From assembly GCA_007713595.1 (NCBI GenBank), contig VMRY01000041.1, forward strand, positions 1-64,000: a stretch of DNA of 64,000 bases, read 5' to 3'. The notes under the pieces are model-generated. The model saw nothing but the letters and a program-made list of their open reading frames with translations. It was not told where the DNA came from and ran no database searches. This document shows positions 1 to 64,000 of this stretch, one piece after another. Position 1 is the stretch's first letter. Each line of letters opens with the position of its first letter. The DNA comes from Sedimenticola thiotaurini. GTDB lineage: Bacteria > Pseudomonadota > Gammaproteobacteria > Chromatiales > Chromatiaceae. The position numbers and the translations under genes are program-made.

Positions 1-49
1 CTTGTCAGCTTTATGCAATATGATTTAGGATTTTTTGATGAAAACGAAG

Positions 50-77
50 AAAGGGTTGAGCCTGCGCTCAACCCTTT
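50..77. terminator. Hairpin terminator, possibly bidirectional
   Basis: An 11-bp perfect stem (AAAGGGTTGAG pairing with CTCAACCCTTT) encloses a 6-nt loop. On the plus strand it ends in TTTTCT. On the minus strand it lies 70 bases beyond the tRNA, followed by a T-rich run. It could end a gene entering from the left edge, or the rpsU-dnaG-rpoD-tRNA transcript. Confidence 0.6.
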
Positions 78-149
78 TCTGACCGAAGTGTTACCTATCT
101 CTCCGGTATAAAGTGTGACCTATGTGCTCGGTACACACCTTGATGTAGT

Positions 150-226
150 TGGTGGGCCTACTAGGACTCGAACCTAGGACCAATGGATTATGAGTCCACT
201 GCTCTAACCAACTGAGCTATAGGCCC
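150..226 (-). tRNA. tRNA with CAT anticodon, probably tRNA-Ile2
   Basis: A complete 77-nt cloverleaf reads on the minus strand: a 7-bp acceptor stem (GGGCCTA/TAGGCCC), D arm, anticodon loop CTCATAA, variable loop TGGTC, T loop TTCGAGT, and an encoded CCA end. The CAT anticodon fits elongator Met or the lysidine-modified Ile2. Two things favour Ile2: the TTGGTC variable region resembles enterobacterial ileX rather than metT, and E. coli ileX also lies close to rpoD. A tRNA identity scan would decide. It lies 16 bases downstream of rpoD. Confidence 0.93.
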
Positions 227-241
227 GTAAAGCGGGTGTGC

Positions 242-2098
242 TTACAAGTCTCCGTCGAGGAAACTGCGCAGATTCTCGGACCGGGAAGGGTGACGCAATT
301 TGCGCAGTGCCTTGGCTTCGATCTGACGAATACGCTCACGGGTAACATCGAACTGTTTACCTACCTCTTCGAGGGTGTGGTCGGTATTCATGTCGATGCC
401 GAAACGCATGCGCAGTACTTTGGCCTCTCTTGAGGTCAGTCCGCACAGCATGTTCTGCGTGGCTTCGCGCAGACCTTCACCGGTAGCGGAATCGATGGGA
501 GAGATTACACCAGAATCCTCTATGAAGTCACCTAAATGTGAATCTTCATCGTCACCAATGGGCGTCTCCATGGAGATGGGCTCTTTGGCTATCTTCAGTA
601 CCTTGCGGACCTTGTCTTCCGGCATGTCCATGCGCTCAGCCAGCTCTTCTGGAGTGGCTTCACGACCCATCTCCTGAACCATCTGGCGGGAGATGCGATT
701 GAGTTTGTTAATGGTCTCAATCATGTGTACCGGGATGCGGATGGTGCGGGCCTGATCCGCAATGGAGCGGGTGATGGCCTGTCTGATCCACCAGGTTGCA
801 TAGGTAGAGAATTTGTAACCGCGGCGGTATTCAAACTTGTCTACGGCCTTCATCAGGCCAATATTGCCTTCCTGAATCAGATCCAGGAACTGCAGGCCGC
901 GGTTGGTGTATTTTTTGGCGATAGAGATAACCAGACGCAGGTTGGCTTCCACCATCTCTTTCTTGGCGCGACGGGCCTTGGCTTCGCCAATGGACATCTG
1001 CCGGTTGATCTCTTTGATCTCAAAGATGGCAAGCTTGCTGCGCTGTTCCAGATCGAGCAGTTTCTTTTGAGCCCGAAGAATATCGTCCTTAACCTCTTCC
1101 AGTGACTCAGCATAGGCCTTGCCGGACTTGATCTGTTGATCGGTCCAGGTCAGGTCGGTCTCGTTGTCTGGAAAGGAGGTAATAAACTCCTTTCGCGGCA
1201 TCTTGGAGGTGTTGACGCACAGATCCATGATGCTGCGCTCCTGGCTGCGTACAAACGCGATACTGCTGCGCAGATTCTCGACCAGGGCGTTGAATACTTT
1301 TGGGCTGTAGCGGAATTCCATGAACGCTTCGGTCAGAGCGGTTGCGGCGGCAACGGTTTTCTTGTGTTCACGTCCGTTCTTTTCCAGTGCTGCGGCATGG
1401 GCTTTGTGGGCCTTGCGCAGTATTTTTGTGTTTTCAGCGGCTAGTTCCGGATCTGGCCCGCGATTGGGATCTTCTTCATCCTCGCTGGAGTCATCATCAT
1501 CTTCGTCATCATCATCGCTGTCAGCTTTATTGCTGGCTTCTTTGGCGTTAACAGAGGGGGTAGGTATGATCGGATGATGCTCTTCCGGTTGTGCGAATCC
1601 TACGATGACATCGGTGAGACGCATCTCTTCAGTCTCAACCTTGTCAAACATCTCAAGTACATTGATGATGGTGTCGGGGAAGGTTGACAGGGCAGCCAGT
1701 ACCTGGTTCTGCCCCTCTTCAATGCGTTTGGCGATCTTCAGTTCGCCCTCGCGGGTGAGCAGCTCAACGGTGCCCATTTCGCGCATATACATGCGAACCG
1801 GATCGGTCGTGCGGCCAAAGTCGCTGTCGACGCTGGCGAGTGCAGCAGCCGCTTCTTCTGCGGCATCATCGTCGGCAGACACGGCTGAATCGTTCATTAC
1901 CTGATCATCTGCGTCCGGCGCACTCTCATGCACTTGAATGCCCATATCGTTGATCATCCGAATGATATCTTCTATCTGTTCGGGCTCTACGATACCGTCG
2001 GGTAGGTGGTCATTCACTTCGGCGTAGGTTAGGAAACCTTGTTCTTTACCTTTCGCAATGAGTTGCTTGAGCTGGGATTGTTGTTGTACCTTATCCAT
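242..2098 (-). CDS. rpoD: RNA polymerase primary sigma factor RpoD (sigma-70)
   Basis: This is the housekeeping sigma factor, directing RNA polymerase to -10/-35 promoters. At 618 residues it has the usual group 1 length. Visible in order are region 1.1 (N-terminal 80 residues), the [12 protein letters not shown] entry to region 1.2, a long non-conserved region, regions 2.1-2.4 ([16 protein letters not shown], then RTIRIPVHM), region 3, and the region 4.2 helix-turn-helix with [18 protein letters not shown]. The non-conserved region carries a very acidic run of Asp, Glu and Ser around residues 190-215. The start has a good AGGCAGGAA ribosome site. It is the last protein gene of the rpsU-yqeY-dnaG-rpoD unit and is followed by the tRNA. 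Confidence 0.98.
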
Positions 2099-2203
2099 TT
2101 CCTGCCTTAAATTCTAAGGGGCGTGCGCGAATGTCAAGCGGCGAAGTATAGCCTTTATTTGACAGGGTTTCTACTCGCACACAGCAAAATGTCCCGGATT
2201 GAT

Positions 2204-2231
2204 GTGCCAGAGATCACGCTCTGTCTGGCAC
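2204..2231 (-). other. Intercistronic RNA hairpin between dnaG and rpoD
   Basis: An 8-bp perfect stem (GTGCCAGA/TCTGGCAC) with a 12-nt loop begins one base after the dnaG stop codon. There is no T run after it, so it is not a clear terminator. In E. coli the dnaG-rpoD junction is a known processing and attenuation point of this operon. A similar mRNA-stability or processing role here is inference. Confidence 0.45.
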
Positions 2232-2232
2232 T

Positions 2233-4008
2233 TCATTCCGAACGTTTATGTGAGTCAGTAATTTTCTGTTTTTCAGAAAGTAGCTGTCGCAGGTGCTGCT
2301 TCTCCTGTTCGGAAGCATCTCCTGTGCTGACTCGTTCCAGCAATTGGCTGGTCTCCTGTTCGTGTTGCTGTTCTACCAACCGCTGTAGAGCGCCGCGAAA
2401 CTCTTGGTCCATGCCGCTCTCGGGTGTGGATAACTCAGTTGCAGTGCGCCAGATCTTCACCAGGTGGGGGAATTCTGGCTCTTCTCGCCAGCGTTCGATT
2501 ATCTGTGCAGCCTTAAGATTAGGTTGAATCTGCACAATTTCAAGGAGTTGTCTTAATAAATTGATGCCTGGAGCACGCAAATTGTGCCATCCAGTGGGTA
2601 ATTCGGTTAAAAGTGCCAGTTCTGGTTTGAGTAAGAACAGGGTAATGGCCCGGCGGATTGGGGATACGGTTTGCTGCGCGCCCTGTCTTTTCCGCAGGGG
2701 TTGTCGCTTTCCGCTTTTTTCCTGCATCGGTGTTGTGCCCAGCTGCCCTTGCGTCAGTCCCACATGCTCAGAGAGACGCTTGTGCATCATCTCTCTGAAC
2801 AGGCCAGCAGGGAGTTTTGCTAACAGGGGCTTGGCTTGTTCGGCCATTTTTGCCCGGCCGCCCAGTGACTGCATATCTACTTCGGATTCCAGTTTGTCGA
2901 ACAGAAAGCTGGAGAGCGGGGTTGATTGAGCGATACGCTGCTCGAATTGTTCCTGGCCCTCCTTGCGGATCAGTGTGTCAGGATCTTCACCCTCTGGCAG
3001 GAACAGAAAACGTGCCTCCCGGCCATCACGCATCAGGGGTAGAGATGTTTCCAGCGCCTTCCAGCCAGCATCACGTCCGGCCCGGTCACCATCAAAGCAG
3101 AAAATCACCTCGGAGGTGGTGCGGAACAGCTTTTCCAGGTGCTCGGCGGAGGTGGCTGTCCCCAGGGTGGCGACGGCGTAGCGGATGCCGAACTGTGCCA
3201 GCGCAACGACATCCATGTAGCCCTCGACCACCATCAAGCGCTCTATTTTACGCAGTGCCTTTCTGGCCTCGTAGAGTCCGTAAAGCTCTTTGCCTTTATG
3301 GAATACAACGGTCTCCGGCGAGTTCAGGTACTTGGGCTTGCCATCGCCCAGAATTCGACCGCCAAAGGCGATAGTCTGGCCTCGATGATTGCGAATAGGG
3401 AACATGATGCGATCACGGAAGCGGTCATAGCACTTGTCATCTTCCGGCTCAGAGATCATCCCCGTCTTGCGTAAAAGTTCCAGCTCTTTTTCAGATTGCC
3501 CCTGCTGTTTGATCAGGTTGTCCCAGCCGGGTGGTGCATAGCCAACGGCAAACTCGGCGCTGATCTCACCTGTCAATCCGCGTTGCTTCAGGTAGTTGAC
3601 GGCTTTGGTCGCGTCCGGGTGTTTGCGCAGCTGCCATTGGAAATAGCGGGTGGTCTGATCGAGACTTTCATAGAGTGGTCGATAGTCTGGTCCGCTATCG
3701 CCTCCGGCCTCCCGGGGAACTTCCAGCCCGGCGCGGGCTGCCAGTTCTTCAACGGAATCAACAAAGCCCAGGTTGTCGTATTCCATGAGGAAGCCGATAG
3801 CGGTGCCATGGGCGCCACAGCCAAAACAGTGATAAAACTGTTTTTCACGACTGACGGTAAAGGAGGGCGTCTTTTCGCTGTGGAACGGGCAGCAGGCCTG
3901 GTAATCCTTGCCGGTCTTCTTCAGTTGAACACGGCTGTTGATCAGGTCGACGATGTCGACACGATTCAGCAGTTCGTCAATGAAGTGTGCAGGGATCTTT
4001 CCGGCCAT
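2233..4008 (-). CDS. dnaG: DNA primase DnaG
   Basis: The protein synthesises RNA primers for lagging-strand replication and works with DnaB helicase. The N-terminal CHC2 zinc site is intact: Cys40, His43, Cys61 and Cys64, the same numbering as E. coli. The RNA polymerase core and Toprim domain follow, with MVVEGYMDVVAL and CFDGDRAGRDAG. The C-terminal helicase-binding part (about residues 430-591) is Gln- and Glu-rich and much less conserved. The length of 591 is normal. It lies between yqeY and rpoD in the macromolecular-synthesis operon, and a hairpin separates it from rpoD. Confidence 0.98.
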   Translation of the reverse strand: MAGKIPAHFIDELLNRVDIVDLINSRVQLKKTGKDYQACCPFHSEKTPSFTVSREKQFYHCFGCGAHGTAIGFLMEYDNLGFVDSVEELAARAGLEVPREAGGDSGPDYRPLYESLDQTTRYFQWQLRKHPDATKAVNYLKQRGLTGEISAEFAVGYAPPGWDNLIKQQGQSEKELELLRKTGMISEPEDDKCYDRFRDRIMFPIRNHRGQTIAFGGRILGDGKPKYLNSPETVVFHKGKELYGLYEARKALRKIERLMVVEGYMDVVALAQFGIRYAVATLGTATSAEHLEKLFRTTSEVIFCFDGDRAGRDAGWKALETSLPLMRDGREARFLFLPEGEDPDTLIRKEGQEQFEQRIAQSTPLSSFLFDKLESEVDMQSLGGRAKMAEQAKPLLAKLPAGLFREMMHKRLSEHVGLTQGQLGTTPMQEKSGKRQPLRKRQGAQQTVSPIRRAITLFLLKPELALLTELPTGWHNLRAPGINLLRQLLEIVQIQPNLKAAQIIERWREEPEFPHLVKIWRTATELSTPESGMDQEFRGALQRLVEQQHEQETSQLLERVSTGDASEQEKQHLRQLLSEKQKITDSHKRSE

Positions 4009-4105
4009 ATTGCAATAGTATCCCGTAATTTCTACTGCGCAGAGACCAAAAAGCTCCGGTCATAAAATATGCCAGAGCTTCTGTTGGATTGTCAGGGTGA
4101 CTGAA

Positions 4106-4549
4106 TCAGCTGCTAAGTTGCTGTTTTATCAGGCCGCTGACGGCGCCCATGTCTGCACGTCCCTGCATTTTTGGCTTCAGTTGGCCCATTACTTTACCCA
4201 TGTCGCGAATCGATTCAGCGCCTGTGCTCTGGATCGCCTCTTGGATCATGGCGGTAATTTCATCTTCCGTCAGGGCCGTTGGCAGGTAATCCTGAAGGAC
4301 GGTGATCTCGAAGGCTTCCTGCTCAGCGAGTTCTGGTCGGCTGGCCTGTTCATACTGGGTAATGGAGTCGCGACGTTGCTTCACCATCTTGTCCAGTACG
4401 ACCAGAACTTGGGTGTCATCCAGCTCGATCCGCTCATCAACCTCGCGCTGCTTAATCGCCGCCATCAAAAGACGAATCACGCCTAAGCGGGGTTTGTCAC
4501 CCCCCTTCATGGCGGCTTTCATGTCGTCCTGGATACGTTGCTTTAGCAT
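4106..4549 (-). CDS. yqeY: GatB/YqeY domain protein
   Basis: A 147-residue stand-alone YqeY protein, homologous to the tRNA-binding tail domain of the GatB amidotransferase subunit. The typical opening (MLKQRIQDDMKAAMKGGD) and the RLLMAAIKQREVDER and VLQDYLPTALTEDEI segments are present. Its cellular role is not established; a tRNA-related function is inferred from the family. It sits between rpsU and dnaG, 21 bases after rpsU, a common gammaproteobacterial arrangement, and is probably co-transcribed with them. Confidence 0.95.
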   Translation of the reverse strand: MLKQRIQDDMKAAMKGGDKPRLGVIRLLMAAIKQREVDERIELDDTQVLVVLDKMVKQRRDSITQYEQASRPELAEQEAFEITVLQDYLPTALTEDEITAMIQEAIQSTGAESIRDMGKVMGQLKPKMQGRADMGAVSGLIKQQLSS

Positions 4550-4570
4550 GGAATGAGCGGTAGTGTCAGA

Positions 4571-4786
4571 TTAATACTGACGATCCCACTTGCGGTTTTC
4601 GCGGGAGACTTTCTTCAGGTGACGCTTCACTGCAGCGGCCGCTTTACGCTTGCGCTCAGTGGTTGGCTTTTCGTAGTGTTCGCGACGACGAACTTCAGCC
4701 AGTACCCCGGCTTTCTCACAACCGCGCTTAAAGCGGCGCATTGCGACTTCAAAAGGCTCGTTTTCTTTGACTCGTACGTTGGGCAT
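4571..4786 (-). CDS. rpsU: Small ribosomal subunit protein bS21
   Basis: A 71-residue, strongly basic protein starting [19 protein letters not shown] and ending in Lys/Arg-rich helices, exactly the bS21 family. It joins the 30S subunit and helps initiation on mRNA. The frame stays open 27 codons further upstream, but the ATG at 4786 is preceded by a GAGGTGGG ribosome site and matches the universal N-terminus. It is the first gene of the rpsU-yqeY-dnaG-rpoD unit and is divergent from tsaD. Confidence 0.97.
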
Positions 4787-4838
4787 TTCCCACCTCAAAA
4801 ATCGTACCAACGGGATGCTGGAAACATTAAGAGCGCGA

Positions 4839-4867
4839 ATTCTACGCAGTGTTTTAGTCTTTTGCAA
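4839..4867 (-). promoter_or_regulatory. Predicted sigma-70 promoter of rpsU operon
   Basis: On the minus strand a TTGCAA (-35) and TAGAAT (-10) are separated by exactly 17 bases, about 50 bases before the rpsU start. The -10 matches 5 of 6 consensus bases and the -35 matches 4 of 6. The position suits the first gene of the operon. Transcription start is not proven. Confidence 0.5.
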
Positions 4868-5026
4868 AAAAATTATGGATTTTTCTTAGGATGTGATGGA
4901 ATTGCAGCCTCTCCCGCGATGGGGGCGTATATAAAGGTACATCCAGATACATAGTAATAAGGTGCGGAGGTTGCAGACCCTGCCCCAGCGGGTGATTGAT
5001 GCTCGGGGTGCGGTTGAATAGAGCAG

Positions 5027-6061
5027 ATGCGGGTATTGGGAATTGAAACCTCCTGTGATGAGACAGGTGTTGCACTCTACGACAGTGATAGAGGGTTACT
5101 TGGGCATAAACTGCACAGTCAGATTGATCTGCATGCGGTCTATGGTGGTGTTGTGCCTGAGTTGGCCTCGCGAGATCACGTACGTAAGACCCTGCCCTTG
5201 ATCGCCAGCCTGCTCGATGAGACGGGGCTTTCCAAGAGCGATATCGATGGTGTTGCCTATACCGCGGGGCCTGGTTTGGTGGGGGCGTTACTGGTAGGTG
5301 CGGCTATCGGCCGTACCCTGGCCTGGGCTTGGCAGGTGCCGGCGGTGGGTGTGCATCATATGGAAGGGCATCTGCTGGCCCCCATGCTGGAGGCAGAGCG
5401 TCCGGAATTCCCGTTTGTCGCCCTGCTGGTTTCGGGTGGACACACTCAGCTGGTCGAAGTGAAGGGGATTGGTGATTACCGACTGCTTGGTGAGTCCCTG
5501 GATGATGCGGCGGGTGAGGCGTTCGACAAAACAGCCAAGATGATGGGGCTTCCCTATCCGGGCGGGCCGGAACTGGCCGCCCTGGCACTGAAGGGTGATC
5601 CAACGCGCTTTCATTTTCCTCGTCCCATGACCGATCGTCCCGGTCTGGATTTCAGTTTCAGCGGTTTGAAGACCTTTGCCTTGAATACGACGCAGCGTGA
5701 AATAGCGGCTGATGATTCAGCGGAGACCATTTTGCAGACCAAGGCGGATATTGCTCGCGCCTTTGAAGAGGCCGTAGTCGATACGCTGGTGATCAAGTGT
5801 CGGCGTGCCGTACGAGAGAGCAGTGCTGCTACACTGGTATTGGCCGGCGGAGTAAGTGCTAACCGTCACCTGCGGGAAAGGATGCAGGCGGCAATGAAGA
5901 GAGAGGGTGCCCGGGTCTATTATCCGCGCACGGAATTTTGTACTGATAACGGCGCCATGATTGCTTATGCTGGTTGGCAGCGCCTCAGGGCAGGTGCTAC
6001 CGAACCGATGGGCTTCAGTGCCAAGGCCAGATGGCCCATGGATACCCTGCCCAAGTTATAG
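5027..6061 (+). CDS. tsaD: tRNA N6-adenosine threonylcarbamoyltransferase TsaD
   Basis: The protein transfers the threonylcarbamoyl group to A37 of ANN-decoding tRNAs, with TsaB and TsaE. The N-terminus [14 protein letters not shown] is diagnostic. The metal-binding HxxxH is His111/His115 (HHMEGH). The ASKHA-fold signature [11 protein letters not shown] and the distal [11 protein letters not shown] motif are present. The length of 344 is normal. It is divergent from rpsU, as in E. coli and many relatives, with 240 bases between them. It converges on plsY, leaving one base between the stop codons. Confidence 0.97.
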
Positions 6062-6062
6062 A

Positions 6063-6671
6063 TCAGGCATCAGACTCCGGGCCCTGTTCTTTTTTGATCT
6101 TGCCTTCTGCTCCGGAGAGCAGGTTTCTGATATTACTGCGATGCCGCCAGAACAGCAGCAGACTCATAATGATCTGCATGCCAACCAGTTCTGGTGCCGG
6201 CCAGAAAAACCAGACCACCACAGGGGCCAGGGCCATCGAGACCAAGGCGGCCAGTGATGAGATATTCACTCCCTTGGCCATGAAGAGCCAGAGCAGGGCA
6301 ACAACCCCACCAATCTGCCAACTGAGGCCAAACTGGGTGCCCAATGCGGTAGCGACACCCTTGCCCCCTGCGAAGCGGAAGAAGATCGGGTAGAGATGCC
6401 CCAGGAAGGCCGCCATGGCAACAGCGGCCAGTATAACGGGCTCAACGCCGAGCAGTTTGGCAGCCAGTACTGGAAAAAAACCTTTCAGGCTGTCACCGAG
6501 CAGAGTAATAGCGGCGGCCTTTTTGCCTCCGATTCGCAGCACGTTGGTGGCTCCGGGATTATTAGACCCCTGGGTGCGCGGGTCAGGTAGTCCCATCAGC
6601 CGACAGACAAGGATAGCGCTGGAGAGAGAACCCAGCAGGTAGGCCGCAATGATTAAGAGTGCATTTGTCAT
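6063..6671 (-). CDS. plsY: Glycerol-3-phosphate acyltransferase PlsY
   Basis: An integral membrane enzyme that acylates glycerol-3-phosphate from acyl-phosphate, the first step of phospholipid synthesis alongside PlsX. The protein has 202 residues and about five hydrophobic segments. The conserved loops are present: GSLSSAILVCRLMGLPDPR, GSNNPGATNVLR and GGKGVATALG. The frame is open 25 codons upstream, but the ATG at 6671 gives the family N-terminus and has an ACAGGAAA ribosome site. It sits between tsaD and folB, a frequent gammaproteobacterial order. Confidence 0.96.
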   Translation of the reverse strand: MTNALLIIAAYLLGSLSSAILVCRLMGLPDPRTQGSNNPGATNVLRIGGKKAAAITLLGDSLKGFFPVLAAKLLGVEPVILAAVAMAAFLGHLYPIFFRFAGGKGVATALGTQFGLSWQIGGVVALLWLFMAKGVNISSLAALVSMALAPVVVWFFWPAPELVGMQIIMSLLLFWRHRSNIRNLLSGAEGKIKKEQGPESDA

Positions 6672-6813
6672 GATTTTTCCTGTCCGGCAAACCAGTGTCG
6701 GCCGATGATGCGCCAAATTGTCCCGGTAGCAGGGTATCAGGGTCAAGGGTATTTGTTATCGCGGCTGGCTGCTTTACCATGGACAGATACATTTGCAGGA
6801 AATTGGGATACCC

Positions 6814-7170
6814 ATGGATATAGTATTTTTACGTGATCTCAGAATCGAAACGGTAATTGGCATCTACGATTGGGAACGGGAGATCAAACAGACAGTGGTG
6901 CTGGATATTGAGATGAGCACCGATGTACAGCGTGCCGCAGCATCCGAAGATATTGCCGATGCGGTGGATTACAAGGCCGTTTCCAAACGCTTGATCAGTT
7001 TTGTTGAAGAGAGTGAGTTCCAGCTGGTTGAGACGCTGGCCGAGCGTTGCGCGGCAATCATACGCCAGGAGTTTGATGTACGCTGGGTCAGGTTAACCGT
7101 GAACAAGATTGGTGCGGTCAGTGCCGCCACTGATGTAGGTGTCATCATTGAGCGGGGCGAACGGTTCTGA
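6814..7170 (+). CDS. folB: Dihydroneopterin aldolase FolB
   Basis: The enzyme converts dihydroneopterin to 6-hydroxymethyl-dihydropterin in folate synthesis. The 118-residue protein shows the family pattern: MDIVFLRDLRIETVIGIYDWER, the AVDYKAVSKRL segment, and the C-terminal TDVGVIIERGER. The ATG at 6814 fits the family N-terminus; a TTG seven codons upstream is possible but unnecessary. It is followed after one base by folK, so the two are surely co-transcribed. Confidence 0.96.
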   Translation: MDIVFLRDLRIETVIGIYDWEREIKQTVVLDIEMSTDVQRAAASEDIADAVDYKAVSKRLISFVEESEFQLVETLAERCAAIIRQEFDVRWVRLTVNKIGAVSAATDVGVIIERGERF

Positions 7171-7171
7171 C

Positions 7172-7678
7172 ATGGTGAGGATCTGGATCAGCCTGGGCAG
7201 TAACATCGACCGGGAAAAAAATATTCGGGCGGCACTGCATGATCTGCATGCAGAGTTTGGACCTTTACAGATATCCAGAGTGTATGAGAGTGAGGCGGTA
7301 GGCTTTTCTGGTGACGCCTTTTACAACCTGGTAGTGGGGCTTGATACTGATCGGACGGCCGCGGATTTAATGACCAGGTTTCGTGAAATCGAGTCGGATC
7401 ACGGTAGAACCCGGGAAGGGGGAGGCTTTGCCTCACGAACCCTGGATATTGATCTGCTCACTTATGGTGATGAGGTGATGGATGTCAACGGCGCCCATCT
7501 GCCCCGGGATGAGATAACCCGTTACGCCTTTGTACTGTTGCCATTGTCGGAGCTGGCGGCTGACAGCGTTCATCCTGAACTGGGATTAAGCTATAGAGAG
7601 ATGTGGGCGGCGTTTGATCATACCGCCCAGCGGCTCTGGCCGGTGCCATTTGAAATAGACATCCCTGATATTAACTGA
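7172..7678 (+). CDS. folK: HPPK, 2-amino-4-hydroxy-6-hydroxymethyldihydropteridine pyrophosphokinase
   Basis: The enzyme uses ATP to pyrophosphorylate hydroxymethyl-dihydropterin, the step after FolB. Residues 1-20 give ISLGSNIDREKNIRAAL. The Mg-binding region reads RTLDIDLLTYGD, followed by LPRDEITRYAFVLLPLSELA. At 168 residues it is typical. The ATG is one base after the folB stop, indicating translational coupling. A PTR1-like reductase lies about 240 bases downstream on the other strand. Confidence 0.95.
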   Translation: MVRIWISLGSNIDREKNIRAALHDLHAEFGPLQISRVYESEAVGFSGDAFYNLVVGLDTDRTAADLMTRFREIESDHGRTREGGGFASRTLDIDLLTYGDEVMDVNGAHLPRDEITRYAFVLLPLSELAADSVHPELGLSYREMWAAFDHTAQRLWPVPFEIDIPDIN

Positions 7679-7709
7679 TTACCTGTGCTGCTACGCGATA
7701 ACTAATTTG

Positions 7710-7768
7710 ATCGGGGCTTGCGCACCCCTACGGCGTGTCACTTTTGTTTCGGCAAAAGTGACCAAAAC
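7710..7768. repeat. Possible dispersed repeat with two hairpins
   Basis: Two inverted repeats stand side by side downstream of folK: GGGG/CCCC (7713-7728) and a perfect 10-bp GTCACTTTTG/CAAAAGTGAC (7737-7762) with loop TTTCGG, followed by CAAAACCATGG. From memory, closely similar non-coding strings occur in many proteobacterial genomes. A genome-wide self-comparison is needed to call it a repeat family. It may also end folBK transcription. Confidence 0.35.
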
Positions 7769-7914
7769 CATGGCTTCGTAATACCACCCTGATCCCTGGC
7801 TTCTTCCGTTGCTCGGTGGTATGAAAGTCGCGATAAGTGCGGCATCTCAACATCAGAGCGTCTTATTGTTATTCTGTGATGCCACGTCTGCATTTTGCGA
7901 GTACTCATGAATGA

Positions 7915-8658
7915 TTATTGCTGCACGCTCCGGCCACCATCGACTGCAATAACCTGCCCTGTAATATAGGGCGCATCCAACGCGAGAAAACGTACCGTGC
8001 GGGCGATGTCAGCGGGTGTGCCGATACTGCCCAGCTGGGTGCGGGAGAGGATGTCGGTCTTGGCCTGTTCACTGAGGGTTTGGTCTGGCCAGAGAATAGC
8101 CCCCGGTGCTACGCCATTGACCCGGATCTCCGGTCCCAGTTCCCGCGCCAGGGATTTCACCATCATGGCGTTACCCGCCTTGGCCATGCAGTAGATCGGG
8201 TGCTCAGCCAGGGGGCGATCGGCATGGATATCCAGCAGGTTGATTATCGCGCCCTGCTGCTTTTTCAGTAGCGGTGCGGCAGCGGCAGCGAGAAAGAAGG
8301 GTGCCTTGAGATTACTGCCCATCAGCTCATCCCACTGCCGGGTATCCAGTTGTGCCATTGGGGTGGGATAGAAGGCGGAGGCGTTATTCACCAGCAGATC
8401 CAAACGGCCGCGCCACTGTTCGATCTGCTGGATTATCTCTCCGAGCTTGTCTGTCTGATTCAGATCGGACTGAACCAGTAAGACAGAATCAGCACGGGTG
8501 GATTCCAGTTCGTCTTTCAATGATTCCGCCGCAGTGGCCGAACTGCGATAATGTATGACGATATCCATATCGCACTGGTGCAGCGTACGGGCTATCTCGG
8601 CACCGATTCGCTGGGCGGCGCCGGTAATCAGGGCAACGGGTTTATTTGCTGGTGCCAC
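7915..8658 (-). CDS. Pteridine reductase-like short-chain dehydrogenase
   Basis: A 247-residue SDR with the NAD(P) site TGAAQRIG (residues 12-19) and the catalytic Tyr156-x3-Lys160 in IYCMAK. The usual catalytic Ser is replaced by Asp143 (NLLDIHADRPL). This Asp-Tyr-Lys arrangement, together with HYRSS after beta-2, is characteristic of PTR1/FolM-type pteridine reductases, which reduce dihydrofolate or dihydropterins with NADPH. The nearby folB and folK on the other strand support a folate role. The start has weak ribosome-site support. The exact substrate is inferred. Confidence 0.85.
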   Translation of the reverse strand: MAPANKPVALITGAAQRIGAEIARTLHQCDMDIVIHYRSSATAAESLKDELESTRADSVLLVQSDLNQTDKLGEIIQQIEQWRGRLDLLVNNASAFYPTPMAQLDTRQWDELMGSNLKAPFFLAAAAAPLLKKQQGAIINLLDIHADRPLAEHPIYCMAKAGNAMMVKSLARELGPEIRVNGVAPGAILWPDQTLSEQAKTDILSRTQLGSIGTPADIARTVRFLALDAPYITGQVIAVDGGRSVQQ

Positions 8659-8780
8659 GTCTGGCTCTCCCTCGATTTCTGCTCACCCCCTGGAGTTGCT
8701 AAACTAGAGGGCAAAGATATGTCGCAATTGTGCGATTCTACCCTCTCACTTTATACCGAACAGGCAGGTTTACGAAATTC

Positions 8781-9989
8781 ATGATTGATCGGATCTCCCC
8801 CCGGGCGGCTGAGGCTGTCGTAGCACAACTGCCCCTGCCGGATGCCGAGGCCCAGCAGCACAGCATGAAACTGATCGCTCTGATCCGTGATGAAATCGCG
8901 GCAGCAGGAGGGAAACTGGGGTTTGATCGCTGTATGGAGCAACTCCTCTATGCACCCGGTTTGGGCTATTACGCCGCGGGTGCAAGAAAATTTGGAGAGG
9001 CAGGAGACTTTGTCACTTCGCCAGAGCTCTCCCCTCTGTTTGCACAGTGTCTCGCCTTTCAGTGCAGTGAGGTGCTGCAGGACTTAGGTGATGGGGAGAT
9101 CCTTGAGGTGGGTGCCGGTTCCGGAGTGTTGGCAGCAGACCTGCTGTTGGCCCTGGAAAAGCTTGGCAGCTTGCCCCGCCGTTATCTGATACTGGATCTG
9201 AGTCCAGATTTGCAGCAGCGTCAGCGGGAAACCATAGCGCAACGAGTGCCCCATCTTATAGATAGGGTGGAGTGGCTGGCTGCTCTCCCCGAGTTCGGCT
9301 TTTCAGGTGTGGTGATTGCGAACGAGTTACTGGATGCGATGCCGGTGCATCGTTTCCGGATGGCAGATGGTGAGTTGCTGGAACAGTTTGTGGCCTGGCA
9401 GGGTGAGCAGTTTGAGCTGGTCTGGGATAAACCGAGAGCCCCACACTTTGAAGAGACGGTTGCGAGACTGCAACAACAGCTCGGTCCATTGGATGACTAC
9501 GAATCCGAGATCAACTTGCGAGCAGCCCCCTGGCTCTCTTCTCTGGCCGCGTCTATGCAGAAGGGGTTGGTGCTGCTGATTGACTACGGGCATAGTCGGG
9601 CAGATTACTACCATCCCAGCCGTAGCCGGGGTACGTTGATGTGTCACTATCGGCATCGCGCCCATCCTGATCCGCTGGTCTATCCCGGATTACAGGATAT
9701 TACGGCGCATGTGGATTTTACGGCCATTGCCGAGTCAGCCCAAGCGGCTGGATTTATTGTATCGGGCTATACAACCCAGGCCTATTTTCTGATGAGTAGT
9801 GGACTGGATCAGCTGGTGGCGGCATCTGATCCGGATGATGTGGCGGCCCACATGGCGTTGGTTCAAGGGGTCAAGCGGCTCACTCTGCCCACTGAGATGG
9901 GTGAGCGCTTCAAAGTTCTGGGGCTAACCAAGGAATGGGATCAACCCCTAACAGGTTTTGCCATGAGGGATATGCGTGAAAGGCTCTAG
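8781..9989 (+). CDS. MidA/NDUFAF7-family SAM-dependent methyltransferase
   Basis: A DUF185 protein of about 402 residues. In mitochondria the family methylates an arginine of a complex I subunit during assembly; the bacterial target is unproven. Signature segments are the MEQLLYAPGLGYYAAGARKFG region, GDFVTSPELSPLFAQCLA, the SAM motif EVGAGSGVLAADLL, VVIANELLDAMPVHRF, and LVLLIDYGHSRADYYHPSR. The frame is open to 8730, but the ATG at 8781 fits the family better. It overlaps the next lipoprotein gene by 14 bases, so they are probably coupled. Confidence 0.9.
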   Translation: MIDRISPRAAEAVVAQLPLPDAEAQQHSMKLIALIRDEIAAAGGKLGFDRCMEQLLYAPGLGYYAAGARKFGEAGDFVTSPELSPLFAQCLAFQCSEVLQDLGDGEILEVGAGSGVLAADLLLALEKLGSLPRRYLILDLSPDLQQRQRETIAQRVPHLIDRVEWLAALPEFGFSGVVIANELLDAMPVHRFRMADGELLEQFVAWQGEQFELVWDKPRAPHFEETVARLQQQLGPLDDYESEINLRAAPWLSSLAASMQKGLVLLIDYGHSRADYYHPSRSRGTLMCHYRHRAHPDPLVYPGLQDITAHVDFTAIAESAQAAGFIVSGYTTQAYFLMSSGLDQLVAASDPDDVAAHMALVQGVKRLTLPTEMGERFKVLGLTKEWDQPLTGFAMRDMRERL

Positions 9990-10686
9990 TGTTCTCTGTC
10001 TGATGATGGTGGCTATGTTGCTGGCTGGATGTAACAGCACACCTGATCGCAATTCACCCATCAAGACCCGCCAATTTCAGATGGGTGATATCGCCAAGAG
10101 TGATGTGGATATGGTGGCGGAGATTCAACTCCGCTATTCCATGGAGTATCTAAAGGAGTTGATGGAGAAACTCTATCGGCGCAATCCGCATGAGTGGCCA
10201 AAGGGCGGTGCTGAGTCTATTGCGCTGGCTGTTGATCGGGTGTTTGGAAAAAACCGTAACGGACTGTTTCCGGAATTACTGGGAAAGCGAGGCAGTGACA
10301 GCATCACCTTGGCTTTTGATCCAGTCTATAATGGTGATCGGGTGTTGGCTTTTGTTGAGGGCTTGCGGGGGATGATTCTACAGGCCCATAACGGCAAGCA
10401 GGAGTTCTATCTTACCGATGAGCTGGATCCACAAAAGCTCTATAACGCGGCAAGAAATATTGAGATCGCGACCTGGAAACTGAGCCATGATCGTGACAGT
10501 TACGGTCGGCTCTTTCTTATTAGTAATGCGACGAAGGGACCGGTTAGCAATCTCAGTTATGAGCGGCTGTTTGGTAAATTGATTGCCTTGCAGGACAGCA
10601 TGGCCCGTATCGTTGCACAAAGCAGTAATCGCCGAATCAAGACGATTATTCAGTCGGTTGCCTCGGCAGTTTTTATGCCTATTTAG
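9976..10686 (+). CDS. Uncharacterised lipoprotein
   Basis: A 236-residue protein with a lipoprotein signal: a short hydrophobic segment ending in LLAGC with Cys19 as the lipidated residue. Asp is not at +2 (Asn follows), so outer-membrane targeting is likely. The mature part is mixed alpha/beta, with the segments ELLGKRGSDSITLAFDPVY and VLAFVEGLRGMILQAHNGK; I do not recognise the family. It starts inside the end of the MidA-like gene. Its function is unknown. Confidence 0.85.
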   Translation: MKGSSVLCLMMVAMLLAGCNSTPDRNSPIKTRQFQMGDIAKSDVDMVAEIQLRYSMEYLKELMEKLYRRNPHEWPKGGAESIALAVDRVFGKNRNGLFPELLGKRGSDSITLAFDPVYNGDRVLAFVEGLRGMILQAHNGKQEFYLTDELDPQKLYNAARNIEIATWKLSHDRDSYGRLFLISNATKGPVSNLSYERLFGKLIALQDSMARIVAQSSNRRIKTIIQSVASAVFMPI

Positions 10687-10771
10687 GTCATAGTCAGATG
10701 CGAATAGTTGCAAAAGATACTAAAATGAGGGTAGATTAATCCATACTACCGTTTTAGAGGCGAATTTAGTT

Positions 10772-11029
10772 ATGTCAGCATATAAGAGTGATTTTGAGCC
10801 AGGCGATATTGTGGAGCTGTTCGGGGAAACCTATCAAGTGTTAGAGAATGATGGTGTGCGCGGGCAGTTGATTCCTTTTCCGTCGGAAGAGATTCCTCCC
10901 CATGAAGTGGTCTGGGCAGAAGCGTCGGGTCAGTATATGCGTATTGGTAGTGCTGAGTTACCCGGGCCAACGCCCTGCGCAACGAATAATGGTAATTGCC
11001 CTACAAGCGGACGGGGATCGCCTTTGTAA
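10772..11029 (+). CDS. Small hypothetical protein
   Basis: An 85-residue acidic protein starting MSAYKSDFEPGDIVELFGE, with a GDIVEL-YQVLEN-GQLIPF pattern suggestive of a small beta-barrel. The last 20 residues (PTPCATNNGNCPTSG) look disordered, with two cysteines. A GAGG element stands upstream of the ATG and a terminator follows 90 bases later. I do not recognise a family. The regular hydrophobic pattern makes it likely to be a real gene. Confidence 0.65.
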   Translation: MSAYKSDFEPGDIVELFGETYQVLENDGVRGQLIPFPSEEIPPHEVVWAEASGQYMRIGSAELPGPTPCATNNGNCPTSGRGSPL

Positions 11030-11117
11030 TTGTGTGGTCATTATATTCATAGAGATTGACTTAGGTCCCCTTTTGTTAATTGTGAGCATCTGTTGATTCG
11101 CATAAGATAACGCGTAA

Positions 11118-11146
11118 GCCCAGCCAATTTCCAGGCTGGGTTTTTC
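11118..11146 (+). terminator. Rho-independent terminator
   Basis: A stem of seven G-C-rich pairs (CCCAGCC/GGCTGGG) with an 8-nt loop is followed directly by TTTTT. It ends the transcript of the small gene at 10772 and lies 24 bases before the AEC transporter. Confidence 0.85.
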
Positions 11147-11169
11147 GCTTTAGAGGAACCGATAGAACC

Positions 11170-12096
11170 ATGATCGCAGTCTTTAATGCACTCATTCCAG
11201 TGATGGCTATCATCATACTTGGGATGTTGCTGCGTCGAACCACGCTGTTTAGTGATGAGAGCTGGCTCGGTTTTGAAAACCTCTGTTATTTTGTGCTCTT
11301 CCCCTCTCTGTTGATCAAGACGCTGGCTACCGCGAAGATCGCCTCAACGGAGCTGCTGCTGTTTTCAGCTATGGTGTTGTTTGCCATCTTTGGCATGAGT
11401 CTGTTGCTGTTGCTTTTTCAACCGCTGATGAAGCGCTGGCTGCATATCAATGGCCCCGCCTTCACCAGTCTGTTTCAGGGAGCAACCCGGTGGCACGGCT
11501 TTATCGCTCTGTCGATTGTCGGATTGCTGTATGGTGACGAAGGGGTGGCCTATATGGCGATTATTATGGCGGTGATTATTCCCCCATTAAATGTGATCAA
11601 CGTGGCTGTACTGGCACGGTTTACCGATGGCGAGAGCAGTCTGAAGGATGTACTGCATAAGCTGTTGCGCAACCCGTTCATTATCGCCTGTGTCATTGGT
11701 GCCTCTTTGAATCTCACCGGGATCGGTCTGCCATCACAGATTTATTCGCTGTTTGATATTTTAGGTGGCGGCGCGCTCGGCTTAGGGTTGCTCTCTGTGG
11801 GGGCAGGGCTGCGTTTTTCACTGGTGCTGGATCACCGTCTGCTGGTCTCGTTTGGAGCGGCTATCCGTTTACTGGGTATGCCGTTGCTCATGTTCGCCGG
11901 TGCCTGGTTGTTTGGAATTGAGGGGATGCCGCGAACGGTGGCAGTTATTGCAGCGGCGGTTCCCACTGCGGCAACCTCCTATATTCTGGCACGTCAGATG
12001 GGTGGTGATGCACCGTTGATGGCAAACCTGATTACAGTACAGGTCGTTGCGTCAGCCGTTACATTGCCAGTGATGATCTGGGTGGCAGGTTTCTGA
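11170..12096 (+). CDS. AEC-family (auxin efflux carrier-like) transporter
   Basis: A 308-residue inner membrane permease with about ten hydrophobic segments in two five-helix halves, the size of bacterial AEC members such as MleP/YfdV. Supporting features are the N-terminal FNALIPVMAIIILGMLLRR segment, the FQGATRWHGFIAL region in the middle, and the C-terminal IAAAVPTAATSYILARQMGGD motif, typical of the family. Substrates are usually organic anions; none can be assigned here. It is preceded by a GAGGAA ribosome site and a terminator, so it begins its own transcript. Confidence 0.88.
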   Translation: MIAVFNALIPVMAIIILGMLLRRTTLFSDESWLGFENLCYFVLFPSLLIKTLATAKIASTELLLFSAMVLFAIFGMSLLLLLFQPLMKRWLHINGPAFTSLFQGATRWHGFIALSIVGLLYGDEGVAYMAIIMAVIIPPLNVINVAVLARFTDGESSLKDVLHKLLRNPFIIACVIGASLNLTGIGLPSQIYSLFDILGGGALGLGLLSVGAGLRFSLVLDHRLLVSFGAAIRLLGMPLLMFAGAWLFGIEGMPRTVAVIAAAVPTAATSYILARQMGGDAPLMANLITVQVVASAVTLPVMIWVAGF

Positions 12097-12186
12097 TCCG
12101 GGCGCTAAAGTTAACGAAAGATTTGTTTCAACTAAAGAGTTGTGAGTCAGCCAGACTTTGCCAAATACCAGCACAAGGAGGCCATG

Positions 12187-12876
12187 ATGGCTGTTTTTGA
12201 GGGATTTCCTGACGGTACACTGCCATTTCTTGCAGAGTTAAAGGCCAATAATAACAAGGCGTGGTTCAATGACAATAAAGCCCGTTACGAGGCTTTGGTG
12301 CGAGAGCCTGCCTTGGCCTTTATTGAATCAGTGGGACCAGGATTGGCAGAGATCTCGCTCCATTTTCGCGCCATTCCAAAAAAGGTGGGTGGATCTCTGA
12401 TGCGGGTCTACCGTGATACCCGCTTTGCAAAGGACAAGACACCCTACAAGACCAACATCGGAATCCAGTTTCGCCATGAGCTGGGCAAGGATGTGCATGC
12501 ACCTGGCTTCTATCTGCATATTGAACCGGAGGAATGTTTTGTCGGTGCTGGTATCTGGCATCCTGAATCGAAGGAACTTAACCTGATTCGTACCTTTATC
12601 GATGACAATCCGGCCGCCTGGAAAAAAGCGGTGCAGAGTGCCCCGTTCGCCAGGCAGTTTCAGCTTGAGGGAGATTCACTGAAACGGCCACCAAGGGGGT
12701 TCATTGCAGATCATCCGTTAATAGATGACCTGAAAAGGAAGGACTTCATCGCCATTAAATCAATCCCCGCTGATTCTATTCACGGCAAGCGATTTACCCA
12801 ATCCGTGCTGAAGGATTTCCAGAAAACCGATCCACTGATGCGTTATCTCTGCACGGCGCTGAACGTGAACTATTGA
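12187..12876 (+). CDS. DUF2461 family protein
   Basis: A 229-residue protein with the DUF2461/TIGR02453 pattern: FLAELKANNNKAWFNDNKARYE at the N-terminus, then RVYRDTRFAKDKTPYKTNIGIQFRH, and the GFYLHIEPEECFVGAGIWHPE core. The function of the family is unknown. The double ATG at 12184/12187 follows an AAGGAGG ribosome site, and the spacing favours the second ATG. A GTG at 12142 would add 15 residues without a ribosome site. An A+T palindrome (12893-12906) follows the gene. Confidence 0.9.
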   Translation: MAVFEGFPDGTLPFLAELKANNNKAWFNDNKARYEALVREPALAFIESVGPGLAEISLHFRAIPKKVGGSLMRVYRDTRFAKDKTPYKTNIGIQFRHELGKDVHAPGFYLHIEPEECFVGAGIWHPESKELNLIRTFIDDNPAAWKKAVQSAPFARQFQLEGDSLKRPPRGFIADHPLIDDLKRKDFIAIKSIPADSIHGKRFTQSVLKDFQKTDPLMRYLCTALNVNY

Positions 12877-13010
12877 TGGATCTGCCTACGTTAAATATTA
12901 ATATTTGCTTATATCTGCGGTTACTTTATGATGCCTATGCTTGATTAAATATCAGGTATTTCAATATCTTATTGCGATATAAACAAAATATTGTGTCTGA
13001 GGTTCAGGAT

Positions 13011-14174
13011 ATGCAGTCAGGTCCCCGCGAAATCCAAACACCGTTCCGTCCCATTCCCCTGGAGGTGCCGGAGGGGATGATGCCGAACGAGTTCTTCAAC
13101 AGCACGGAAAATCTCAATGACCTGGTGCACAACAACGGCTTGTTGATGAATCCGGAAAACCTGCTGCTCTATCGCAAGGCACTCGGCCACAGCAACGAAT
13201 TTGACGCCTCGATCATCTACAACACCTCAAACTGTATTCTCGATCCACTGGGCAGACCGGTACGCCGAACCCAGGTACCCACGTATGTCCGGCATGTCTG
13301 GAATCGTATGAATCAGGTTTTGATCGAGTATATGTTGGAGCAATACCCGGATCCGGATGAGGCACTGATCCTGGCCGGTGAGGCGAGCCTCGACGCCACC
13401 TGGCCGCTAACCTCACCCGGTGTGCCGAGTATTCGCATGTTGCACAATCACTTCATTGTCTTTGACAAGCAGCAGATACGGGATGCCAGATTAGCTGATG
13501 AGAACAACCCCAACCTGACAGACGGTGGTCAGCACAGTCTGTTTCAGGCTTACATGCATGATGTCTATTATGAGTTCTTCTCTCAGCTGGATCTAAAGAT
13601 ACTGAAACCGGTTACGGATGGCACCTGTCGTATTGAGTTGACCGGCTATCCGCAAGGCTTGCCCAGTTGGGAAGTGCAGGGGGGTGTGGATGTGTTGAAG
13701 AGTATCCATTTCTGGCGTGAGTATGATGCCATCCTGAAAGGCTTTATCGATTTTTACCGCACCTTCTTTACCCAGGTTTCTACGCGTAACGCCCCGATCC
13801 CCAAGGATGTCTATTATCCGGAGCAGATTGAGAGCACGCTGATCTATAACAATGATTTCCTCAAGACGGCGAAGAAGGTAAGGGATCAATGTGTAAGGGA
13901 TGCCAAGTATGCCAACGCCATCCGCTGGCAGCCGGCATTTAAGCAGCTGCTTTATCGTGATGATGCGGGACGCCTGGTGGTTACAATCAGCCAGAACTCC
14001 ATCGGTAACGCCATTACTGAGTTGCTCGGTGTGGTGGTAAAACGTACCCCGGATGCGGCGGCCTATGAGGAGAAAGAACCGCAGCTGATTGAGCGCCTGC
14101 TGGAAGTGCGACGCCGTCTGGTAGAAGCCGATCTGGGTGAGCCGATCAGCACACAGTATTGGGGTAGTGAATAA
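13011..14174 (+). CDS. Uncharacterised protein, 387 residues
   Basis: A soluble protein with no signal peptide or membrane segment. It contains an RMLHNHFIVF segment around residue 143, loosely like the histidine motifs of HIT or cupin-like enzymes, and many aromatic residues (HDVYYEFFSQLD, KSIHFWREYD, FIDFYRTFF). I do not recognise the family and assign no function. The start at 13011 has GAGG eight bases upstream; the frame opens at a TTG at 12972. It converges with the gene at 14177, with only two bases between stops, so neither has its own clear terminator there. Confidence 0.8.
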   Translation: MQSGPREIQTPFRPIPLEVPEGMMPNEFFNSTENLNDLVHNNGLLMNPENLLLYRKALGHSNEFDASIIYNTSNCILDPLGRPVRRTQVPTYVRHVWNRMNQVLIEYMLEQYPDPDEALILAGEASLDATWPLTSPGVPSIRMLHNHFIVFDKQQIRDARLADENNPNLTDGGQHSLFQAYMHDVYYEFFSQLDLKILKPVTDGTCRIELTGYPQGLPSWEVQGGVDVLKSIHFWREYDAILKGFIDFYRTFFTQVSTRNAPIPKDVYYPEQIESTLIYNNDFLKTAKKVRDQCVRDAKYANAIRWQPAFKQLLYRDDAGRLVVTISQNSIGNAITELLGVVVKRTPDAAAYEEKEPQLIERLLEVRRRLVEADLGEPISTQYWGSE

Positions 14175-14176
14175 GA

Positions 14177-14623
14177 CTACTGATAACGTTGGCCATTATG
14201 CTTTAACCAGCCATCGACATGACGGCCGTTGGGGTCTTGGTGCGTCCAGTGCACGACGCCGCCCTTTGCGTTCCACTCATATTCACCGTTGAATTCCACA
14301 GTATCTCCTTTCCTTATTGACTGGATTCTTGGGGCCAAATCTATGTTGTGCGAGATAAGCAGAGTCTGGTTGCTGGATACTTGCAAAAGAAACTTTTGGT
14401 GACGACTGCCTTTGTTGTCATCAGGCAATATATGGATGACCGTACCTGCTCCGGTGACCTGCAGATCACTAAGCCGTTTTTCAAACGCGTGTTGAAGTGA
14501 CTGATGTGTTGATCCTGTTGATTCGCGAGCCGGTATGGAAGTGGCGTTGTTATTCTCATAGTAGCCGTAGAGGCTGACACCAATGACAATAACAATGGCG
14601 AGTACTTTTTTTAGTTGATTCAT
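14177..14623 (-). CDS. DUF3465-like exported protein
   Basis: A 148-residue protein with an N-terminal signal or anchor (MNQLKKVLAIVIVIGVSLYG). A small beta-rich domain follows: TVIHILPDDNKGSRHQKFLL, DLAPRI..RKGDTVEFNGEYEWN and GVVHWTHQDPNGRHVDGWLKHNG. The pattern fits DUF3465, an OB-fold-like periplasmic family of unknown function that ends in the same HxDP-G-GW segment. The frame is open 78 codons upstream into the neighbouring gene, but the ATG at 14623 gives a proper signal. It lies 16 bases after the NYN gene on the same strand. Confidence 0.82.
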   Translation of the reverse strand: MNQLKKVLAIVIVIGVSLYGYYENNNATSIPARESTGSTHQSLQHAFEKRLSDLQVTGAGTVIHILPDDNKGSRHQKFLLQVSSNQTLLISHNIDLAPRIQSIRKGDTVEFNGEYEWNAKGGVVHWTHQDPNGRHVDGWLKHNGQRYQ

Positions 14624-14639
14624 CTCGGGGTACTGTCGT

Positions 14640-15374
14640 TTACTTGTGCCGTTTATCTCGGACGACAAGCGTTTTGGAGTTGGTGGTACCCACCTGACGC
14701 GCTTCAATATCAAATAGCTTGGTTGCAGCAACCAGTTCCCCCAGCTTTGCATAGCCGTAATTACGTGGATCAAACTCAGGCGATTGTTTAGCAATGGTGC
14801 TGCCGACCGGCCCAAGATGGGCCCAGCCGCTGTCGTCAGATGCGGTGTTGACGGCATCGCGCAGCAGCCGTATCAACCGGGTGTCTTGTTTCAATTCGCT
14901 GCTTGATTTCTTGGTGATAGCGGCACTCTCGTCGCTCTTTGCTCGGAGTACTTCTGTATAGATAAATTTGTCACAGGCCGAAACAAAGGGGGCAGGGGTT
15001 TTCTTTTCACCAAATCCATAGACCAATAAACCGGATTCGCGAATTCTGGATGCCAGCTTGGTGAAATCGCTGTCGCTCGAGACGATACAGAAACCATTAA
15101 AGTTATTGGTATACAGCAAATCCATCGCATCTATGATCATGGCGCTGTCAGTTGCATTTTTACCTTTGGTATAGGCGAATTGCTGCATCGGTTGAATCGA
15201 GTGCTCCAGAAGCACCTCTTTCCAGCCTTTAAGTCCGGGCGAGGTCCAGTCTCCGTAAATTCTTTTGACGCTTGCTGTGCCGTAATTGGCTATCTCGGAA
15301 AGCAAGCCGTCAACAATGCTGGGCTGGGCGTTGTCGGCATCAATAAGAACGGCAAGTCTGTCGGTGTTGTCCAT
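14640..15374 (-). CDS. NYN-domain ribonuclease-like protein with LOTUS/OST-HTH tail
   Basis: A 244-residue protein. The N-terminal NYN (PIN-like) domain has the acidic metal-binding residues: Asp12 and Asp14 in LIDADNAQ, Asp in KNATDSAMIIDAMDLL, and the paired acids in IVSSDSDFTKLA. Around residue 170-235, the RLLRDAVNTASDDSGWAHLGPVG and PRNYGYAKLGELV segments match an OST-HTH/LOTUS domain, an RNA- or G-quadruplex-binding module. An RNA-processing role is inferred; targets are unknown. It is probably co-transcribed with the DUF3465-like gene downstream. Confidence 0.9.
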   Translation of the reverse strand: MDNTDRLAVLIDADNAQPSIVDGLLSEIANYGTASVKRIYGDWTSPGLKGWKEVLLEHSIQPMQQFAYTKGKNATDSAMIIDAMDLLYTNNFNGFCIVSSDSDFTKLASRIRESGLLVYGFGEKKTPAPFVSACDKFIYTEVLRAKSDESAAITKKSSSELKQDTRLIRLLRDAVNTASDDSGWAHLGPVGSTIAKQSPEFDPRNYGYAKLGELVAATKLFDIEARQVGTTNSKTLVVRDKRHK

Positions 15375-15533
15375 AATTTTATATTCGCTAATCCGTTTAT
15401 AGGTAGTAAATGATCTGCATTACACTGCAGACTAGCAGATTTTTATTATGATCAGAAAGGATTCTCTCTAAACTACTTCTGCAGTACTCTTCCTCTAGCA
15501 TAATAAATGACTTGGAAATTTTGGGAGTGTGAT

Positions 15534-16337
15534 TTGTTCAGCCTATTTAAAAGCCAGAAAGAGGTGTTGGACGAGGCGTCCATCCACTGGCAGTTTGAGG
15601 TCTTTGCCTGGGCTTTACGGGAGTTCGATGCCGACCTTTTTTTCAGCAACACGCTATTAGTCACACCCACCAATGAACATTTTCCTGGCCGGGTTGATAG
15701 CGTGGAGGGGATGGCCAGCCTGATCTTCGATCAGGTTAAGCAGTATGCACAGCTTGCGCACTGGCCCTGCCAACTGGTCCCTCGGTCAGATTATGATCCA
15801 TCTCAGCAGGGGCGTGTAGCGATTGCTGGTGCGCTTCGTGGTCAGGAGGGTATCGCCCAACCAGATGCCGATGCCTGTCTGATCATTGCTTATAATCCTA
15901 ATCAGGTAGGCAACCCGGAGGCATTAATTGGCGAACTCGCTTATACCTTGGCGTACTACCTGTCGACTATGGCCAAAGAGCCCCCCCCGGGTGGCAGTGA
16001 AAACTGGCCGCATGCCTGTGAAATACTCACCGTTTTTCTCGGTTTTGGCTTGATGCAGGCAAACACGGCATTCAACTTTAGACAAGCGGGGTGTGGCAGT
16101 TGCAGCTCTGCAGCAGCGAGTAGGGAGAGTCATCTCTCCCAATATGATCTGACCTATGCACTGGCACTCTTCACTGCACTTAAATCGCTACCGGAGAAGC
16201 AGGTACTGCGGCATCTTAAAAAGTCGCTTCGTGGTTATTTTAAAGCGGCACTACGGGATATTTTGGGTAGGGAAGAGGTGCTGGAGCGATTGAAATTGCT
16301 TTCAGTGTCCACTTTAAAGCCAGAAACCGCTCTATAA
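15534..16337 (+). CDS. Uncharacterised protein with CxxC near C-terminus
   Basis: A soluble protein of about 267 residues that I do not recognise. It reads as a mixed alpha/beta domain (IHWQFEVFAWALREFD, TLLVTPTNEHFPG, ACLIIAYNPNQVGN, GELAYTLAYYL) followed by a CGSCSS motif and a basic helical tail. The start is uncertain: an ATG at 15507 has no ribosome site, while a TTG at 15534 has GGGAG six bases upstream and gives MFSLFKSQKEV. I prefer the TTG. It precedes the pRiA4b-like gene but is separated from it by 138 bases. Confidence 0.75.
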   Translation: MFSLFKSQKEVLDEASIHWQFEVFAWALREFDADLFFSNTLLVTPTNEHFPGRVDSVEGMASLIFDQVKQYAQLAHWPCQLVPRSDYDPSQQGRVAIAGALRGQEGIAQPDADACLIIAYNPNQVGNPEALIGELAYTLAYYLSTMAKEPPPGGSENWPHACEILTVFLGFGLMQANTAFNFRQAGCGSCSSAAASRESHLSQYDLTYALALFTALKSLPEKQVLRHLKKSLRGYFKAALRDILGREEVLERLKLLSVSTLKPETAL

Positions 16338-16475
16338 TCAAGGTAAGTGTTGCTGTTAACGGCTAATCAAGGCGCTATTGCGCGAGATCATCTTTTTAAC
16401 AGGTTGTCCTTTTACTCTTGAGATGAATTGTTATGATGCTAACCGAGGAAGAGTCTAATAAGCCCCCAAATTGAT

Positions 16476-17042
16476 ATGGATTATTTACGCAAAGTCTATC
16501 AGTTGAATATCAGTCTTCTTGGCGTGGTTCCAGAGGTATGGAGACAGGTTCGTGTTGCGGATAGTGACACACTGGCTGATCTCCATGACACGCTACAGAT
16601 TGCCATGGGCTGGACTAACATCCACATGCATATGTTCATCAAGGATGGTGAGAAGTATGGTGTGCCGGATGATCAGTTTCCTGATGACACCATTAATGAG
16701 CGGCAAACCCGTCTTCGTCAGGTGTTGAAAAAAGAGGGCGATAACCTGCTCTATATTTACGACTTTGGCGACGCCTGGGAACACCGGGTGGTGCTGGAGA
16801 AGATTCTCCCCTATGACCTGTCGCAGCCGCTGCCCATCTGCTGCTATGGTGAACGGGCCTGTCCGCCGGAAGATGTGGGTGGTCCGCCAGGCTATGATGA
16901 GTTCCTTGAGGCTACAGCCGACCCCTCACACCCTGAGCACGACTACATGGTTCGGTGGATTGGCGGAGGTTTTGCTCCCGACCTGTTTGATGTGAGCCTG
17001 ACGAACGAGTTACTGCGAGAGAAGCACCTCAGACATGGCTAG
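16476..17042 (+). CDS. Plasmid pRiA4b ORF-3 family protein
   Basis: A 188-residue protein with the diagnostic pattern of this family: YQLNISLLGVVPEVWRQVRV, HDTLQIAMGWTNIHMHMFI, YIYDFGDAWEHRVVLEKIL, and the ending CYGERACPPEDVGGPPGYDEF, with paired cysteines. The family occurs on plasmids and chromosomes and its function is unknown. No strong ribosome site precedes the ATG. A 13-codon frame starting at 16433 ends just before it and could couple translation. It converges with the DUF3820 gene, six bases away. Confidence 0.9.
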   Translation: MDYLRKVYQLNISLLGVVPEVWRQVRVADSDTLADLHDTLQIAMGWTNIHMHMFIKDGEKYGVPDDQFPDDTINERQTRLRQVLKKEGDNLLYIYDFGDAWEHRVVLEKILPYDLSQPLPICCYGERACPPEDVGGPPGYDEFLEATADPSHPEHDYMVRWIGGGFAPDLFDVSLTNELLREKHLRHG

Positions 17043-17048
17043 CTGCCA

Positions 17049-17276
17049 CTAGTGGATTGTTGGCATCCGCTTGAGTGGTTCAATCAGGTTTTCCAGGCCG
17101 TTTGTCTTGATCTCAAGCGCCAGCGCCAATAGTTGTCCCAGTTTTCCTTCTGGAAACCCCTGGTTTGCAAACCAAATGAGATAAGGTTCTGGCAGGTCGA
17201 TTAGCAGGCTGCCCTTGTACTTGCCGAACGGCATCTCAAGCTTGGCGAGTTTAATCAGATCTTGTTTATCAAACAT
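17049..17276 (-). CDS. DUF3820 family protein
   Basis: A 75-residue protein with the DUF3820 signature: MPFGKYKGSLLIDLPEPYLIWFANQGFPEGKLGQ in its N-terminal half (about residues 15-48). Homologues are small, widespread in gammaproteobacteria, and some have been described as quorum-sensing-regulated factors; the biochemical role is unknown. It lies 24 bases downstream of the srmB stop on the same strand's reverse order, so the two may share a transcript running from srmB's far side only if read through. The family assignment is firm; the role is not. Confidence 0.88.
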   Translation of the reverse strand: MFDKQDLIKLAKLEMPFGKYKGSLLIDLPEPYLIWFANQGFPEGKLGQLLALALEIKTNGLENLIEPLKRMPTIH

Positions 17277-17300
17277 GGCTGCTGGTTTTCAGGTCAACCT

Positions 17301-18662
17301 TTATTTCTTTGCAGGTTTGCGTGTCAGGGGTTTATGACCCGCTTCCCGTGGCGCTTCATGTGATCCTTCCGCACTGGGTTGACGGCGTTTACCAATATTC
17401 TTTTTATCCCGTAGGCGCTGCTTAGGTTTTTTGACCTTTGGCTTCTCTTCTTTTTCCGGCGCTTTGCTCTTCTTTGTGCCGGCCGATTTACCCGAACCCT
17501 TGATCTTCTTCGGGCCTTTGTATTTGCCACCAACTTCTTTAATGCTGCGTTTCTCAAACTCATGCTTGAGGTAGCGTTCGATGCCACTCATCAGGTTCCA
17601 CTCCTGATGCGTGATCAGGGAGATGGCCAGGCCCTGTTCACCCGCCCGCCCGGTGCGACCAATACGATGGACATAGTCTTTGCCGCTGCGAGCCATATTG
17701 AAGTTGATGACCAGGTCTACACCCTTGATATCCAGCCCACGGGCAGCCACGTCAGTGGCGACCAGAACCTTTATGGTTCCCTGGCGCAGGAAGCCCATGA
17801 TCTGATTGCGTTCATCCTGAGTCATGTCTCCGTGCAGCACGCCGACGCGCAGGTGCTGTTTTCGAAGCTCAGGGCCAAGGGCATCCGCCTGTATTTTGGT
17901 ATTCGTGAAGACCAGTGCCTTGTCGTAAGTCTCGTTGCTCAGTAACCAGGTCAGAAGGCGTTGTTTGTGCAGTTTATCGTCAGCTGGAATCACCTGCTGA
18001 GTGATATTGCTGTGACGATCCCGAACCGTGCTGAGTGAGATGGTCTCCGGTTCATTGAGCAGCGAGTCAGTGATGTTACGCAGGCCTCGATGACCGAGAG
18101 TGGCGGAGAACAGCAGTGTCTGGCGTTTTTTATTGCACTGTTCAGTGATCTTTAAGACATCCTCGCTGAAGCCCATATCCAGCATGCGGTCGGCTTCATC
18201 CAGAATCAGCACTTCCAGATCGCGAAAGTCTGGTGTGCCCTGTTCCAGGTGTTCGAGTAACCGTCCAGGTGTGGCAACCAGTATCTCGGGGTTTTTGCGG
18301 AACAGCGCGCGCTGATATTTGAAGGATTCACCTCCTGTAATCAGTCCTATCTGGAGACGGGTATCACTGATCAGTTTCTCTCCTTGCTTGAGGATCTGGT
18401 GTCCTAGCTCGCGGGTTGGCACCATGATCAGTACCCGGGTGCCACTCTCAGGGGCAGGCTTGTTCAGGAGAAGATCCAAGGTTGGCAGTAGGAAAGCGAA
18501 GGTTTTTCCACTGCCCGTCTCTGCGCTGGCCATCAGGTCGCGCCCGGACAGTATGACCGGTATGGCCTGCTCCTGGATCGGGGTGGCCTCCTTCATCCCA
18601 AGCTTTTCTAGGGTCTGGAGGAGGAGGGTATGCAGAGGAAAACTGGATAGCAACGGGGTCAC
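17301..18662 (-). CDS. srmB: DEAD-box RNA helicase, SrmB-like
   Basis: An ATP-dependent RNA helicase, most like SrmB, which acts in 50S ribosome assembly. Motifs in order: the Q motif (KEATPIQEQAIP), Walker A AETGSGKT (residues 47-54), PTRELG, DEAD, SAT, VATDVAARGLDI and HRIGRTGRAG. The basic tail after residue 380 ends with RLRDKKNIGKRRQPS, very like the end of E. coli SrmB, which separates it from RhlE and RhlB. The length of 453 matches. It is transcribed away from the YhiN gene. Confidence 0.9.
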   Translation of the reverse strand: MTPLLSSFPLHTLLLQTLEKLGMKEATPIQEQAIPVILSGRDLMASAETGSGKTFAFLLPTLDLLLNKPAPESGTRVLIMVPTRELGHQILKQGEKLISDTRLQIGLITGGESFKYQRALFRKNPEILVATPGRLLEHLEQGTPDFRDLEVLILDEADRMLDMGFSEDVLKITEQCNKKRQTLLFSATLGHRGLRNITDSLLNEPETISLSTVRDRHSNITQQVIPADDKLHKQRLLTWLLSNETYDKALVFTNTKIQADALGPELRKQHLRVGVLHGDMTQDERNQIMGFLRQGTIKVLVATDVAARGLDIKGVDLVINFNMARSGKDYVHRIGRTGRAGEQGLAISLITHQEWNLMSGIERYLKHEFEKRSIKEVGGKYKGPKKIKGSGKSAGTKKSKAPEKEEKPKVKKPKQRLRDKKNIGKRRQPSAEGSHEAPREAGHKPLTRKPAKK

Positions 18663-18817
18663 CTTAACAAGCAGCTGAGTCGGAAATGCGGCCTATTGTA
18701 ATCCATTGCGCGGCAGATGTTGGGATATTTGCGAGTGTAAAGGTGTCAGGGTATCTGTGAGATAATCGGCGCTGAAGGCAGTGAAGCAGTCACTCTCTAT
18801 GAATTCAGGGTGCAATA

Positions 18818-20002
18818 GTGGACCAGTATGATGTGGTAATTATCGGCGCGGGTGCCGCTGGGTTGATGTGTGCGGCAACGGCAGCCGTCAGGGGGCGTCG
18901 TGTATTACTGCTAGATAGCAGTAAAAAGGTCGGCAAGAAGATTCTTATGTCCGGTGGCGGGCGGTGTAATTTCACTAATCTCACGGTGGAACCGGATAAC
19001 TACGTCTCAGCCAATCCGCATTTCTGTAAATCAGCGCTGAAATGTTTTACCCAGTGGGATTTTATTGCACTGGTAGAGCAATATGGGATTGCCTATCACG
19101 AGCGTGAGCATGGCCAGTTGTTTTGTGATGAGTCAGCACGGGACATCCTCGATATGCTTTTGGCTGAGTGTGATAAGGCAGGTGTCAGCTTGGTCAAGGG
19201 GTGTGTGGTTGAGTCGATCAGTTATTCATCGTCGTATCAGATCAATACCGCACAGGGTGTGTACCAGACGGAATCCCTGGTGATTGCCACGGGAGGTTTG
19301 TCTATCCCAACCATGGGATCCAGTGGTTTTGGTTATGATGTTGCCCGACAGTTTGGCCTCAAAGTGCTGCCGCAGCGTGCCGGGCTGGTGCCGTTTGCCT
19401 TCAGCGATCGTATAAAAGGCGTGACAGAGCGTCTGTCGGGTATTGCCATACCGGTATCAATGACGAGTGGTGAGCGAACCTTCTCAGAGCAGATGCTGTT
19501 TACTCATCGCGGATTGAGTGGCCCGGTGGTGCTGCAGATATCCAACTACTGGCAACCGGGTGAGAGCGTAACGATTGACCTGTTGCCGGGAGTGGATGCA
19601 ATTGCCTGGTTGTTGTCCCTGAAAAAAGTGCATCCGAAAGGCTCACTGAAAAACCTGTTGGCTAAGCGACTGCCTAAAAAGCTGGTGCTGGAACTGGTGA
19701 CACTCTACTGGGCAGAATGGGGTGAACGGATTATTGCAGAGCTTCCAGATCATCAGCTCAACCAGATTGCACGGCTGCTGAATGGCTGGGTTTTGAGGCC
19801 CGCTGGTACAGAGGGTTATCGAACAGCAGAGGTGACTCTGGGTGGTGTGGATACAGATGAACTCTCATCCAAAACACTGGAGTGTAAACGACAGCCCGGT
19901 CTCTATTTTATAGGTGAGGTAATCGATGTGACCGGACATCTGGGCGGGTTCAATTTTCAGTGGGCCTGGTCTTCTGGCTATGCCGCAGGGCAGTATTCCT
20001 GA
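18818..20002 (+). CDS. YhiN/HI0933-family flavoprotein
   Basis: A 394-residue NAD(P)/FAD-dependent oxidoreductase of the BaiN/YhiN/HI0933 group. The FAD-binding GAGAAG lies at residues 10-15 (VVIIGAGAAGLMCA). It is followed by KVGKKILMSGGGRCNFTN, the family hallmark, the LVIATGGLSIPTMGSSG segment, and the C-terminal GLYFIGEVIDVTGHLGGFNFQWAWSSG. Physiological substrates are not known. It begins with GTG, preceded by AGGGTG at good spacing. It is divergent from srmB. Confidence 0.93.
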   Translation: MDQYDVVIIGAGAAGLMCAATAAVRGRRVLLLDSSKKVGKKILMSGGGRCNFTNLTVEPDNYVSANPHFCKSALKCFTQWDFIALVEQYGIAYHEREHGQLFCDESARDILDMLLAECDKAGVSLVKGCVVESISYSSSYQINTAQGVYQTESLVIATGGLSIPTMGSSGFGYDVARQFGLKVLPQRAGLVPFAFSDRIKGVTERLSGIAIPVSMTSGERTFSEQMLFTHRGLSGPVVLQISNYWQPGESVTIDLLPGVDAIAWLLSLKKVHPKGSLKNLLAKRLPKKLVLELVTLYWAEWGERIIAELPDHQLNQIARLLNGWVLRPAGTEGYRTAEVTLGGVDTDELSSKTLECKRQPGLYFIGEVIDVTGHLGGFNFQWAWSSGYAAGQYS

Positions 20003-20078
20003 GTCAGTAAAGCCACTAACCTTTCTTATAATAGAATATCCATATGCGCTTATTTACTAAGTGCCTGATTAAAATCAT

Positions 20079-20105
20079 TTAAGTTTCATCAGTAACTGTC
20101 GCTAC
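20079..20105 (+). promoter_or_regulatory. Possible sigma-28 (FliA) promoter
   Basis: TTAAGTTT is followed after exactly 11 bases by GTCGCTAC. The first box matches 7 of 8 of TAAAGTTT; the second matches 5 of 8 of GCCGATAA. It stands upstream of a chemoreceptor, a typical FliA target. The -10 is imperfect, so this stays tentative. Confidence 0.35.
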
Positions 20106-20235
20106 CTGAATCATGACCGCTGAAGATATGGCGGCAGCGGACGTGGGATTTTATTTACAGCAGTCTCCATGTATGGGCCCACTCATTAATATTGATTCCG
20201 ATAGAGTTCGGATACCTGTTTGGAACGCGTTTACT

Positions 20236-22584
20236 ATGAAAATCAAGACAAAATTGACTGTAGGTGCCAGCCTCCTGATGCTTCTACCGGTGGTGCTGGT
20301 GAGTGCTGTGCTGGGATGGGTTGCTGTTGAAAATGGTCGGGAAGCACTCGAAACCAAAGCCCAGAACCAGATGGTTGCCCTTAGAAACAGTAGTCAGAGG
20401 GCCATAGAACGCTATTTTCAAACCGTGCAGGATCAGATTGCTAACCTGTCAGACAATCGTATGGTGGTTGATGCCCTCAAGTCGTTACCCAATGCCTATC
20501 TCAACTATCCAAGCAGTATGGAAGTCACTGGTGCTGCCGGGGTGGAAAAACTGGAAAAGATGCGGCAGGCACTGGTCGATTTTTATGAAGGCCCTTATGC
20601 GGATGAGTTCAAAAAACAGAACGGTGGCAAGCAGGTCGATGCCAAGGGGTGGCTCGATAAGTTGGATATAAATGCAATTACACTGCAATACGCCTATATA
20701 GCCGCCAATTCCAATCCCCTGGGGCAGAAGAGTGAAATGGCTGAGCCGGGAGATGGGTCACTCTACGAAGTTATGCACAAACGTTTCCATAACTCATTTA
20801 AAGATTATCAGGAACGGTTTGGCTATGCTGATATCTTCCTGGTTGATGGAAAGTCTTCTCAAGTTGTCTATTCGGTTTCGAAAATGCCTGAATTTGCCAC
20901 CTCGTTGGCTACAGGGCCTTTTGCCGACAGTCGTTTGGGTCAAGTCTATAAACAAGCAATGGAATCTGAAACGCCCGGTTTTATCGCGATTTCGGATTTT
21001 GCGGAATACACATCTGCGTTTAACAATCAGACCGCATTTTTTGCAGCACCGGTTTTAAGTCGTGGTACAAAAATCGGCGTACTGATTTTTGAGCTTTCCG
21101 TCGATCGTCTTTCATCTATTATGACCCATGATCGGCAGTGGTCTGAGGTGGGCCTGGGAGAGTCGGGTGAGAGTATTATTGTCGATTCCAACTATCTTTT
21201 GCGCAGTGACAGTCGTTTCCAGATTGAAGATGAGGCAGGGTATGTTGAGAGCCTGCGCAAGGCGGGTGTAAGTGCGGATCAGGTCAGCAAGGTCCAGGCC
21301 AAGCACTCCGGTATTGGTATTCAAGAGCTGAAGACGCCAGCCATAGAGGCGGCAATTGCGGGTGAATCCGGCATTAAAAACTATACGGACTATCGCGGTG
21401 TTGAGGTGCTTGGTGCCTATGCACCACTGCATATTCCAGGCCTTAAATGGGCCGTACTGGCAAAGATGAATACGGAGGAGGCCTTCCGTTCAGTGGAGCA
21501 GCTGAAGAGCACTATTGTGGGTGTTGCTACCGTACTGGCAATAGCCGTGTTTGTAGTCGGTGCATTGATTGGCTGGATATTTACCGGTCTGATTGTGAAG
21601 CCTATTCAGCGGACAGTAGATGCAGTTAAGGATATTGCAGAGGGCGAGGGAGATCTGACTCAGCGCCTGGATGAGCGTAGCAAAGATGAGTTGGGTGAGT
21701 TGGCCGGATGGTTTAATCGCTTCCTGGACAAGATGCAAGGTGTGGTGGGTGAGTTGAACAGTGTGACGCAGAATCTCTCGGTATCTGCTGAGCAGTTATC
21801 ACAGGTTTCCGAGCAGACTCGGATCGGAATCACCAATCAGCAGAGCCAGACTGAACAAGCGGCAACTGCAACCAATGAGATGGCCGCAACGGTACAGGAT
21901 GTGGCAAAGAATGCCGAATCTGCGGCTAGCTCTGCCATGCAGGCCAGAGATGAGGCGGCAAAAGGCAAGAATACAGTGGATGAAAGTATTGCAGCCATTC
22001 AATCTTTGTCAGTGACAGTGGAGACGGCGGCGGGCGTTATCGGTCGACTTGAACAGGACAGTGTGGAGATTGGCGGTGTGTTGGACGTGATTCGTAATAT
22101 TGCGGAGCAGACCAACCTGCTGGCATTGAATGCGGCTATTGAGGCGGCACGTGCTGGTGAGCAGGGTCGAGGATTTGCCGTGGTAGCTGATGAGGTCCGC
22201 ACACTTGCATCCAGAACTCAGAAGTCGACACAAGAGATCCAGGAGATGATCGAACGTCTACAGTCTGCTTCGAAGGAGGCTGTAAAGTCAATGGATGAGA
22301 GCAATACCCAGGCGAAAAGGGGATCGGACTATGCTGTGCGAACGGGTGAGGTATTGGAGGCGATTATCAACTCGATCAACCAGATCAGCGATATGAATAC
22401 CCAGATTGCCAGCGCGGCTGAGGAGCAGAGCGTGGTGGCAGAAGAGATCAATCGCAATGTGGTGGGCATTAATGAGATCAGTGATCATACAGCCGAGGGT
22501 GCACAGCAAACGGCATCGGCCAGTGAGGGGTTGAATCATCTGGCTGGCCAACTAAAAGGGATCGTCGGGCAGTTCAAGATATAG
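20236..22584 (+). CDS. Methyl-accepting chemotaxis protein
   Basis: A chemoreceptor of about 782 residues. Segments in order: a cytoplasmic start ([20 protein letters not shown]), first membrane helix, a periplasmic sensor of about 390 residues (Cache-like; it contains [14 protein letters not shown]), second membrane helix ([15 protein letters not shown]), HAMP domain, and the MCP signalling hairpin with the invariant [20 protein letters not shown] tip. There is no NWETF pentapeptide at the end. The frame is open to 20113, but the ATG at 20236 gives the normal receptor N-terminus. A terminator follows. The ligand is unknown. Confidence 0.95.
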
Positions 22585-22606
22585 TAGATGGTCACTCTGC
22601 AACATG

Positions 22607-22638
22607 AAAAGGCGCTCCAGCTGTGAGCGCCTTTTTTT
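22607..22638. terminator. Rho-independent terminator, usable from both strands
   Basis: A GGCGCTC/GAGCGCC stem with a 7-nt loop has AAAA before and TTTTTTT after. It lies between the convergent chemoreceptor and kinase genes, so it can end both transcripts. Confidence 0.88.
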
Positions 22639-22641
22639 GTA

Positions 22642-24171
22642 TCAGCGGTCCAACTCAGGTGTTAGGAAATTGAAAATATCGGTCTCTTTTTTGGGTGTTG
22701 TCGGTCGATCCAGTTGGTTCAGCATACGAATCAGGCGACGATTTTTTGGCCGAATCTCCAGCCCCTGATTGATATACCGGCGTGCCTTGAGTGTGCGGCC
22801 ATTATTAATCTGGGTCTGTGCCAGGTCAGCATATCTCAAGGCGATTTTGTCGAGGCCTTTTTGTGCCTCTGGATGGTTCGGGTCTGCTTTAAGTACAGAC
22901 TGAAAATAGAATCGGGCACTGTCACCAGCAGGGTAACTCAGTCGGTCTACATCGAATCGTTTTTCTGCCTTGGAGAGTAGCTGACTGAGTCCATCATCTT
23001 CTGGTTTGGTGGATGCATCAGTCGGCGTTTCTGCCAAGGACTCTTTCGCTGGTTGATTGACAATTTGATTTTCAGCTACGCTTGCCCCGGATTCTATTGT
23101 TGGCTGTTCCTGTAGCTCTGCGCTGGCAGGAGCAACCACTGCCATCTGCTCTCTGGATTCAACTTGTTTAGGTGTCTCGATTACCTGTGTGGTGATCGAT
23201 TCATGGGTCATCTGTCTGAATCCAAACCAGCTGAGTAGTAAAAAACCAGCCAGGGCAGTGTAGACCAGCCAGCGATAACGAGTTGCAGGCATGACACTGG
23301 TGGCATCCATGGACTGGGTGTTGGGCGATGGTTCGTCAGGGGATGGCAGGTCTATTGCATTGAGCTTTTTACTACGGAAGGGCTGCAGGTTCATCACCAA
23401 TTCTGCGCCGCTTTGAAAACGGTCTTCCGGTTTTTTTGCTAACAATTTGTCCAACAGGGGCTGCAGGGTGGCGTATTGCTCGGGCAGTTTAGGTAGTGGT
23501 TTCTGAATGTGTGCCATGAGCGTGGCGGCAAAGCTGTCGGCGGTGTAGGGCTTTCTGCCGGTAAGCATCTCATAGAGGATGATCCCCAGACTGTAGAGAT
23601 CCGAGCGTCCATCAACCCGCCGATTGCCCTGGGCCAATTCCGGACTGAGGTAGTGAGGACTTCCCATAACCGTACCGGTAACGGTCAGATCATTATCGGC
23701 CTGTATCAGCTTGGCAATGCCGAAATCAGTCAGGATAGGTGAGCCGTCTGTGCCGAACAGTATATTGGATGGCTTGATATCACGATGGACAACGCCTTCG
23801 CCGTGAACATAGGCAAGGCAGCTTGCCAGGCGGTGGAGGATCTTTAGAGCTTGGGCTGGTTTTATGCCCTGGGCAATACGGGATTTAAGATCGCCGCCAG
23901 GTAGATACTCCATGGCGATATAGTAAAAGCCTTCACCCTGGCCAATATCAAAAATAGAGACCAGATTACTGTGACTGAGACGCGCGATGCAACGCCCCTC
24001 ATTGAAAAAGCGTTCGAAAAATTGCGGCGTATCAGGGTCATGCAGGACTTTAAGTGCCACAGGTCTACCCAGAGACATCTGGGTGGCGAGATAGACGGTT
24101 GCCATCCCCCCTTTTCCCAGGATGCGCTCGATACGATAGCCGGGGACTTCGATCTGCAGGCCAGGGTTCAT
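22642..24171 (-). CDS. Hanks-type Ser/Thr protein kinase with TPR-like tail
   Basis: A 509-residue membrane kinase. The Gly loop GKGGMATVY, Lys41, HRDIKPSN with catalytic Asp131, and DFG (Asp149) are all intact, so it should be active. The activation loop is followed by GSPHYLSPE. After a Pro-rich linker there is one membrane helix (about residues 298-315, WLVYTALAGFLLLSWFGF). A Gln/Glu-rich periplasmic segment follows, then a short TPR-like region (DPNHPEAQKGLDKIALRYADLAQ). Substrates are unknown and no cognate phosphatase is adjacent. Confidence 0.93.
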   Translation of the reverse strand: MNPGLQIEVPGYRIERILGKGGMATVYLATQMSLGRPVALKVLHDPDTPQFFERFFNEGRCIARLSHSNLVSIFDIGQGEGFYYIAMEYLPGGDLKSRIAQGIKPAQALKILHRLASCLAYVHGEGVVHRDIKPSNILFGTDGSPILTDFGIAKLIQADNDLTVTGTVMGSPHYLSPELAQGNRRVDGRSDLYSLGIILYEMLTGRKPYTADSFAATLMAHIQKPLPKLPEQYATLQPLLDKLLAKKPEDRFQSGAELVMNLQPFRSKKLNAIDLPSPDEPSPNTQSMDATSVMPATRYRWLVYTALAGFLLLSWFGFRQMTHESITTQVIETPKQVESREQMAVVAPASAELQEQPTIESGASVAENQIVNQPAKESLAETPTDASTKPEDDGLSQLLSKAEKRFDVDRLSYPAGDSARFYFQSVLKADPNHPEAQKGLDKIALRYADLAQTQINNGRTLKARRYINQGLEIRPKNRRLIRMLNQLDRPTTPKKETDIFNFLTPELDR

Positions 24172-24298
24172 TTGGAATTCCGTATACTTTTAAGTCGGTG
24201 GAAACCCACTCATACCAGGTTTCCGTTGGGAAAGAGGTTACCCCCTTACTGAGTTGTTTCGTCCAAGTCGTGTGAAAATTGAGAACCGATTCACCTAA

Positions 24299-25510
24299 TC
24301 AAGGCACACCGGTCTGCTGTAGCCAGGCTTTTTTGACACTGGCCACTGCCCGACTGCGCGCCTGGAACAGGTTATCTGCAATCAGTTGTGGATCGCTGCT
24401 ACTGCTGGCTATCGCGGCAGCGTCCACGGCAGCAGCGGCCTGCCGGGCCCTTCTGACATAGTCTGCCTGAGGATAGCTGCAATCCTCAAATCCGCTGCGG
24501 CCGCGGGCATCGGCCTCGCAGGCGGCAAGGAACTGATCCAGTCGCTCCGGGCGTCGTAGCGCATCCACTGCATGCAGGGTTTTGAGCAGTGTGGCGGGTT
24601 TTAACTCCGGAGCGCGGTGACAGTGTGTGTGATACTCAGCCACCAGTCGCGACAGTTCACGAAAGCGTGTTGGAATACGCAAAGATCTGCACAGCTCATC
24701 GACCAGTTTTACACCCCGCTGCTCGTGGCCATGATGGCTGGGCCACTCGGCAGAGGGGGTGGTCCCTTTTCCCAGGTCGTGTAGCAGGGCAGCCAGTCGT
24801 GTCTCCGGGTCTTTGCTCAGGATTGCCGCCTGTTCGAGTACCATGAGGCTATGGATGCCTGTGTCGATCTCCGGATGGTGCTTGGCGGGTTGCGGTACCC
24901 CAAATAACCGATCCAGGGCGGGCATAATGATGCCAAGGGCCTTAAGGTCGCGCATCACTTCAAAGAAGATTGCCGGCGTAGCGCCCTCTAAAGCGCGTAA
25001 CACCTCAGACCAGACACGTTCGGGTACCAGCTCGTCAAGTTCGTTGCGTTGAATCATCTTATGGATCATTGCCTGGGTCTCGTCAGCTACCTTGAATCCC
25101 AAAGGTGACAGGCGGGCGGCTAAACGGGCCAGCCGCAACACGCGAATGGGATCATGCCTGAACGAGGGTGCATGGCGAAGGAGGCGTGCCTCTATGTCTG
25201 CTCGGCCATTCAGTGGATCGATGATCTCCCCCTCGGGCGATAGCGCCAATGCATTGAGCGTGAGATCACGTTGCATCAGATCATCATAAACCTGTTGCTG
25301 CTCGCTCATATTGCCATTTTCTCCCCTGGGAAGGGCGTACTCCTCCGCTGTTTGTGGGTGAAGGAATACACTGAAATCTTGTCCCACTCGGCGAAATCCC
25401 TGCGCCATCAGCTGTTCTGCTGTAATACCGGTAACCAGCCAGTCGTGGTCGCTTTCGGCTAATCCCAGCAGACGATCCCGAACGGCTCCTCCGACCAGAT
25501 AGGCACGCAT
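24299..25510 (-). CDS. cca: CCA tRNA nucleotidyltransferase (multifunctional type)
   Basis: The enzyme adds or repairs the CCA end of tRNAs. At 403 residues it resembles the long gammaproteobacterial type with a C-terminal HD phosphohydrolase domain. Features seen are MRAYLVGGAVRDRLLGL, DHDWLVTG, the RRVGQDF and LPRGE loops, the RDLTLNALAL motif, RVLRLARLAARL, and HD-domain residues in LLHDLGKGTTP and GHEQRG. A GTG at 25534 would add eight residues; the ATG at 25510 fits the family start better. It is divergent from the lipoprotein peptidase, with close spacing. Confidence 0.96.
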   Translation of the reverse strand: MRAYLVGGAVRDRLLGLAESDHDWLVTGITAEQLMAQGFRRVGQDFSVFLHPQTAEEYALPRGENGNMSEQQQVYDDLMQRDLTLNALALSPEGEIIDPLNGRADIEARLLRHAPSFRHDPIRVLRLARLAARLSPLGFKVADETQAMIHKMIQRNELDELVPERVWSEVLRALEGATPAIFFEVMRDLKALGIIMPALDRLFGVPQPAKHHPEIDTGIHSLMVLEQAAILSKDPETRLAALLHDLGKGTTPSAEWPSHHGHEQRGVKLVDELCRSLRIPTRFRELSRLVAEYHTHCHRAPELKPATLLKTLHAVDALRRPERLDQFLAACEADARGRSGFEDCSYPQADYVRRARQAAAAVDAAAIASSSSDPQLIADNLFQARSRAVASVKKAWLQQTGVP

Positions 25511-25555
25511 ACCGTTAATGTTAGAATGACTCACTATGACGACTCAGTATCCTCT

Positions 25556-26626
25556 ATGCCCAGTATGAAAGGCCGCTTGATGCGCCGTTCTTCTGGCCTC
25601 GGGTTAATAGCAATTCTGCTGTTTCTGCCGGGTTGCAGCACCCTTAGCTATTATAGCCAGTCTATAGGTGGGCATCTGCAATTGATGGGGCAGCGCCGGC
25701 CAATTACTCAGGTTTTAAACGACCCTGAGACACCGGCCCTCATGAAACAAAAATTGGGCAAGTTGAAACAGATACGTGACTTTGCCTCAGCCAAGCTTGC
25801 CCTGCCGGATAATAACAGTTATCGCAGTTATGCGGCCCTGGATCGTGATGCCGTGGTCTGGAGTGTTGTTGCCACGCCTGAGTTTTCGATAGAACCCAAA
25901 CAGTGGTGCTATCTGGTTATTGGTTGTGCCAGCTATCGTGGCTATTTTTCAAGGCAAGCCGCACAAGCCTATGCCAATATACTGAAGGCCGAGGGGCTGG
26001 ATGTGGCGGTGGAGCCGATACCTGCCTACTCCACACTGGGCTGGTTTGATGATCCGGTACCCAGCACGGTCATTGACTGGTCTGAACCGCGTATCGCCGG
26101 CCTGATCTTTCATGAACTGGCCCATCAACAGCTCTACATAAAGGATGACAGCGCCTTCAACGAGGCGTTTGCCAGTCTGGTTGAGGAGGTCGGCGTTATC
26201 AGGTGGCTCCAGGGAAGAGATGATGACATGCTTAATCGGTGGCAGTTGTCACAGCAGTATGAACGACAGTTTATTGCGTTACTGCTGGAGACACGCCAGC
26301 AGCTGCAATACCTGTACGCCCAGAAGTATGCCAGTGAACAGATGCGCCAGCGAAAAGCTCAGTTGTTTGACGTATTGCGCGGACGCTATCAGCAACTAAA
26401 AAAGAGCTGGGGAGGTTATGCCGGTTTTGATAGCTGGTTTAACCGGGATCTAAGCAATGCACATCTGGCGTCAATTGCCACTTATGAGCAGTGGAAACCT
26501 GCCTTCAAGCAATTGCTTACGGAGTCAAATGGTCAATTGCCAACCTTTTACCAAGCCTGTATGTCATTGGGGATATTGTCCGAAAAAGAGCGTAATGAAA
26601 AATTAATGGCATTGATGGATCAATGA
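25556..26626 (+). CDS. Aminopeptidase-like lipoprotein (PF10023 type)
   Basis: A 356-residue outer-envelope protein. The signal ends LFLPGC with Cys27 lipidated. The metal-binding HELAH (His186, Glu187, His190) lies in IAGLIFHELAHQQLY, with a downstream NEAFASLVEE segment that would supply the third ligand. The GCASYRGYF, YFSRQAAQ, and TLGWFDDPV strings fit the family usually annotated as a putative aminopeptidase. Activity is inferred. The start is uncertain among the ATGs at 25556, 25565 and 25580; the last has a weak AAAGG site. Confidence 0.88.
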   Translation: MPSMKGRLMRRSSGLGLIAILLFLPGCSTLSYYSQSIGGHLQLMGQRRPITQVLNDPETPALMKQKLGKLKQIRDFASAKLALPDNNSYRSYAALDRDAVVWSVVATPEFSIEPKQWCYLVIGCASYRGYFSRQAAQAYANILKAEGLDVAVEPIPAYSTLGWFDDPVPSTVIDWSEPRIAGLIFHELAHQQLYIKDDSAFNEAFASLVEEVGVIRWLQGRDDDMLNRWQLSQQYERQFIALLLETRQQLQYLYAQKYASEQMRQRKAQLFDVLRGRYQQLKKSWGGYAGFDSWFNRDLSNAHLASIATYEQWKPAFKQLLTESNGQLPTFYQACMSLGILSEKERNEKLMALMDQ

Positions 26627-26876
26627 ATAGGTTTTTTTGTCGAGTAGTGTTTGGTTGTGGTCGGATTAAGGAGAAACCCTATGAGATGTCAGTTTATCTT
26701 ACAAATTTAGTTTAAAAATCACGCTGTCTTATGGTTTTCTCGTGAATTAGGGTACGCCACATTGATTTTTTGGATGCTAAATCGCCCTCATAATATGGAG
26801 GGTGTTAGTTTTTTTTACAAAGTGCTTGTCATGGTTGCGGTGAGCCAAAAAAAAGCACATAAAAATCAATGCAGTG
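26627..26876. other. A+T-rich intergenic region before PEP-CTERM gene
   Basis: About 250 bases with no convincing frame, clearly richer in A+T than its surroundings. Several TGTC strings are present, but none is in a clear TGTC-N10-GACA arrangement. Together with the promoter candidate next to it, it forms a 347-base upstream region, long for this window, which suggests regulated expression of the secreted protein. Confidence 0.5.
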
Positions 26877-26900
26877 TGCATTTTGGTATAAAAAATGCAT
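26877..26900 (+). promoter_or_regulatory. Possible sigma-54 promoter or operator of PEP-CTERM gene
   Basis: TGGTATAAAAAATGCA has GG and GC separated by exactly 10 bases, the fixed sigma-54 geometry, though both boxes are imperfect. The same stretch is an inverted repeat (TGCATTTT/AAAATGCA around a 7-base centre), so it could instead bind a dimeric regulator. It lies about 75 bases before the ATG. PEP-CTERM genes are often linked to sigma-54 regulators (PrsK/PrsR) in other genomes. Confidence 0.35.
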
Positions 26901-26973
26901 TTCCATGTAAAGCTTTTTAAATAGCCCGATAAAATTTTATTTGTGATTGTTCATCGGAGAGGAGGATCTTTAA

Positions 26974-27807
26974 ATGAATATGGTAAAAAAGATAGGGGGT
27001 GCACTCATTGCGGCCCTTATAAGTACCCCGGCTTTTTCAGGTAATATATTGCTGACCCAGTTTGATTTTACGGGTTACACTGACATGAAGGCAAACCTCG
27101 AAGCGGTAGGCCATACGGTGACTATCGTTGATGCAAGAACAGGTGGAAACCTGGCGACATCACTGGCATCGGGTAGCTATGATAGCTTGTTTGTTTGGGA
27201 TCTGACTTCGACCAGTTACTTAAATCAAGCTGACCGCGATGCAGTGCAGACCTTTTATGGGGCACATAATAGTGTTGTAATGGATTCACGCTCCTATGGT
27301 TATCACTTCCAACCAAATAATGCATCAGAGGTGGCACTGATACAGAATGTTGCCGCTGCGTTTGACAGCTTCAGTGGTGGTATCTGGTTTGGTACAGATC
27401 ACAATCCAACTTGGACACAAAATGTTAATCCGATTCTAGCGCAACTGGGATTTGATTTGATAACGGGTTCTCATGGAAATCCAGTCAATGATGTTGATCC
27501 TGCTTCGATACTCCTAACCGGTGTTACTACAACTGATCTTTGGGCTGCCGGACAAACTGTTGGCCATGTGTCTCTGGGTATTCAACCCAATGGCGTTGAT
27601 ATGCGTTATCATTTTGGACACTCATCTGCGGCATCTGGCGCAATCCCATATATATCAGCTAATTTTGGTGATTATATCGCTCCAGATGAGGATCCAGCTG
27701 ATCATAACCCGAATGATCCCAGTGATGTCCCTGAGCCTGCTACGTTAGCTCTATTTGGTCTCGGGTTACTAGGGTTTGGGTGGAAGCGAAGAATAACCAA
27801 AAGCTAA
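26974..27807 (+). CDS. PEP-CTERM sorting domain protein
   Basis: A 277-residue secreted protein. It has an N-terminal signal peptide (MVKKIGGALIAALISTPAFSG) and a C-terminal exosortase signal starting VPEPATLALFGLGLLGFG near residue 252, followed by WKRR. Exosortases recognise the PEP motif and transfer such proteins to the outer surface or matrix of exopolysaccharide makers. The mature part holds a Rossmann-like stretch (NILLTQFDFTGY, LEAVGHTVTIVDA, YDSLFVWDL) similar to type 1 glutamine amidotransferase-like folds. No exosortase gene is in the window. A GGAGGA ribosome site precedes it, and a strong terminator follows. Confidence 0.93.
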   Translation: MNMVKKIGGALIAALISTPAFSGNILLTQFDFTGYTDMKANLEAVGHTVTIVDARTGGNLATSLASGSYDSLFVWDLTSTSYLNQADRDAVQTFYGAHNSVVMDSRSYGYHFQPNNASEVALIQNVAAAFDSFSGGIWFGTDHNPTWTQNVNPILAQLGFDLITGSHGNPVNDVDPASILLTGVTTTDLWAAGQTVGHVSLGIQPNGVDMRYHFGHSSAASGAIPYISANFGDYIAPDEDPADHNPNDPSDVPEPATLALFGLGLLGFGWKRRITKS

Positions 27808-27828
27808 ATTGATTGCCTGTGAGATGTA

Positions 27829-27860
27829 AAAAAACCCGATACGCTGTATCGGGTTTTTTT
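27829..27860 (+). terminator. Rho-independent terminator
   Basis: An ACCCGATAC/GTATCGGGT stem with a 3-nt loop is flanked by A and T runs (seven T). It ends the PEP-CTERM transcript, 20 bases after its stop codon. Confidence 0.92.
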
Positions 27861-27994
27861 CATGGTGATAGTTTTATTTTCAATTCCCTACGGTCTATAG
27901 AAGTTATTTCTGTTGCTTTGCTACTTCAGGACGCAAAGTAGTGCGGGGCTTGTCTGCAATCATGAATAAGCACCTCTTATCGGATCAGAATGAA

Positions 27995-28522
27995 CTACCA
28001 GCCGATACGAATATACCGCAGTATGTTGCCCATCGGATCCCTGAGAATCAGTCGTCCCTCGGATTCGGCAAACTCATAGGGCCTGGCCTGGCCTGTCTCG
28101 CTATCCTGCAGTACCAGTATCTGGGGTTGAGGGAGTGCCAGCAGGCCATCACGAAAGTTATCGCGATCAACATAGATTCTGAACTGCTGGTTTCTGATGA
28201 CCAGGATCTCACCCCCTTCGCCTTGCCAGCTGCCATTCAGTATTGAAGTCCTTGGGCCATAAGGAGCAACTGGGGTGGGATAGGGGTTTCCTGAATAGGG
28301 TGATCCATAAGCGGGTGGTATGCTCTGATAGCGATCTGTGTAGCGCCCGTTTTCATGCAAACGACGCTGATAGGCATTGGAGAAGGCATCCATCATGTCA
28401 AACAGGGTTTCTGCCATATTGTTGTAGCGATTGGGGTACTCCAGTGCGCCGCATTCCAGAGGGATTAATACCAACAGAATCAGCATCCGGAAAAGCCTGT
28501 TTGTGTTCACCTTTGCCCTCAT
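27995..28522 (-). CDS. Uncharacterised exported protein
   Basis: A 175-residue protein with a signal peptide (LFRMLILLVLIPLECGA). A Pro/Tyr/Gly-rich linker follows (residues 70-95, with repeated PY and YG). The beta-rich C-terminal domain reads ILNGSWQGEGGEILVIRNQQF, RIYVDRDNF and RLILRDPMGNILRYIR, like small lipocalin-type or META-type barrels. I do not recognise a family. The ATG at 28522 is chosen because it precedes the signal; the frame stays open 28 codons further. Confidence 0.78.
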   Translation of the reverse strand: MRAKVNTNRLFRMLILLVLIPLECGALEYPNRYNNMAETLFDMMDAFSNAYQRRLHENGRYTDRYQSIPPAYGSPYSGNPYPTPVAPYGPRTSILNGSWQGEGGEILVIRNQQFRIYVDRDNFRDGLLALPQPQILVLQDSETGQARPYEFAESEGRLILRDPMGNILRYIRIGW

Positions 28523-28665
28523 AAATGCAATACCCGGGAATCTGCTCAGTTTATCAGAAATTTCCTTATGGAATATCAAAGGCATAGAGATACTTGCCAG
28601 TTGCATGAAATGGTGTTTATCTTAGTGTAACTTTTCGCAAAAACTAGATAAATAAAGGTCGGAAA

Positions 28666-29115
28666 ATGGGCTCTATGTACAGTGGTAGTGGGGAAGAGCG
28701 TCGCGCTCGTACAAAAAACATGGTCGATAAATGGCTGGCAGAGCGACAGCAGATGCTGGTGCTCTACTGTAAGCTGGCCGGGGTTGAATCCTTCGACCCG
28801 GATAAGCCGGAGAAACAGCTGCTGCGGGATTTTTGCCAGCTGATGGTGGATTATGTGGCCTTTGGACACTTTGAAGTCTATGACCGGATCACTTCAGGAG
28901 AGGAGCGCCGGGGTGAGGTTATAAAGGTGGCGGAAGCGGCCTACCCGCGTATTTCTGAGGTCACTGAGTCAGTGGTGTCGTTTAACGATAAATATGATCT
29001 GGCCGATCACGAGCAGTCTCTGGAAGATCTGGCCACAGATCTTTCAATACTGGGTGAAGAGCTGGCAGGCCGGATTGAACTGGAAGACAAGCTGGTTAAG
29101 GCGCTCATGCGCTGA
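28666..29115 (+). CDS. rsd: Rsd/AlgQ family anti-sigma-70 protein
   Basis: A 149-residue all-helical regulator that binds RpoD region 4 and lowers its availability. The protein starts SGEERRARTKNMVDKWLAERQQMLVLYC, the typical Rsd/AlgQ opening, and contains LRDFCQLMVDYVAFGHFEVYDRI and the FNDKYD motif. In pseudomonads AlgQ affects alginate and other secondary functions. It is followed after 28 bases by the large cyclase-like gene on the same strand, so these are likely one operon, an unusual pairing. The partner sigma factor RpoD is at 242-2098. Confidence 0.93.
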   Translation: MGSMYSGSGEERRARTKNMVDKWLAERQQMLVLYCKLAGVESFDPDKPEKQLLRDFCQLMVDYVAFGHFEVYDRITSGEERRGEVIKVAEAAYPRISEVTESVVSFNDKYDLADHEQSLEDLATDLSILGEELAGRIELEDKLVKALMR

Positions 29116-29143
29116 AGCGTATTAATCTGGAACAGGGAAAAAA

Positions 29144-31594
29144 GTGAGTGTGACAAAGATCAACGGGCTTTTTCGTTGGGCGCCGGATGCTGAAGAGTTC
29201 AGCAAGCCGCTCCAGGTAAGAAAGCCATTTAAGCTGCTGTTTGATCGGCTACCCGTCGGTATTGATAATAATCGTATCGATGTGCTGCTGAGCCAGGAGT
29301 TCGTTGATCGTTGTCGGTTGCTGGTGCGTCGCTCTCTGCTCCACGATGTGGCGGAAAACTACTGGGGTGAGCCTCCCCCGCCCCCTGATAACAAAGATAT
29401 CCAGGCGGTACGTGAAGGCTATGCCGGGTTGATGGAGTTGACCGTTGACCGGGCACGAAAACACAATCGCCTGGAAATGGTGCAGCTGCTCCAGTTCAGC
29501 GTAGTGAAGTTCCTGCTGCAGCTGGTGGATGAAGAATTCGGGCGATTGCGCAATCAGGTGCAGCGCGCGAAAAGCATAGACAGCAACCAATCTACCGGGA
29601 AAGCCGTCCAGCTGCATGATCGACTGGTACAGCTGGCCAAGAATGAACCATCGGTGCGTTATCGTATTACCCGCCGCCTGTTTCGTGAGATGCTGAAACT
29701 GGAGAATATGCGTCTCAGCAAATTGCGCAAATCAGTGCTCGGGCGCTCCTGGCCAATCCCCAAACAGTTGTTGTTCAATCCGATGTTGCAACTCCCTTCA
29801 CTCTGGGCGGATGAGCAGGTGATGGGGCATTACCCGCTGGTCTGTACAGACAAGGAAGATCCCGATGCCTTCAATCGGGTCAATCGTCTCGTCACAGAGC
29901 TGTTTGCTGACTACCTCCCCTCCTGGAGTTGGCCAGGCGAGCCTGCCGATGAGTTCGAGACTACCTGTGGTGATATTCAGACCGCTGCGCGTAGAAATCG
30001 GGGGGATCAGGGTGGACTGATTGGTTATACCGAAACACTGCTGCTGCTCAGGCAGTCACTGCAACCCGTGGAGTATGAGACGGGGAACTGTTCCTGGTTG
30101 GATTCCCCGGAAAATATTGACCGGTTAATCTATTCGGTCAAACACGGTAATGCCGTCCGGACAGACTATGACGGCCCGATTGTTCGCACCAGCTGGAGCA
30201 ATGATAAATGGCCAGGTTTTCATCATCGTCTGATGAAGAAGATACTGAAGGCCTTTCAAGGCAGTCGCTTGGAGATGGATCTGTTGGCCTGCCATGCTGC
30301 ACCCGCAGTTTATCAGGAGTTGAATCGACAAGTCCCGGTTCGACTGATCGCTCAATATCTCACTGGTCGTCTCCCTAAACGGGATCTGCAGCGAAAATTG
30401 GGCAACCTCACAACGAAACCCAATTCAGTTCAGGTGATCAAGGTACTGGATCGAACCCAATCGATTTTGCGGAGTATCCCTGGGCCACGGCGTCGGCGCC
30501 GGATCTTCAGCTTTTTGCGCCACTTTGCCCTGTTCAGGCGTGATCTGAAGCAGGCTTACACGGCACATGCCGCCATGCGACGTATTCACCTGCTTAGAAG
30601 GCCCGAGGATATCGAACTGTCGCGGCGAAACGGTAGTCTGGTTGAGTTCCCACTGCGTCAAGAGCTGAAGCCGGACCAGCACCGCATCAGAAATCATGTG
30701 ATTATCAAGGCTGACGTACGCGGATCTACAACAATGACCAGCGAACTGCGTAAGCGTAATCTCAATCCGGCCTCCCATTTCAGTCTCAACTTTTTTGAGC
30801 CGATCAATAAACTGCTGGATAGCTACGGGGCGAAGAAGGTCTTTATTGAAGGTGACGCGGTAATCCTGAGTATTTTTGAATATGAAGATACGCCTTATCA
30901 ATGGCTCTGCGTGGCCCATGCCTGCGGTCTGGCACGAAAAATTCTACAGGTTGTTGATAAACAGAATGTCAGTAACCAGCAGAATGACCTGCCGCAACTG
31001 GAACTGGGCCTGGGTATTGCCTTCAGTGATGAGGCGCCTACCTTCCTCTATGATGAGGGACGCGAGATTATGATCTCACCGGCGATCAATCGCGCCGATC
31101 AACTCTCATCCTGTTCTGCGGCGGTAAAAAAATCGGCATATGGACAAAAACTTGGGCGCGGTGTGATGGTGCTGGCACCTGCCCCGACAGAGACCATAAA
31201 CAAAGAGAGTTCGGATAAACTGATTCGCTATAACGTCAACGGAATTGAGCTGGATGTACCTGCCTACTATAAGCTGAAGTCGGAACTCTCTTTTCGCAGG
31301 GTGGAGCTTGAGTCTGGAAAGCGCGCCCACACTGACCATCTGTTACTGGCACGCTATCCTGATCTTGAAGGCCATATGCATGCCCTGGTCCTGCGGGAGG
31401 CCGAGGTGACCGTATGGGATGGTGAGAAACCTGGTAGACGCGCTGCTGATGGCCGCTGTTACTATCAGGTGATTACCGAACCGGATATGATCGCCTATGC
31501 GATTGAACAGGCCAATACACGCCGTCGGCCACTGCCCGATCTACCCAACACTATTGTTGATGACACAGCTACAAAGCCACGGCTTTTTCACTAG
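29144..31594 (+). CDS. Large protein with divergent class III nucleotidyl cyclase domain
   Basis: An 816-residue cytoplasmic protein without membrane helices. Residues 1-515 are helical, rich in Arg/Leu, and unrecognised. Around residues 518-680 a cyclase homology domain is visible: Asp524 in IKADVRGSTTMTS (first metal Asp), Asp571 in KVFIEGDAVILSIFE (second metal Asp), and SPAINRADQLSS, where Asn649 matches the catalytic Asn. The Arg expected four residues later is Gln653, so catalysis is in doubt. The start is GTG. It follows rsd by 28 bases and overlaps the convergent slt end by 26 bases. A signalling role is inferred. Confidence 0.8.
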   Translation: MSVTKINGLFRWAPDAEEFSKPLQVRKPFKLLFDRLPVGIDNNRIDVLLSQEFVDRCRLLVRRSLLHDVAENYWGEPPPPPDNKDIQAVREGYAGLMELTVDRARKHNRLEMVQLLQFSVVKFLLQLVDEEFGRLRNQVQRAKSIDSNQSTGKAVQLHDRLVQLAKNEPSVRYRITRRLFREMLKLENMRLSKLRKSVLGRSWPIPKQLLFNPMLQLPSLWADEQVMGHYPLVCTDKEDPDAFNRVNRLVTELFADYLPSWSWPGEPADEFETTCGDIQTAARRNRGDQGGLIGYTETLLLLRQSLQPVEYETGNCSWLDSPENIDRLIYSVKHGNAVRTDYDGPIVRTSWSNDKWPGFHHRLMKKILKAFQGSRLEMDLLACHAAPAVYQELNRQVPVRLIAQYLTGRLPKRDLQRKLGNLTTKPNSVQVIKVLDRTQSILRSIPGPRRRRRIFSFLRHFALFRRDLKQAYTAHAAMRRIHLLRRPEDIELSRRNGSLVEFPLRQELKPDQHRIRNHVIIKADVRGSTTMTSELRKRNLNPASHFSLNFFEPINKLLDSYGAKKVFIEGDAVILSIFEYEDTPYQWLCVAHACGLARKILQVVDKQNVSNQQNDLPQLELGLGIAFSDEAPTFLYDEGREIMISPAINRADQLSSCSAAVKKSAYGQKLGRGVMVLAPAPTETINKESSDKLIRYNVNGIELDVPAYYKLKSELSFRRVELESGKRAHTDHLLLARYPDLEGHMHALVLREAEVTVWDGEKPGRRAADGRCYYQVITEPDMIAYAIEQANTRRRPLPDLPNTIVDDTATKPRLFH

Positions 31595-33584
31595 GCTCCT
31601 TAGCTGCGATCTGGCTTCGCGAGTGGATTGGGGGCATGCGCAGTGAGAGTCGCTGCAGGGGCTGGTTGAGCCGCTGATCATAAATCGCTGCGTAACTTAG
31701 CACCCGTTCTGTATAGCGGCGCGTCTCAGAGAACGGAATCAGTTCAACCCAGATATCCGCTGGTATTGTCGTCTCAGGTAACCATTTGCGCACATTGTTT
31801 GGCCCCGCGTTATACGCCGCCGTGGCAAGTACCTGATGCCCACCCAACTCTTGATAGACATGGTTCAGGTAGGCGGTACCGAGGGTGATATTCACCTCTG
31901 GCCGATAGAGGTGGTTTCTTTGTGGTGTCTTAAGCTTCTCTTTTCGGGCAATAAACTTGGCGGTAGCTGGCATCAGTTGCATTAGCCCCCTGGCCCCGGC
32001 TGGAGAGTGGGCATCACTGGAGAAGGCACTCTCTTGCCGCATGACCGCAAATACCCAGGCATTATCAATATTTTTGGCCTCCGATTTCTCTTCGACCAGT
32101 GTCATGTGCTCCAGTGGGAAGCGTAACTCCAGATCATCCCAATAACCGGTTCGGGCCAGGGTGAAGATGGCGCGATCATGCCAGCCCCAGGACTGCGCCA
32201 ATTTGGAGGCACGCTTAAGATCCAGTCGGTTCAAGTGGCGGACGGCCATCTGCCACTCCCGCCGGGCATCGAGATATCGGCCCAGTTGAAACAACTCCCG
32301 TGCGCGCATCAAGCCGGGTCGTTTTCCCAGCTGATTGATGGCTGGCTGCTCCAGATCCAACGGGGTTGAGTCAAAACGGTAGGTTTTATCCAGCCAGTCA
32401 GCGGCCAGAAAACCGTGATAGCTGCGCTCTTTGGCCAATGCCTGAAATTCCCGTTGGGCCGTTTTGTTATTCCCGCTCTTGGCATGTGCACGCGCCTGCC
32501 AGTAGCGCCAACGATCAGAACTCTTAAGTGAGTCAGGCAGTTCATCGATCCACTTCAGTATCAGGGCCCAGTCCTGCTGCTTCAGTGCACTTCTTATCCG
32601 ACTCTCTTGCAGGTATTCATCCTCGGGCCCTGGGGTAAAGGCTTGCAGATGTGTCATCAGATCCGGGTGATCGCTTCTGATTAAACCCAGTAGCAATGCC
32701 CGCTCTGCCTGATAGCGCTCTTTTTTGCTGAAAGGGTATTTAGCGAACTTCTTTGACCAGCTATCCAGCGCCTGAGCAGTGTCTCGCTTTACCAATCGTT
32801 TAAAGCTATCCAACAGAATAGTATTGCGCGCAGGACTGCCCGCTAACATCGGTTGTGACTGGATCGCCTGAATCGGATCCCGCTGCAATTCACGCCAGCG
32901 CTTTAGCCAGGCTTGCTGTTCTGTTGATAGATAGCGCCTCAGGTAGTTGGCAAATCTGCCCTGTGAGGCGTGCATGGCCAGTGCCACTCGTTGCCAGGCC
33001 AGTTCAGGGGTCAGTTGACCGGCGTTGATCCAGGTTTCCAGAATATTGTCACAGGCATCCGGCCTTGAGCGGGGATAAAGCCAAATGTCTTTGGCCTGTT
33101 TAAGGGCCTTTTCGACCTTGCCGGTCTCCAGTAGGGCCGTCAGATAGTGACATTTCAGGGTAACGCCCATATTCGGGCGATAAAACACCAGATAGGTCCA
33201 CCACTTGCCCTTTTCGGCCAGCCGGGTCAACCAGCGCTGGCGCATCTGTCGTGACAGAGGAGAGTCGGCGTAGGTGGTGAGGAAGTCATCTACCTGGCTG
33301 CTGTCCAGTTGCGGCAGCTGAAGCTGAAGTGACTTGTACTCCAGATAAGGATAAAGCGGGTAGTGCTTGAGCTTGGCTTTGCTGGAGTCATATCCCTTCA
33401 GATCGCCGGAAGATAACAGTCGTTCTGCTGCGAGAAACGCCTTGCGCTGACTGTCCAGATCCTGACTGCCAAAACTCAGCCCGGGAAAGATAAAAAGCAG
33501 GCACAGGAATAACGGCAGCAGGCTGCCATCGTTTAACCATTTCACGTCCCTGTACTTCCTACTCTTGCATAAAACCTTCCGCAT
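31569..33584 (-). CDS. slt: Soluble lytic murein transglycosylase, Slt70-like
   Basis: A periplasmic enzyme that cleaves peptidoglycan with formation of 1,6-anhydro-MurNAc. The protein has about 671 residues: a signal peptide (LPLFLCLLFIFPGLSFG), a long superhelical U/L domain of alpha hairpins, and a C-terminal SLT domain with VMRQESAFSSDAHSPAGARG (catalytic Glu in RQES), LMQLMPATAK, and the closing AAYNAGPNNVRKWL. Length and order match Slt70. The frame opens at a TTG at 33620; the ATG at 33584 is preferred. Its 3-prime end overlaps the cyclase-like gene. Confidence 0.93.
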   Translation of the reverse strand: MRKVLCKSRKYRDVKWLNDGSLLPLFLCLLFIFPGLSFGSQDLDSQRKAFLAAERLLSSGDLKGYDSSKAKLKHYPLYPYLEYKSLQLQLPQLDSSQVDDFLTTYADSPLSRQMRQRWLTRLAEKGKWWTYLVFYRPNMGVTLKCHYLTALLETGKVEKALKQAKDIWLYPRSRPDACDNILETWINAGQLTPELAWQRVALAMHASQGRFANYLRRYLSTEQQAWLKRWRELQRDPIQAIQSQPMLAGSPARNTILLDSFKRLVKRDTAQALDSWSKKFAKYPFSKKERYQAERALLLGLIRSDHPDLMTHLQAFTPGPEDEYLQESRIRSALKQQDWALILKWIDELPDSLKSSDRWRYWQARAHAKSGNNKTAQREFQALAKERSYHGFLAADWLDKTYRFDSTPLDLEQPAINQLGKRPGLMRARELFQLGRYLDARREWQMAVRHLNRLDLKRASKLAQSWGWHDRAIFTLARTGYWDDLELRFPLEHMTLVEEKSEAKNIDNAWVFAVMRQESAFSSDAHSPAGARGLMQLMPATAKFIARKEKLKTPQRNHLYRPEVNITLGTAYLNHVYQELGGHQVLATAAYNAGPNNVRKWLPETTIPADIWVELIPFSETRRYTERVLSYAAIYDQRLNQPLQRLSLRMPPIHSRSQIAAKEPSEKAVAL

Positions 33585-33691
33585 AAGGGAAAGCTTAGGG
33601 CTACAGGCCTCAAGGTGCAAGGGGGAATACCCCTTGATTTACGCGGGCGAGGCGGATTGCCCGTCCGGGAGTAATACGGGATGATAGCGGG

Positions 33692-34516
33692 ATGGGAAGA
33701 GAATCAATAAACAGTTCGGGGTGGCCAGATAGTCGCCAGCTACAGCATATCGTCATAGAGATTGCGGAGGCCGAGGTGCTATCCCGTTATCGACATCCAG
33801 ATGTCTCACGCAAGCTTGATGGCACACTGGTGACGGACGCTGATCTTGCCGTACAGGCCAGTTTGACAGAGCAGTTGGCCGAAGCATGGCCAGATATTCC
33901 CCTGATGGGGGAAGAGATGACTCAGGAGGAGCAAGAGGCCCTGGCGGATTCTGACTGTTACTGGTGTGTCGATCCGCTGGATGGCACTACCAATTATTCA
34001 TCCGGATTGCCGTACTTTGCACTGTCGCTGGCCTTGGTGGTGAAAGGTGAGGCCGTACTGGGCATTGTCTATGATCCGGTGCGACATGAGTGCTTTCGAG
34101 CTGAACGGGGACGAGGTGCCTGGCTAAATGATGAAACACTCAAGTTGCATGAGGGACCGGGCACTCTGAAAGAGTGTATTGCCATCGTAGACCTGAAACG
34201 TTTGCAGCCTGATCTGGTTAACCGCTTGGCAAAAGAGTCGCCCTATCGTTCGCAACGCTGCTTTGGGGCCATTGCCCTGGAGTGGTGCTGGTTGGCAGCC
34301 GGCCGCGCGCATCTCAATCTGCATGGTGGTCAGAAATTATGGGACTATGCCGCAGGACGGTTGATTTTTGCCGAGGCAGGAGGGGTCTATTGCAGCGCCC
34401 CGGCGTCGCCGGAGGCCCGCTTGGGATTGCAGGTGGAGCCCGCCCTGGGTGCGATAGACAAACATCTGTTCCAGCTCTGGCAGGCGTGGCTGAAAGAATC
34501 AGCTTTTCCCGGCTGA
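33692..34516 (+). CDS. Inositol monophosphatase-family phosphatase
   Basis: A 274-residue Mg-dependent sugar or nucleotide phosphatase of the IMPase/SuhB/CysQ superfamily. Metal-binding motifs are intact: GEEM (about residue 73), CVDPLDGTTNY and LWDYAAGRLIFAEAGG. The closest subgroup cannot be chosen by eye: substrates could be inositol phosphate, 3-prime-phosphoadenosine phosphate or fructose bisphosphate. It is divergent from slt with about 107 bases between. It is probably alone in its transcript. Confidence 0.9.
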   Translation: MGRESINSSGWPDSRQLQHIVIEIAEAEVLSRYRHPDVSRKLDGTLVTDADLAVQASLTEQLAEAWPDIPLMGEEMTQEEQEALADSDCYWCVDPLDGTTNYSSGLPYFALSLALVVKGEAVLGIVYDPVRHECFRAERGRGAWLNDETLKLHEGPGTLKECIAIVDLKRLQPDLVNRLAKESPYRSQRCFGAIALEWCWLAAGRAHLNLHGGQKLWDYAAGRLIFAEAGGVYCSAPASPEARLGLQVEPALGAIDKHLFQLWQAWLKESAFPG

Positions 34517-34623
34517 GGATAATGGGGTAACAGACCCGGCTTTCAATCGATTATGTAAAATTCACTAGAACAAAAGGGTTGAGCTGTCTGTGCAGCAATT
34601 GACCCTAGAACCGGAGGTATTCA

Positions 34624-35067
34624 ATGAGCAGTAACGATGAACAATTAAATATGGAACTAAGCAGTGGTATTGCAGCATTTGAGGGAAAACACTTTGCCAG
34701 TGCGACCAAACTGCTGTCGGGACTGGCCGAAAATGGCAATCCAGAGGCCCAGTATCGCATGGCAATCATGGCCCAGAATGGACTGGGTATGACCGTCAAT
34801 CAGTTGATTGCCTACAAGTATATGAAGGCCGCTGCCGAGAGTGGGATGGCGCTGGCTCAGCACGGGCTCGGGTTCATGTATATGGAAGGCGAATGCGTCG
34901 ACAAGAACGGTGCCAAGGCGGTGGAGTGGTTTAAAAAGGCGGCCGAGCAGGGCTTGGTGGGTTCCCAGACTACCCTCGCCATGATGTATGAGCAGGGGGA
35001 TGTGGTAGAAAAAGATCTGGATGAGGCGAAGCGCTGGTATAAGGCTGCTGGGTTTGATGAGATGTAG
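34624..35067 (+). CDS. Sel1-repeat protein
   Basis: A 147-residue protein made of about three Sel1-like repeats (AQYRMAIMAQNGLGMTVNQ, AQHGLGFMYMEGECVDKNG, SQTTLAMMYEQGDVVEKDL), each with the G-x-G and D/E-x-A-x-x-W/Y-Y pattern. Such solenoids mediate protein contacts. No signal peptide is seen, so it is cytoplasmic. The ribosome site CCGGAGGT is strong. It lies 17 bases before the next gene and is probably co-transcribed with it. Confidence 0.9.
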   Translation: MSSNDEQLNMELSSGIAAFEGKHFASATKLLSGLAENGNPEAQYRMAIMAQNGLGMTVNQLIAYKYMKAAAESGMALAQHGLGFMYMEGECVDKNGAKAVEWFKKAAEQGLVGSQTTLAMMYEQGDVVEKDLDEAKRWYKAAGFDEM

Positions 35068-35084
35068 CAGCAGGCTGGCCAGGG

Positions 35085-36086
35085 ATGAAAGAGCGAATTA
35101 GTGAGTTTCCAGTGCGGCCTTCAGTTACCCGATATGAAGAAGGCCCCGTCCCTGAGTCTACTGGTAGAGGGAAATCAGGTCGGTGGTTTTCACGACTGAT
35201 TGTTACCGGTTTTTTGGCTTACTGGTTATACAGCAGTGGAATTCTGCAGCGTGCCCCTGAGTGGTTGGCGGAGGGCTATGATCGGCTCACTGCTGTTTGG
35301 CAGCCGGTGGCCCTCCCGCCGCCCCGCTCTTCCCAGCCGCCAGCCTCATCGAGACAGATATCGGAGAGACGGGCACCAATCAGGGCCGAGCTACCGCGGG
35401 CAGAATCAGCTTCAGTGCAACAGATCAAACCCCTGCTGCTTGAATCCACTGCCGGCGTTGAATCGGTTTCTGTCTCCATAAGTCGTGGTTTCAGGCCGGT
35501 GGGTTTCAAGATTGGCGCCAGCTCCAAGCCAGTGCCCTTTACCGGGCGACCTGGCTCACTGCATCGTCGTTTGCCGAGGTTTTTTGGGCCCAGTCAGAAA
35601 TATGGATCGATCGATCTGGCTAACGGCCGGCGTCATGCCTTTGTCCTGGATACCGACCCGAAAGGGTATCAGCTCTATGTGGATCTGAATCGCAATGGTG
35701 ATCTGACCGATGATGGGCCGCCATTGCCGAACCGGGGGAAGGTGCGCTTTGCCAATCGGCTTAAATTGCCGCTGGATAGTGTATCTGGGATAGCCCAGCT
35801 GAAAGGGGATATGGAGTTGTGGATCTACAGCAATGACCAGAGCTGGCGGCAGGATTCACTCCTCTTCTACAACCGCACCCAACTGGCTGGCGAGTTGTCA
35901 GTCAAAGGTAAACGCTATAACGCCTACCTGGCTGATAATCTGGTAATCGATGGGGATTATCGCAACGATGGAATCAGCATTGATATCAACGGTGATGGCA
36001 AAATCGACCGGCGTTCAGAGCGCCTCTCCCCGGGTGATCAGATCACCCTGAATGGGGAGCGGCTCAGCTTCACTATTATCCGCTAA
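35085..36086 (+). CDS. Membrane-anchored protein with two calcium-loop motifs
   Basis: A 333-residue protein with one membrane helix near the N-terminus (LIVTGFLAYWLYSSGIL, about residues 41-57). A Pro/Ser/Arg-rich linker follows, then a beta-rich domain. Two EF-hand-like calcium loops are visible: DLNRNGDLTDDG (Asp200) and DINGDGKIDRRS (Asp300), both lacking the final Glu, as in dockerin-type or extracellular loops. I do not recognise a family. It follows the Sel1 gene by 17 bases. Its stop overlaps the end of aroG by four bases. A calcium-binding envelope role is inferred. Confidence 0.75.
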   Translation: MKERISEFPVRPSVTRYEEGPVPESTGRGKSGRWFSRLIVTGFLAYWLYSSGILQRAPEWLAEGYDRLTAVWQPVALPPPRSSQPPASSRQISERRAPIRAELPRAESASVQQIKPLLLESTAGVESVSVSISRGFRPVGFKIGASSKPVPFTGRPGSLHRRLPRFFGPSQKYGSIDLANGRRHAFVLDTDPKGYQLYVDLNRNGDLTDDGPPLPNRGKVRFANRLKLPLDSVSGIAQLKGDMELWIYSNDQSWRQDSLLFYNRTQLAGELSVKGKRYNAYLADNLVIDGDYRNDGISIDINGDGKIDRRSERLSPGDQITLNGERLSFTIIR

Positions 36087-37150
36087 TCATCAGCCCGTCG
36101 GCCTCTGCGCTGGCGTACAGCCTCTGCCAGGGTATGCAGCAGTGGCACGGTGTCTTCCCAGCTGATGCAGGCATCGGTAATACTCTGGCCATAGGTCAGC
36201 TCTTCATCAGCCCGCCAATCCTGTCGACCGGCGACCAGGAAACTCTCGATCATCACGCCATTGATGCGACGGTCGCCCCGGGCAATCTGCCCAGCTACAT
36301 CCCGTCCAACATCGATCTGCTTCTGATGCTGTTTGCGTGAGTTGGCATGGCTGAAGTCAACCATCATGCGTGGTTTAAAACCGGTTTTCTGCATCTCTTC
36401 GGCGGCGATGTTGATACTCTCGGTATCATAGTTAGGTCGGCTGCCACCGCGCAGGATCACATGGCAATCCTCATTTCCCCGGGTAGTGAAGATAGCGGAG
36501 TGGCGCTCCTTGGTGACGGAGAGAAAACAGTGTGGCTGGGAGGCTGCGCGTATCGCATCCAGGGCAATCCGCAGGGTGCCATTGGTGCCATTCTTGAAAC
36601 CGACCGGGCAGGAGAGTCCCGAGGCCAGTTCGCGGTGACCCTGGCTCTCGGTGGTGCGGGCACCGATTGCGCCCCAGCTGACCAGGTCGGCGATATATTG
36701 TGGACTGATCAGATCCAGGAACTCGGTGCCGGCAGGCAGTCCCATGCTGTTCACATCCAGCAGTAGCTGACGCGCCAGTTTCAGGCCTTTGTTGATATGG
36801 AACGAGCTGTCCAGGTCGGGATCGTTGATCAGACCCTTCCAGCCCACGGTGGTGCGGGGCTTTTCAAAATAGACCCGCATGACGATGAGCAGATCGTCCG
36901 CCAACTCCTGACGTAGCTGGTTCAGCTTGGCGGCATAGTCGCGGGCAGCGACAGGGTCGTGGACTGAACAGGGGCCAACAATAACCAGTACCCGGTCATC
37001 TTCATCATGCAGAATGCGATGTATCGCCTGGCGCGTTTCATATACCGTGTCGGCAACCGCATCGGTAACAGGAAATTCTGTCAGTAGCTCCGCCGGGGCG
37101 ATAAGCTCTTTGATGGCTTCGATGCGAAGGTCGTCGGTGTTATGGCGCAT
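36083..37150 (-). CDS. aroG: 3-deoxy-7-phosphoheptulonate synthase (DAHP synthase), AroG type
   Basis: The first enzyme of the shikimate pathway, joining phosphoenolpyruvate and erythrose 4-phosphate. This is the short class I AroG/AroF/AroH form of 355 residues. N-terminal MRHNTDDLRIEAIKEL aligns with E. coli AroG. Conserved stretches include VIVGPCSVHDPVAARDYA, RVYFEKPRTTVGWKGLINDP, GARTTESQGHRELASGLSCP and MVDFSHANSRKQ. Feedback specificity cannot be told reliably by eye. The start at 37150 has CGAGAG upstream; the longer frame is unlikely. Confidence 0.94.
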   Translation of the reverse strand: MRHNTDDLRIEAIKELIAPAELLTEFPVTDAVADTVYETRQAIHRILHDEDDRVLVIVGPCSVHDPVAARDYAAKLNQLRQELADDLLIVMRVYFEKPRTTVGWKGLINDPDLDSSFHINKGLKLARQLLLDVNSMGLPAGTEFLDLISPQYIADLVSWGAIGARTTESQGHRELASGLSCPVGFKNGTNGTLRIALDAIRAASQPHCFLSVTKERHSAIFTTRGNEDCHVILRGGSRPNYDTESINIAAEEMQKTGFKPRMMVDFSHANSRKQHQKQIDVGRDVAGQIARGDRRINGVMIESFLVAGRQDWRADEELTYGQSITDACISWEDTVPLLHTLAEAVRQRRGRRADD

Positions 37151-37285
37151 GGTATATCTCTCGTAAAAGTCGCAGTAAATGGCCGATTGTATAGTGAAAA
37201 CGCACATCGCGACAGGCGCCGCTGACACTTCGTAAGGGTTTGTGTATGCTTTGGTTTTATTCCAATACTCAGCGAGGCGAACACT

Positions 37286-37960
37286 ATGACCGGCCTGACA
37301 CTGGTAATCGGTAATCAGAACTACTCTTCCTGGTCACTGCGTCCCTGGCTGTTTCTCGCACATCACGAGATCCCATTCAATATAAAAAAGGTAAAGCTCT
37401 TTACCGAGAGTATGGCGACGGATCTGGCCGTGCATTTCTCCGATACCAAGGTGCCGGTCCTGCTGGATGGTGAATTGGAGGTATGGGATTCGCTGGCAAT
37501 TCTGGAATATCTGGCGGAGCGTTTTCCTGAGAAGCAGGGTTGGCCAAAAGAGCGGACAGCGCGAGCTGTTGCACGTTCCGCTGCCGCTGAGATGCACTCC
37601 GGCCTGTTCGGCCTGCGCAATGAGTTGCCGATGAACTGCCGTCGGCGCTTTCCGGGCTTCAGGCCCGGGCCAGATGCCCAACGGGATATTGATCGGGTGT
37701 TGACCCTTTGGCGGTTCTGTCGTGAGCGCTATGGTGCATCGGGACCATGGCTGTTTGGCAATTTCTCTGCGGCTGACTGTATGTACGCCCCGGTAGTGAT
37801 GCGTCTGCTCAGTTATGAGATTGCACTGGATCCAGTTTCCAATGCCTATACAGAGACGCTGTATAATAGTCCAGCCATGCAGCAGTGGATTAAAGAGGGT
37901 ACCGTTGAGGCGGAAGTGATTGCCGAGGATGAGGCGGACTGGCCGAGCGAACCTTTCTAG
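37286..37960 (+). CDS. Glutathione S-transferase family protein
   Basis: A 224-residue GST. The thioredoxin-like N-terminal domain starts MTGLTLVIGNQNYSSWSLRPWLFL, where Ser/Tyr in NYSSWS is the probable catalytic site. It has TKVPVLLDGELEVWDSLAILEYLAE with the conserved Pro and DS. The C-terminal helical domain includes GPWLFGNFSAADCMYAPV with the N-capping S-x-x-D. The sequence resembles the small subgroup with NQNYSSWSLRPWL found in proteobacteria. Its substrate is unknown. It is divergent from aroG. Confidence 0.92.
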   Translation: MTGLTLVIGNQNYSSWSLRPWLFLAHHEIPFNIKKVKLFTESMATDLAVHFSDTKVPVLLDGELEVWDSLAILEYLAERFPEKQGWPKERTARAVARSAAAEMHSGLFGLRNELPMNCRRRFPGFRPGPDAQRDIDRVLTLWRFCRERYGASGPWLFGNFSAADCMYAPVVMRLLSYEIALDPVSNAYTETLYNSPAMQQWIKEGTVEAEVIAEDEADWPSEPF

Positions 37961-38056
37961 TCATAATCAGCGAGTACCATCAGTTTTCACCGGTATTTAG
38001 TGCACGATGGCTCTGGTAGATTGTCCATGATTGAGTAGCTGCAGAGGTCATGGTCA

Positions 38057-39205
38057 TTGGAAATTAAGATTCACAGCCGTATTGATGAGATAGCCCCTGG
38101 GGAGTGGAATGCCCTGGTCAGGGATAATAATCCATTGGTGCGTCATGAATTTCTTAACGCCATGGAGCAGCACGGCTGTGTTGGCGAGCAGTTTGGCTGG
38201 TTGCCCTGTCATATTGGCGTCTATGAAACCGGGGTGTTGCAGGCGGCCATGCCCCTGTACGAGAAGTACAACTCCTATGGAGAATTTGTTTTTGATAATG
38301 CCTGGGCCGATGCCTATCACCGCTCCGGCCTTCAATATTTCCCCAAGTTGGTCTCGGCTGTTCCCTATACGCCCGCCTCCGGACAGCGGCTGCTGGCTGC
38401 ACCGGAGCGGTCGGCAGCGCTTTTTCCTGTACTGCTTCAGGCGGTACTGAAGCTTGGTGAACAGGTTGGAAGCAGCAGTTTTCACTGCCTCTTCCCGTCA
38501 TCGGATGGATTTGATTTTCTCGCCGGCCAAGGGCTGCTCACACGCCACGATGTGCAGTTTCACTGGCCCAACCGGGACTATGCTGATTTCGACCAGTTTC
38601 TCGCCTCACTGGTTGCCAAGAAACGCAAGAACATTCGTCAGGAGCGGCGTCGGGTGGCCGAGGCAGGCGTCACACTGCGACGCTTGAATGGGCATACCGC
38701 CAGTGAACAGGACTGGCAGAAATTTACCCATTTCTATAATAAGACCTTCCAGGAGAAGTGGGGCATGGCGACGTTTAATGCCGGCTTTTTCCGGCAAGTG
38801 GCTGAACAATTGCCTGATCAGGTGTTGCTGGTGTTGGCTGATTTTCAGGGTGACTGTGTTGCCGGTTCATTGATGTTCCAGAGTGATACAACCCTCTACG
38901 GACGTCACTGGGGAGCCGATCTGCGGTTGGATGGACTGCATTTCGAGACCTGCTATTACCAGGGCATTGAGCACTGTATTGAGCAGGGTCTAAACTGTTT
39001 TGAGCCGGGGGCCCAGGGCGAACATAAACTCTCCCGGGGTTTTGTCCCAACCTTGACCCGCTCCAGCCACTGGATCTGGGATGAGGGGTTCCGCGAGCCG
39101 ATAGCGCGCTACACCGAACATGAACAGGCCGCCATCGCCAACTATCTGCAGCAGCTGCAGCCTTCCATACCCTACCGCAGCACAAGCTGCAAAGAGACAG
39201 GATGA
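38057..39205 (+). CDS. GNAT-superfamily (DUF482/PF04339) protein
   Basis: A 382-residue protein built of two GNAT/FemAB-like halves. Diagnostic segments are the IAPGEWNALV opening with NPLVRHEFLNAMEQHGCV, MPLYEKYNSYGEFVFDNAWADAYHRSG, KKRKNIRQERRRVAEAGV and the end EPGAQGEHKLSRGF. The family is a predicted peptidogalycan or aminoacyl transferase, not characterised. The start is TTG, with GAGG nine bases upstream; no ATG is available in frame nearby. It precedes the DUF938 methyltransferase by seven bases. Confidence 0.85.
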   Translation: MEIKIHSRIDEIAPGEWNALVRDNNPLVRHEFLNAMEQHGCVGEQFGWLPCHIGVYETGVLQAAMPLYEKYNSYGEFVFDNAWADAYHRSGLQYFPKLVSAVPYTPASGQRLLAAPERSAALFPVLLQAVLKLGEQVGSSSFHCLFPSSDGFDFLAGQGLLTRHDVQFHWPNRDYADFDQFLASLVAKKRKNIRQERRRVAEAGVTLRRLNGHTASEQDWQKFTHFYNKTFQEKWGMATFNAGFFRQVAEQLPDQVLLVLADFQGDCVAGSLMFQSDTTLYGRHWGADLRLDGLHFETCYYQGIEHCIEQGLNCFEPGAQGEHKLSRGFVPTLTRSSHWIWDEGFREPIARYTEHEQAAIANYLQQLQPSIPYRSTSCKETG

Positions 39206-39212
39206 ACCCACA

Positions 39213-39800
39213 ATGAAACCCTATTCCGAATCCTGCGATCAGAATCGTGAGCCGATCCTGTCGGTCATCCAGCCGCTGTTCAAAGAGTCTACAGCTGTGC
39301 TGGAGATTGGAAGTGGCACGGGCCAGCATGCGGTCTATTTCTCATCCAGGATGCCACACCTGAACTGGTACACCAGTGATTGTCCGGAGTATCACGAAGG
39401 CATCAGTCTCTGGTTGGAAGAGGCGGCACTGCCCAATCTTCATCCACCCCTGCAACTGGATGTGTCACGTTCTGTGTGGCCAGAGCTGGCGGTGGATGCG
39501 GTCTTCTCCGCTAACACTGCCCATATCATGCACTGGCCGGATGTTGTAGCGATGATGGCTGGTGTTGGGCGATTACTTCCAGCTGGTGGTCTGTTTGCGC
39601 TGTATGGCCCATTTAACTACAACGGGAAATTCAGCAGTGGGAGTAATGCGCGCTTTGACGGTTGGTTGAAGTCACGTGATCCGGCGATGGGGGTGCGGGA
39701 TTTTGAGGCTCTGGATGATCTGGCAAAGCAGGCCGGCCTGCAGTTGCTGAATGATTACGAGATGCCGGTAAATAACCGTCTGCTCTGCTGGCGGCGATAA
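39213..39800 (+). CDS. DUF938 SAM-dependent methyltransferase
   Basis: A 195-residue class I methyltransferase of the DUF938 group. The opening KPYSESCDQNREPILSVI and the SAM motif VLEIGSGTGQHAVYFS are characteristic. Later segments include AVFSANTAHIMHWPDV and LFALYGPFNYNGKFSSGSN. The substrate is unknown. Start at 39213 (ATG after AGGA); the longer frame overlaps the upstream gene. It is likely co-transcribed with the DUF482 protein. Confidence 0.92.
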   Translation: MKPYSESCDQNREPILSVIQPLFKESTAVLEIGSGTGQHAVYFSSRMPHLNWYTSDCPEYHEGISLWLEEAALPNLHPPLQLDVSRSVWPELAVDAVFSANTAHIMHWPDVVAMMAGVGRLLPAGGLFALYGPFNYNGKFSSGSNARFDGWLKSRDPAMGVRDFEALDDLAKQAGLQLLNDYEMPVNNRLLCWRR

Positions 39801-39825
39801 TAGCCCCGGGAGATCGTCTCCATTA

Positions 39826-40356
39826 TCAGCCGTTGGCGGTCTGTTCGATGCTCTGCTGAACCAGTTCCCGGGTCTGCTGTACCCATGCTTCGCGTTCGAT
39901 ACGCCCGGGAAAATGCAAATGGTCGTTCAACCAGAGTATATTCTCCTTGTTCAGTGCAGCGATCTGGTAATAGTGAAAAATACCTAATTCATTCAAGGTT
40001 TTTTCGATCTTGGGTCCGATACCACGAACCTTCTTCAGATCATCGGCGGCACCTTTTGGTTCAGTGAGTGGCGCCGGTTGCCACTCATCGGCAATCCGCG
40101 GCCTGGTTTTTTCCGGAGGCGGGGTCGCTTCAGGTGCCGCTGTTTCCAACTCTCTGACCCGTTTCTTGTAATCACTCAGCTCTGACTTCAGCAGGGCCAC
40201 CATTATGTGATCGCTTCCCCGGCTGCTCTGTTCATCGGCCTCTTTTTCATCATCCTGAAAGGCGTGAGTGAAACCGCGCAGTAGCCAGCCAGTAATGCCG
40301 CCCATGCCAAATGCCAGCAGAATCCATATCAGAATTTGAAAAAACAGATAACCCAT
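39826..40356 (-). CDS. Membrane-anchored helix-hairpin-helix protein
   Basis: A 176-residue protein with an N-terminal membrane helix (YLFFQILIWILLAFGMGGITGWLL), a charged Ser/Pro/Glu linker with a short coiled coil (LLKSELSDYKKRVRELE), and a C-terminal helix-hairpin-helix domain: LKKVRGIGPKIEKTLNELGIFHYYQIA and the FPGRIEREAWVQQ end. This domain type is often found in proteins annotated as related to the 41-kDa NADH dehydrogenase subunit or polymerase HhH, but its function is unclear. Nucleic acid binding at the membrane is possible. Confidence 0.85.
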   Translation of the reverse strand: MGYLFFQILIWILLAFGMGGITGWLLRGFTHAFQDDEKEADEQSSRGSDHIMVALLKSELSDYKKRVRELETAAPEATPPPEKTRPRIADEWQPAPLTEPKGAADDLKKVRGIGPKIEKTLNELGIFHYYQIAALNKENILWLNDHLHFPGRIEREAWVQQTRELVQQSIEQTANG

Positions 40357-40444
40357 TGCTACATTCCCTTCGGCTGTCGTGTAGTAGCCGGCAGCCCGTT
40401 GCTAAGCTTGCTTCATTCTAACGGATCTTATTGTTTACGGATAA

Positions 40445-40792
40445 TTATTGCGCCTTGATGGATGATGACCAGGCTGAACCGCTGCTCGGTTTTTCAGTTT
40501 TTACCGCCTTTTCGTGGAAGCTGAATTCATCATACACCCGATCAACGCCCGGCAGGTTTTCAGCCAGCGCGAGTGCATCGCTGACGGCCTTCTCTGAAGG
40601 CGCCAAGCCACTCAATAGCAGATTACGGCCATCAATTTTTAGCTCAACCCACTGCAGGTTATGTTCATCAAGGGCGGCTCTTCCCCGGGTTGAAAGATCA
40701 TTCTCAACCTTATCAATACCGTTATAGACGGCCAGTGAAAATATCAGAATGAATCCAATCAATCCAAGCAGTAGGGTTGCCGTTCTGTTCAT
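40445..40792 (-). CDS. Membrane protein with BON domain
   Basis: A 115-residue protein: one N-terminal membrane helix (TLLLGLIGFILIFSLAVYNG) followed by a BON domain (IDGRNLLLSGLAPSEKAVSDALALAENLPGVDRV). BON domains are thought to contact lipids or glycans in the envelope. The ATG at 40792 is chosen over a GTG one codon earlier; a GAGGT site precedes it. It is separated from the HhH gene by 88 bases on the same strand and may share a transcript. It is divergent from glrK. Confidence 0.85.
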   Translation of the reverse strand: MNRTATLLLGLIGFILIFSLAVYNGIDKVENDLSTRGRAALDEHNLQWVELKIDGRNLLLSGLAPSEKAVSDALALAENLPGVDRVYDEFSFHEKAVKTEKPSSGSAWSSSIKAQ

Positions 40793-40991
40793 CACACGTT
40801 TTTACCTCATGGTCTCTCATTTCAGATAGTGAACAGGCTCTCAGTTTTATATCTACGCTGATTTGATCAGTACAGCAATATTGTTTTTTGCGAACTACTG
40901 AGTACAAAAACTGTCGACTATTCCCTATGCTGCCGCCTCTTTCAGGCTCAACCCTGTCTGATTATGGCAGCGATAATGAAACGGAGTTCCC

Positions 40992-42503
40992 TTGAACAGT
41001 GTCCGGCAGATTGATCCTACAGGGAAGCGCGCAGCGGGTCGGCGCTTTCCAACCGGATCACTTTATCACTGGTCTTTTATCGGTTTTCTGGTGGTGACAC
41101 TGCCAGTTGTCGTAGCGTTGCTCTCGGGCCTGCTCTCTGTCAGCAATTATACCGAAAAGAGTCAACAGACGCTGTTTCAGACCGTGCGTGCAACCGAAGG
41201 GGGGCGTATGCTCCTGGAGCGCCTGATCTCAATGGAACGGAGTATCCGTCAATATCAGGTGCTAAAGGATCAAGAGCTCTATTCGGTCTATCAGCAGCAT
41301 CATGCGGCCTTTGTAGATGTCGCTAATGGACTGCGGTTTGATGGTCTGTCAAATGATCTGCGGATACCCCTGGAAGGATTGCTGAGTGCCGAACACGCCC
41401 TGCACCAGCACGTGGAAAAGCGCTCCACAGACAAAACCAACTTATTGAAAGCGGACGATCTGCAGGGTTATGAGACATTGACGCTGCAGGCCAGAGCGTT
41501 ATTGCAGATTGGCAGTCGAGAAGTAGTGGTTGAGGCGGAACTGTTGGCCCAGGAGGCTGACCGGGTTCGCCGGCAGATGCTGCTGTGGGTTTTGTTGGCA
41601 CTCCCTCTGGCGCTGCTGCTGGGTCTGCTGTTTGCCTATTTACTGACCCGGCCAATCAAGCGAATCGAGCGGGTCATCAGCGAGCTTGGTGCAGGACGTT
41701 TTGATCAACCGATCGTGATTCACGGCCCCAGTGATCTGGAAGATCTGGGTCATCATCTGGACTGGATGCGGCGACGCTTAATGGAGGTCGAAGATGAGAA
41801 AGAACGCTTTATCCGCAATATTTCACATGAACTGAAGACGCCACTGGCCACGCTTAGGGAAGGGGCGGATCTGCTGGAGGATGAGGTGGTGGGTGAGCTG
41901 AATTGTGAGCAACTTGAAATTGTGCAGCTGATGAAAATTGGTACCCTGCAGCTGAATGGGCTGGTGGAGAATCTGCTTGAATATCAGCGGGTGGCCAATC
42001 GCCCTGAGTTGGGTGAGCCCTGTCAGTTTGATTTTGCTGCATTGATTAGAAAGACGGTGACGGAGTACCGCTTGCTGATCAGATCAAAGCAGCTGGAGAT
42101 TGTTGATGAGCTGGTATCGATACCCATGCAGGGAGACCGGGAGGCGGTCAGGATGATGGTGGGAAATCTTTTGAGTAATGCAATCAAGTTCTCGCCTGAA
42201 GAGGGCAGTGTGCGACTCACACTCTCTGCACAAAATGAACAGGTGATCCTGCTGGTTGAAGATCAGGGTGAAGGGGTTTCAATGGCGGATCAGTCGAAGA
42301 TATATCAAGAATTTTATCAGGGGAGCAACGCCGGTAGCTGGAGTGTTAAAGGGTCAGGACTTGGTCTGGCGTTGGTCAGGGATACCGTAGAGCGGCATCG
42401 GGGTACCGTCACACTGCTCAAACCGACGGACATCTATCCAGGCGCACGCTTCAGGCTTACACTGCCGTTAACCCAGCCGCCTCTGTTGGAGGTGGTGTCA
42501 TGA
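40992..42503 (+). CDS. glrK: Sensor histidine kinase GlrK (QseE-like)
   Basis: The membrane sensor of the GlrK-GlrR system controlling cell-envelope functions in enterobacteria. The 503 residues show a first membrane helix (residues 28-50), a periplasmic helical domain of about 145 residues, a second helix (197-218), HAMP, then a HisKA box with His279 in NISHELKTPLATLREG. ATPase motifs N (LLSNAIKFSPE), D (EDQGEGV) and G (GSGLGLALV) follow. The start is TTG with GGAG upstream; no ATG fits. It overlaps qseG by four bases (ATGA type). Confidence 0.92.
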   Translation: MNSVRQIDPTGKRAAGRRFPTGSLYHWSFIGFLVVTLPVVVALLSGLLSVSNYTEKSQQTLFQTVRATEGGRMLLERLISMERSIRQYQVLKDQELYSVYQQHHAAFVDVANGLRFDGLSNDLRIPLEGLLSAEHALHQHVEKRSTDKTNLLKADDLQGYETLTLQARALLQIGSREVVVEAELLAQEADRVRRQMLLWVLLALPLALLLGLLFAYLLTRPIKRIERVISELGAGRFDQPIVIHGPSDLEDLGHHLDWMRRRLMEVEDEKERFIRNISHELKTPLATLREGADLLEDEVVGELNCEQLEIVQLMKIGTLQLNGLVENLLEYQRVANRPELGEPCQFDFAALIRKTVTEYRLLIRSKQLEIVDELVSIPMQGDREAVRMMVGNLLSNAIKFSPEEGSVRLTLSAQNEQVILLVEDQGEGVSMADQSKIYQEFYQGSNAGSWSVKGSGLGLALVRDTVERHRGTVTLLKPTDIYPGARFRLTLPLTQPPLLEVVS

Positions 42504-43054
42504 AAACCATGGCATTCATTCTCGTGCTGACTCTACTGGCGGGATGTCAGCAGCAGCCAATCAGACGTGGCAATCAAGTGGGTGCGGTCACTGGCGCTGT
42601 TTCAATTACCGAGGATCTGCAAAGTCTGATGGATTTCTCTGATCGCTTTCAATCTTATGAGCGGGAGGGTCAGTTGGCCCTCTGCGCTGAAATGCGTGCG
42701 GCTTTTGAACGGGAGGCCAATCGCTGGACCGGCTGGTATTTGGCCACAGCAATTAGCCAGGTTGATGGATGCGGCACTCCGCAGGAGGCAATTGGCTGGA
42801 TACAGGCGATGCTGAAGCAACGGTTTGTCTCCAGTGAAGTGAGCTGGTTGGCCCACTATCAGATCCGCTTGTTGCAGTATCAGCAACAACAGCAACAGCA
42901 ATTGGCCGCCACGACGGCAGAACAGAAGAAGCTGCAGCGACGACTCTCGCAGATGGATAAGAGCAACAGCATTCTGGAGAAACAGCTGCAAGATCTGAAA
43001 CGCATAGAGACCAGTATCAACAGGCGGCTTGATGAAAAGCACAAAGCAGACTGA
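42500..43054 (+). CDS. qseG: QseG-like outer-membrane lipoprotein
   Basis: A 184-residue lipoprotein: the signal ends LTLLAGC, with Cys16 lipidated, and the mature part is helical, ending with a Gln-rich coiled coil (QQQQQQLAATTAEQKKLQRRLSQ). The position between glrK and glrR is that of qseG in enterobacteria, where the lipoprotein binds and activates the kinase. Sequence similarity is modest by eye, so the symbol rests largely on order. A strong GGAGGTGG site precedes it. It overlaps glrK by 4 and glrR by 23 bases, indicating translational coupling of all three. Confidence 0.82.
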   Translation: MKTMAFILVLTLLAGCQQQPIRRGNQVGAVTGAVSITEDLQSLMDFSDRFQSYEREGQLALCAEMRAAFEREANRWTGWYLATAISQVDGCGTPQEAIGWIQAMLKQRFVSSEVSWLAHYQIRLLQYQQQQQQQLAATTAEQKKLQRRLSQMDKSNSILEKQLQDLKRIETSINRRLDEKHKAD

Positions 43055-44423
43055 GTTGTCACCCAATCACCGTGTGCTGCTGGTAGATGATGATCCCAGC
43101 CTGCTCCGTCTGCTGTCGTTGCGACTTACGGCAATTGGCCTGACGGTTGAAACGGCCAGCAGTGGCGAGCAGGCGTTGAGCCTGGTGGCACAGTTCAAAC
43201 CGCATCTGGTGATTACCGATCTGCGCATGGGTGAGATGGATGGGTTGGCGCTGTTTGAACAGCTGCAACAGCACTATCCGCTCCTACCGGTCATCATCCT
43301 GACGGCACATGGCACTATCCAGGAAGCGGTGAAGGCAACACGTCAGGGTCTGTTTGGTTTTCTTACCAAACCGTTTGATAGTAAAGAGCTGATAGCGCAG
43401 GTAGAACAGGCGCTACAGATCAGTGGCTGGCCGCAGGCTGAAAGTGAACAGGATACTGAACTGGATTGGCGCGCTGAGATCATCACCCGCAGTCAGTCGA
43501 TGGAGCAGTTATTACAAGAGGTGAAACGGGTGGCACAAGGAGACGCGAGCCTGTTTGTTCATGGTGAGAGCGGTACAGGAAAAGAGTTGATTGCCCGGGC
43601 AGTACATCGTGTGGGCCCGCGTCGAGATGAACCCTTCGTGGCAGTTAACTGCAGTGCCATACCGGCCGAGTTGTTGGAGTCAGAACTGTTTGGGCATGTG
43701 CGTGGTGCCTTCAGTGGTGCAGTCGCCTCCCGCGAGGGTCTGTTCCAGAGTGCCAATGGTGGAACGCTGTTTCTGGATGAGATCGGCGACATGCCACCAC
43801 TGTTTCAGGTGAAACTGTTGCGTGCACTGCAAGAGCAGCGTGTTCGACCTGTCGGTGCCAATCAGGATGTGGCCGTCGATGTACGTATCATATCTGCCAG
43901 TCATCATGACCTGGAAGCGTTGGTGAGTGAGGGCAGTTTTCGGCAGGATCTCTATTATCGGCTCAATGTGGTGACACTCACGCTGCCGCCACTCTCTGAA
44001 CGGCGTGAAGATATTCCGTTGCTGGCGAATCACTTTTTAACGCGCCTGGCACCCCGTTATGGTAATCGGGTTAAAGGTTTTTCCGCCGAGTCCCTGGAGG
44101 CCCTGGTTCAGTATGACTGGCCCGGTAATGTGCGCCAGCTACAGAATGTAATCGAGCAGCTGACGGCACTCTCTTCCACGCCGATCATTCCCGTTAAACA
44201 GGTAGAGAAGGCACTCAAGGAGAAGAGTGCCATGGTGCCGGGTTTTCAGGAGGCGCGGGAACATTTTGAGCGCGAGTATCTGATGGAGCTGCTGCGTCGT
44301 GTCAGCGGTAACGTGAGTCAGGCCGCCAAGCTGGCCAAGCGTAATCGAACCGAGTTTTACAAGCTGCTGAAACGCCATCACCTGGAACCGGCAAGGTTTA
44401 AACAGGACTCGGCAAGCGACTGA
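43032..44423 (+). CDS. glrR: Sigma-54-dependent response regulator GlrR (QseF-like)
   Basis: A 463-residue activator of sigma-54 RNA polymerase: a receiver domain with phospho-acceptor Asp63 (ITDLRMGEMDG), an AAA+ domain with Walker A GESGTGKE (178-185), and a Fis-type helix-turn-helix near the end (GNVSQAAKLAKRNRTEFYKLL), almost identical to E. coli QseF/GlrR. The sigma-54 contact loop is GAFSGA (225-230) rather than GAFTGA, a conservative Thr-to-Ser change. It ends 300 bases before the sigma-54-type promoter of the EF-hand gene, a likely target. Confidence 0.95.
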   Translation: MKSTKQTELSPNHRVLLVDDDPSLLRLLSLRLTAIGLTVETASSGEQALSLVAQFKPHLVITDLRMGEMDGLALFEQLQQHYPLLPVIILTAHGTIQEAVKATRQGLFGFLTKPFDSKELIAQVEQALQISGWPQAESEQDTELDWRAEIITRSQSMEQLLQEVKRVAQGDASLFVHGESGTGKELIARAVHRVGPRRDEPFVAVNCSAIPAELLESELFGHVRGAFSGAVASREGLFQSANGGTLFLDEIGDMPPLFQVKLLRALQEQRVRPVGANQDVAVDVRIISASHHDLEALVSEGSFRQDLYYRLNVVTLTLPPLSERREDIPLLANHFLTRLAPRYGNRVKGFSAESLEALVQYDWPGNVRQLQNVIEQLTALSSTPIIPVKQVEKALKEKSAMVPGFQEAREHFEREYLMELLRRVSGNVSQAAKLAKRNRTEFYKLLKRHHLEPARFKQDSASD

Positions 44424-44466
44424 TTCGCTGCGTCTGTAAAGCCCCTTTTTGCACTTTTAAAATCAC

Positions 44467-44484
44467 TGTCGCCATTCGGCTACA
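44467..44484 (+). promoter_or_regulatory. GlrR-type upstream activator site 1
   Basis: TGTC-N10-TACA, one base off the TGTC-N10-GACA consensus described for GlrR sites at enterobacterial glmY. The site also forms a wider dyad (CTGT.GCC....GGC.ACAG). Its centre is about 175 bases before the expected transcription start. Confidence 0.6.
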
Positions 44485-44499
44485 GTCAGAATCACTAGA

Positions 44500-44512
44500 T
44501 ATCAATGAGTTG
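44500..44512 (+). promoter_or_regulatory. Predicted IHF binding site
   Basis: TATCAATGAGTTG matches the IHF consensus WATCAA-N4-TTR exactly. It lies between activator sites 1 and 2, where bending would bring bound activator to the sigma-54 promoter. Confidence 0.5.
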
Positions 44513-44532
44513 CAGAATAACGCTGTTTTTGC

Positions 44533-44550
44533 TGTTGCCAACAGACGACA
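44533..44550 (+). promoter_or_regulatory. GlrR-type upstream activator site 2
   Basis: TGTT-N10-GACA, again one base off TGTC-N10-GACA. It starts 66 bases after site 1, close to six helical turns, so both would lie on the same face of the DNA. Confidence 0.6.
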
Positions 44551-44565
44551 AAAGCGCATCACAAG

Positions 44566-44583
44566 TGTCTTGATTATTGGCGA
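44566..44583 (+). promoter_or_regulatory. Possible third, weaker GlrR-type site
   Basis: TGTC-N10-GCGA has a perfect left half and a poor right half. It starts 33 bases after site 2, about three helical turns. Taken alone it would be unconvincing; the regular spacing is the reason to note it. Confidence 0.35.
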
Positions 44584-44624
44584 TGGATTACTTAACTCAT
44601 TGTAAATAATGAAAATAAAAAAGT

Positions 44625-44640
44625 TGGCACTGCACTTGCT
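44625..44640 (+). promoter_or_regulatory. Sigma-54 promoter of EF-hand gene
   Basis: TGGCACTGCACTTGCT matches the consensus TGGCACG-N4-TTGCW at every position except one (G to T at position 7). GG and GC are 10 bases apart. Expected start is near 44651, giving a leader of about 60 bases before the ATG at 44710. The activator gene glrR is immediately upstream. Confidence 0.85.
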
Positions 44641-44709
44641 CTACTCCTGTCAGCTGAGTGCATGAAGCAGTCAGTCTGACTTTTAACTAATGAGATTAAC
44701 GGAGTGATT

Positions 44710-44952
44710 ATGTCTAAGAAGATTCTTGCTGCCCTACTTGCTGCAATGGCTACCGCTGCTGTGATTGCTGCTGAAACCAAATCAGAAGCTGTTTTTGATG
44801 CTGACAACAATGGCACCCTGAGCGTGGAAGAAGCCAAGGCAATTCCTGGTCTGTCTGAACAGTGGGATGAGCTGGATGTAAACAAGGATGGTCAGTTAGA
44901 CCCTGCTGAGTTTTCCAAGTTTGTTGCTGTGGAAACCAAGCCAGCTAACTAA
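44710..44952 (+). CDS. Small secreted EF-hand protein
   Basis: An 80-residue precursor: a signal peptide (SKKILAALLAAMATAAVIAA, likely cut after Ala21) and two canonical EF-hand loops, DADNNGTLSVEE (residues 30-41) and DVNKDGQLDPAE (56-67), both with Glu at position 12. It should bind calcium in the periplasm or outside. The ATG at 44710 has GGAG six bases upstream; a GTG two codons before is less likely. A sigma-54 promoter and GlrR-like sites precede it, and a terminator follows, so it is a single-gene transcript. Confidence 0.93.
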   Translation: MSKKILAALLAAMATAAVIAAETKSEAVFDADNNGTLSVEEAKAIPGLSEQWDELDVNKDGQLDPAEFSKFVAVETKPAN

Positions 44953-45011
44953 TCAAGCCAACCGGCTGACCGCAGGGCAGAACTCCCTCCTGTGGTCATG
45001 TAAAGCAAAAG

Positions 45012-45055
45012 ACTAAGCCTCGGCAGGATATTATCCCGCCGGGGTTTAGTTTTTT
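45012..45055 (+). terminator. Rho-independent terminator
   Basis: A hairpin with ACTAA/TTAGT at the base and a CGGC/GCCG upper stem is followed by a run of six T. It ends the EF-hand transcript. It stops 11 bases before the cbbO stop codon, which comes from the other strand. Confidence 0.75.
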
Positions 45056-45065
45056 GGTGTTTTGC

Positions 45066-47321
45066 TTAGCGTGTGAGCGACACGAACAGCTCAGGCAGTT
45101 TTGCTGGCAACTTCTCAACCCGGTCAATTACGCTGTACTGTTTGCCAAAAATGTCCGCCACATACTCATCGGCCTTCGGATCGAGATTGATGCAGTAGGT
45201 GTAGATATTGTCACGATCCAACTCCTGCACCGCTTTTCTCGCATCCTCAATCAGCAGTCGGTCATCATCGACATCAATGTCAGATGGTTCCCCATCGGTC
45301 AGTACCAGCAGCAGTTTCTTCTCGGCCGTGCGCTTCCCGAGGTAGTGACCTGCATGGCGTATAGCTGCACCCATGCGGGTTGAATAGCCAGCCTGCATGG
45401 CGGCCAGTCGTGCCTTCACATCATCATTCCATGTTTCACTGTAGCCTTTGATGTGCTGATAGCGCACTTCATGTCGCGTGTTGGAAGAGAAGCCGGCAAT
45501 AGCGAACGAGTCACCCAGACGATCAATGGCCCAGGCCAGCAGGGCAACTGCCTCCTGACTCAGTTGCAGGATACTCTGCTCACAACCTTCAGGCACCTGA
45601 TGCAGTGACTCGGATAGATCCAGCAATAACATCACCGCAATATCACGGCCATCATGACGATGGCTCATGTTGATGCGCGGATCGGGATTGGCACCGCCTT
45701 TAAAATCAACCAGAGAGCGGATAGCGACATCAAGATCCAGTTCGCTGCCATCTTCCTGATAGCGAACCCGCACATACTGTTGTGGTTTTAACAGGTCGAG
45801 AATCTGTTTCAATCGTTTGGCCAAAGCGCTGTGTTTGGTCAGCAGGTCCTCAATCAGTTTGGCATCACCCGGTGGGTGCAGTGATTCATACAGACTGACC
45901 CAGTCGGGGCGATAAGTCTTGGTTCGATAATCCCACTCCGGATAGTGACGCGGTGGCAGCGCATTCAGTGGCTCCTGCTCCACCTTCTTGCGCTCGACCT
46001 CGTACTGTTCCTCTTCATCGCCCTCTTCGATGAACTTCCACAGGTGTCGATTATCATCCCGGTACTCAACAACGGTATTTTTAAAATAGACGTTGGCGGC
46101 CTGATCCATCTGAATACGGGTGCGGGCAATAAATGAGATGGCGAGCTGAACGATAGATTGTGTTGTCGTCTCGCCTGATTGCATCAGTTCACGGAACTCT
46201 GCCACACAGTTCAGAATATCGGCATTGGTGTAGGTATGGTTCGGGTTCAGAATAGCATAAGAGAGCATCGCCAGACGGTGCCGAATACAGGACTCTTTCT
46301 CCGGGTCGCACTCACCCTCAATGGGTACCGGGTGCAGTGACAGCCACAGATTGCGCAGGCCGGGATAGCACTGTATGGCAAGATACTCCACCCGGGAGTC
46401 TTCCAGCAGTTCGATGGCGATGCGTTGGAACGGACTGAAGTTGTCGGCAAAGATGAAATGGCTCCAGCGTCGATGTGCCGCCATGTGCCCCAACACCGCG
46501 CGATAGCGATTGATGCCGCTGACACCGGAATCCGTATCATCAAACACATCCGGCAGACGAATACCCAGTGAATCGAAATACGGCATCGGTTTGCGCAGTT
46601 CGTCAAAGGCGTGGGAATAGGGGACTAGCTGATCCTTGTCCTGCCAGAGTGCTCGCAGATAGAGTTCCAGCTGGCGCTCATTATCCGCAAACAGGGTGCC
46701 ATGCCGTTCCCGTTGCAGAATAGCCCGGCTGTCAGCTGATTGCAGACTGAAATAATCCCGCTGCCGATCAGGATGGGTTGAATAGTTGTGTATACCGTAC
46801 TCGGTCCAGTTGCGAATACCCTCAAGCGATAACTGATTCAGCAGAAAAGGCATCTGCTCCAGATACTCTTTTGCACTTGGACTGGGGATGGTGGCGTGAA
46901 AGCCATGAATGGAACCGCTGGTACGTTCCAGCATATCCATCAACAGATCAATATAACGACTGAGCTGCTTCTCACTCCCCAGCCGGCGTGCCGCCTCTGG
47001 CAGTGTTTGTAGAAAAGGCAAGATGGTAACGCCATTGGGTGTGCGGGAGAGTTTCCAGACCGTCTGGGAAACCAGACCCAAAACTGATTCGCCCAGTTTT
47101 GCCGCCACCTGGGGCATCTCTTCCAGATAGACCAGTACCGGCTCAAAGCCACGGCCAATCATGCAGACCAGAGAAGCGCCTTCAAGATACTCCTTGATAC
47201 CGGCTTCACTCAGGCTAAGGGCAGCCTCCTCCATGCAATCGGCAAACAGCAGATCCAGTTGCTGGAAGTTGCAGGTCAGTTGCTCCCGATAGATCTGGAG
47301 TTTTGCTTCTTCGATGCTCAC
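45066..47321 (-). CDS. cbbO: CbbO, RuBisCO activase subunit with VWA domain
   Basis: The adaptor of the CbbQO-type RuBisCO activase: its C-terminal von Willebrand A domain docks on RuBisCO and its N-terminal helical region sits on the CbbQ hexamer. At 751 residues it has the usual length. The MIDAS motif DLSES is visible in AVMLLLDLSESLHQVP (about residues 557-572). The distal segments NIYTYCINLDPKADEYVADIFG are typical of the CbbO/NorD group. It starts eight bases after cbbQ, so they are one operon. The CbbQ partner and its sequence favour CbbO over NorD. Confidence 0.93.
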   Translation of the reverse strand: MSIEEAKLQIYREQLTCNFQQLDLLFADCMEEAALSLSEAGIKEYLEGASLVCMIGRGFEPVLVYLEEMPQVAAKLGESVLGLVSQTVWKLSRTPNGVTILPFLQTLPEAARRLGSEKQLSRYIDLLMDMLERTSGSIHGFHATIPSPSAKEYLEQMPFLLNQLSLEGIRNWTEYGIHNYSTHPDRQRDYFSLQSADSRAILQRERHGTLFADNERQLELYLRALWQDKDQLVPYSHAFDELRKPMPYFDSLGIRLPDVFDDTDSGVSGINRYRAVLGHMAAHRRWSHFIFADNFSPFQRIAIELLEDSRVEYLAIQCYPGLRNLWLSLHPVPIEGECDPEKESCIRHRLAMLSYAILNPNHTYTNADILNCVAEFRELMQSGETTTQSIVQLAISFIARTRIQMDQAANVYFKNTVVEYRDDNRHLWKFIEEGDEEEQYEVERKKVEQEPLNALPPRHYPEWDYRTKTYRPDWVSLYESLHPPGDAKLIEDLLTKHSALAKRLKQILDLLKPQQYVRVRYQEDGSELDLDVAIRSLVDFKGGANPDPRINMSHRHDGRDIAVMLLLDLSESLHQVPEGCEQSILQLSQEAVALLAWAIDRLGDSFAIAGFSSNTRHEVRYQHIKGYSETWNDDVKARLAAMQAGYSTRMGAAIRHAGHYLGKRTAEKKLLLVLTDGEPSDIDVDDDRLLIEDARKAVQELDRDNIYTYCINLDPKADEYVADIFGKQYSVIDRVEKLPAKLPELFVSLTR

Positions 47322-47329
47322 GGCATGTC

Positions 47330-48136
47330 TCAGGCGAACAGGGTATCGATAGCGTGATCCAGGGTGGCGCGGATATCCGCATCATCGGTAATTGGGCGTA
47401 CCAGCGCCATGCGACAGGCCGCACGGGGTTCAATGCCCTGCTTGATCAACTCTGCTCCGTAGACCAGCAGTCGGGTAGAGATGCCCTCATCCAGACCATG
47501 CCCTTTCAGGTTACGGGCAGTCTGGCCAATCTTCACTAACTTGCTGGCGGTGTCCGCATCGGTGCCGGTCTCTTTGCAGATAATCTCGCACTCGATCTTC
47601 TCCGGCGCGTAATCAAAATCCAGTGCCGCAAAGCGCTGCTTGGTAGACTGCTTCAGATCCTTCATCAGACTCTGATAACCGGGGTTATAGGAGATTACCA
47701 GTTGAAAATCAGGATGGGCCGAGATCACCTCTCCCTTCTTGTCCAGTGGCAGGGTGCGGCGATGATCGGTCAATGGATGAATCACAACCGTTGTATCCTG
47801 GCGCGCTTCCACCACCTCATCCAGATAACAGATCGCCCCGATACGGGCCGCAGTGGTCAGTGGGCCATCCAGCCAGCGGGTGCCATCGGCATCCAGCAGA
47901 TAGCGCCCGACCAGATCAGAGGCCGTCATATCCTCATTACAGGCAACCGTAATTAGCGGCCGCTTCAGTTTCCACGCCATGTGTTCCACAAAACGTGACT
48001 TACCACAGCCGGTCGGGCCTTTGATCATAATCGGCATGCGTGCCTGGTAAGCCGCCTGATAGAGGGCAATCTCATCCTCCTGCGGCTGATAAAAAGGCTC
48101 GTTCTCAATCAGGTACTGTGCAACATCAGCGATCAT
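47330..48136 (-). CDS. cbbQ: CbbQ, AAA+ RuBisCO activase
   Basis: A 268-residue MoxR-type AAA+ ATPase that, with CbbO, removes inhibitory sugar phosphates from RuBisCO. Walker A is GPTGCGKS (residues 40-47), Walker B ICYLDEVVEA, and the VACNEDMTASDLVGRYLLDADGT stretch is near-invariant in CbbQ. The later NPGYQSLMKDLKQSTKQRF fits too. NorQ is the close paralogue; CbbQ is favoured by the near-perfect match to CbbQ loops. It heads the operon with cbbO. No RuBisCO gene is within at least 45 kb upstream or 16 kb downstream. Confidence 0.95.
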   Translation of the reverse strand: MIADVAQYLIENEPFYQPQEDEIALYQAAYQARMPIMIKGPTGCGKSRFVEHMAWKLKRPLITVACNEDMTASDLVGRYLLDADGTRWLDGPLTTAARIGAICYLDEVVEARQDTTVVIHPLTDHRRTLPLDKKGEVISAHPDFQLVISYNPGYQSLMKDLKQSTKQRFAALDFDYAPEKIECEIICKETGTDADTASKLVKIGQTARNLKGHGLDEGISTRLLVYGAELIKQGIEPRAACRMALVRPITDDADIRATLDHAIDTLFA

Positions 48137-48404
48137 GGTAGCCCCATCACGGTTTAAAACAGATAGTAACTAGCAGGGTAGTAGGAAATGGAGGCAACTT
48201 GAAATAGTTTTTGTTGATTAGAGTTATACGTATATACTTATGATTAATAGAAACAGCATCATTTATTAATGATGTTGTCTGAGGGAGGCCTTAACATAGA
48301 GCGTGGATAACACATATTGCAATTATGCTCCCTATAGTCACCGACTTTCGTACGGTCGCGTGGAGTCATGTTGACGTTAAATCAAAAACAGCTGCTTCCT
48401 TGAC
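48137..48404. other. Intergenic region between divergent cbbQ and yefM
   Basis: About 330 bases separate the two genes, of which the last 60 are the yefM promoter and leader. The rest is A+T-rich, with a TATACGTATA palindrome at 48225-48234. It may hold the cbbQ promoter, but no clear -35/-10 pair or CbbR-type site can be called by eye. Confidence 0.4.
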
Positions 48405-48435
48405 TTGCACAATTTAGAGGACAAGTTATACTTGT
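48405..48435 (+). promoter_or_regulatory. yefM-yoeB promoter with palindromic operator
   Basis: TTGCAC (-35) and TATACT (-10) are 16 bases apart. The -10 is embedded in a perfect palindrome ACAAGT-TAT-ACTTGT (48421-48435). A repressor such as YefM or YefM-YoeB would block the promoter there, as in the autoregulated E. coli system. Start of yefM is 32 bases downstream. Confidence 0.6.
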
Positions 48436-48466
48436 TCAATATATCGTACAAAGGCAGGCGTGCTTT

Positions 48467-48721
48467 ATGAGAGTTATTAATTTTTCAGATGCAAGAAACA
48501 GACTAAAAAGCGTATTAGATCAGGTGGTTGAGGATTCTGATTACACTGTAATTTCTCGCAGAGATGCTGAGGATGCAGTTGTTATGTCTCTTGATAGCTT
48601 TAATGGGTTAATGGAAACGGTGCATCTATTAAAGAGCCCAGCCAATGCGGCGCATCTGGCAAGGTCAATCGCACAATATCGTTCAGGAAAAGTCGAGAAA
48701 CATGTTCTAGTCGATGATTGA
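48467..48721 (+). CDS. yefM: YefM-family antitoxin
   Basis: An 84-residue Phd/YefM antitoxin. The N-terminal DNA-binding domain reads MRVINFSDARNRLKSVLDQVVEDSDYTVISRRD, followed by VVMSLDSFNGLMET. The short acidic/basic C-terminal part should wrap the toxin. It also represses its own operon, which fits the palindrome over the promoter. It overlaps yoeB by eight bases. Confidence 0.95.
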   Translation: MRVINFSDARNRLKSVLDQVVEDSDYTVISRRDAEDAVVMSLDSFNGLMETVHLLKSPANAAHLARSIAQYRSGKVEKHVLVDD

Positions 48722-48980
48722 AGTATTGGCATGGACAGCAGAAGCGTGGGTGGACTACGTTTACTGGCAAGGTCAGGATAAAAAGACGTTGAAGCGTATT
48801 AACAAACTCATCACTGATACTCAACGAACTCCATTTGAGGGTATCGGTAAGCCAGAGCCATTAAGAGAGAATTTATCCGGCTTTTGGTCTCGCCGCATTG
48901 ATGAAAGCAATAGGTTGGTCTACGTGGCTGATGACAATCAACTCACAATAATTTCCTGTCGATATCATTATGAAAAATGA
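48714..48980 (+). CDS. yoeB: YoeB-family mRNA interferase toxin
   Basis: An 88-residue ribosome-dependent endoribonuclease of the RelE superfamily. It is very close to E. coli YoeB (TPFEGIGKPEPLRENLSGFWSRRI). The catalytic residues are all present with a shift of two: Glu48, Arg67 and His85. The toxin should therefore be active. Its ATG lies within the last codons of yefM, giving coupling in the usual antitoxin-first order. It is located beside cbbQ. Confidence 0.95.
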   Translation: MIEVLAWTAEAWVDYVYWQGQDKKTLKRINKLITDTQRTPFEGIGKPEPLRENLSGFWSRRIDESNRLVYVADDNQLTIISCRYHYEK

Positions 48981-49409
48981 TTTAACAAGCGACGATAGTG
49001 GCAAGAGCCTTCGACCTACTATTTTCCGTATGATGACGCTGCTAGTGTGGGATTATAGTTCCATACGAATCAATTATCTAATAGCTCACCAGGTCGAAAG
49101 GAATGACCGCTTGGCAGGATGCTGAAAAATCTCTCTCAAGTGCGCTCTTCAATCTAACGAACAACAAAGGCGATAGAGAGTGCAGTGCAAGAATTCAGTT
49201 GTTTCACGGTATTCAAGGTTCGTAACGCTGGATGGAATGAGAAGATGAGCGAAGAAGGTTGTAACACATCGCTTCACCTGAACAAAAACCGCAGCGCGGT
49301 TTTCATCGCCATTTTACGGTAATCAGGGGTGGTGTCTGAAGTTACAAATAATCAGGATAGAATTATAATTTCATGCCAGTTCTAAACAAATTATTGTAAA
49401 ATTCATCCC
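48981..49409. other. Gene-free region after yoeB
   Basis: About 430 bases with no convincing gene. A symmetrical AAAACCGC-AGC-GCGGTTTT hairpin lies at 49285-49303, possibly a weak terminator for yoeB. The stretch GGCAGGATGCTGAAAAA (about 49114-49130) resembles end sequences of some insertion elements, so a degraded element is possible, but no transposase remains. Confidence 0.35.
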
Positions 49410-49496
49410 GGCCTCCTCTCTTCTTCATTATTTCGATGGTGATTGATAATTCCATGCGTGGCGCATTCGGCGCCGATTTTGAAGAGAGAGGAGGCC
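49410..49496. repeat. Long imperfect inverted repeat after TonB receptor gene
   Basis: Arms of 12 perfectly paired bases (GGCCTCCTCTCT and its complement), extended by three more pairs past a 2-base bulge, enclose about 57 bases. The loop contains its own GGCGC/GCGCC hairpin. It starts 21 bases beyond the receptor stop codon, so it would fold at the 3-prime end of that mRNA. No T run follows. Confidence 0.5.
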
Positions 49497-49516
49497 ATAA
49501 CATCACACCACTTGAC

Positions 49517-51412
49517 TTAGAAAGTTGCTTTGACCCCGGCGTAGTAATAACGCGCACCTGGGTCATCAGGTGTTCCACGCCACGCCATATTTGCAGGGAT
49601 TTCTGCGTTGAATAAATTATCAATACCACCGAAGAGTGATATGAATTTCGTTACCTTGTAGTCCATATTTACATCCATGATGGTATAGTCGCTATTGTGA
49701 TTGGGTACAAGTCGATCGTAAGTGGCCCAGAAGTCCCGCATGTACCGTACGCGTCCCTCAATCCGCATGGGGCCGAATTGGCGGTTGATGGAAGCAGATG
49801 CCTTCCAGCGTGGTCGGTCTGTGAGACGATCGTTAGTCGTCATATCCCTCGCATCAAGGTATTCTACGCTAATTCTAGTGTTGCTTTTTGAATCAATTTT
49901 TAATGTCGCAACTACCTCAGCACCTTTTATTTCTGCCTTATTAACATTTTGATACAAGGATTCTGAGCGCCAGCCGATGTTATTACCCGTGAGTTCTGCA
50001 CTGATCAGGTTATCTATCTCTGAGTCATGTAACGACAATTCCACTCTTCCTTTATTAAATGAATATGCAATTCCTGCCTCGTAGGTTTTAGACTCTTCGG
50101 ACTGTAGGTTAGGATTGCCGCGAATTACATAGGGACCACGTATCATATCGCTCATATAGAGATTAAGCAGCGTGGGTGCTTTGAATCCTGTTCCATAGCC
50201 TAAGCGGAAGGTCCAGGCATCGGGACGCCATGAAAGCATAAAGCGGGGGTTAAAGGTGCTACCAAAGTCGCTGTAACTATCATAACGTGCACCCAGTGTC
50301 AGATTGACGGTGTCAGTTATGTCCCATTGGTCCTGAGCGAAAATGTCATATACCTTACGTTCGACCTTGCGTGACATTGTGCTGATCTCAACATCATCTA
50401 ATCGATACCCAATGCCGGTATTAATCATATGGCCTGACAGAGGTTCAAATGCATAGTCTGCTTCAATCTGCTGCTGATCAAACTTTGTGGTTTCATCCAA
50501 AGTCGTGCCGCGATTAACTCGGGCATCACTCGAGCCAAGTGATGCGTGTAAATCGAGCAGGCCTTCCTTTACCATTCCCGAATATTTCAATGCGAGAAAA
50601 TAACGTTCTTCCTCTTCGATCCGGTCATAGAAAGAGGTGCTCTGGCCAATACCAGAATCATTCTGCTCCAGGTATTCTGCGGTAAGGGACAGTTCATCGA
50701 CATCATTGAGTCGAATTGTTCCCTCATATGTCAGGAAAATACGCTTCTCCTCAAGTAAATCCGTCACTGGACTGGTAGTATCCTCATGAAAGGGTTTTCT
50801 GCGTTTTACTTCAACGCCAATACGATTTCCGAACTGATCGTTGTTCCATTCAGTAGAGCCATGGACAATATAGGTTTTCCGTTCCCCGCCCTCCGCTTGG
50901 CCAAGAGTTGCTTTTAATGTCGTTCTGTTTCCATCAAGCGGTTTTCTTGTAATGATATTTATTACACCACCAAGTGCTTCAGACCCGTACAGCGACGACA
51001 TGGGACCGCGTACGATCTCAATTCGTTCGACGTTTTCGAGCGCAATATTATTAACGTTACTACCAGCATACTTTTCTGTGCGTCTTAGCCCATTCACAAG
51101 TAATAGTGTATGGCCATTCTCGAAGCCGCGTATTGAGATGCTCGAACTACTACCGAGATCACGGACAATAGTGCCGGTAGCAAACTGCAGAACTTCAGAA
51201 AGACTCCGGCCGGAGTAGGCTTTCAACTGATCAGCGGTGATGACCTGGACAGAAGCATTAACGTCAACAACGGCTTGTTCGACACGCGAGGCAGTGACCA
51301 TAATCTGGTGATTTGTTTCAGTTTCAGCTATACCCACCGAATAATAGGTTGGTCCCAAGGACAATAAAACAGTTTGATATAATTGTAAGGTTTTTCTTTT
51401 TTTTCTCATCAT
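49517..51412 (-). CDS. TonB-dependent outer-membrane receptor
   Basis: A 631-residue receptor of the BtuB/CirA type for metal chelates or vitamin-like ligands. A signal region (LYQTVLLSLGPTYYSVGIAE) precedes the TonB-box-like TNHQIMVTASR. The plug domain has VIRDLGSSSSISIRGFENGHTLLLVNGLR and IEIVRGPMSSLYGSEALGGVINIIT. A 22-strand-type barrel ends in the aromatic RYYYAGVKATF. Base composition is lower in G+C than the neighbours, suggesting acquisition. The ligand is unknown; no riboswitch, Fur box or transporter partner was identified nearby. Confidence 0.9.
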   Translation of the reverse strand: MMRKKRKTLQLYQTVLLSLGPTYYSVGIAETETNHQIMVTASRVEQAVVDVNASVQVITADQLKAYSGRSLSEVLQFATGTIVRDLGSSSSISIRGFENGHTLLLVNGLRRTEKYAGSNVNNIALENVERIEIVRGPMSSLYGSEALGGVINIITRKPLDGNRTTLKATLGQAEGGERKTYIVHGSTEWNNDQFGNRIGVEVKRRKPFHEDTTSPVTDLLEEKRIFLTYEGTIRLNDVDELSLTAEYLEQNDSGIGQSTSFYDRIEEEERYFLALKYSGMVKEGLLDLHASLGSSDARVNRGTTLDETTKFDQQQIEADYAFEPLSGHMINTGIGYRLDDVEISTMSRKVERKVYDIFAQDQWDITDTVNLTLGARYDSYSDFGSTFNPRFMLSWRPDAWTFRLGYGTGFKAPTLLNLYMSDMIRGPYVIRGNPNLQSEESKTYEAGIAYSFNKGRVELSLHDSEIDNLISAELTGNNIGWRSESLYQNVNKAEIKGAEVVATLKIDSKSNTRISVEYLDARDMTTNDRLTDRPRWKASASINRQFGPMRIEGRVRYMRDFWATYDRLVPNHNSDYTIMDVNMDYKVTKFISLFGGIDNLFNAEIPANMAWRGTPDDPGARYYYAGVKATF

Positions 51413-51781
51413 TGGTCACTTCTATTTGGTTGATTCTTAATCCATGGGCTGTTTTACCTGCGTTTCGTCCATTCCGCATCAAGGGAGCCGCGATGTTAAT
51501 CTTTTGCGAATAGTGTTGTTAATTACCCAGAACAATTAGGGTAAATATCTCTTTAAAAAAAACAGCAAAACGATATAAACCATCGGCAATACACTTAGCG
51601 GTATGGCTAAATGACACAATTTATTGCATTGGTGGTTCTTGTTTTTGATGTGAAGGGGGTATGGGTGTTGACTGAACTAGATCAGAGTGAAAGGTAGAGC
51701 TGATAAGGTGCTGGTAAAATAGCCTATCCTTATAGTTAAAGGGGTCATAGCCGTTTAATGTGCGAAATTGAGCCATTTAAT
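51413..51781. other. Intergenic region upstream of TonB receptor
   Basis: About 370 bases that should hold the minus-strand receptor promoter. No B12-riboswitch core (it would read CAGTGGC on the plus strand) and no convincing Fur-type palindrome were found. A+T-rich, no gene seen. Confidence 0.4.
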
Positions 51782-51814
51782 AGCTACTGTTCCGAACTGA
51801 AAAACAGGATAGCT
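51782..51814 (+). other. Hairpin in the gdx upstream region
   Basis: AGCTACTGTT pairs with AACAG-GA-TAGCT around an 11-base loop, giving a 10-bp stem with a 2-base bulge. It lies about 200 bases before gdx. It may belong to a structured leader together with the terminator-like hairpin downstream, but no known riboswitch class was recognised. Confidence 0.35.
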
Positions 51815-51896
51815 CTAATATGCAAGAAGTGGGTAGGCCTGCACGGTAAGCTATATGACTAGTATCGCAATAGTTCATCCTAAGTAAAGAAAGGCC

Positions 51897-51929
51897 CCCG
51901 ACGCGCAAAAAAATGCGGTCGGGTGTTTT
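51897..51929. terminator. Terminator-like hairpin upstream of gdx
   Basis: CCCGAC-G-CGC pairs with GCG-GTCGGG around a loop of A residues, followed by TGTTTTAAAA on the plus strand. It lies 90 bases before gdx with no gene upstream on that strand, so it may be an attenuator of gdx rather than the end of a gene. Confidence 0.4.
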
Positions 51930-51953
51930 AAAAATTAGGTCATTGACAGAAGT

Positions 51954-51980
51954 GAAGGCGATCACACCGCTCCTACATTG
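51954..51980 (-). repeat. REP-like element
   Basis: Read on the minus strand, GTAGGAGCGGTGTGATCGC resembles the REP elements common in gammaproteobacteria (TGTAGGAGCG, then a short GCG/CGC palindrome). A REP-associated transposase gene lies 460 bases away. A genome-wide count would confirm. Confidence 0.4.
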
Positions 51981-52018
51981 ACCGGTGACGACCCCACGAT
52001 TTTGAAGGGAGAAGATGC

Positions 52019-52333
52019 ATGGCTTGGGTAATTCTCGTTCTTGCAGGGCTATTCGAGACCGGTTGGGCCATCGGTTTGAAGTACACCGAAGGCTTCAGCA
52101 GATTGTGGCCTACCATTTGGACAATTCTGGCGATGGTCGTCAGTCTTTGGCTGCTGGGCATTGCGATGAAGTCACTTCCTGTTGGCACCGCTTACAGCAT
52201 ATGGGTTGGTGTTGGTGCTGTTGGTACCGTAGTTCTTGGAATTATGTTGCTCGGAGAGCCAGCAAATGCGGGCCGGCTAATCAGTATTACGTTCATCATA
52301 GTTGGCATCATCGGTCTTAAACTTGCCGACTGA
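52019..52333 (+). CDS. gdx: Guanidinium exporter Gdx (SugE-type SMR protein)
   Basis: A 104-residue four-helix small multidrug resistance protein. All residues that define the guanidinium-exporter subtype, rather than EmrE, are present: Glu13, Trp16, Ser42, Tyr59 and Trp62. The FETGWAIGLKYTEGFSRLWPT start is characteristic. It exports guanidinium in exchange for protons as an antiparallel dimer. The ribosome site AAGGGAG is strong. A frame starting four bases earlier is a shadow. No urea-carboxylase or guanidine carrier gene is nearby. Confidence 0.94.
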   Translation: MAWVILVLAGLFETGWAIGLKYTEGFSRLWPTIWTILAMVVSLWLLGIAMKSLPVGTAYSIWVGVGAVGTVVLGIMLLGEPANAGRLISITFIIVGIIGLKLAD

Positions 52334-52438
52334 CACTTAAAGTGTATGAGTGGTCAGGAGTAAAAAGGTCAGAGCCCATTAAAGTAAATAAATAGGCTGG
52401 TAGTATATTCTCATTCTATCTGCTGGGCGGAGTGTTCA

Positions 52439-53140
52439 GTGCCAAGAAAGCCACGATTTTTTGTACCGGGTATGCCTGTGCATATCGTGCAGCGCGGTCA
52501 TAGCCGTGAGCCAGTCTTCTTTGAAGACAACGATTATCTGGCTTATCTAAGGTGGCTTAAGGAGGCGGCTGATCGCTATAATGTCAACATACATGCTTAT
52601 GTTCTAATGACCAATCATATTCACATCTTGGCTACCGCAGAGGATAAAGACGGCATCACAAGGATGATGCAATATGTCGGTAGATACTATGTGCCCTATA
52701 TTAATCATACATACGGAACGAGTGGATCTATCTGGGAAGGGCGATATAAAGCCAGCCTCATTAATGATGAGGAGTATCTTCTAACTTGTATGCGATATAT
52801 TGAGCTGAACCCGGTCAGGGCTGACATGGCCCGTTCTCCCGCACATTATCGCTGGTCGAGTTATCGCCGTAATGGGCAGGGGAAAGTCGATGAGCTCGTA
52901 AGTAGTCATGCAATCTATGGAGCATTAGGCAGGACGCAGTCAAGCCGAACAGAAGCTTATAAATCGCTCTTTAAGGCTCATTTAGATAATGAGGCACTAG
53001 AAGATATTCGCGCAGCATGGCAAACGGGAACGCCACTCGGTAATGATTACTTTCGACAGAAGATTGAAAATAAACTGAAGTGTAAAGTAGGGCAGGCAAG
53101 GCGAGGCCGCCCTGCTGTGCAGAAGGTTGGAGATGGCTAA
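52439..53140 (+). CDS. REP-associated tyrosine transposase (RayT/TnpA-REP)
   Basis: A 233-residue single-strand HUH transposase related to IS200/IS605. The HUH motif is His60-x-His62 in MTNHIHIL; catalytic Tyr candidates are Tyr83/Tyr84 in GRYYVPYIN. SGSIWEGRYKASLI and CMRYIELNPVRADM are family hallmarks. These domesticated proteins act on REP repeats rather than moving themselves. Start is GTG. The sequence AAAAAGGTCAGAGCCCATTA just upstream (from about 52362) resembles a string often found beside such genes. A REP-like element lies 460 bases upstream. Confidence 0.93.
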   Translation: MPRKPRFFVPGMPVHIVQRGHSREPVFFEDNDYLAYLRWLKEAADRYNVNIHAYVLMTNHIHILATAEDKDGITRMMQYVGRYYVPYINHTYGTSGSIWEGRYKASLINDEEYLLTCMRYIELNPVRADMARSPAHYRWSSYRRNGQGKVDELVSSHAIYGALGRTQSSRTEAYKSLFKAHLDNEALEDIRAAWQTGTPLGNDYFRQKIENKLKCKVGQARRGRPAVQKVGDG

Positions 53141-53213
53141 CAGACAAATCATAGCCAATGGACGTTTTAGTCGTATTCGAGATATTCAAGCCAATAAAAA
53201 CAAGGAAATAAAT

Positions 53214-53528
53214 ATGCTGATTAGTAACATGGAAATAATACCGGGCAAGCAGATTCAGAAACATCTGGGTTTGGTTCAGGGCAGTTCGGTACGTGCGAAG
53301 CATGTGGGTAGGGACATCATGGCCAGCCTGAAAAATATTTTTGGCGGTGAGCTGAAGGGTTACACGGAGCTATTACAGGAGTCCCGTGAAGAGGCGATGG
53401 ACCGAATGGAACAGCAGGCCAAAGGGGTAGGCGCCAACGCGATACTCAATGTGCGGTTCTCCACCTCGTCAGTGGCGCAGGGCGCGGCTGAAATCTATGT
53501 CTATGGCACGGCGGTGATCCTGGAGTAA
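53214..53528 (+). CDS. YbjQ/UPF0145 family protein
   Basis: A 104-residue protein of the YbjQ family, sometimes labelled heavy-metal-binding; the fold is a pentamer-forming beta/alpha domain of unknown function. Hallmarks are EIIPGKQIQKHLGLVQGSSVRAKHVGRDIMASLKNIFGGELKGYTELLQESREEA, spread over residues 6-60, then AKGVGANAILNVRF. The ATG at 53214 has an AAGGAAA site; longer frames run into the transposase gene. It is the first of three coupled genes. Confidence 0.9.
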   Translation: MLISNMEIIPGKQIQKHLGLVQGSSVRAKHVGRDIMASLKNIFGGELKGYTELLQESREEAMDRMEQQAKGVGANAILNVRFSTSSVAQGAAEIYVYGTAVILE

Positions 53529-53533
53529 GCGGC

Positions 53534-53989
53534 ATGTTTGAACTGATTATCTTTCTGGTTCTGATGACATTGGGTTACTTGGTGGGTCAGTACGCAGAAA
53601 AGAGACACTATAAATCGATTATTGAGCGTGAGAGGAAATTAAAAGATTTACACACGGTTGCAAGCCGATTTCCACCACCGGGTAAACGACATGAACAGTG
53701 CCTGGTGATGGGTAATACGGTTATCTCCGTGGATTATTTCAAGCGTTTTATTGCCTCTCTGCGCAACCTTTTTGGCGGTAGGATTACCTCCTATGAGACT
53801 CTGCTCGACCGTGCCCGCCGCGAATCCCTGTTGCGGATGAAAGAGCAAGCGCAAGAGATGGGAGCAGAGTATGTCTTTAACGTAAAATATGAGACCTCCT
53901 CTATATCAAAGGGGCAGAAAAATACGATCGGATCGGTAGAGGTACTCGCTTATGGTACGGCCCTGATGCGCCCGCGGGAAGAGTTGTGA
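53534..53989 (+). CDS. Membrane-anchored YbjQ-like protein
   Basis: A 151-residue protein: an N-terminal membrane helix (FELIIFLVLMTLGYLVGQYA), a charged helix, then a divergent YbjQ domain (FKRFIASLRNLFGGRITSYETLLDRARRESLLRM, GAEYVFNVKYETSSISKG). It is thus a membrane-tethered paralogue of the gene before it, which starts five bases upstream. Its stop overlaps the M48 peptidase start by four bases. Function unknown; the three proteins probably form one membrane complex. Confidence 0.88.
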   Translation: MFELIIFLVLMTLGYLVGQYAEKRHYKSIIERERKLKDLHTVASRFPPPGKRHEQCLVMGNTVISVDYFKRFIASLRNLFGGRITSYETLLDRARRESLLRMKEQAQEMGAEYVFNVKYETSSISKGQKNTIGSVEVLAYGTALMRPREEL

Positions 53990-54846
53990 AATTCGAGTAC
54001 AGGGAAATTCCCGAAGGGATAAACGTTACCAAGGTTCATCCCCTTCGGGAGCTGGCGGTACTGCTCGGTGGTGCCGTGTTGATTATTGTTGCAGTGGTCT
54101 ATGTTCTTGGGCTATCCGCCGGATTCCTTGCCAGCTATATTCCCTTCGAGATGGAGCTGAAGCTGGCCTCGTCGTTTCCAGTGGAGGAGGAGAGCAACGG
54201 TGAGATTGATGCCTATCTCGCACGGGTGAATAGTCAGGTTATAGAGGCGATGGCGCTACCCGAAGGGATGGATATCACACTGCGCTACTCCAGTGCCGAC
54301 ACAGTGAATGCGTTTGCCACCCTCGGCGGCAATGTGATGGTGTTTCGCGGTTTGCTTGAGAAACTGCCTAACGAAAACGCTCTGGCGATGCTGCTGGCTC
54401 ATGAGATAGCCCATGTTAAACACCGTGACCCGATTGTCAGCGTCACCCGTGGCATGACTATCAGTGCCGTATTGAGCTTTGTGCTGGGGCAGAGTGATCT
54501 TGGTGTACTGGGTGATACAGGGCTCTACACCTTGCTGCATTTTAACCGGGACATGGAACGAGCGGCCGATCATGAAGCGTTGGAAACCGTATATAAGATC
54601 TATGGCCACACACAGGGGGCAGATGAGCTGTTTCGAGTCCTCCAGGCTTATCGTGAAGAACTTGGTAAGGATGACGGTTTTGAGTTCCTGCAATCCCATC
54701 CGCTTGATTGGAAACGAATTAACGCCATAGATTCCTATGCCGACGACAACCACTTGAAAAACGAGGGTGAGCCTATCCCCATTCCCCAGAGCTTTTTCAA
54801 TGCGATGAAAGCGACAATTCAGAGCAGTGATAAAAAAGGAAAATGA
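53986..54846 (+). CDS. M48-family membrane metallopeptidase
   Basis: A 286-residue zinc peptidase with a membrane helix at residues 24-50 (LAVLLGGAVLIIVAVVYVLGLSAG). The HExxH site is His139, Glu140 and His143 (LLAHEIAHVKH), with the third ligand in DMERAADHEALE. Residues NAFATLGGNVMVF match the substrate-proximal strand of the BepA/Oma1 group. The start is GTG, overlapping the preceding stop by four bases. The likely role is quality control of membrane or periplasmic proteins, inferred from the family; the YbjQ pair suggests partners or regulators. Confidence 0.92.
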   Translation: MKFEYREIPEGINVTKVHPLRELAVLLGGAVLIIVAVVYVLGLSAGFLASYIPFEMELKLASSFPVEEESNGEIDAYLARVNSQVIEAMALPEGMDITLRYSSADTVNAFATLGGNVMVFRGLLEKLPNENALAMLLAHEIAHVKHRDPIVSVTRGMTISAVLSFVLGQSDLGVLGDTGLYTLLHFNRDMERAADHEALETVYKIYGHTQGADELFRVLQAYREELGKDDGFEFLQSHPLDWKRINAIDSYADDNHLKNEGEPIPIPQSFFNAMKATIQSSDKKGK

Positions 54847-54944
54847 ATTGAATAATCAGTTTGCCTTGCGTAAATAAAAGGGCGGGAATACAGTCTGTTC
54901 AGCTTTAAACCAAGCGGATCTCAAAAATTGGAGGAGGGAAAGTA

Positions 54945-55430
54945 ATGGCTAAGAAAGATCACCTATTCGCTGTAGATGTTCCTTTTCGTCCCCAGCCCTC
55001 GCTCTACCCGGAGCCTTTTGCTTCTCGAATGGCAGGGAGGGAAAAACGCAAACTGGGTGATTATTTTGGACTTTCCAATTTTGGCGTAAACCTGACACAT
55101 CTGGCGCCCGGTGCAATTTCTGCACTTCGCCATGCTCATAGTAAACAAGATGAGTTTGTCTATATCCTGCAAGGTCACCCTACGCTTCACAGCAATGCAG
55201 GAAAGAGTCAGCTAGCCCCTGGTATGTGTGCCGGTTTCAAAGCCGGTGCTGGCAATGCCAGTAATCTCATTAACGAGACCTCGGAAGAGGTGATTTATCT
55301 GGAGATCGGTGACCGGACGCCGGGTGATGAGGCGTATTACCCGGATGATGATTTGCAAGCACAGATGGTCGATGGACAGTGGCAGTTCAGCAACAAAAAT
55401 GGAATGGTATATACTGAAAATAACGAATGA
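54945..55430 (+). CDS. Cupin-domain protein
   Basis: A 161-residue single cupin. The metal-binding first motif is HAHSKQDEFVYILQG (two His and a Glu), the second is less regular (NETSEEVIYLEIGDR). It is close to the cupin group annotated as auxin-binding-like or transcriptional-regulator-type without a DNA-binding domain. Substrate unknown. A GGAGGAGGG ribosome site precedes it. It may be co-transcribed with the STAS-like gene 23 bases downstream. Confidence 0.9.
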   Translation: MAKKDHLFAVDVPFRPQPSLYPEPFASRMAGREKRKLGDYFGLSNFGVNLTHLAPGAISALRHAHSKQDEFVYILQGHPTLHSNAGKSQLAPGMCAGFKAGAGNASNLINETSEEVIYLEIGDRTPGDEAYYPDDDLQAQMVDGQWQFSNKNGMVYTENNE

Positions 55431-55453
55431 TTTCTATCCTGTAGTGCAAAGAG

Positions 55454-55831
55454 ATGGCCTATAAGCTTATTTTTGAGGAAGAGGGCAACTACCTTACGGT
55501 AACGGTAGAAGGTTCCAGAACGCATGCTGATCCAGTTAAAAGCGGGCAGATGGTCGTTGATAAAGTATTCGAAAAATGTAAAGCGTCGGGTCATACACGG
55601 GTTATGCTGGTTTCTCATCTTACAGGCAACTATCCACCTTTCGCCAATTATCAGGTTGTCTCTTCCCTGGAGCAGGTCGGGGTTCCAAAAGAGTGGAGAC
55701 TGGCCTATGTCAATCTTGATCAGGCGAGCCATACTGCCATTATGTTTAGCGAAACACTGGCCGTAAAAAAAGGATTTCAGGCCAGAGTGTTTGAAAATGA
55801 ACAAGAGGCCAGAGACTGGCTGAATGGTTGA
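55454..55831 (+). CDS. STAS/SpoIIAA-like protein
   Basis: A 125-residue protein with the STAS/SpoIIAA-like fold: GNYLTVTVEGSRT, the central HTRVMLVSHLTGNYP and the end KGFQARVFENEQEARDWL. Such small domains bind acyl chains or act as antisigma partners, but the group with this C-terminal DWL is uncharacterised. It lies 23 bases after the cupin gene on the same strand. Confidence 0.82.
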   Translation: MAYKLIFEEEGNYLTVTVEGSRTHADPVKSGQMVVDKVFEKCKASGHTRVMLVSHLTGNYPPFANYQVVSSLEQVGVPKEWRLAYVNLDQASHTAIMFSETLAVKKGFQARVFENEQEARDWLNG

Positions 55832-56004
55832 TGATTAGAGCTTTTACTTTTCGCATTTCACCTCATTATGGTTGAGTTTATTTTAGCCGTGGGTCGTCAT
55901 CCTAGGGCGGGCATTTATTATTGCCCGCGCGGAATCGGTGTTATCAATTCGTGGTGATGCTCTCATCCACTTTTATTTATTCTTAAAGCTTAGCGGTAAA
56001 ATAT

Positions 56005-56694
56005 ATGAGCCACCCTGAGATACATAGATCACATCGTGTTGGTTGGTTACGTGCAGCCGTATTAGGTGCAAATGATGGGATTGTTTCTACAGCGAGTCTT
56101 ATCATTGGCGTTGCTGCTGCAAGTACTAGCCATGAGGGGATACTGATAGCTGGTGTTGCGGGATTAGTGGCGGGTGCGATGTCGATGGCGGCTGGAGAGT
56201 ATGTATCGGTTAGTTCGCAGTCAGATACCGAAAACGCAGATCTCGCAGTTGAGAAAATAGCATTGGAACAAAATACCGAGTCTGAATTAGTAGAGCTTGC
56301 AATGATATATGAAGAAAGAGGGCTTGATTCAGGTTTGGCCATGCAAGTTGCAGAGCAGTTAATGGCTCACGATGCACTTGGGGCACATGCCAGGGAGGAG
56401 ATTGGTATCTCGGAGAGCGCAAGTGCCCAACCCGTGCAAGCGGCTTTATCATCAGCAGGAACTTTTACCATTGGTGCCGCGCTTCCGTTAATTGTCGCAT
56501 GGATGATTACAGGGGATCAGTTAATAACTTTCGTGGCGCTATCTTCACTTATCTTTCTTGCCCTGCTTGGTGGTATTGCTGCACGAGCAGGTGGAGCTTC
56601 CATTGTTGTTGGTGCTACCAGGGTCGCCTTTTGGGGCGCAATGGCAATGGCACTGACGGCTGGAGTCGGCCATCTGTTTGGCGTTGTGGCATAA
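56005..56694 (+). CDS. VIT1/CCC1-family transporter
   Basis: A 229-residue five-helix membrane protein of the VIT1/CCC1 (DUF125) family that moves Fe(II) or Mn(II). Diagnostic are LRAAVLGANDGIVSTASLIIGVAAA at the N-terminus and GLVAGAMSMAAGEYVSVSSQSDTE. The acidic cytoplasmic metal-binding segment follows (EQNTESELVELAMIYEERG). Conserved Gly/Ser/Ala-rich helices end the protein. In bacteria these are thought to lower cytoplasmic iron. No Fur box was seen upstream. Confidence 0.93.
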   Translation: MSHPEIHRSHRVGWLRAAVLGANDGIVSTASLIIGVAAASTSHEGILIAGVAGLVAGAMSMAAGEYVSVSSQSDTENADLAVEKIALEQNTESELVELAMIYEERGLDSGLAMQVAEQLMAHDALGAHAREEIGISESASAQPVQAALSSAGTFTIGAALPLIVAWMITGDQLITFVALSSLIFLALLGGIAARAGGASIVVGATRVAFWGAMAMALTAGVGHLFGVVA

Positions 56695-57014
56695 AGATCA
56701 ACTAGTAATAGAAGCAGAGATGCAGAGCAGCTTGTTTTAAAATTCAACAATACCGAGGTTGGTTTGTGAGCTGGTGAAGAAAGAATAATTTGAAACTAGT
56801 TAGAATTGTACCGGCAGTCAATAGCACTTCTGATGTTTACATGGATGGTATGGGTTGCTCTGTAGAGATAAATATACGTTGAAATAACCCCTTTATTTGA
56901 TGTGTTTATGCATACTTCAAAGCGATTGCTTTCAACTGACGATTTATCTTACCCTTCTATGTAACGGTAGTTCCGGTGATTCGATAATTAATCTCTACTT
57001 AAAGTTCGCAGCTT
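56695..57014. other. Intergenic region without recognised features
   Basis: About 320 bases between the VIT1-like gene and azlC, A+T-rich, with stop codons in all frames. No terminator, promoter or RNA gene could be supported. Confidence 0.4.
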
Positions 57015-57725
57015 ATGTCACATAATCAATCGGCCTTTTGGTGCGGTTTCCTCGACTGTATTCCATTTATCCTAGTGGTCGCACCATTTGGTTTGTTGTT
57101 TGGCGTGGTTGCAACGGAGGCGGGACTCAATCTGTTGGAGACCATGTCGATGACGGTATTGGTCATTGCCGGAGCTGCACAGTTTACAGCGCTGGCGCTG
57201 TTGCAGGATCATGCACCCACTATTGTTGTGATACTGGCAGCGCTTACCGTTAATCTACGTATGGCGATGTACTCTGCCGCGTTAGTGCCGCACCTTGGAA
57301 AAACCTCTCTCAGCACCCGGGCATTGGCCTCCTATTTCATGATCGACCAGACATTTGCTGTGTCGATTAAAAAGTATGAAAGTAATCCTCATTGGAGTAC
57401 GTCACAAAAAACCGCTTACTATTTTGGTTGTACGACAGCATTGTGTCCGTTCTGGTATCTGTTTTGTCTTACGGGTGCATTGGTTGGTCAATCCATTCCA
57501 AAAGAGTATTCACTCGATTTTGCCATTCCGATCTGTTTTATCTCTTTGATAGCACCCATGCTGCGAAGTCTTCCCCATCTGGTTTCTGCCCTTGTCTCGA
57601 TTGTACTGGCACTGGTGCTGGCCTGGATGCCTTATAACCTTTGGCTGATTGTTGCGGCAGTATTTGCCATGATGGCTGGCGCTAAAACAGAGCTTTGGGT
57701 GAAAAGCCGGAGAGCTGAATGTTGA
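57015..57725 (+). CDS. azlC: AzlC-family branched-chain amino acid exporter subunit
   Basis: A 236-residue inner-membrane protein of the AzlC/YgaZ family. Typical segments are PFGLLFGVVATEAGLNLLETM, VIAGAAQFTALALL, LRMAMYSAALVPHL and YFMIDQTFAVS. Together with AzlD it forms the AzlCD exporter for branched-chain amino acids (methionine in some species). It ends seven bases into azlD, so the two are translationally coupled. Confidence 0.94.
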   Translation: MSHNQSAFWCGFLDCIPFILVVAPFGLLFGVVATEAGLNLLETMSMTVLVIAGAAQFTALALLQDHAPTIVVILAALTVNLRMAMYSAALVPHLGKTSLSTRALASYFMIDQTFAVSIKKYESNPHWSTSQKTAYYFGCTTALCPFWYLFCLTGALVGQSIPKEYSLDFAIPICFISLIAPMLRSLPHLVSALVSIVLALVLAWMPYNLWLIVAAVFAMMAGAKTELWVKSRRAEC

Positions 57726-58045
57726 GCACATGGACTGTGTGGATTGTCATTATCAGTCTTGGTGTTGGTACCTATCTGATTCGTTTCTCTTTTCTCGGCT
57801 TGATCGGAGGTAGGGAGCTGCCAGAGTGGGTATTACGTCATCTTCGCTATGTGGCTGTGGCTGTCATGCCTGCATTAATTACACCATTGGTGATCTGGCC
57901 GGAGGCGACTGCTGGCGAGCCTGATCCATCGCGTTTGACGGCAGCAATCGCCGCATTTGTGATTGGTATTCGATTTAACAGCGTTATTGGTGCCATACTT
58001 GGGGGGATGGTAACCCTTTATGGCATGCAATACTTACTGGGTTAG
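57719..58045 (+). CDS. azlD: AzlD-family exporter subunit
   Basis: A 108-residue membrane protein of the AzlD/YgaH family, with about four helices (TWTVWIVIISLGVGTYLIRFSF, LRYVAVAVMPALITPLVIWP and the final IGAILGGMVTLYG). It is the small partner of AzlC. The overlapping start and stop show that the pair is one operon. Confidence 0.93.
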   Translation: MLSTWTVWIVIISLGVGTYLIRFSFLGLIGGRELPEWVLRHLRYVAVAVMPALITPLVIWPEATAGEPDPSRLTAAIAAFVIGIRFNSVIGAILGGMVTLYGMQYLLG

Positions 58046-58300
58046 GCTGTTATACAGCTAAGTTAAACTGATGGCTGATCTTGTAGGTTATTGAAAAAGG
58101 TGTGTTTTGTGGCACTCTGTTGATGCTGATCACACTCTTTTGTACGAGAAGGGTGTGCTTGGTGCCCACTATTCGCGTAGTATGCTAGGTATACTTGACT
58201 GCATTTCAAGATTCAGCAGGTTAAATTTCATGTCCATATTCGTAATGGTGAGTTCGAATGTGGGAAAAAACGACAATTCACCATTAATAGAGAAAGTAAT

Positions 58301-58507
58301 ATGAGCACAGGTACAGTTAAGTGGTTCAATGCAGATAAAGGTTTTGGTTTCATTACTCCAGAGGACGGTGGTAAGGACCTTTTCGTTCATCATTCTGAGA
58401 TTCAAAGCGGTGGCGGTTATGCGACCCTTAGTGACGGCCAGAAGGTAGAGTTTGAAGTAGGCCAGGGCCAGAAGGGTCCATGCGCTAATAAGGTTGTGCC
58501 ACTCTAA
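58301..58507 (+). CDS. Cold-shock-domain protein
   Basis: A 68-residue CSD protein binding single-stranded nucleic acid. Both RNP motifs are present: KGFGFIT and DLFVHHSEI; the second carries HH in place of the usual VHFSAI. The C-terminus [11 protein letters not shown] is slightly unusual, with a Cys. It is preceded by a 255-base leader region, and a long 5-prime UTR is typical of cold-inducible csp genes, but no cold-box match was found. Confidence 0.95.
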
Positions 58508-58561
58508 ACCTAAAGCGCCCGGTATGCCGTAGAGGTGTACCAGACACAGCGATAAAGAGCT

Positions 58562-58640
58562 CCAGCGGAACGGATTCTAAGGGTATGTTTTGTGTTTCAT
58601 CTGATAACACAATGACAACTGCCCGGATTTGTTCCGCTGG
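58562..58640. repeat. Inverted repeat after cold-shock gene
   Basis: Two perfect 10-bp arms, CCAGCGGAAC and GTTCCGCTGG, are separated by 59 bases. CGGATT also occurs next to each arm as a direct repeat. It lies 54 bases after the cold-shock stop. The structure could be a 3-prime RNA fold or remnant of a small mobile element. Confidence 0.35.
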
Positions 58641-58751
58641 GCTTGACCTGATTATTCCGTGCTTGCGGGTTAACAAATTCAAGCTAATCAGCTACTACGG
58701 TCTTCAGTGGTCACCTGCCAGGGGGCTTGCCGTAAGTTAAATCCATAGCCG

Positions 58752-59789
58752 ATGATTACCTTCTACTCTTTACTTCACGAACGCCATGCCCCGGAGTATG
58801 AATTTTACCGTGGTGAGCGTGTTGCCTGCTTTGAATCTTCTTTACGTGTTGAATATGTGCACCAAGAACTGATTGCCCGCGGGCATGGTATCTGCACGCC
58901 GTCTTCTGACAGCAGGGAAGTTCTTACACAGATTCATACCGGACGGTATCTGAATTTTCTGGAAACGGCCTGGTCACGATGGCTGGCGGTCGATCCGGCG
59001 AATGCCTCTTCTCAACCGTTTCCATCAGTCTGGCCTGTACGCACACTGCGCAGTGATCTGGAGCCGGATAATTTCATCGCCCAGCTTGGTTTCTATTCAA
59101 TGGATAATGGAACGCCGATGGTGGAGGGAACCTGGGCCGCTGCGAAAGCGGGTGCTGATTGTGCAGCCAGCGCAGCGCATCTTGTACTGAGTGGCGAGCG
59201 GAGTGCCTTCTGTGCAACTCGTCCACCCGGGCATCATGCAGGTGCGGATTTCATGGGTGGCTACTGTTTTCTTAACAATGCAGCCGTTGCGGCACAGACG
59301 TTTATAAACAGTGGCGTCTCACGCGTCGCCATTCTTGATGTTGATTATCACCATGGCAATGGAACACAGAGCATTTTCTATGATCGCTCTGATGTGCTCT
59401 TCATTAGTATTCATGGCGATCCGCGTACGGAATATCCATTCTATCTGGGTCACTCTGATGAAATCGGCCAAGCTGCGGGAGAGGGGTTTAATCTCAATAT
59501 CCCCCTGTCAGCAGGGACCTCGTCAGACATCTGGTTTGAAGCGCTGGAACAGGCCTGTTCACGTATCACACACCACCGGGCAGAGGCACTGGTTGTTTCA
59601 CTGGGCTTGGACACCTTTGTTAATGACCCCATCTCCAGGTTTGCCCTGTCGACGCCCGATTTCAGCAAGCTGGGTGCCCGGTTGGAACGGATAGGTCTGC
59701 CGACGGTTTTTATTTTGGAAGGCGGTTATGCCACCCGGGAGTTGGGTATTAATGCCGTAAATGTTCTGGATGCATTTGATACTGCTTAG
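58752..59789 (+). CDS. Histone deacetylase/acetylpolyamine amidohydrolase family protein
   Basis: A 345-residue zinc hydrolase. The catalytic His pair is His161/His162 in TRPPGHHAG; zinc ligands are in ILDVDYHHGNGTQ and the SLGLDTFVNDP segment, followed by the Gly-rich FILEGGYATRELG. The opening YRGERVACFESSLRVEYV is that of bacterial acetylpolyamine amidohydrolases. Acetylated polyamines are the likely substrates; other amides are possible. No neighbour clarifies the pathway. Confidence 0.93.
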   Translation: MITFYSLLHERHAPEYEFYRGERVACFESSLRVEYVHQELIARGHGICTPSSDSREVLTQIHTGRYLNFLETAWSRWLAVDPANASSQPFPSVWPVRTLRSDLEPDNFIAQLGFYSMDNGTPMVEGTWAAAKAGADCAASAAHLVLSGERSAFCATRPPGHHAGADFMGGYCFLNNAAVAAQTFINSGVSRVAILDVDYHHGNGTQSIFYDRSDVLFISIHGDPRTEYPFYLGHSDEIGQAAGEGFNLNIPLSAGTSSDIWFEALEQACSRITHHRAEALVVSLGLDTFVNDPISRFALSTPDFSKLGARLERIGLPTVFILEGGYATRELGINAVNVLDAFDTA

Positions 59790-59944
59790 GGACTGGTTAA
59801 AAAATAAAGATCGCCAATCAGCTTCTGCACAAATACCGATACAGTTCGCTATTCCCGCTTAACTTCTGTAGTGTGACTCATCTACGGCATATGCCTTGTG
59901 GGAGCAAGCTGTCTGCTTTTTGTTTTTAAACAAGGCAGATAATA

Positions 59945-60592
59945 ATGGCACTACGGTTAAGTTATACCACGCATGAGTTTGATGAGGTGGATATCCATCT
60001 CCGTACACTGCGTGATCGACAGGAGTTTTCAGATGACGAGGGCGTTGCTGAAAAGCTCGGCATCTCCTCTGCACTATGGTCCCTGTTTGGTGTTATCTGG
60101 CCCTCCAGTCTGGTTCTTGCACACTATCTTTTTAAGTTTGATTTTGCAGACAAAAAAATTCTTGAGGTGGGTTGCGGTATCGGACTGACCAGTCTCCTGC
60201 TGAATCATCTCAATGCCGATGTTACTGCGACAGATTATCATCCTGAAGTTGAAGCATTTCTCCTAAAAAATACCCAGCTAAACCAGGACCCAGTCATCCC
60301 CTTTGTGCGTACTGATTGGGCAGACCCTGTAACCAGTCTGGGTGAATATGATTTGATTATCGGCAGTGATCTCCTCTACGAGGATGAACACGTTGAGCTG
60401 CTTTCTGATTTTATAGCTCAGCACTGCAAGGTGCATTGTGAGGTGATACTCGTTGATCCAGGACGGGGTCGTCATACCAAATTCAGTCGCAAGATGAGTG
60501 CACTGGGGTTTTCATTAGAGCTCACCAGGCCGCAAGATATGGATTATATTGATGAACCTTATAAAGGTGTTATATTACGTTACACGAGATAA
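59945..60592 (+). CDS. Class I SAM-dependent methyltransferase
   Basis: A 215-residue methyltransferase with the SAM motif ILEVGCGIGLTSLLLN, post-I acidic TDYHPEV and the motif YDLIIGSDLLYED, like the METTL21/lysine methyltransferase group (which has the D-L-L-Y signature). The target protein is unknown. It follows the deacetylase-family gene by about 155 bases on the same strand. Confidence 0.88.
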   Translation: MALRLSYTTHEFDEVDIHLRTLRDRQEFSDDEGVAEKLGISSALWSLFGVIWPSSLVLAHYLFKFDFADKKILEVGCGIGLTSLLLNHLNADVTATDYHPEVEAFLLKNTQLNQDPVIPFVRTDWADPVTSLGEYDLIIGSDLLYEDEHVELLSDFIAQHCKVHCEVILVDPGRGRHTKFSRKMSALGFSLELTRPQDMDYIDEPYKGVILRYTR

Positions 60593-60670
60593 AAATTGAT
60601 TTTATAGTCTGGTTTTTGTAACCCTACGGTTACTGTCGTCAACGCATTTTAAAGCCAGTGGTTCCGATAC

Positions 60671-61258
60671 ATGAATATCGCAATCTACATCTATGACAAT
60701 GCCGAGGTGCTGGATTTCTCTGGCCCTTTTGAAGTCTTCTCTACTGCAACGCGACTTGCTGGTTCACCGGAGCTGTTAAAGGTATTTCTGGTTGGTGAAA
60801 CCGGTCATGCTGTCACTGCCCGCGGTGGATACAGCGTAAATCCAGCCTACGGTTTTCATAATCATCCCGCTATTGATCTTCTGATCGTTGTGGGTGGTGT
60901 GCATACCGATGAGATGAAAAAAACGCAAGTGACCGATTGGATTGCAGCAACGGCGCGGAAGGCGCAATGGGTTGCTTCTGTCTGCACCGGTGCCTTTCTG
61001 CTGGCAGAGGCCGGTGTCATATCAGATGAGAACGTTACGACCCACTGGGAAGATATCCCTGATTTGCGTGCCCGCTACCCTGACCTCAAGGTGCACGAAG
61101 GAAGGCGCTGGGTCGATGAGGGGGCTATTATAACATCCGGTGGTATCTCTGCGGGTATTGACATGAGTTTGCATCTTGTCAGCCGTCTGCACTCTTTTGA
61201 GTTGGCTGAAAGCACGGCAAGGCAGATGGAGTTTGATTGGACAAAAAACCGCTCCTGA
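60671..61258 (+). CDS. DJ-1/PfpI family protein
   Basis: A 195-residue class I glutamine amidotransferase-like protein. The nucleophile is Cys105 in VASVCTGAFLLAEAG. The isonitrile hydratase (InhA)-like features are the FSGPFEVFSTATRL opening, VTTHWEDIPDLRARYP and TSGGISAGIDMSLHLV. It lacks the AraC-type DNA-binding domain often fused to such domains. Substrate unknown; similar proteins are annotated as isonitrile hydratases or transcriptional-regulator-like enzymes. Confidence 0.9.
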   Translation: MNIAIYIYDNAEVLDFSGPFEVFSTATRLAGSPELLKVFLVGETGHAVTARGGYSVNPAYGFHNHPAIDLLIVVGGVHTDEMKKTQVTDWIAATARKAQWVASVCTGAFLLAEAGVISDENVTTHWEDIPDLRARYPDLKVHEGRRWVDEGAIITSGGISAGIDMSLHLVSRLHSFELAESTARQMEFDWTKNRS

Positions 61259-61385
61259 TTGTTTCTCCAAGTGTGTGTCAAGCAAAGCGCTGTCCAACCA
61301 AGCCGACACTCTCTCCAATAAATCTAGCTTTTATCAAGCCATAATTGAATTACCGGCCTGCCCGTAAGCGGATACCAAATAAACA

Positions 61386-62147
61386 ATGAAATTGTTCGCA
61401 ACAATCATCCTTTCCATTATTGCCTTGTATCTGTTGGCAGGTATCTGGCTCTATTTCATGCAGCACCGCTTGATCTACTATCCAACGCAGCCTATCCCGC
61501 ATAACTATCTTTCAGTCCCCTTTCAAAACGGTGATGCGTCCATCAATACGATTGTTCTCAACCCGGGTAAGGAGAAGGCTGTCCTCTATTTTGGTGGAAA
61601 TGCTGAGGCCGTGGTTTTGAATGCGGAACTCTTCATTAAGGATTTCCCAAATTCTACAGTCTACCTGATTGATTACCGGGGCTATGGTGCCAGTACGGGC
61701 AAGCCAAACGAGCAAGCACTGTATGCAGATGCGCTGTTTATCTATGACCAGTTGAAAGATCAGTTTGCGGCTATTTCGGTTATCGGGCGTAGCTTGGGTA
61801 GTGGTGTGGCGAGCCTGCTTGCCTCGCAACGCAAAATTGACAGGCTGGTGCTGATTACCCCCTATGACAGCATTGTGGCTCTGGCAGAGAGAAGCTTCCC
61901 CTGGTTCCCAGTCGCACTGTTTCTCAACGAGCGATATGATTCACTCAGTAGGGTCGGTGCGATCAAGGCAGAGACGCTGATACTACTCGCCGAGTTTGAT
62001 CTGATTGTTCCACGCACTCATTCGCAGCGCCTCGCCCACGCCTTCCCGGATAAGCAGGTGCGTGTTGAGGTGATCAAAGGCTCGGATCATAATTCACTCT
62101 CGCTCTCTCCCCGCTACCATGTTTTATTACAGCAGTTTCTGAAGTAG
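61386..62147 (+). CDS. Membrane-anchored alpha/beta hydrolase
   Basis: A 253-residue serine hydrolase with an N-terminal membrane helix (TIILSIIALYLLAGIWLYF) followed by RLIYYPTQP. Oxyanion region is LYFGGNAE, the nucleophile is Ser in GRSLGSG, Asp in LLAEFDLIVP and His in GSDHNSLS. It belongs with BEM46-like serine hydrolases of proteobacteria, whose substrates are unknown. It follows the DJ-1-family gene by 127 bases. Confidence 0.9.
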   Translation: MKLFATIILSIIALYLLAGIWLYFMQHRLIYYPTQPIPHNYLSVPFQNGDASINTIVLNPGKEKAVLYFGGNAEAVVLNAELFIKDFPNSTVYLIDYRGYGASTGKPNEQALYADALFIYDQLKDQFAAISVIGRSLGSGVASLLASQRKIDRLVLITPYDSIVALAERSFPWFPVALFLNERYDSLSRVGAIKAETLILLAEFDLIVPRTHSQRLAHAFPDKQVRVEVIKGSDHNSLSLSPRYHVLLQQFLK

Positions 62148-62242
62148 TGCATTAGCGGTGATCGTAGCTGAAAATAATCGGTTAACATGGCACTGGCTGA
62201 GGCTGGAGAGAATCATTCGAAGGATTGATAGGAGAGAGAAAG

Positions 62243-62689
62243 ATGCGCTATTTAATCGGTTTATTGATGCTGCTGGTCCCGCTGATTGCGATGAACGCAG
62301 AGATCTATAAGTGGACGGATGAACAGGGCAAGGTGCATTTCAGTGACAGCAAGCCGGCTACCCGATCAGTCGAGCAGGTTGAGCTGAAGATTAACAGCTA
62401 CACCCATGTCACCTACGAATCGTCCCCATCAACATTTGCAGGCGCTGTCAGCAAGGGGGCTAAAAGCGTGATCATGTACAGCACTGAGTGGTGTACTTAC
62501 TGCAAAAAGGCCCGGCGCTTCTTCAAGGCAAAAGGGATCGCCTTCACCGAATATGATATTGAGAAATCCACCGCGGCCAAAAGGGCCTATGACAAGTTGG
62601 GTGGTCGTGGAGTTCCTGTCATTCTGATCGACAAAACCCGCATGAATGGTTTTTCCGAACAGGGTTTTCTGAAGCTATACGAAGGCTAG
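62243..62689 (+). CDS. DUF4124-glutaredoxin fusion, exported
   Basis: A 148-residue protein: signal peptide (LIGLLMLLVPLIAMNAE), a DUF4124 domain (IYKWTDEQGKVHFSDSKP), and a C-terminal glutaredoxin domain with the redox motif Cys84-Thr-Tyr-Cys87 (STEWCTYCKKARRFF) and the cis-Pro segment GGRGVPVILID. It would act on thiols or disulfides in the periplasm. The ATG at 62243 follows GGAGAGAG. The stop overlaps the convergent zinc-finger gene by four bases. Confidence 0.9.
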   Translation: MRYLIGLLMLLVPLIAMNAEIYKWTDEQGKVHFSDSKPATRSVEQVELKINSYTHVTYESSPSTFAGAVSKGAKSVIMYSTEWCTYCKKARRFFKAKGIAFTEYDIEKSTAAKRAYDKLGGRGVPVILIDKTRMNGFSEQGFLKLYEG

Positions 62690-62883
62690 CCTTCGACCTG
62701 ATAACGCGTACGGCAATAGCGACAGCTTGCTGTATCCCCTGGATTTTTCAATGGCAGGAAGACACGGGGATGCAGCTCTGAGGCGCTGTCTGTTTCCCGC
62801 GGGCATGCGAGTGGCAGATCAGACTTTTTAACCTTGACCAGATTCGGGGGTATGGAGTCTGTCTCTGTAGTTGGTTCTGTCAT
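62686..62883 (-). CDS. Small zinc-finger (CHCC type) protein
   Basis: A 65-residue protein with a zf-CHCC-like site: CPRETDSASELHPRVFLPL and SCRYCRTRYQVEG. The domain is related to the zinc-binding part of complex I subunit NDUFS6, though a role in bacteria is not established. A GGAGAGACC ribosome site precedes the ATG. Its stop overlaps the end of the DUF4124-glutaredoxin gene. Confidence 0.85.
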   Translation of the reverse strand: MTEPTTETDSIPPNLVKVKKSDLPLACPRETDSASELHPRVFLPLKNPGDTASCRYCRTRYQVEG

Positions 62884-62924
62884 GGTCTCTCCAAAGCGTT
62901 AAGTTTGTGGATCTGTTGCGACTG

Positions 62925-63419
62925 TCAGTGATGCTTGGTTTTGTTGTCGAGCAGGCCCATAGCGACGGCCGAGACGACGAAGGTCAGATGGATAAGTACA
63001 TACCACATGAGCTTGTTGTCGGGGATATTGATGGCATTCATAAAGACCTTCAGTAGATGAATAGAGGAGATCGCCACGATGGAGGCGGCTACCTTGTTCT
63101 TCAGACTACTGGTGTCGAGTTTGCCCAGCCAGGATAGTTTCTCCGTGTCTTCAGCGACGTCGAGCGCGGAAACAAAGTTCTCATAGCCGGAGAACATCAC
63201 CATTACCAGTAGTCCACCGACCAAGGCCATGTCGATCAGGGAGAGCACCACCAGGACCAGATCAGTCTCGGTCACCGTGAAGATAATGGTAAGCAGGTGA
63301 AACACCTCTTTAAAGAACATAATGCCAAGGGCTACCAGGGCGAGGCTGAGACCCATATAAATGGGTGCCAGAACCCAGCGTGTGGCATACATCCCCCGCT
63401 CAAGCGTTTTCTCAATCAT
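62925..63419 (-). CDS. UPF0114 (YqhA-like) membrane protein
   Basis: A 164-residue protein with three to four hydrophobic segments. The N-terminus [22 protein letters not shown] and the [48 protein letters not shown] region are near-invariant in UPF0114. Function unknown; YqhA of E. coli is the best-known member. AAGGAC precedes the ATG. It shares the minus strand with the SLC13 permease 74 bases upstream and may be its co-transcribed neighbour. Confidence 0.93.
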
Positions 63420-63493
63420 GAAAAGTCCTTTATTTTTAATAGTCTGTATTCGGAAAAGTGCTTCACCCCATGATGGGGGCAGGAGGCCTCTTT

Positions 63494-64000
63494 TTAAAGA
63501 TCATACATCATGATCAGCATGCTCAGTAGGCCGAGCCACATGATCAGTGTTAATGGGATGCCGACCCGCAGAAAGTCGGAGAATTTATAGCCCCCGGCGC
63601 TGTATATCAACAGGTTGGTCTGGTAGCCCATTGGTGTGGCATAACTCATATTGGCTCCGAACAGTACCGCGAGAACAAAAGGTTCAGGTGGCAGGCCGAG
63701 CTGGGCCGCAATGCTGGCGGCGATAGGGGTGCCGATGACGGCCGCGGCGTTATTGGAGACCACGTTGGTGAGCAGTGCAATCAGCAGCATCAAACCGCCC
63801 AGTATGGCGCTGATAGGTAACCCAGTGGATACGGCCACATAGAGACTGGCAATATACTCCGCACCACCGGTCTGCATCAATGCCAGGCCCAGTGCCAAAC
63901 TCACCACGACAATCAGGATAACCCGGGTGCTGAGGGCCGAGGCGGCGTCTTCCCAGTCCAGGCAGCGTGTGAGCAGCATCAGTCCAACACCGCACAGGGC
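63494..64000 (-). CDS. SLC13-family permease, C-terminal part (runs off window)
   Basis: About 168 residues of the end of a DASS/SLC13-type transporter; the frame stays open to base 64000, so the start is outside. The diagnostic sodium-site loop reads [19 protein letters not shown], with the SNNAA signature and [27 protein letters not shown]. Members with this signature carry sulfate, phosphate or dicarboxylates, often with TrkA-C domains nearer the N-terminus. The substrate cannot be read from this fragment. Confidence 0.93.

Follow-up and report, generated by a model that had tools for sequence, protein, structure and literature searches.

A likely GlrR/sigma-54 enhancer-promoter in front of an EF-hand protein gene downstream of glrR in Sedimenticola thiotaurini

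The window analysed here is a stretch of 64,000 nucleotides of Sedimenticola thiotaurini DNA (contig VMRY01000041.1, positions 1 to 64,000). In it, genes for a sensor kinase, a small lipoprotein and a sigma-54 response regulator follow one another in the order of GlrK-QseG-GlrR, and the start of a short EF-hand gene lies 286 bases past glrR. The operon, the intergenic region and the EF-hand gene contain the following features:

40992..42503, plus strand: glrK-type sensor kinase (Pfam HAMP, HisKA and HATPase; identity to E. coli GlrK)
42500..43054, plus strand: small lipoprotein gene in qseG's place (position; LLAGC lipobox-like segment)
43029..44423, plus strand: glrR-type sigma-54 response regulator (identity to E. 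coli GlrR; NCBIfam)
44467-44484, plus strand: GlrR-type site 1, palindrome TGTCGCCATTCGGCTACA (pattern TGTYGCC-N4-GGCRACA)
44500-44512, plus strand: exact match to the IHF consensus, between both palindromes
44533-44550, plus strand: GlrR-type site 2, palindrome TGTTGCCAACAGACGACA (same pattern)
44593-44605, minus strand: second, degenerate IHF-like site (2 mismatches, by eye), 32 bp before the sigma-54 TGG
44624-44640, plus strand: sigma-54 promoter TTGGCAC-N5-TTGCT, a perfect element 92 bp after the start of site 2
44710..44952, plus strand: predicted secreted EF-hand protein, 80 aa, canonical loops DADNNGTLSVEE and DVNKDGQLDPAE (Pfam, sequence, model)
45008..45054, plus strand: terminator-like hairpin (-29.3 kcal/mol, z -6.1)

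How closely do the products of this operon resemble their enterobacterial counterparts? Over 426 columns the kinase has 32% identity with E. coli GlrK, and it keeps the ERSxRQY segment; its MERSIRQY aligns with the E. coli MERSYRQY, so that both QseG-contacting arginines are present. Passages of the Salmonella study give these as R70 and R73, conserved kinase arginines that touch QseG, in the numbering of that paper's own protein (PMC12691602). In an alignment of 448 columns, the regulator and E. coli GlrR have 55% identity, and the DNA-recognition segment, RNRTEFYKLL, is the same in both. Its top NCBIfam match is the GlrR model NF011695, at 600 bits below the curated cut-off of 763, and for this reason we name it GlrR-type. 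The middle lipoprotein returned no match in Pfam and NCBIfam searches and no significant BLASTP similarity to E. coli QseG. Within family f1, close GlrR matches (at least 83% identity) were confined to the genus of the window, the other searched members reaching about 45% identity; this distribution suggests loss elsewhere or lateral gain.

The two palindromes start 66 bp apart and are the sole matches to their pattern at one mismatch or fewer in the 64-kb window, where a mean of 0.06 is expected by chance and where two were found in none of 100 shuffles. A preliminary description of this DNA had counted three TGTC-N10-GACA-like sites. The pair of palindromes stands; the supposed third site, starting at 44566 (TGTCTTGATTATTGGCGA), lacks the GACA half and is a half-site, and no palindrome is kept there across seven aligned promoters. 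The exact IHF consensus that it reported is indeed present, though four exact matches in the window against 2.49 expected place it, taken alone, at chance level. What had been called a near-consensus sigma-54 promoter proves to be a perfect element and the only match in the window at one mismatch or fewer; since 0.42 such matches are expected by chance, it too is weak evidence alone. At two mismatches, the own genome contains 49 single palindromes and 45 matches to the reversed pattern, which is chance level. The genome scan for further targets that had been proposed stayed at the level of chance for single sites. Among the sigma-54 matches listed, a coincidence of site and promoter (C149:474457 and 474641) was rejected, the site lying just past a gene end and the promoter inside a reading frame and antisense to it. 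The weight of the evidence is carried by the pairing, geometry and conservation of the palindromes rather than by single sites.

With the transcription start placed from the promoter, a leader of about 60 nt would extend to the ATG at 44710, as proposed earlier, and a GGAG stands ahead of this codon. The leader folds no better than its shuffles (z -1.3). At 44653-44680 it opens with AGCTGA-N-GC ... GCAG, conserved among six aligned leaders and a candidate 5' hairpin. The encoded protein matches Pfam EF-hand_1 with 38.2 bits (cut-off 25.4), begins with a signal-peptide-like N terminus and contains two loops that read as canonical EF-hands, in agreement with its earlier designation as a secreted EF-hand protein. 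Its AlphaFold model has a pLDDT of 81-91 over most of the EF part (residues 31-70), 70.7 overall, and a pTM of 0.48; the best Foldseek matches are calmodulin- and centrin-like chains, the best with an E-value of 0.0037 and none at or below 0.001. From its loops, the protein probably binds calcium. Lanmodulin was considered as an identity and dismissed, as the score against NF053806 is 37 bits, far under the cut-off of 135. Lanmodulins are distinguished by a proline at loop position 2 and by their number of loops; the window protein shares with them a weak profile match, but it has two loops and no such proline. Past the gene, the terminator-like hairpin at 45008-45054 (-29.3 kcal/mol, z -6.1) bears out the suggestion that the gene has its own terminator. 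A VWA-domain protein (Pfam) and an ATPase-like frame, together spanning 45066-48136 on the minus strand, converge on the EF-hand gene; they resemble CbbO and CbbQ.

Conservation was followed in nine genomes of the genus, the own genome included. The EF-hand gene is present in seven of them (own, G001 to G005 and G007), its reading frame conserved at 70-94% identity, and in six of these it lies downstream of glrR. In G002 it sits on a separate contig, and both contig ends fall in the spacer. The search gave no EF-hand match and no close GlrR match in G006, which is 90% complete, and no EF-hand match in G008, where the contig stops just past glrR. G001, G003, G004 and G007 possess a second, unlinked EF-hand gene, a paralogue of the first. 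A palindrome pair stands in front of every one of these genes, 65-67 bp apart in all seven promoters of the glrR-linked type and 63-66 bp apart in four of four paralogue promoters, and the distance from the start of site 2 to the sigma-54 TGG is exactly 92 bp in all 11. In these promoters a script picked the best palindrome within a 55-bp range, and its picks carry 0-3 consensus mismatches. An IHF-like sequence with at most one mismatch occurs 32-34 bp from site 1 in seven of the 11 and 32 bp before the sigma-54 TGG in five. Comparison of the sites in close relatives, named earlier as a check, has thus come out in favour of the module, with the pair and the sigma-54 element at 92 bp in 7/7 and 4/4 promoters.

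Several further features of the genus loci were observed. In G001 (L069) and G002 (L064 and L065), insertions with ends like AAGTAAGTGC and GCACTTACTT separate glrR from site 1; as seen by eye in the alignment, they hold inner inverted repeats, resemble a miniature mobile element and occur only upstream of site 1. G007 also has extra sequence, seen by eye in the alignment, between glrR and site 1. On contig C58 of G001 (L091, 3117-3199) lies a perfect GlrR-type palindrome pair, 64 bp apart, with neither a sigma-54 element nor an EF-hand frame behind it; this may be what is left of a promoter copy. In G004 (L089, 4802-5302, minus strand), a frame that by eye resembles the retropepsin-like protease of G233 adjoins the second EF-hand gene.

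Does the module as a whole go together with GlrR? The last 75 residues of GlrR, taken from an alignment of nine, served as query against 369 genomes and were matched at an E-value of 1e-12 or lower at 113 places in 107 genomes. The same 369 genomes were scanned for a strict whole module, defined as two TGTC-N10-GACA sites followed by a sigma-54 element. It was found in 12 genomes, once in each, and all 12 belong to the 107 with a GlrR-like C-terminus (hypergeometric P 2e-7, with genomes treated as independent, which is not fully true); none was listed for the reversed control pattern. The own genome falls outside these 12, since its sites depart from the strict definition. In G177 a different palindrome precedes a DctP-like gene, and its module is probably that of another, unrelated activator; without G177 the count is 11 of 11. 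Six strict modules lie away from GlrR loci (G316, G238, G177, G167, G154 and G391), and in no case is such a module followed directly by an EF-hand frame. The frames that follow GlrR-type sigma-54 modules in L293 (G377) and L298 (G391) look like acyltransferases of exosortase systems.

For a class-wide view of the loci themselves, the 102 places with E-values of 2e-21 or lower were kept as the class sample, leaving out 11 weaker places. Of the 100 class loci with enough sequence, 20 have a strict sigma-54 match on the coding strand within 450 bp past glrR, versus none of 100 on the other strand and 16 of 1,498 other windows. The remaining 80 loci have no strict match within these 450 bp; in some class loci the sigma-54 module stands upstream of glrK instead. 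Where a sigma-54 element has a TGTN12ACA site 60-260 bp upstream, an EF-hand ORF follows in 14 of 27 class modules, compared with 121 of 10,200 random positions. These 14 modules are spread over ten family labels, and by the same ORF test the other 13 have no EF-hand ORF behind them. Such ORFs also follow sigma-54 elements that have no TGTN12ACA site (4 of 23 in the class sample and 5 of 20 in the named set described below, the best 80 of at least 583 places), so either the promoter contributes more than the site, or genuine sites escape the site pattern.

Of the 32 EF-hand ORFs in GlrR loci, 17 (16.2 per 100 kb of strand) fall on the coding strand at -150 to +900 relative to the end of glrR, an interval chosen after the ORF positions had been seen; the other 15 amount to 1.0 per 100 kb. 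A comparison with control loci was set aside: it showed no enrichment, with nine EF-hand ORFs in 165 kb (50 loci) against 32 in 789 kb (102 GlrR loci), and it was contaminated, since all nine control ORFs lie in loci that had been fetched by way of the site pattern (L073-L088, L095 and L096). The 34 control loci that remain without these hold no EF-hand ORF in 122 kb. The position test is internal to the GlrR loci and independent of either control.

What stands behind these promoters? A script picked 59 module targets, with start codons set heuristically, and 43 were aligned and scanned; 26 of the 43 match EF-hand_7, and as the 16 omitted targets looked short or wrongly chosen, the floor is 26 of 59. 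Other Pfam targets behind similar promoters are BON, glycine-zipper, MdoG, YgaP-type and aspartyl-protease proteins, many of them envelope proteins. Downstream of glrR in L152, L179 and L182, which include betaproteobacterial loci, a glycine-zipper envelope protein takes the place of the EF-hand protein behind a site-bearing promoter. In L231 (G233, 5935-6330), a retropepsin-like aspartyl protease frame (Pfam) follows the sigma-54 element downstream of glrR.

A GlrR scan of named records provided a second set, the best 80 of at least 583 confirmed places, nine of which are also in the class sample. Among the matches listed are Colwellia, Thalassotalea, Methylovorus, Aeromonas and Thiohalobacter as well as many uncultured beta- and gammaproteobacteria. 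In these best 80, a sigma-54 element lies within 450 bp past glrR in 26 of 79 loci, versus 0 of 79 on the other strand and 9 of 1,720 other windows; dropping the nine shared loci leaves 23 of 71 and 0 of 71. Still within the best 80 of at least 583, an EF-hand ORF follows the sigma-54 element with site in 6 of 22 modules, or 6 of 21 without the shared loci, where the remaining 15 have none; random positions gave 116 of 8,000. The named set is clearly enriched in EF-hand ORFs, though less strongly than the class sample. When both sets are combined (the named one again as the best 80 of at least 583), 18 of 24 palindrome pairs upstream of sigma-54 elements are spaced by 65-67 bp, a result that stays the same without the shared loci; the counts include both orientations of one pair, in L229. 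Among 20 paired modules, 10 have an IHF-like sequence with at most one mismatch 33 or 34 bp from where site 1 begins, and nine have one on the other strand, 31-33 bp before the TGG.

By sequence, we infer that GlrR and sigma-54 control the EF-hand gene, to which we assign a probability of roughly 0.88. Could the promoter respond to a different activator? At least 30 matches to GlrR-like activators were scored in the own genome and the paralogue promoters are unlinked to glrR, so another enhancer-binding protein might drive transcription with glrR merely adjacent. Against this stand the motif of the window, which is the same as that at E. coli glmY, and the fact that all 12 strict-module genomes fall within the 107, out of 369, that encode a GlrR-like C-terminus (P 2e-7 assuming independence, with G177 probably unrelated); we consider a different activator improbable. 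Still more improbable, in our estimate, is a promoter that makes a GlmY-like regulatory RNA, with the EF-hand frame secondary. The small RNA GlmY is the enterobacterial target of GlrR described in passages of the earlier literature (PMC6075780), and rapZ is encoded in the own genome. Rfam searches detected GlmZ in none of 19 genomes and GlmY in none of nine, the own genome included, which fits the initial suggestion that the system acts here on a protein instead of a small RNA; of 14 control genomes, though, E. coli alone was hit by either model, and a diverged RNA could therefore escape them. The unremarkable folding of the leader and the well-kept EF-hand frame, with its good Pfam support, also speak against an RNA product.

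Taking the EF-hand gene as the target of GlrR, is its product an effector or a part of the sensor? In the periplasm, the protein might feed back on GlrK or on the lipoprotein in a calcium-dependent manner, much as an accessory protein would: its gene adjoins that of its own regulator, its product appears to be secreted, and passages of the Salmonella study describe a sensor kinase whose activity is set by a periplasm-facing lipoprotein (PMC12691602). The unlinked second EF-hand gene and the BON, glycine-zipper and MdoG targets behind similar promoters fit an effector regulon instead, and we regard feedback as unlikely, if less so than either alternative above.

With GlrR control of an effector as the preferred reading, the intergenic region would be a GlrR-dependent sigma-54 enhancer-promoter. 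We infer the binding of GlrR and IHF, transcription, export, calcium binding and physiological role as follows. GlrK, its activity probably controlled by the lipoprotein from the middle gene of the operon, would phosphorylate GlrR, whose oligomers would bind both palindromes 66 bp apart. IHF would aid GlrR by bending the DNA at two places, between the palindromes and immediately before the promoter, and GlrR would then remodel the sigma-54 RNA polymerase at 44624-44640. The resulting single-gene mRNA, ending near 45050, would encode a protein that is exported to the periplasm, binds calcium through its two loops and serves either to buffer calcium in the envelope or as a helper that depends on calcium. 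Such a role in envelope calcium is plausible, though we place it somewhat below even odds. In those species of the genus that have one, the second EF-hand gene would come under the same control, making a small GlrR EF-hand regulon.

That the pairing is met again in many distant relatives suggests that EF-hand proteins of this kind are a common, overlooked target of GlrKR. More tentatively, control of a small secreted EF-hand protein, often from a single gene beside glrR, may be the widespread and perhaps ancestral output of GlrKR/QseEGF in gamma- and betaproteobacteria, by which the system senses and adjusts envelope calcium or divalent cations, control of GlmY being a use to which enterobacteria later put this enhancer. 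The link to calcium physiology is put forward as a hypothesis. A recurrent EF-hand target combined with a fixed enhancer geometry gives GlrKR a concrete output outside the enterics, the pairing of GlrKR with EF-hand proteins is a candidate connection between envelope sensing and calcium, and the DNA pattern of the module can be used to look for regulons in uncultured bacteria.

How does this module relate to known systems? In passages of published work, most of what is known of QseEF/GlrKR concerns GlmY, RpoE and virulence in enterobacteria (PMC6075780), and a structural study from 2025 describes the cluster from across Pseudomonadota, in passages that name no non-enteric targets (PMC12691602). 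Our search of open-licence articles found none linking GlrR/QseF with EF-hand targets; the regulator and the kind of site are already known, and the EF-hand class of output was not found described. The glmY promoter is presented in the passages on it as having three QseF sites, TGTN12ACA, with IHF and sigma-54 (PMC6075780), and passages of work on P. mirabilis use TGTCN10GACA as the site (PMC8745638). Upstream of glmY in MG1655 we find TGTN12ACA sites at -231, -198 and -135, spaced by 33 and 63 bp, and a sigma-54 element at -28; the -198 site, TGTCGCTTTCTGGCGACA, has the same motif as the window palindromes, and the stretch from the second site to the third contains an exact IHF consensus. The window thus shares with GlrK-QseG-GlrR (QseE-QseG-QseF)/glmY the gene order, a GlrR at 55% identity, the palindrome motif, the IHF consensus and the sigma-54 promoter. 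It has two sites whereas glmY has three, the extra one lying upstream, and its sites are 66 bp apart compared with 63 bp between the second and third of glmY. Its target is a downstream EF-hand gene, and that of E. coli an upstream small RNA. Unlike in the E. coli system, glnB is absent from the place shown behind glrR, the lipoprotein is not similar to QseG by BLASTP and GlrR scores below the model cut-off. A different parallel is the Caulobacter periplasmic CaBP with sigV, which in passages of its description has three EF-hand motifs, goes with an ECF sigma factor rather than a sigma-54 two-component system and comes from another class; it resembles the predicted window protein in being a small EF-hand protein of the periplasm with a link to a stress regulator (PMC13171946).
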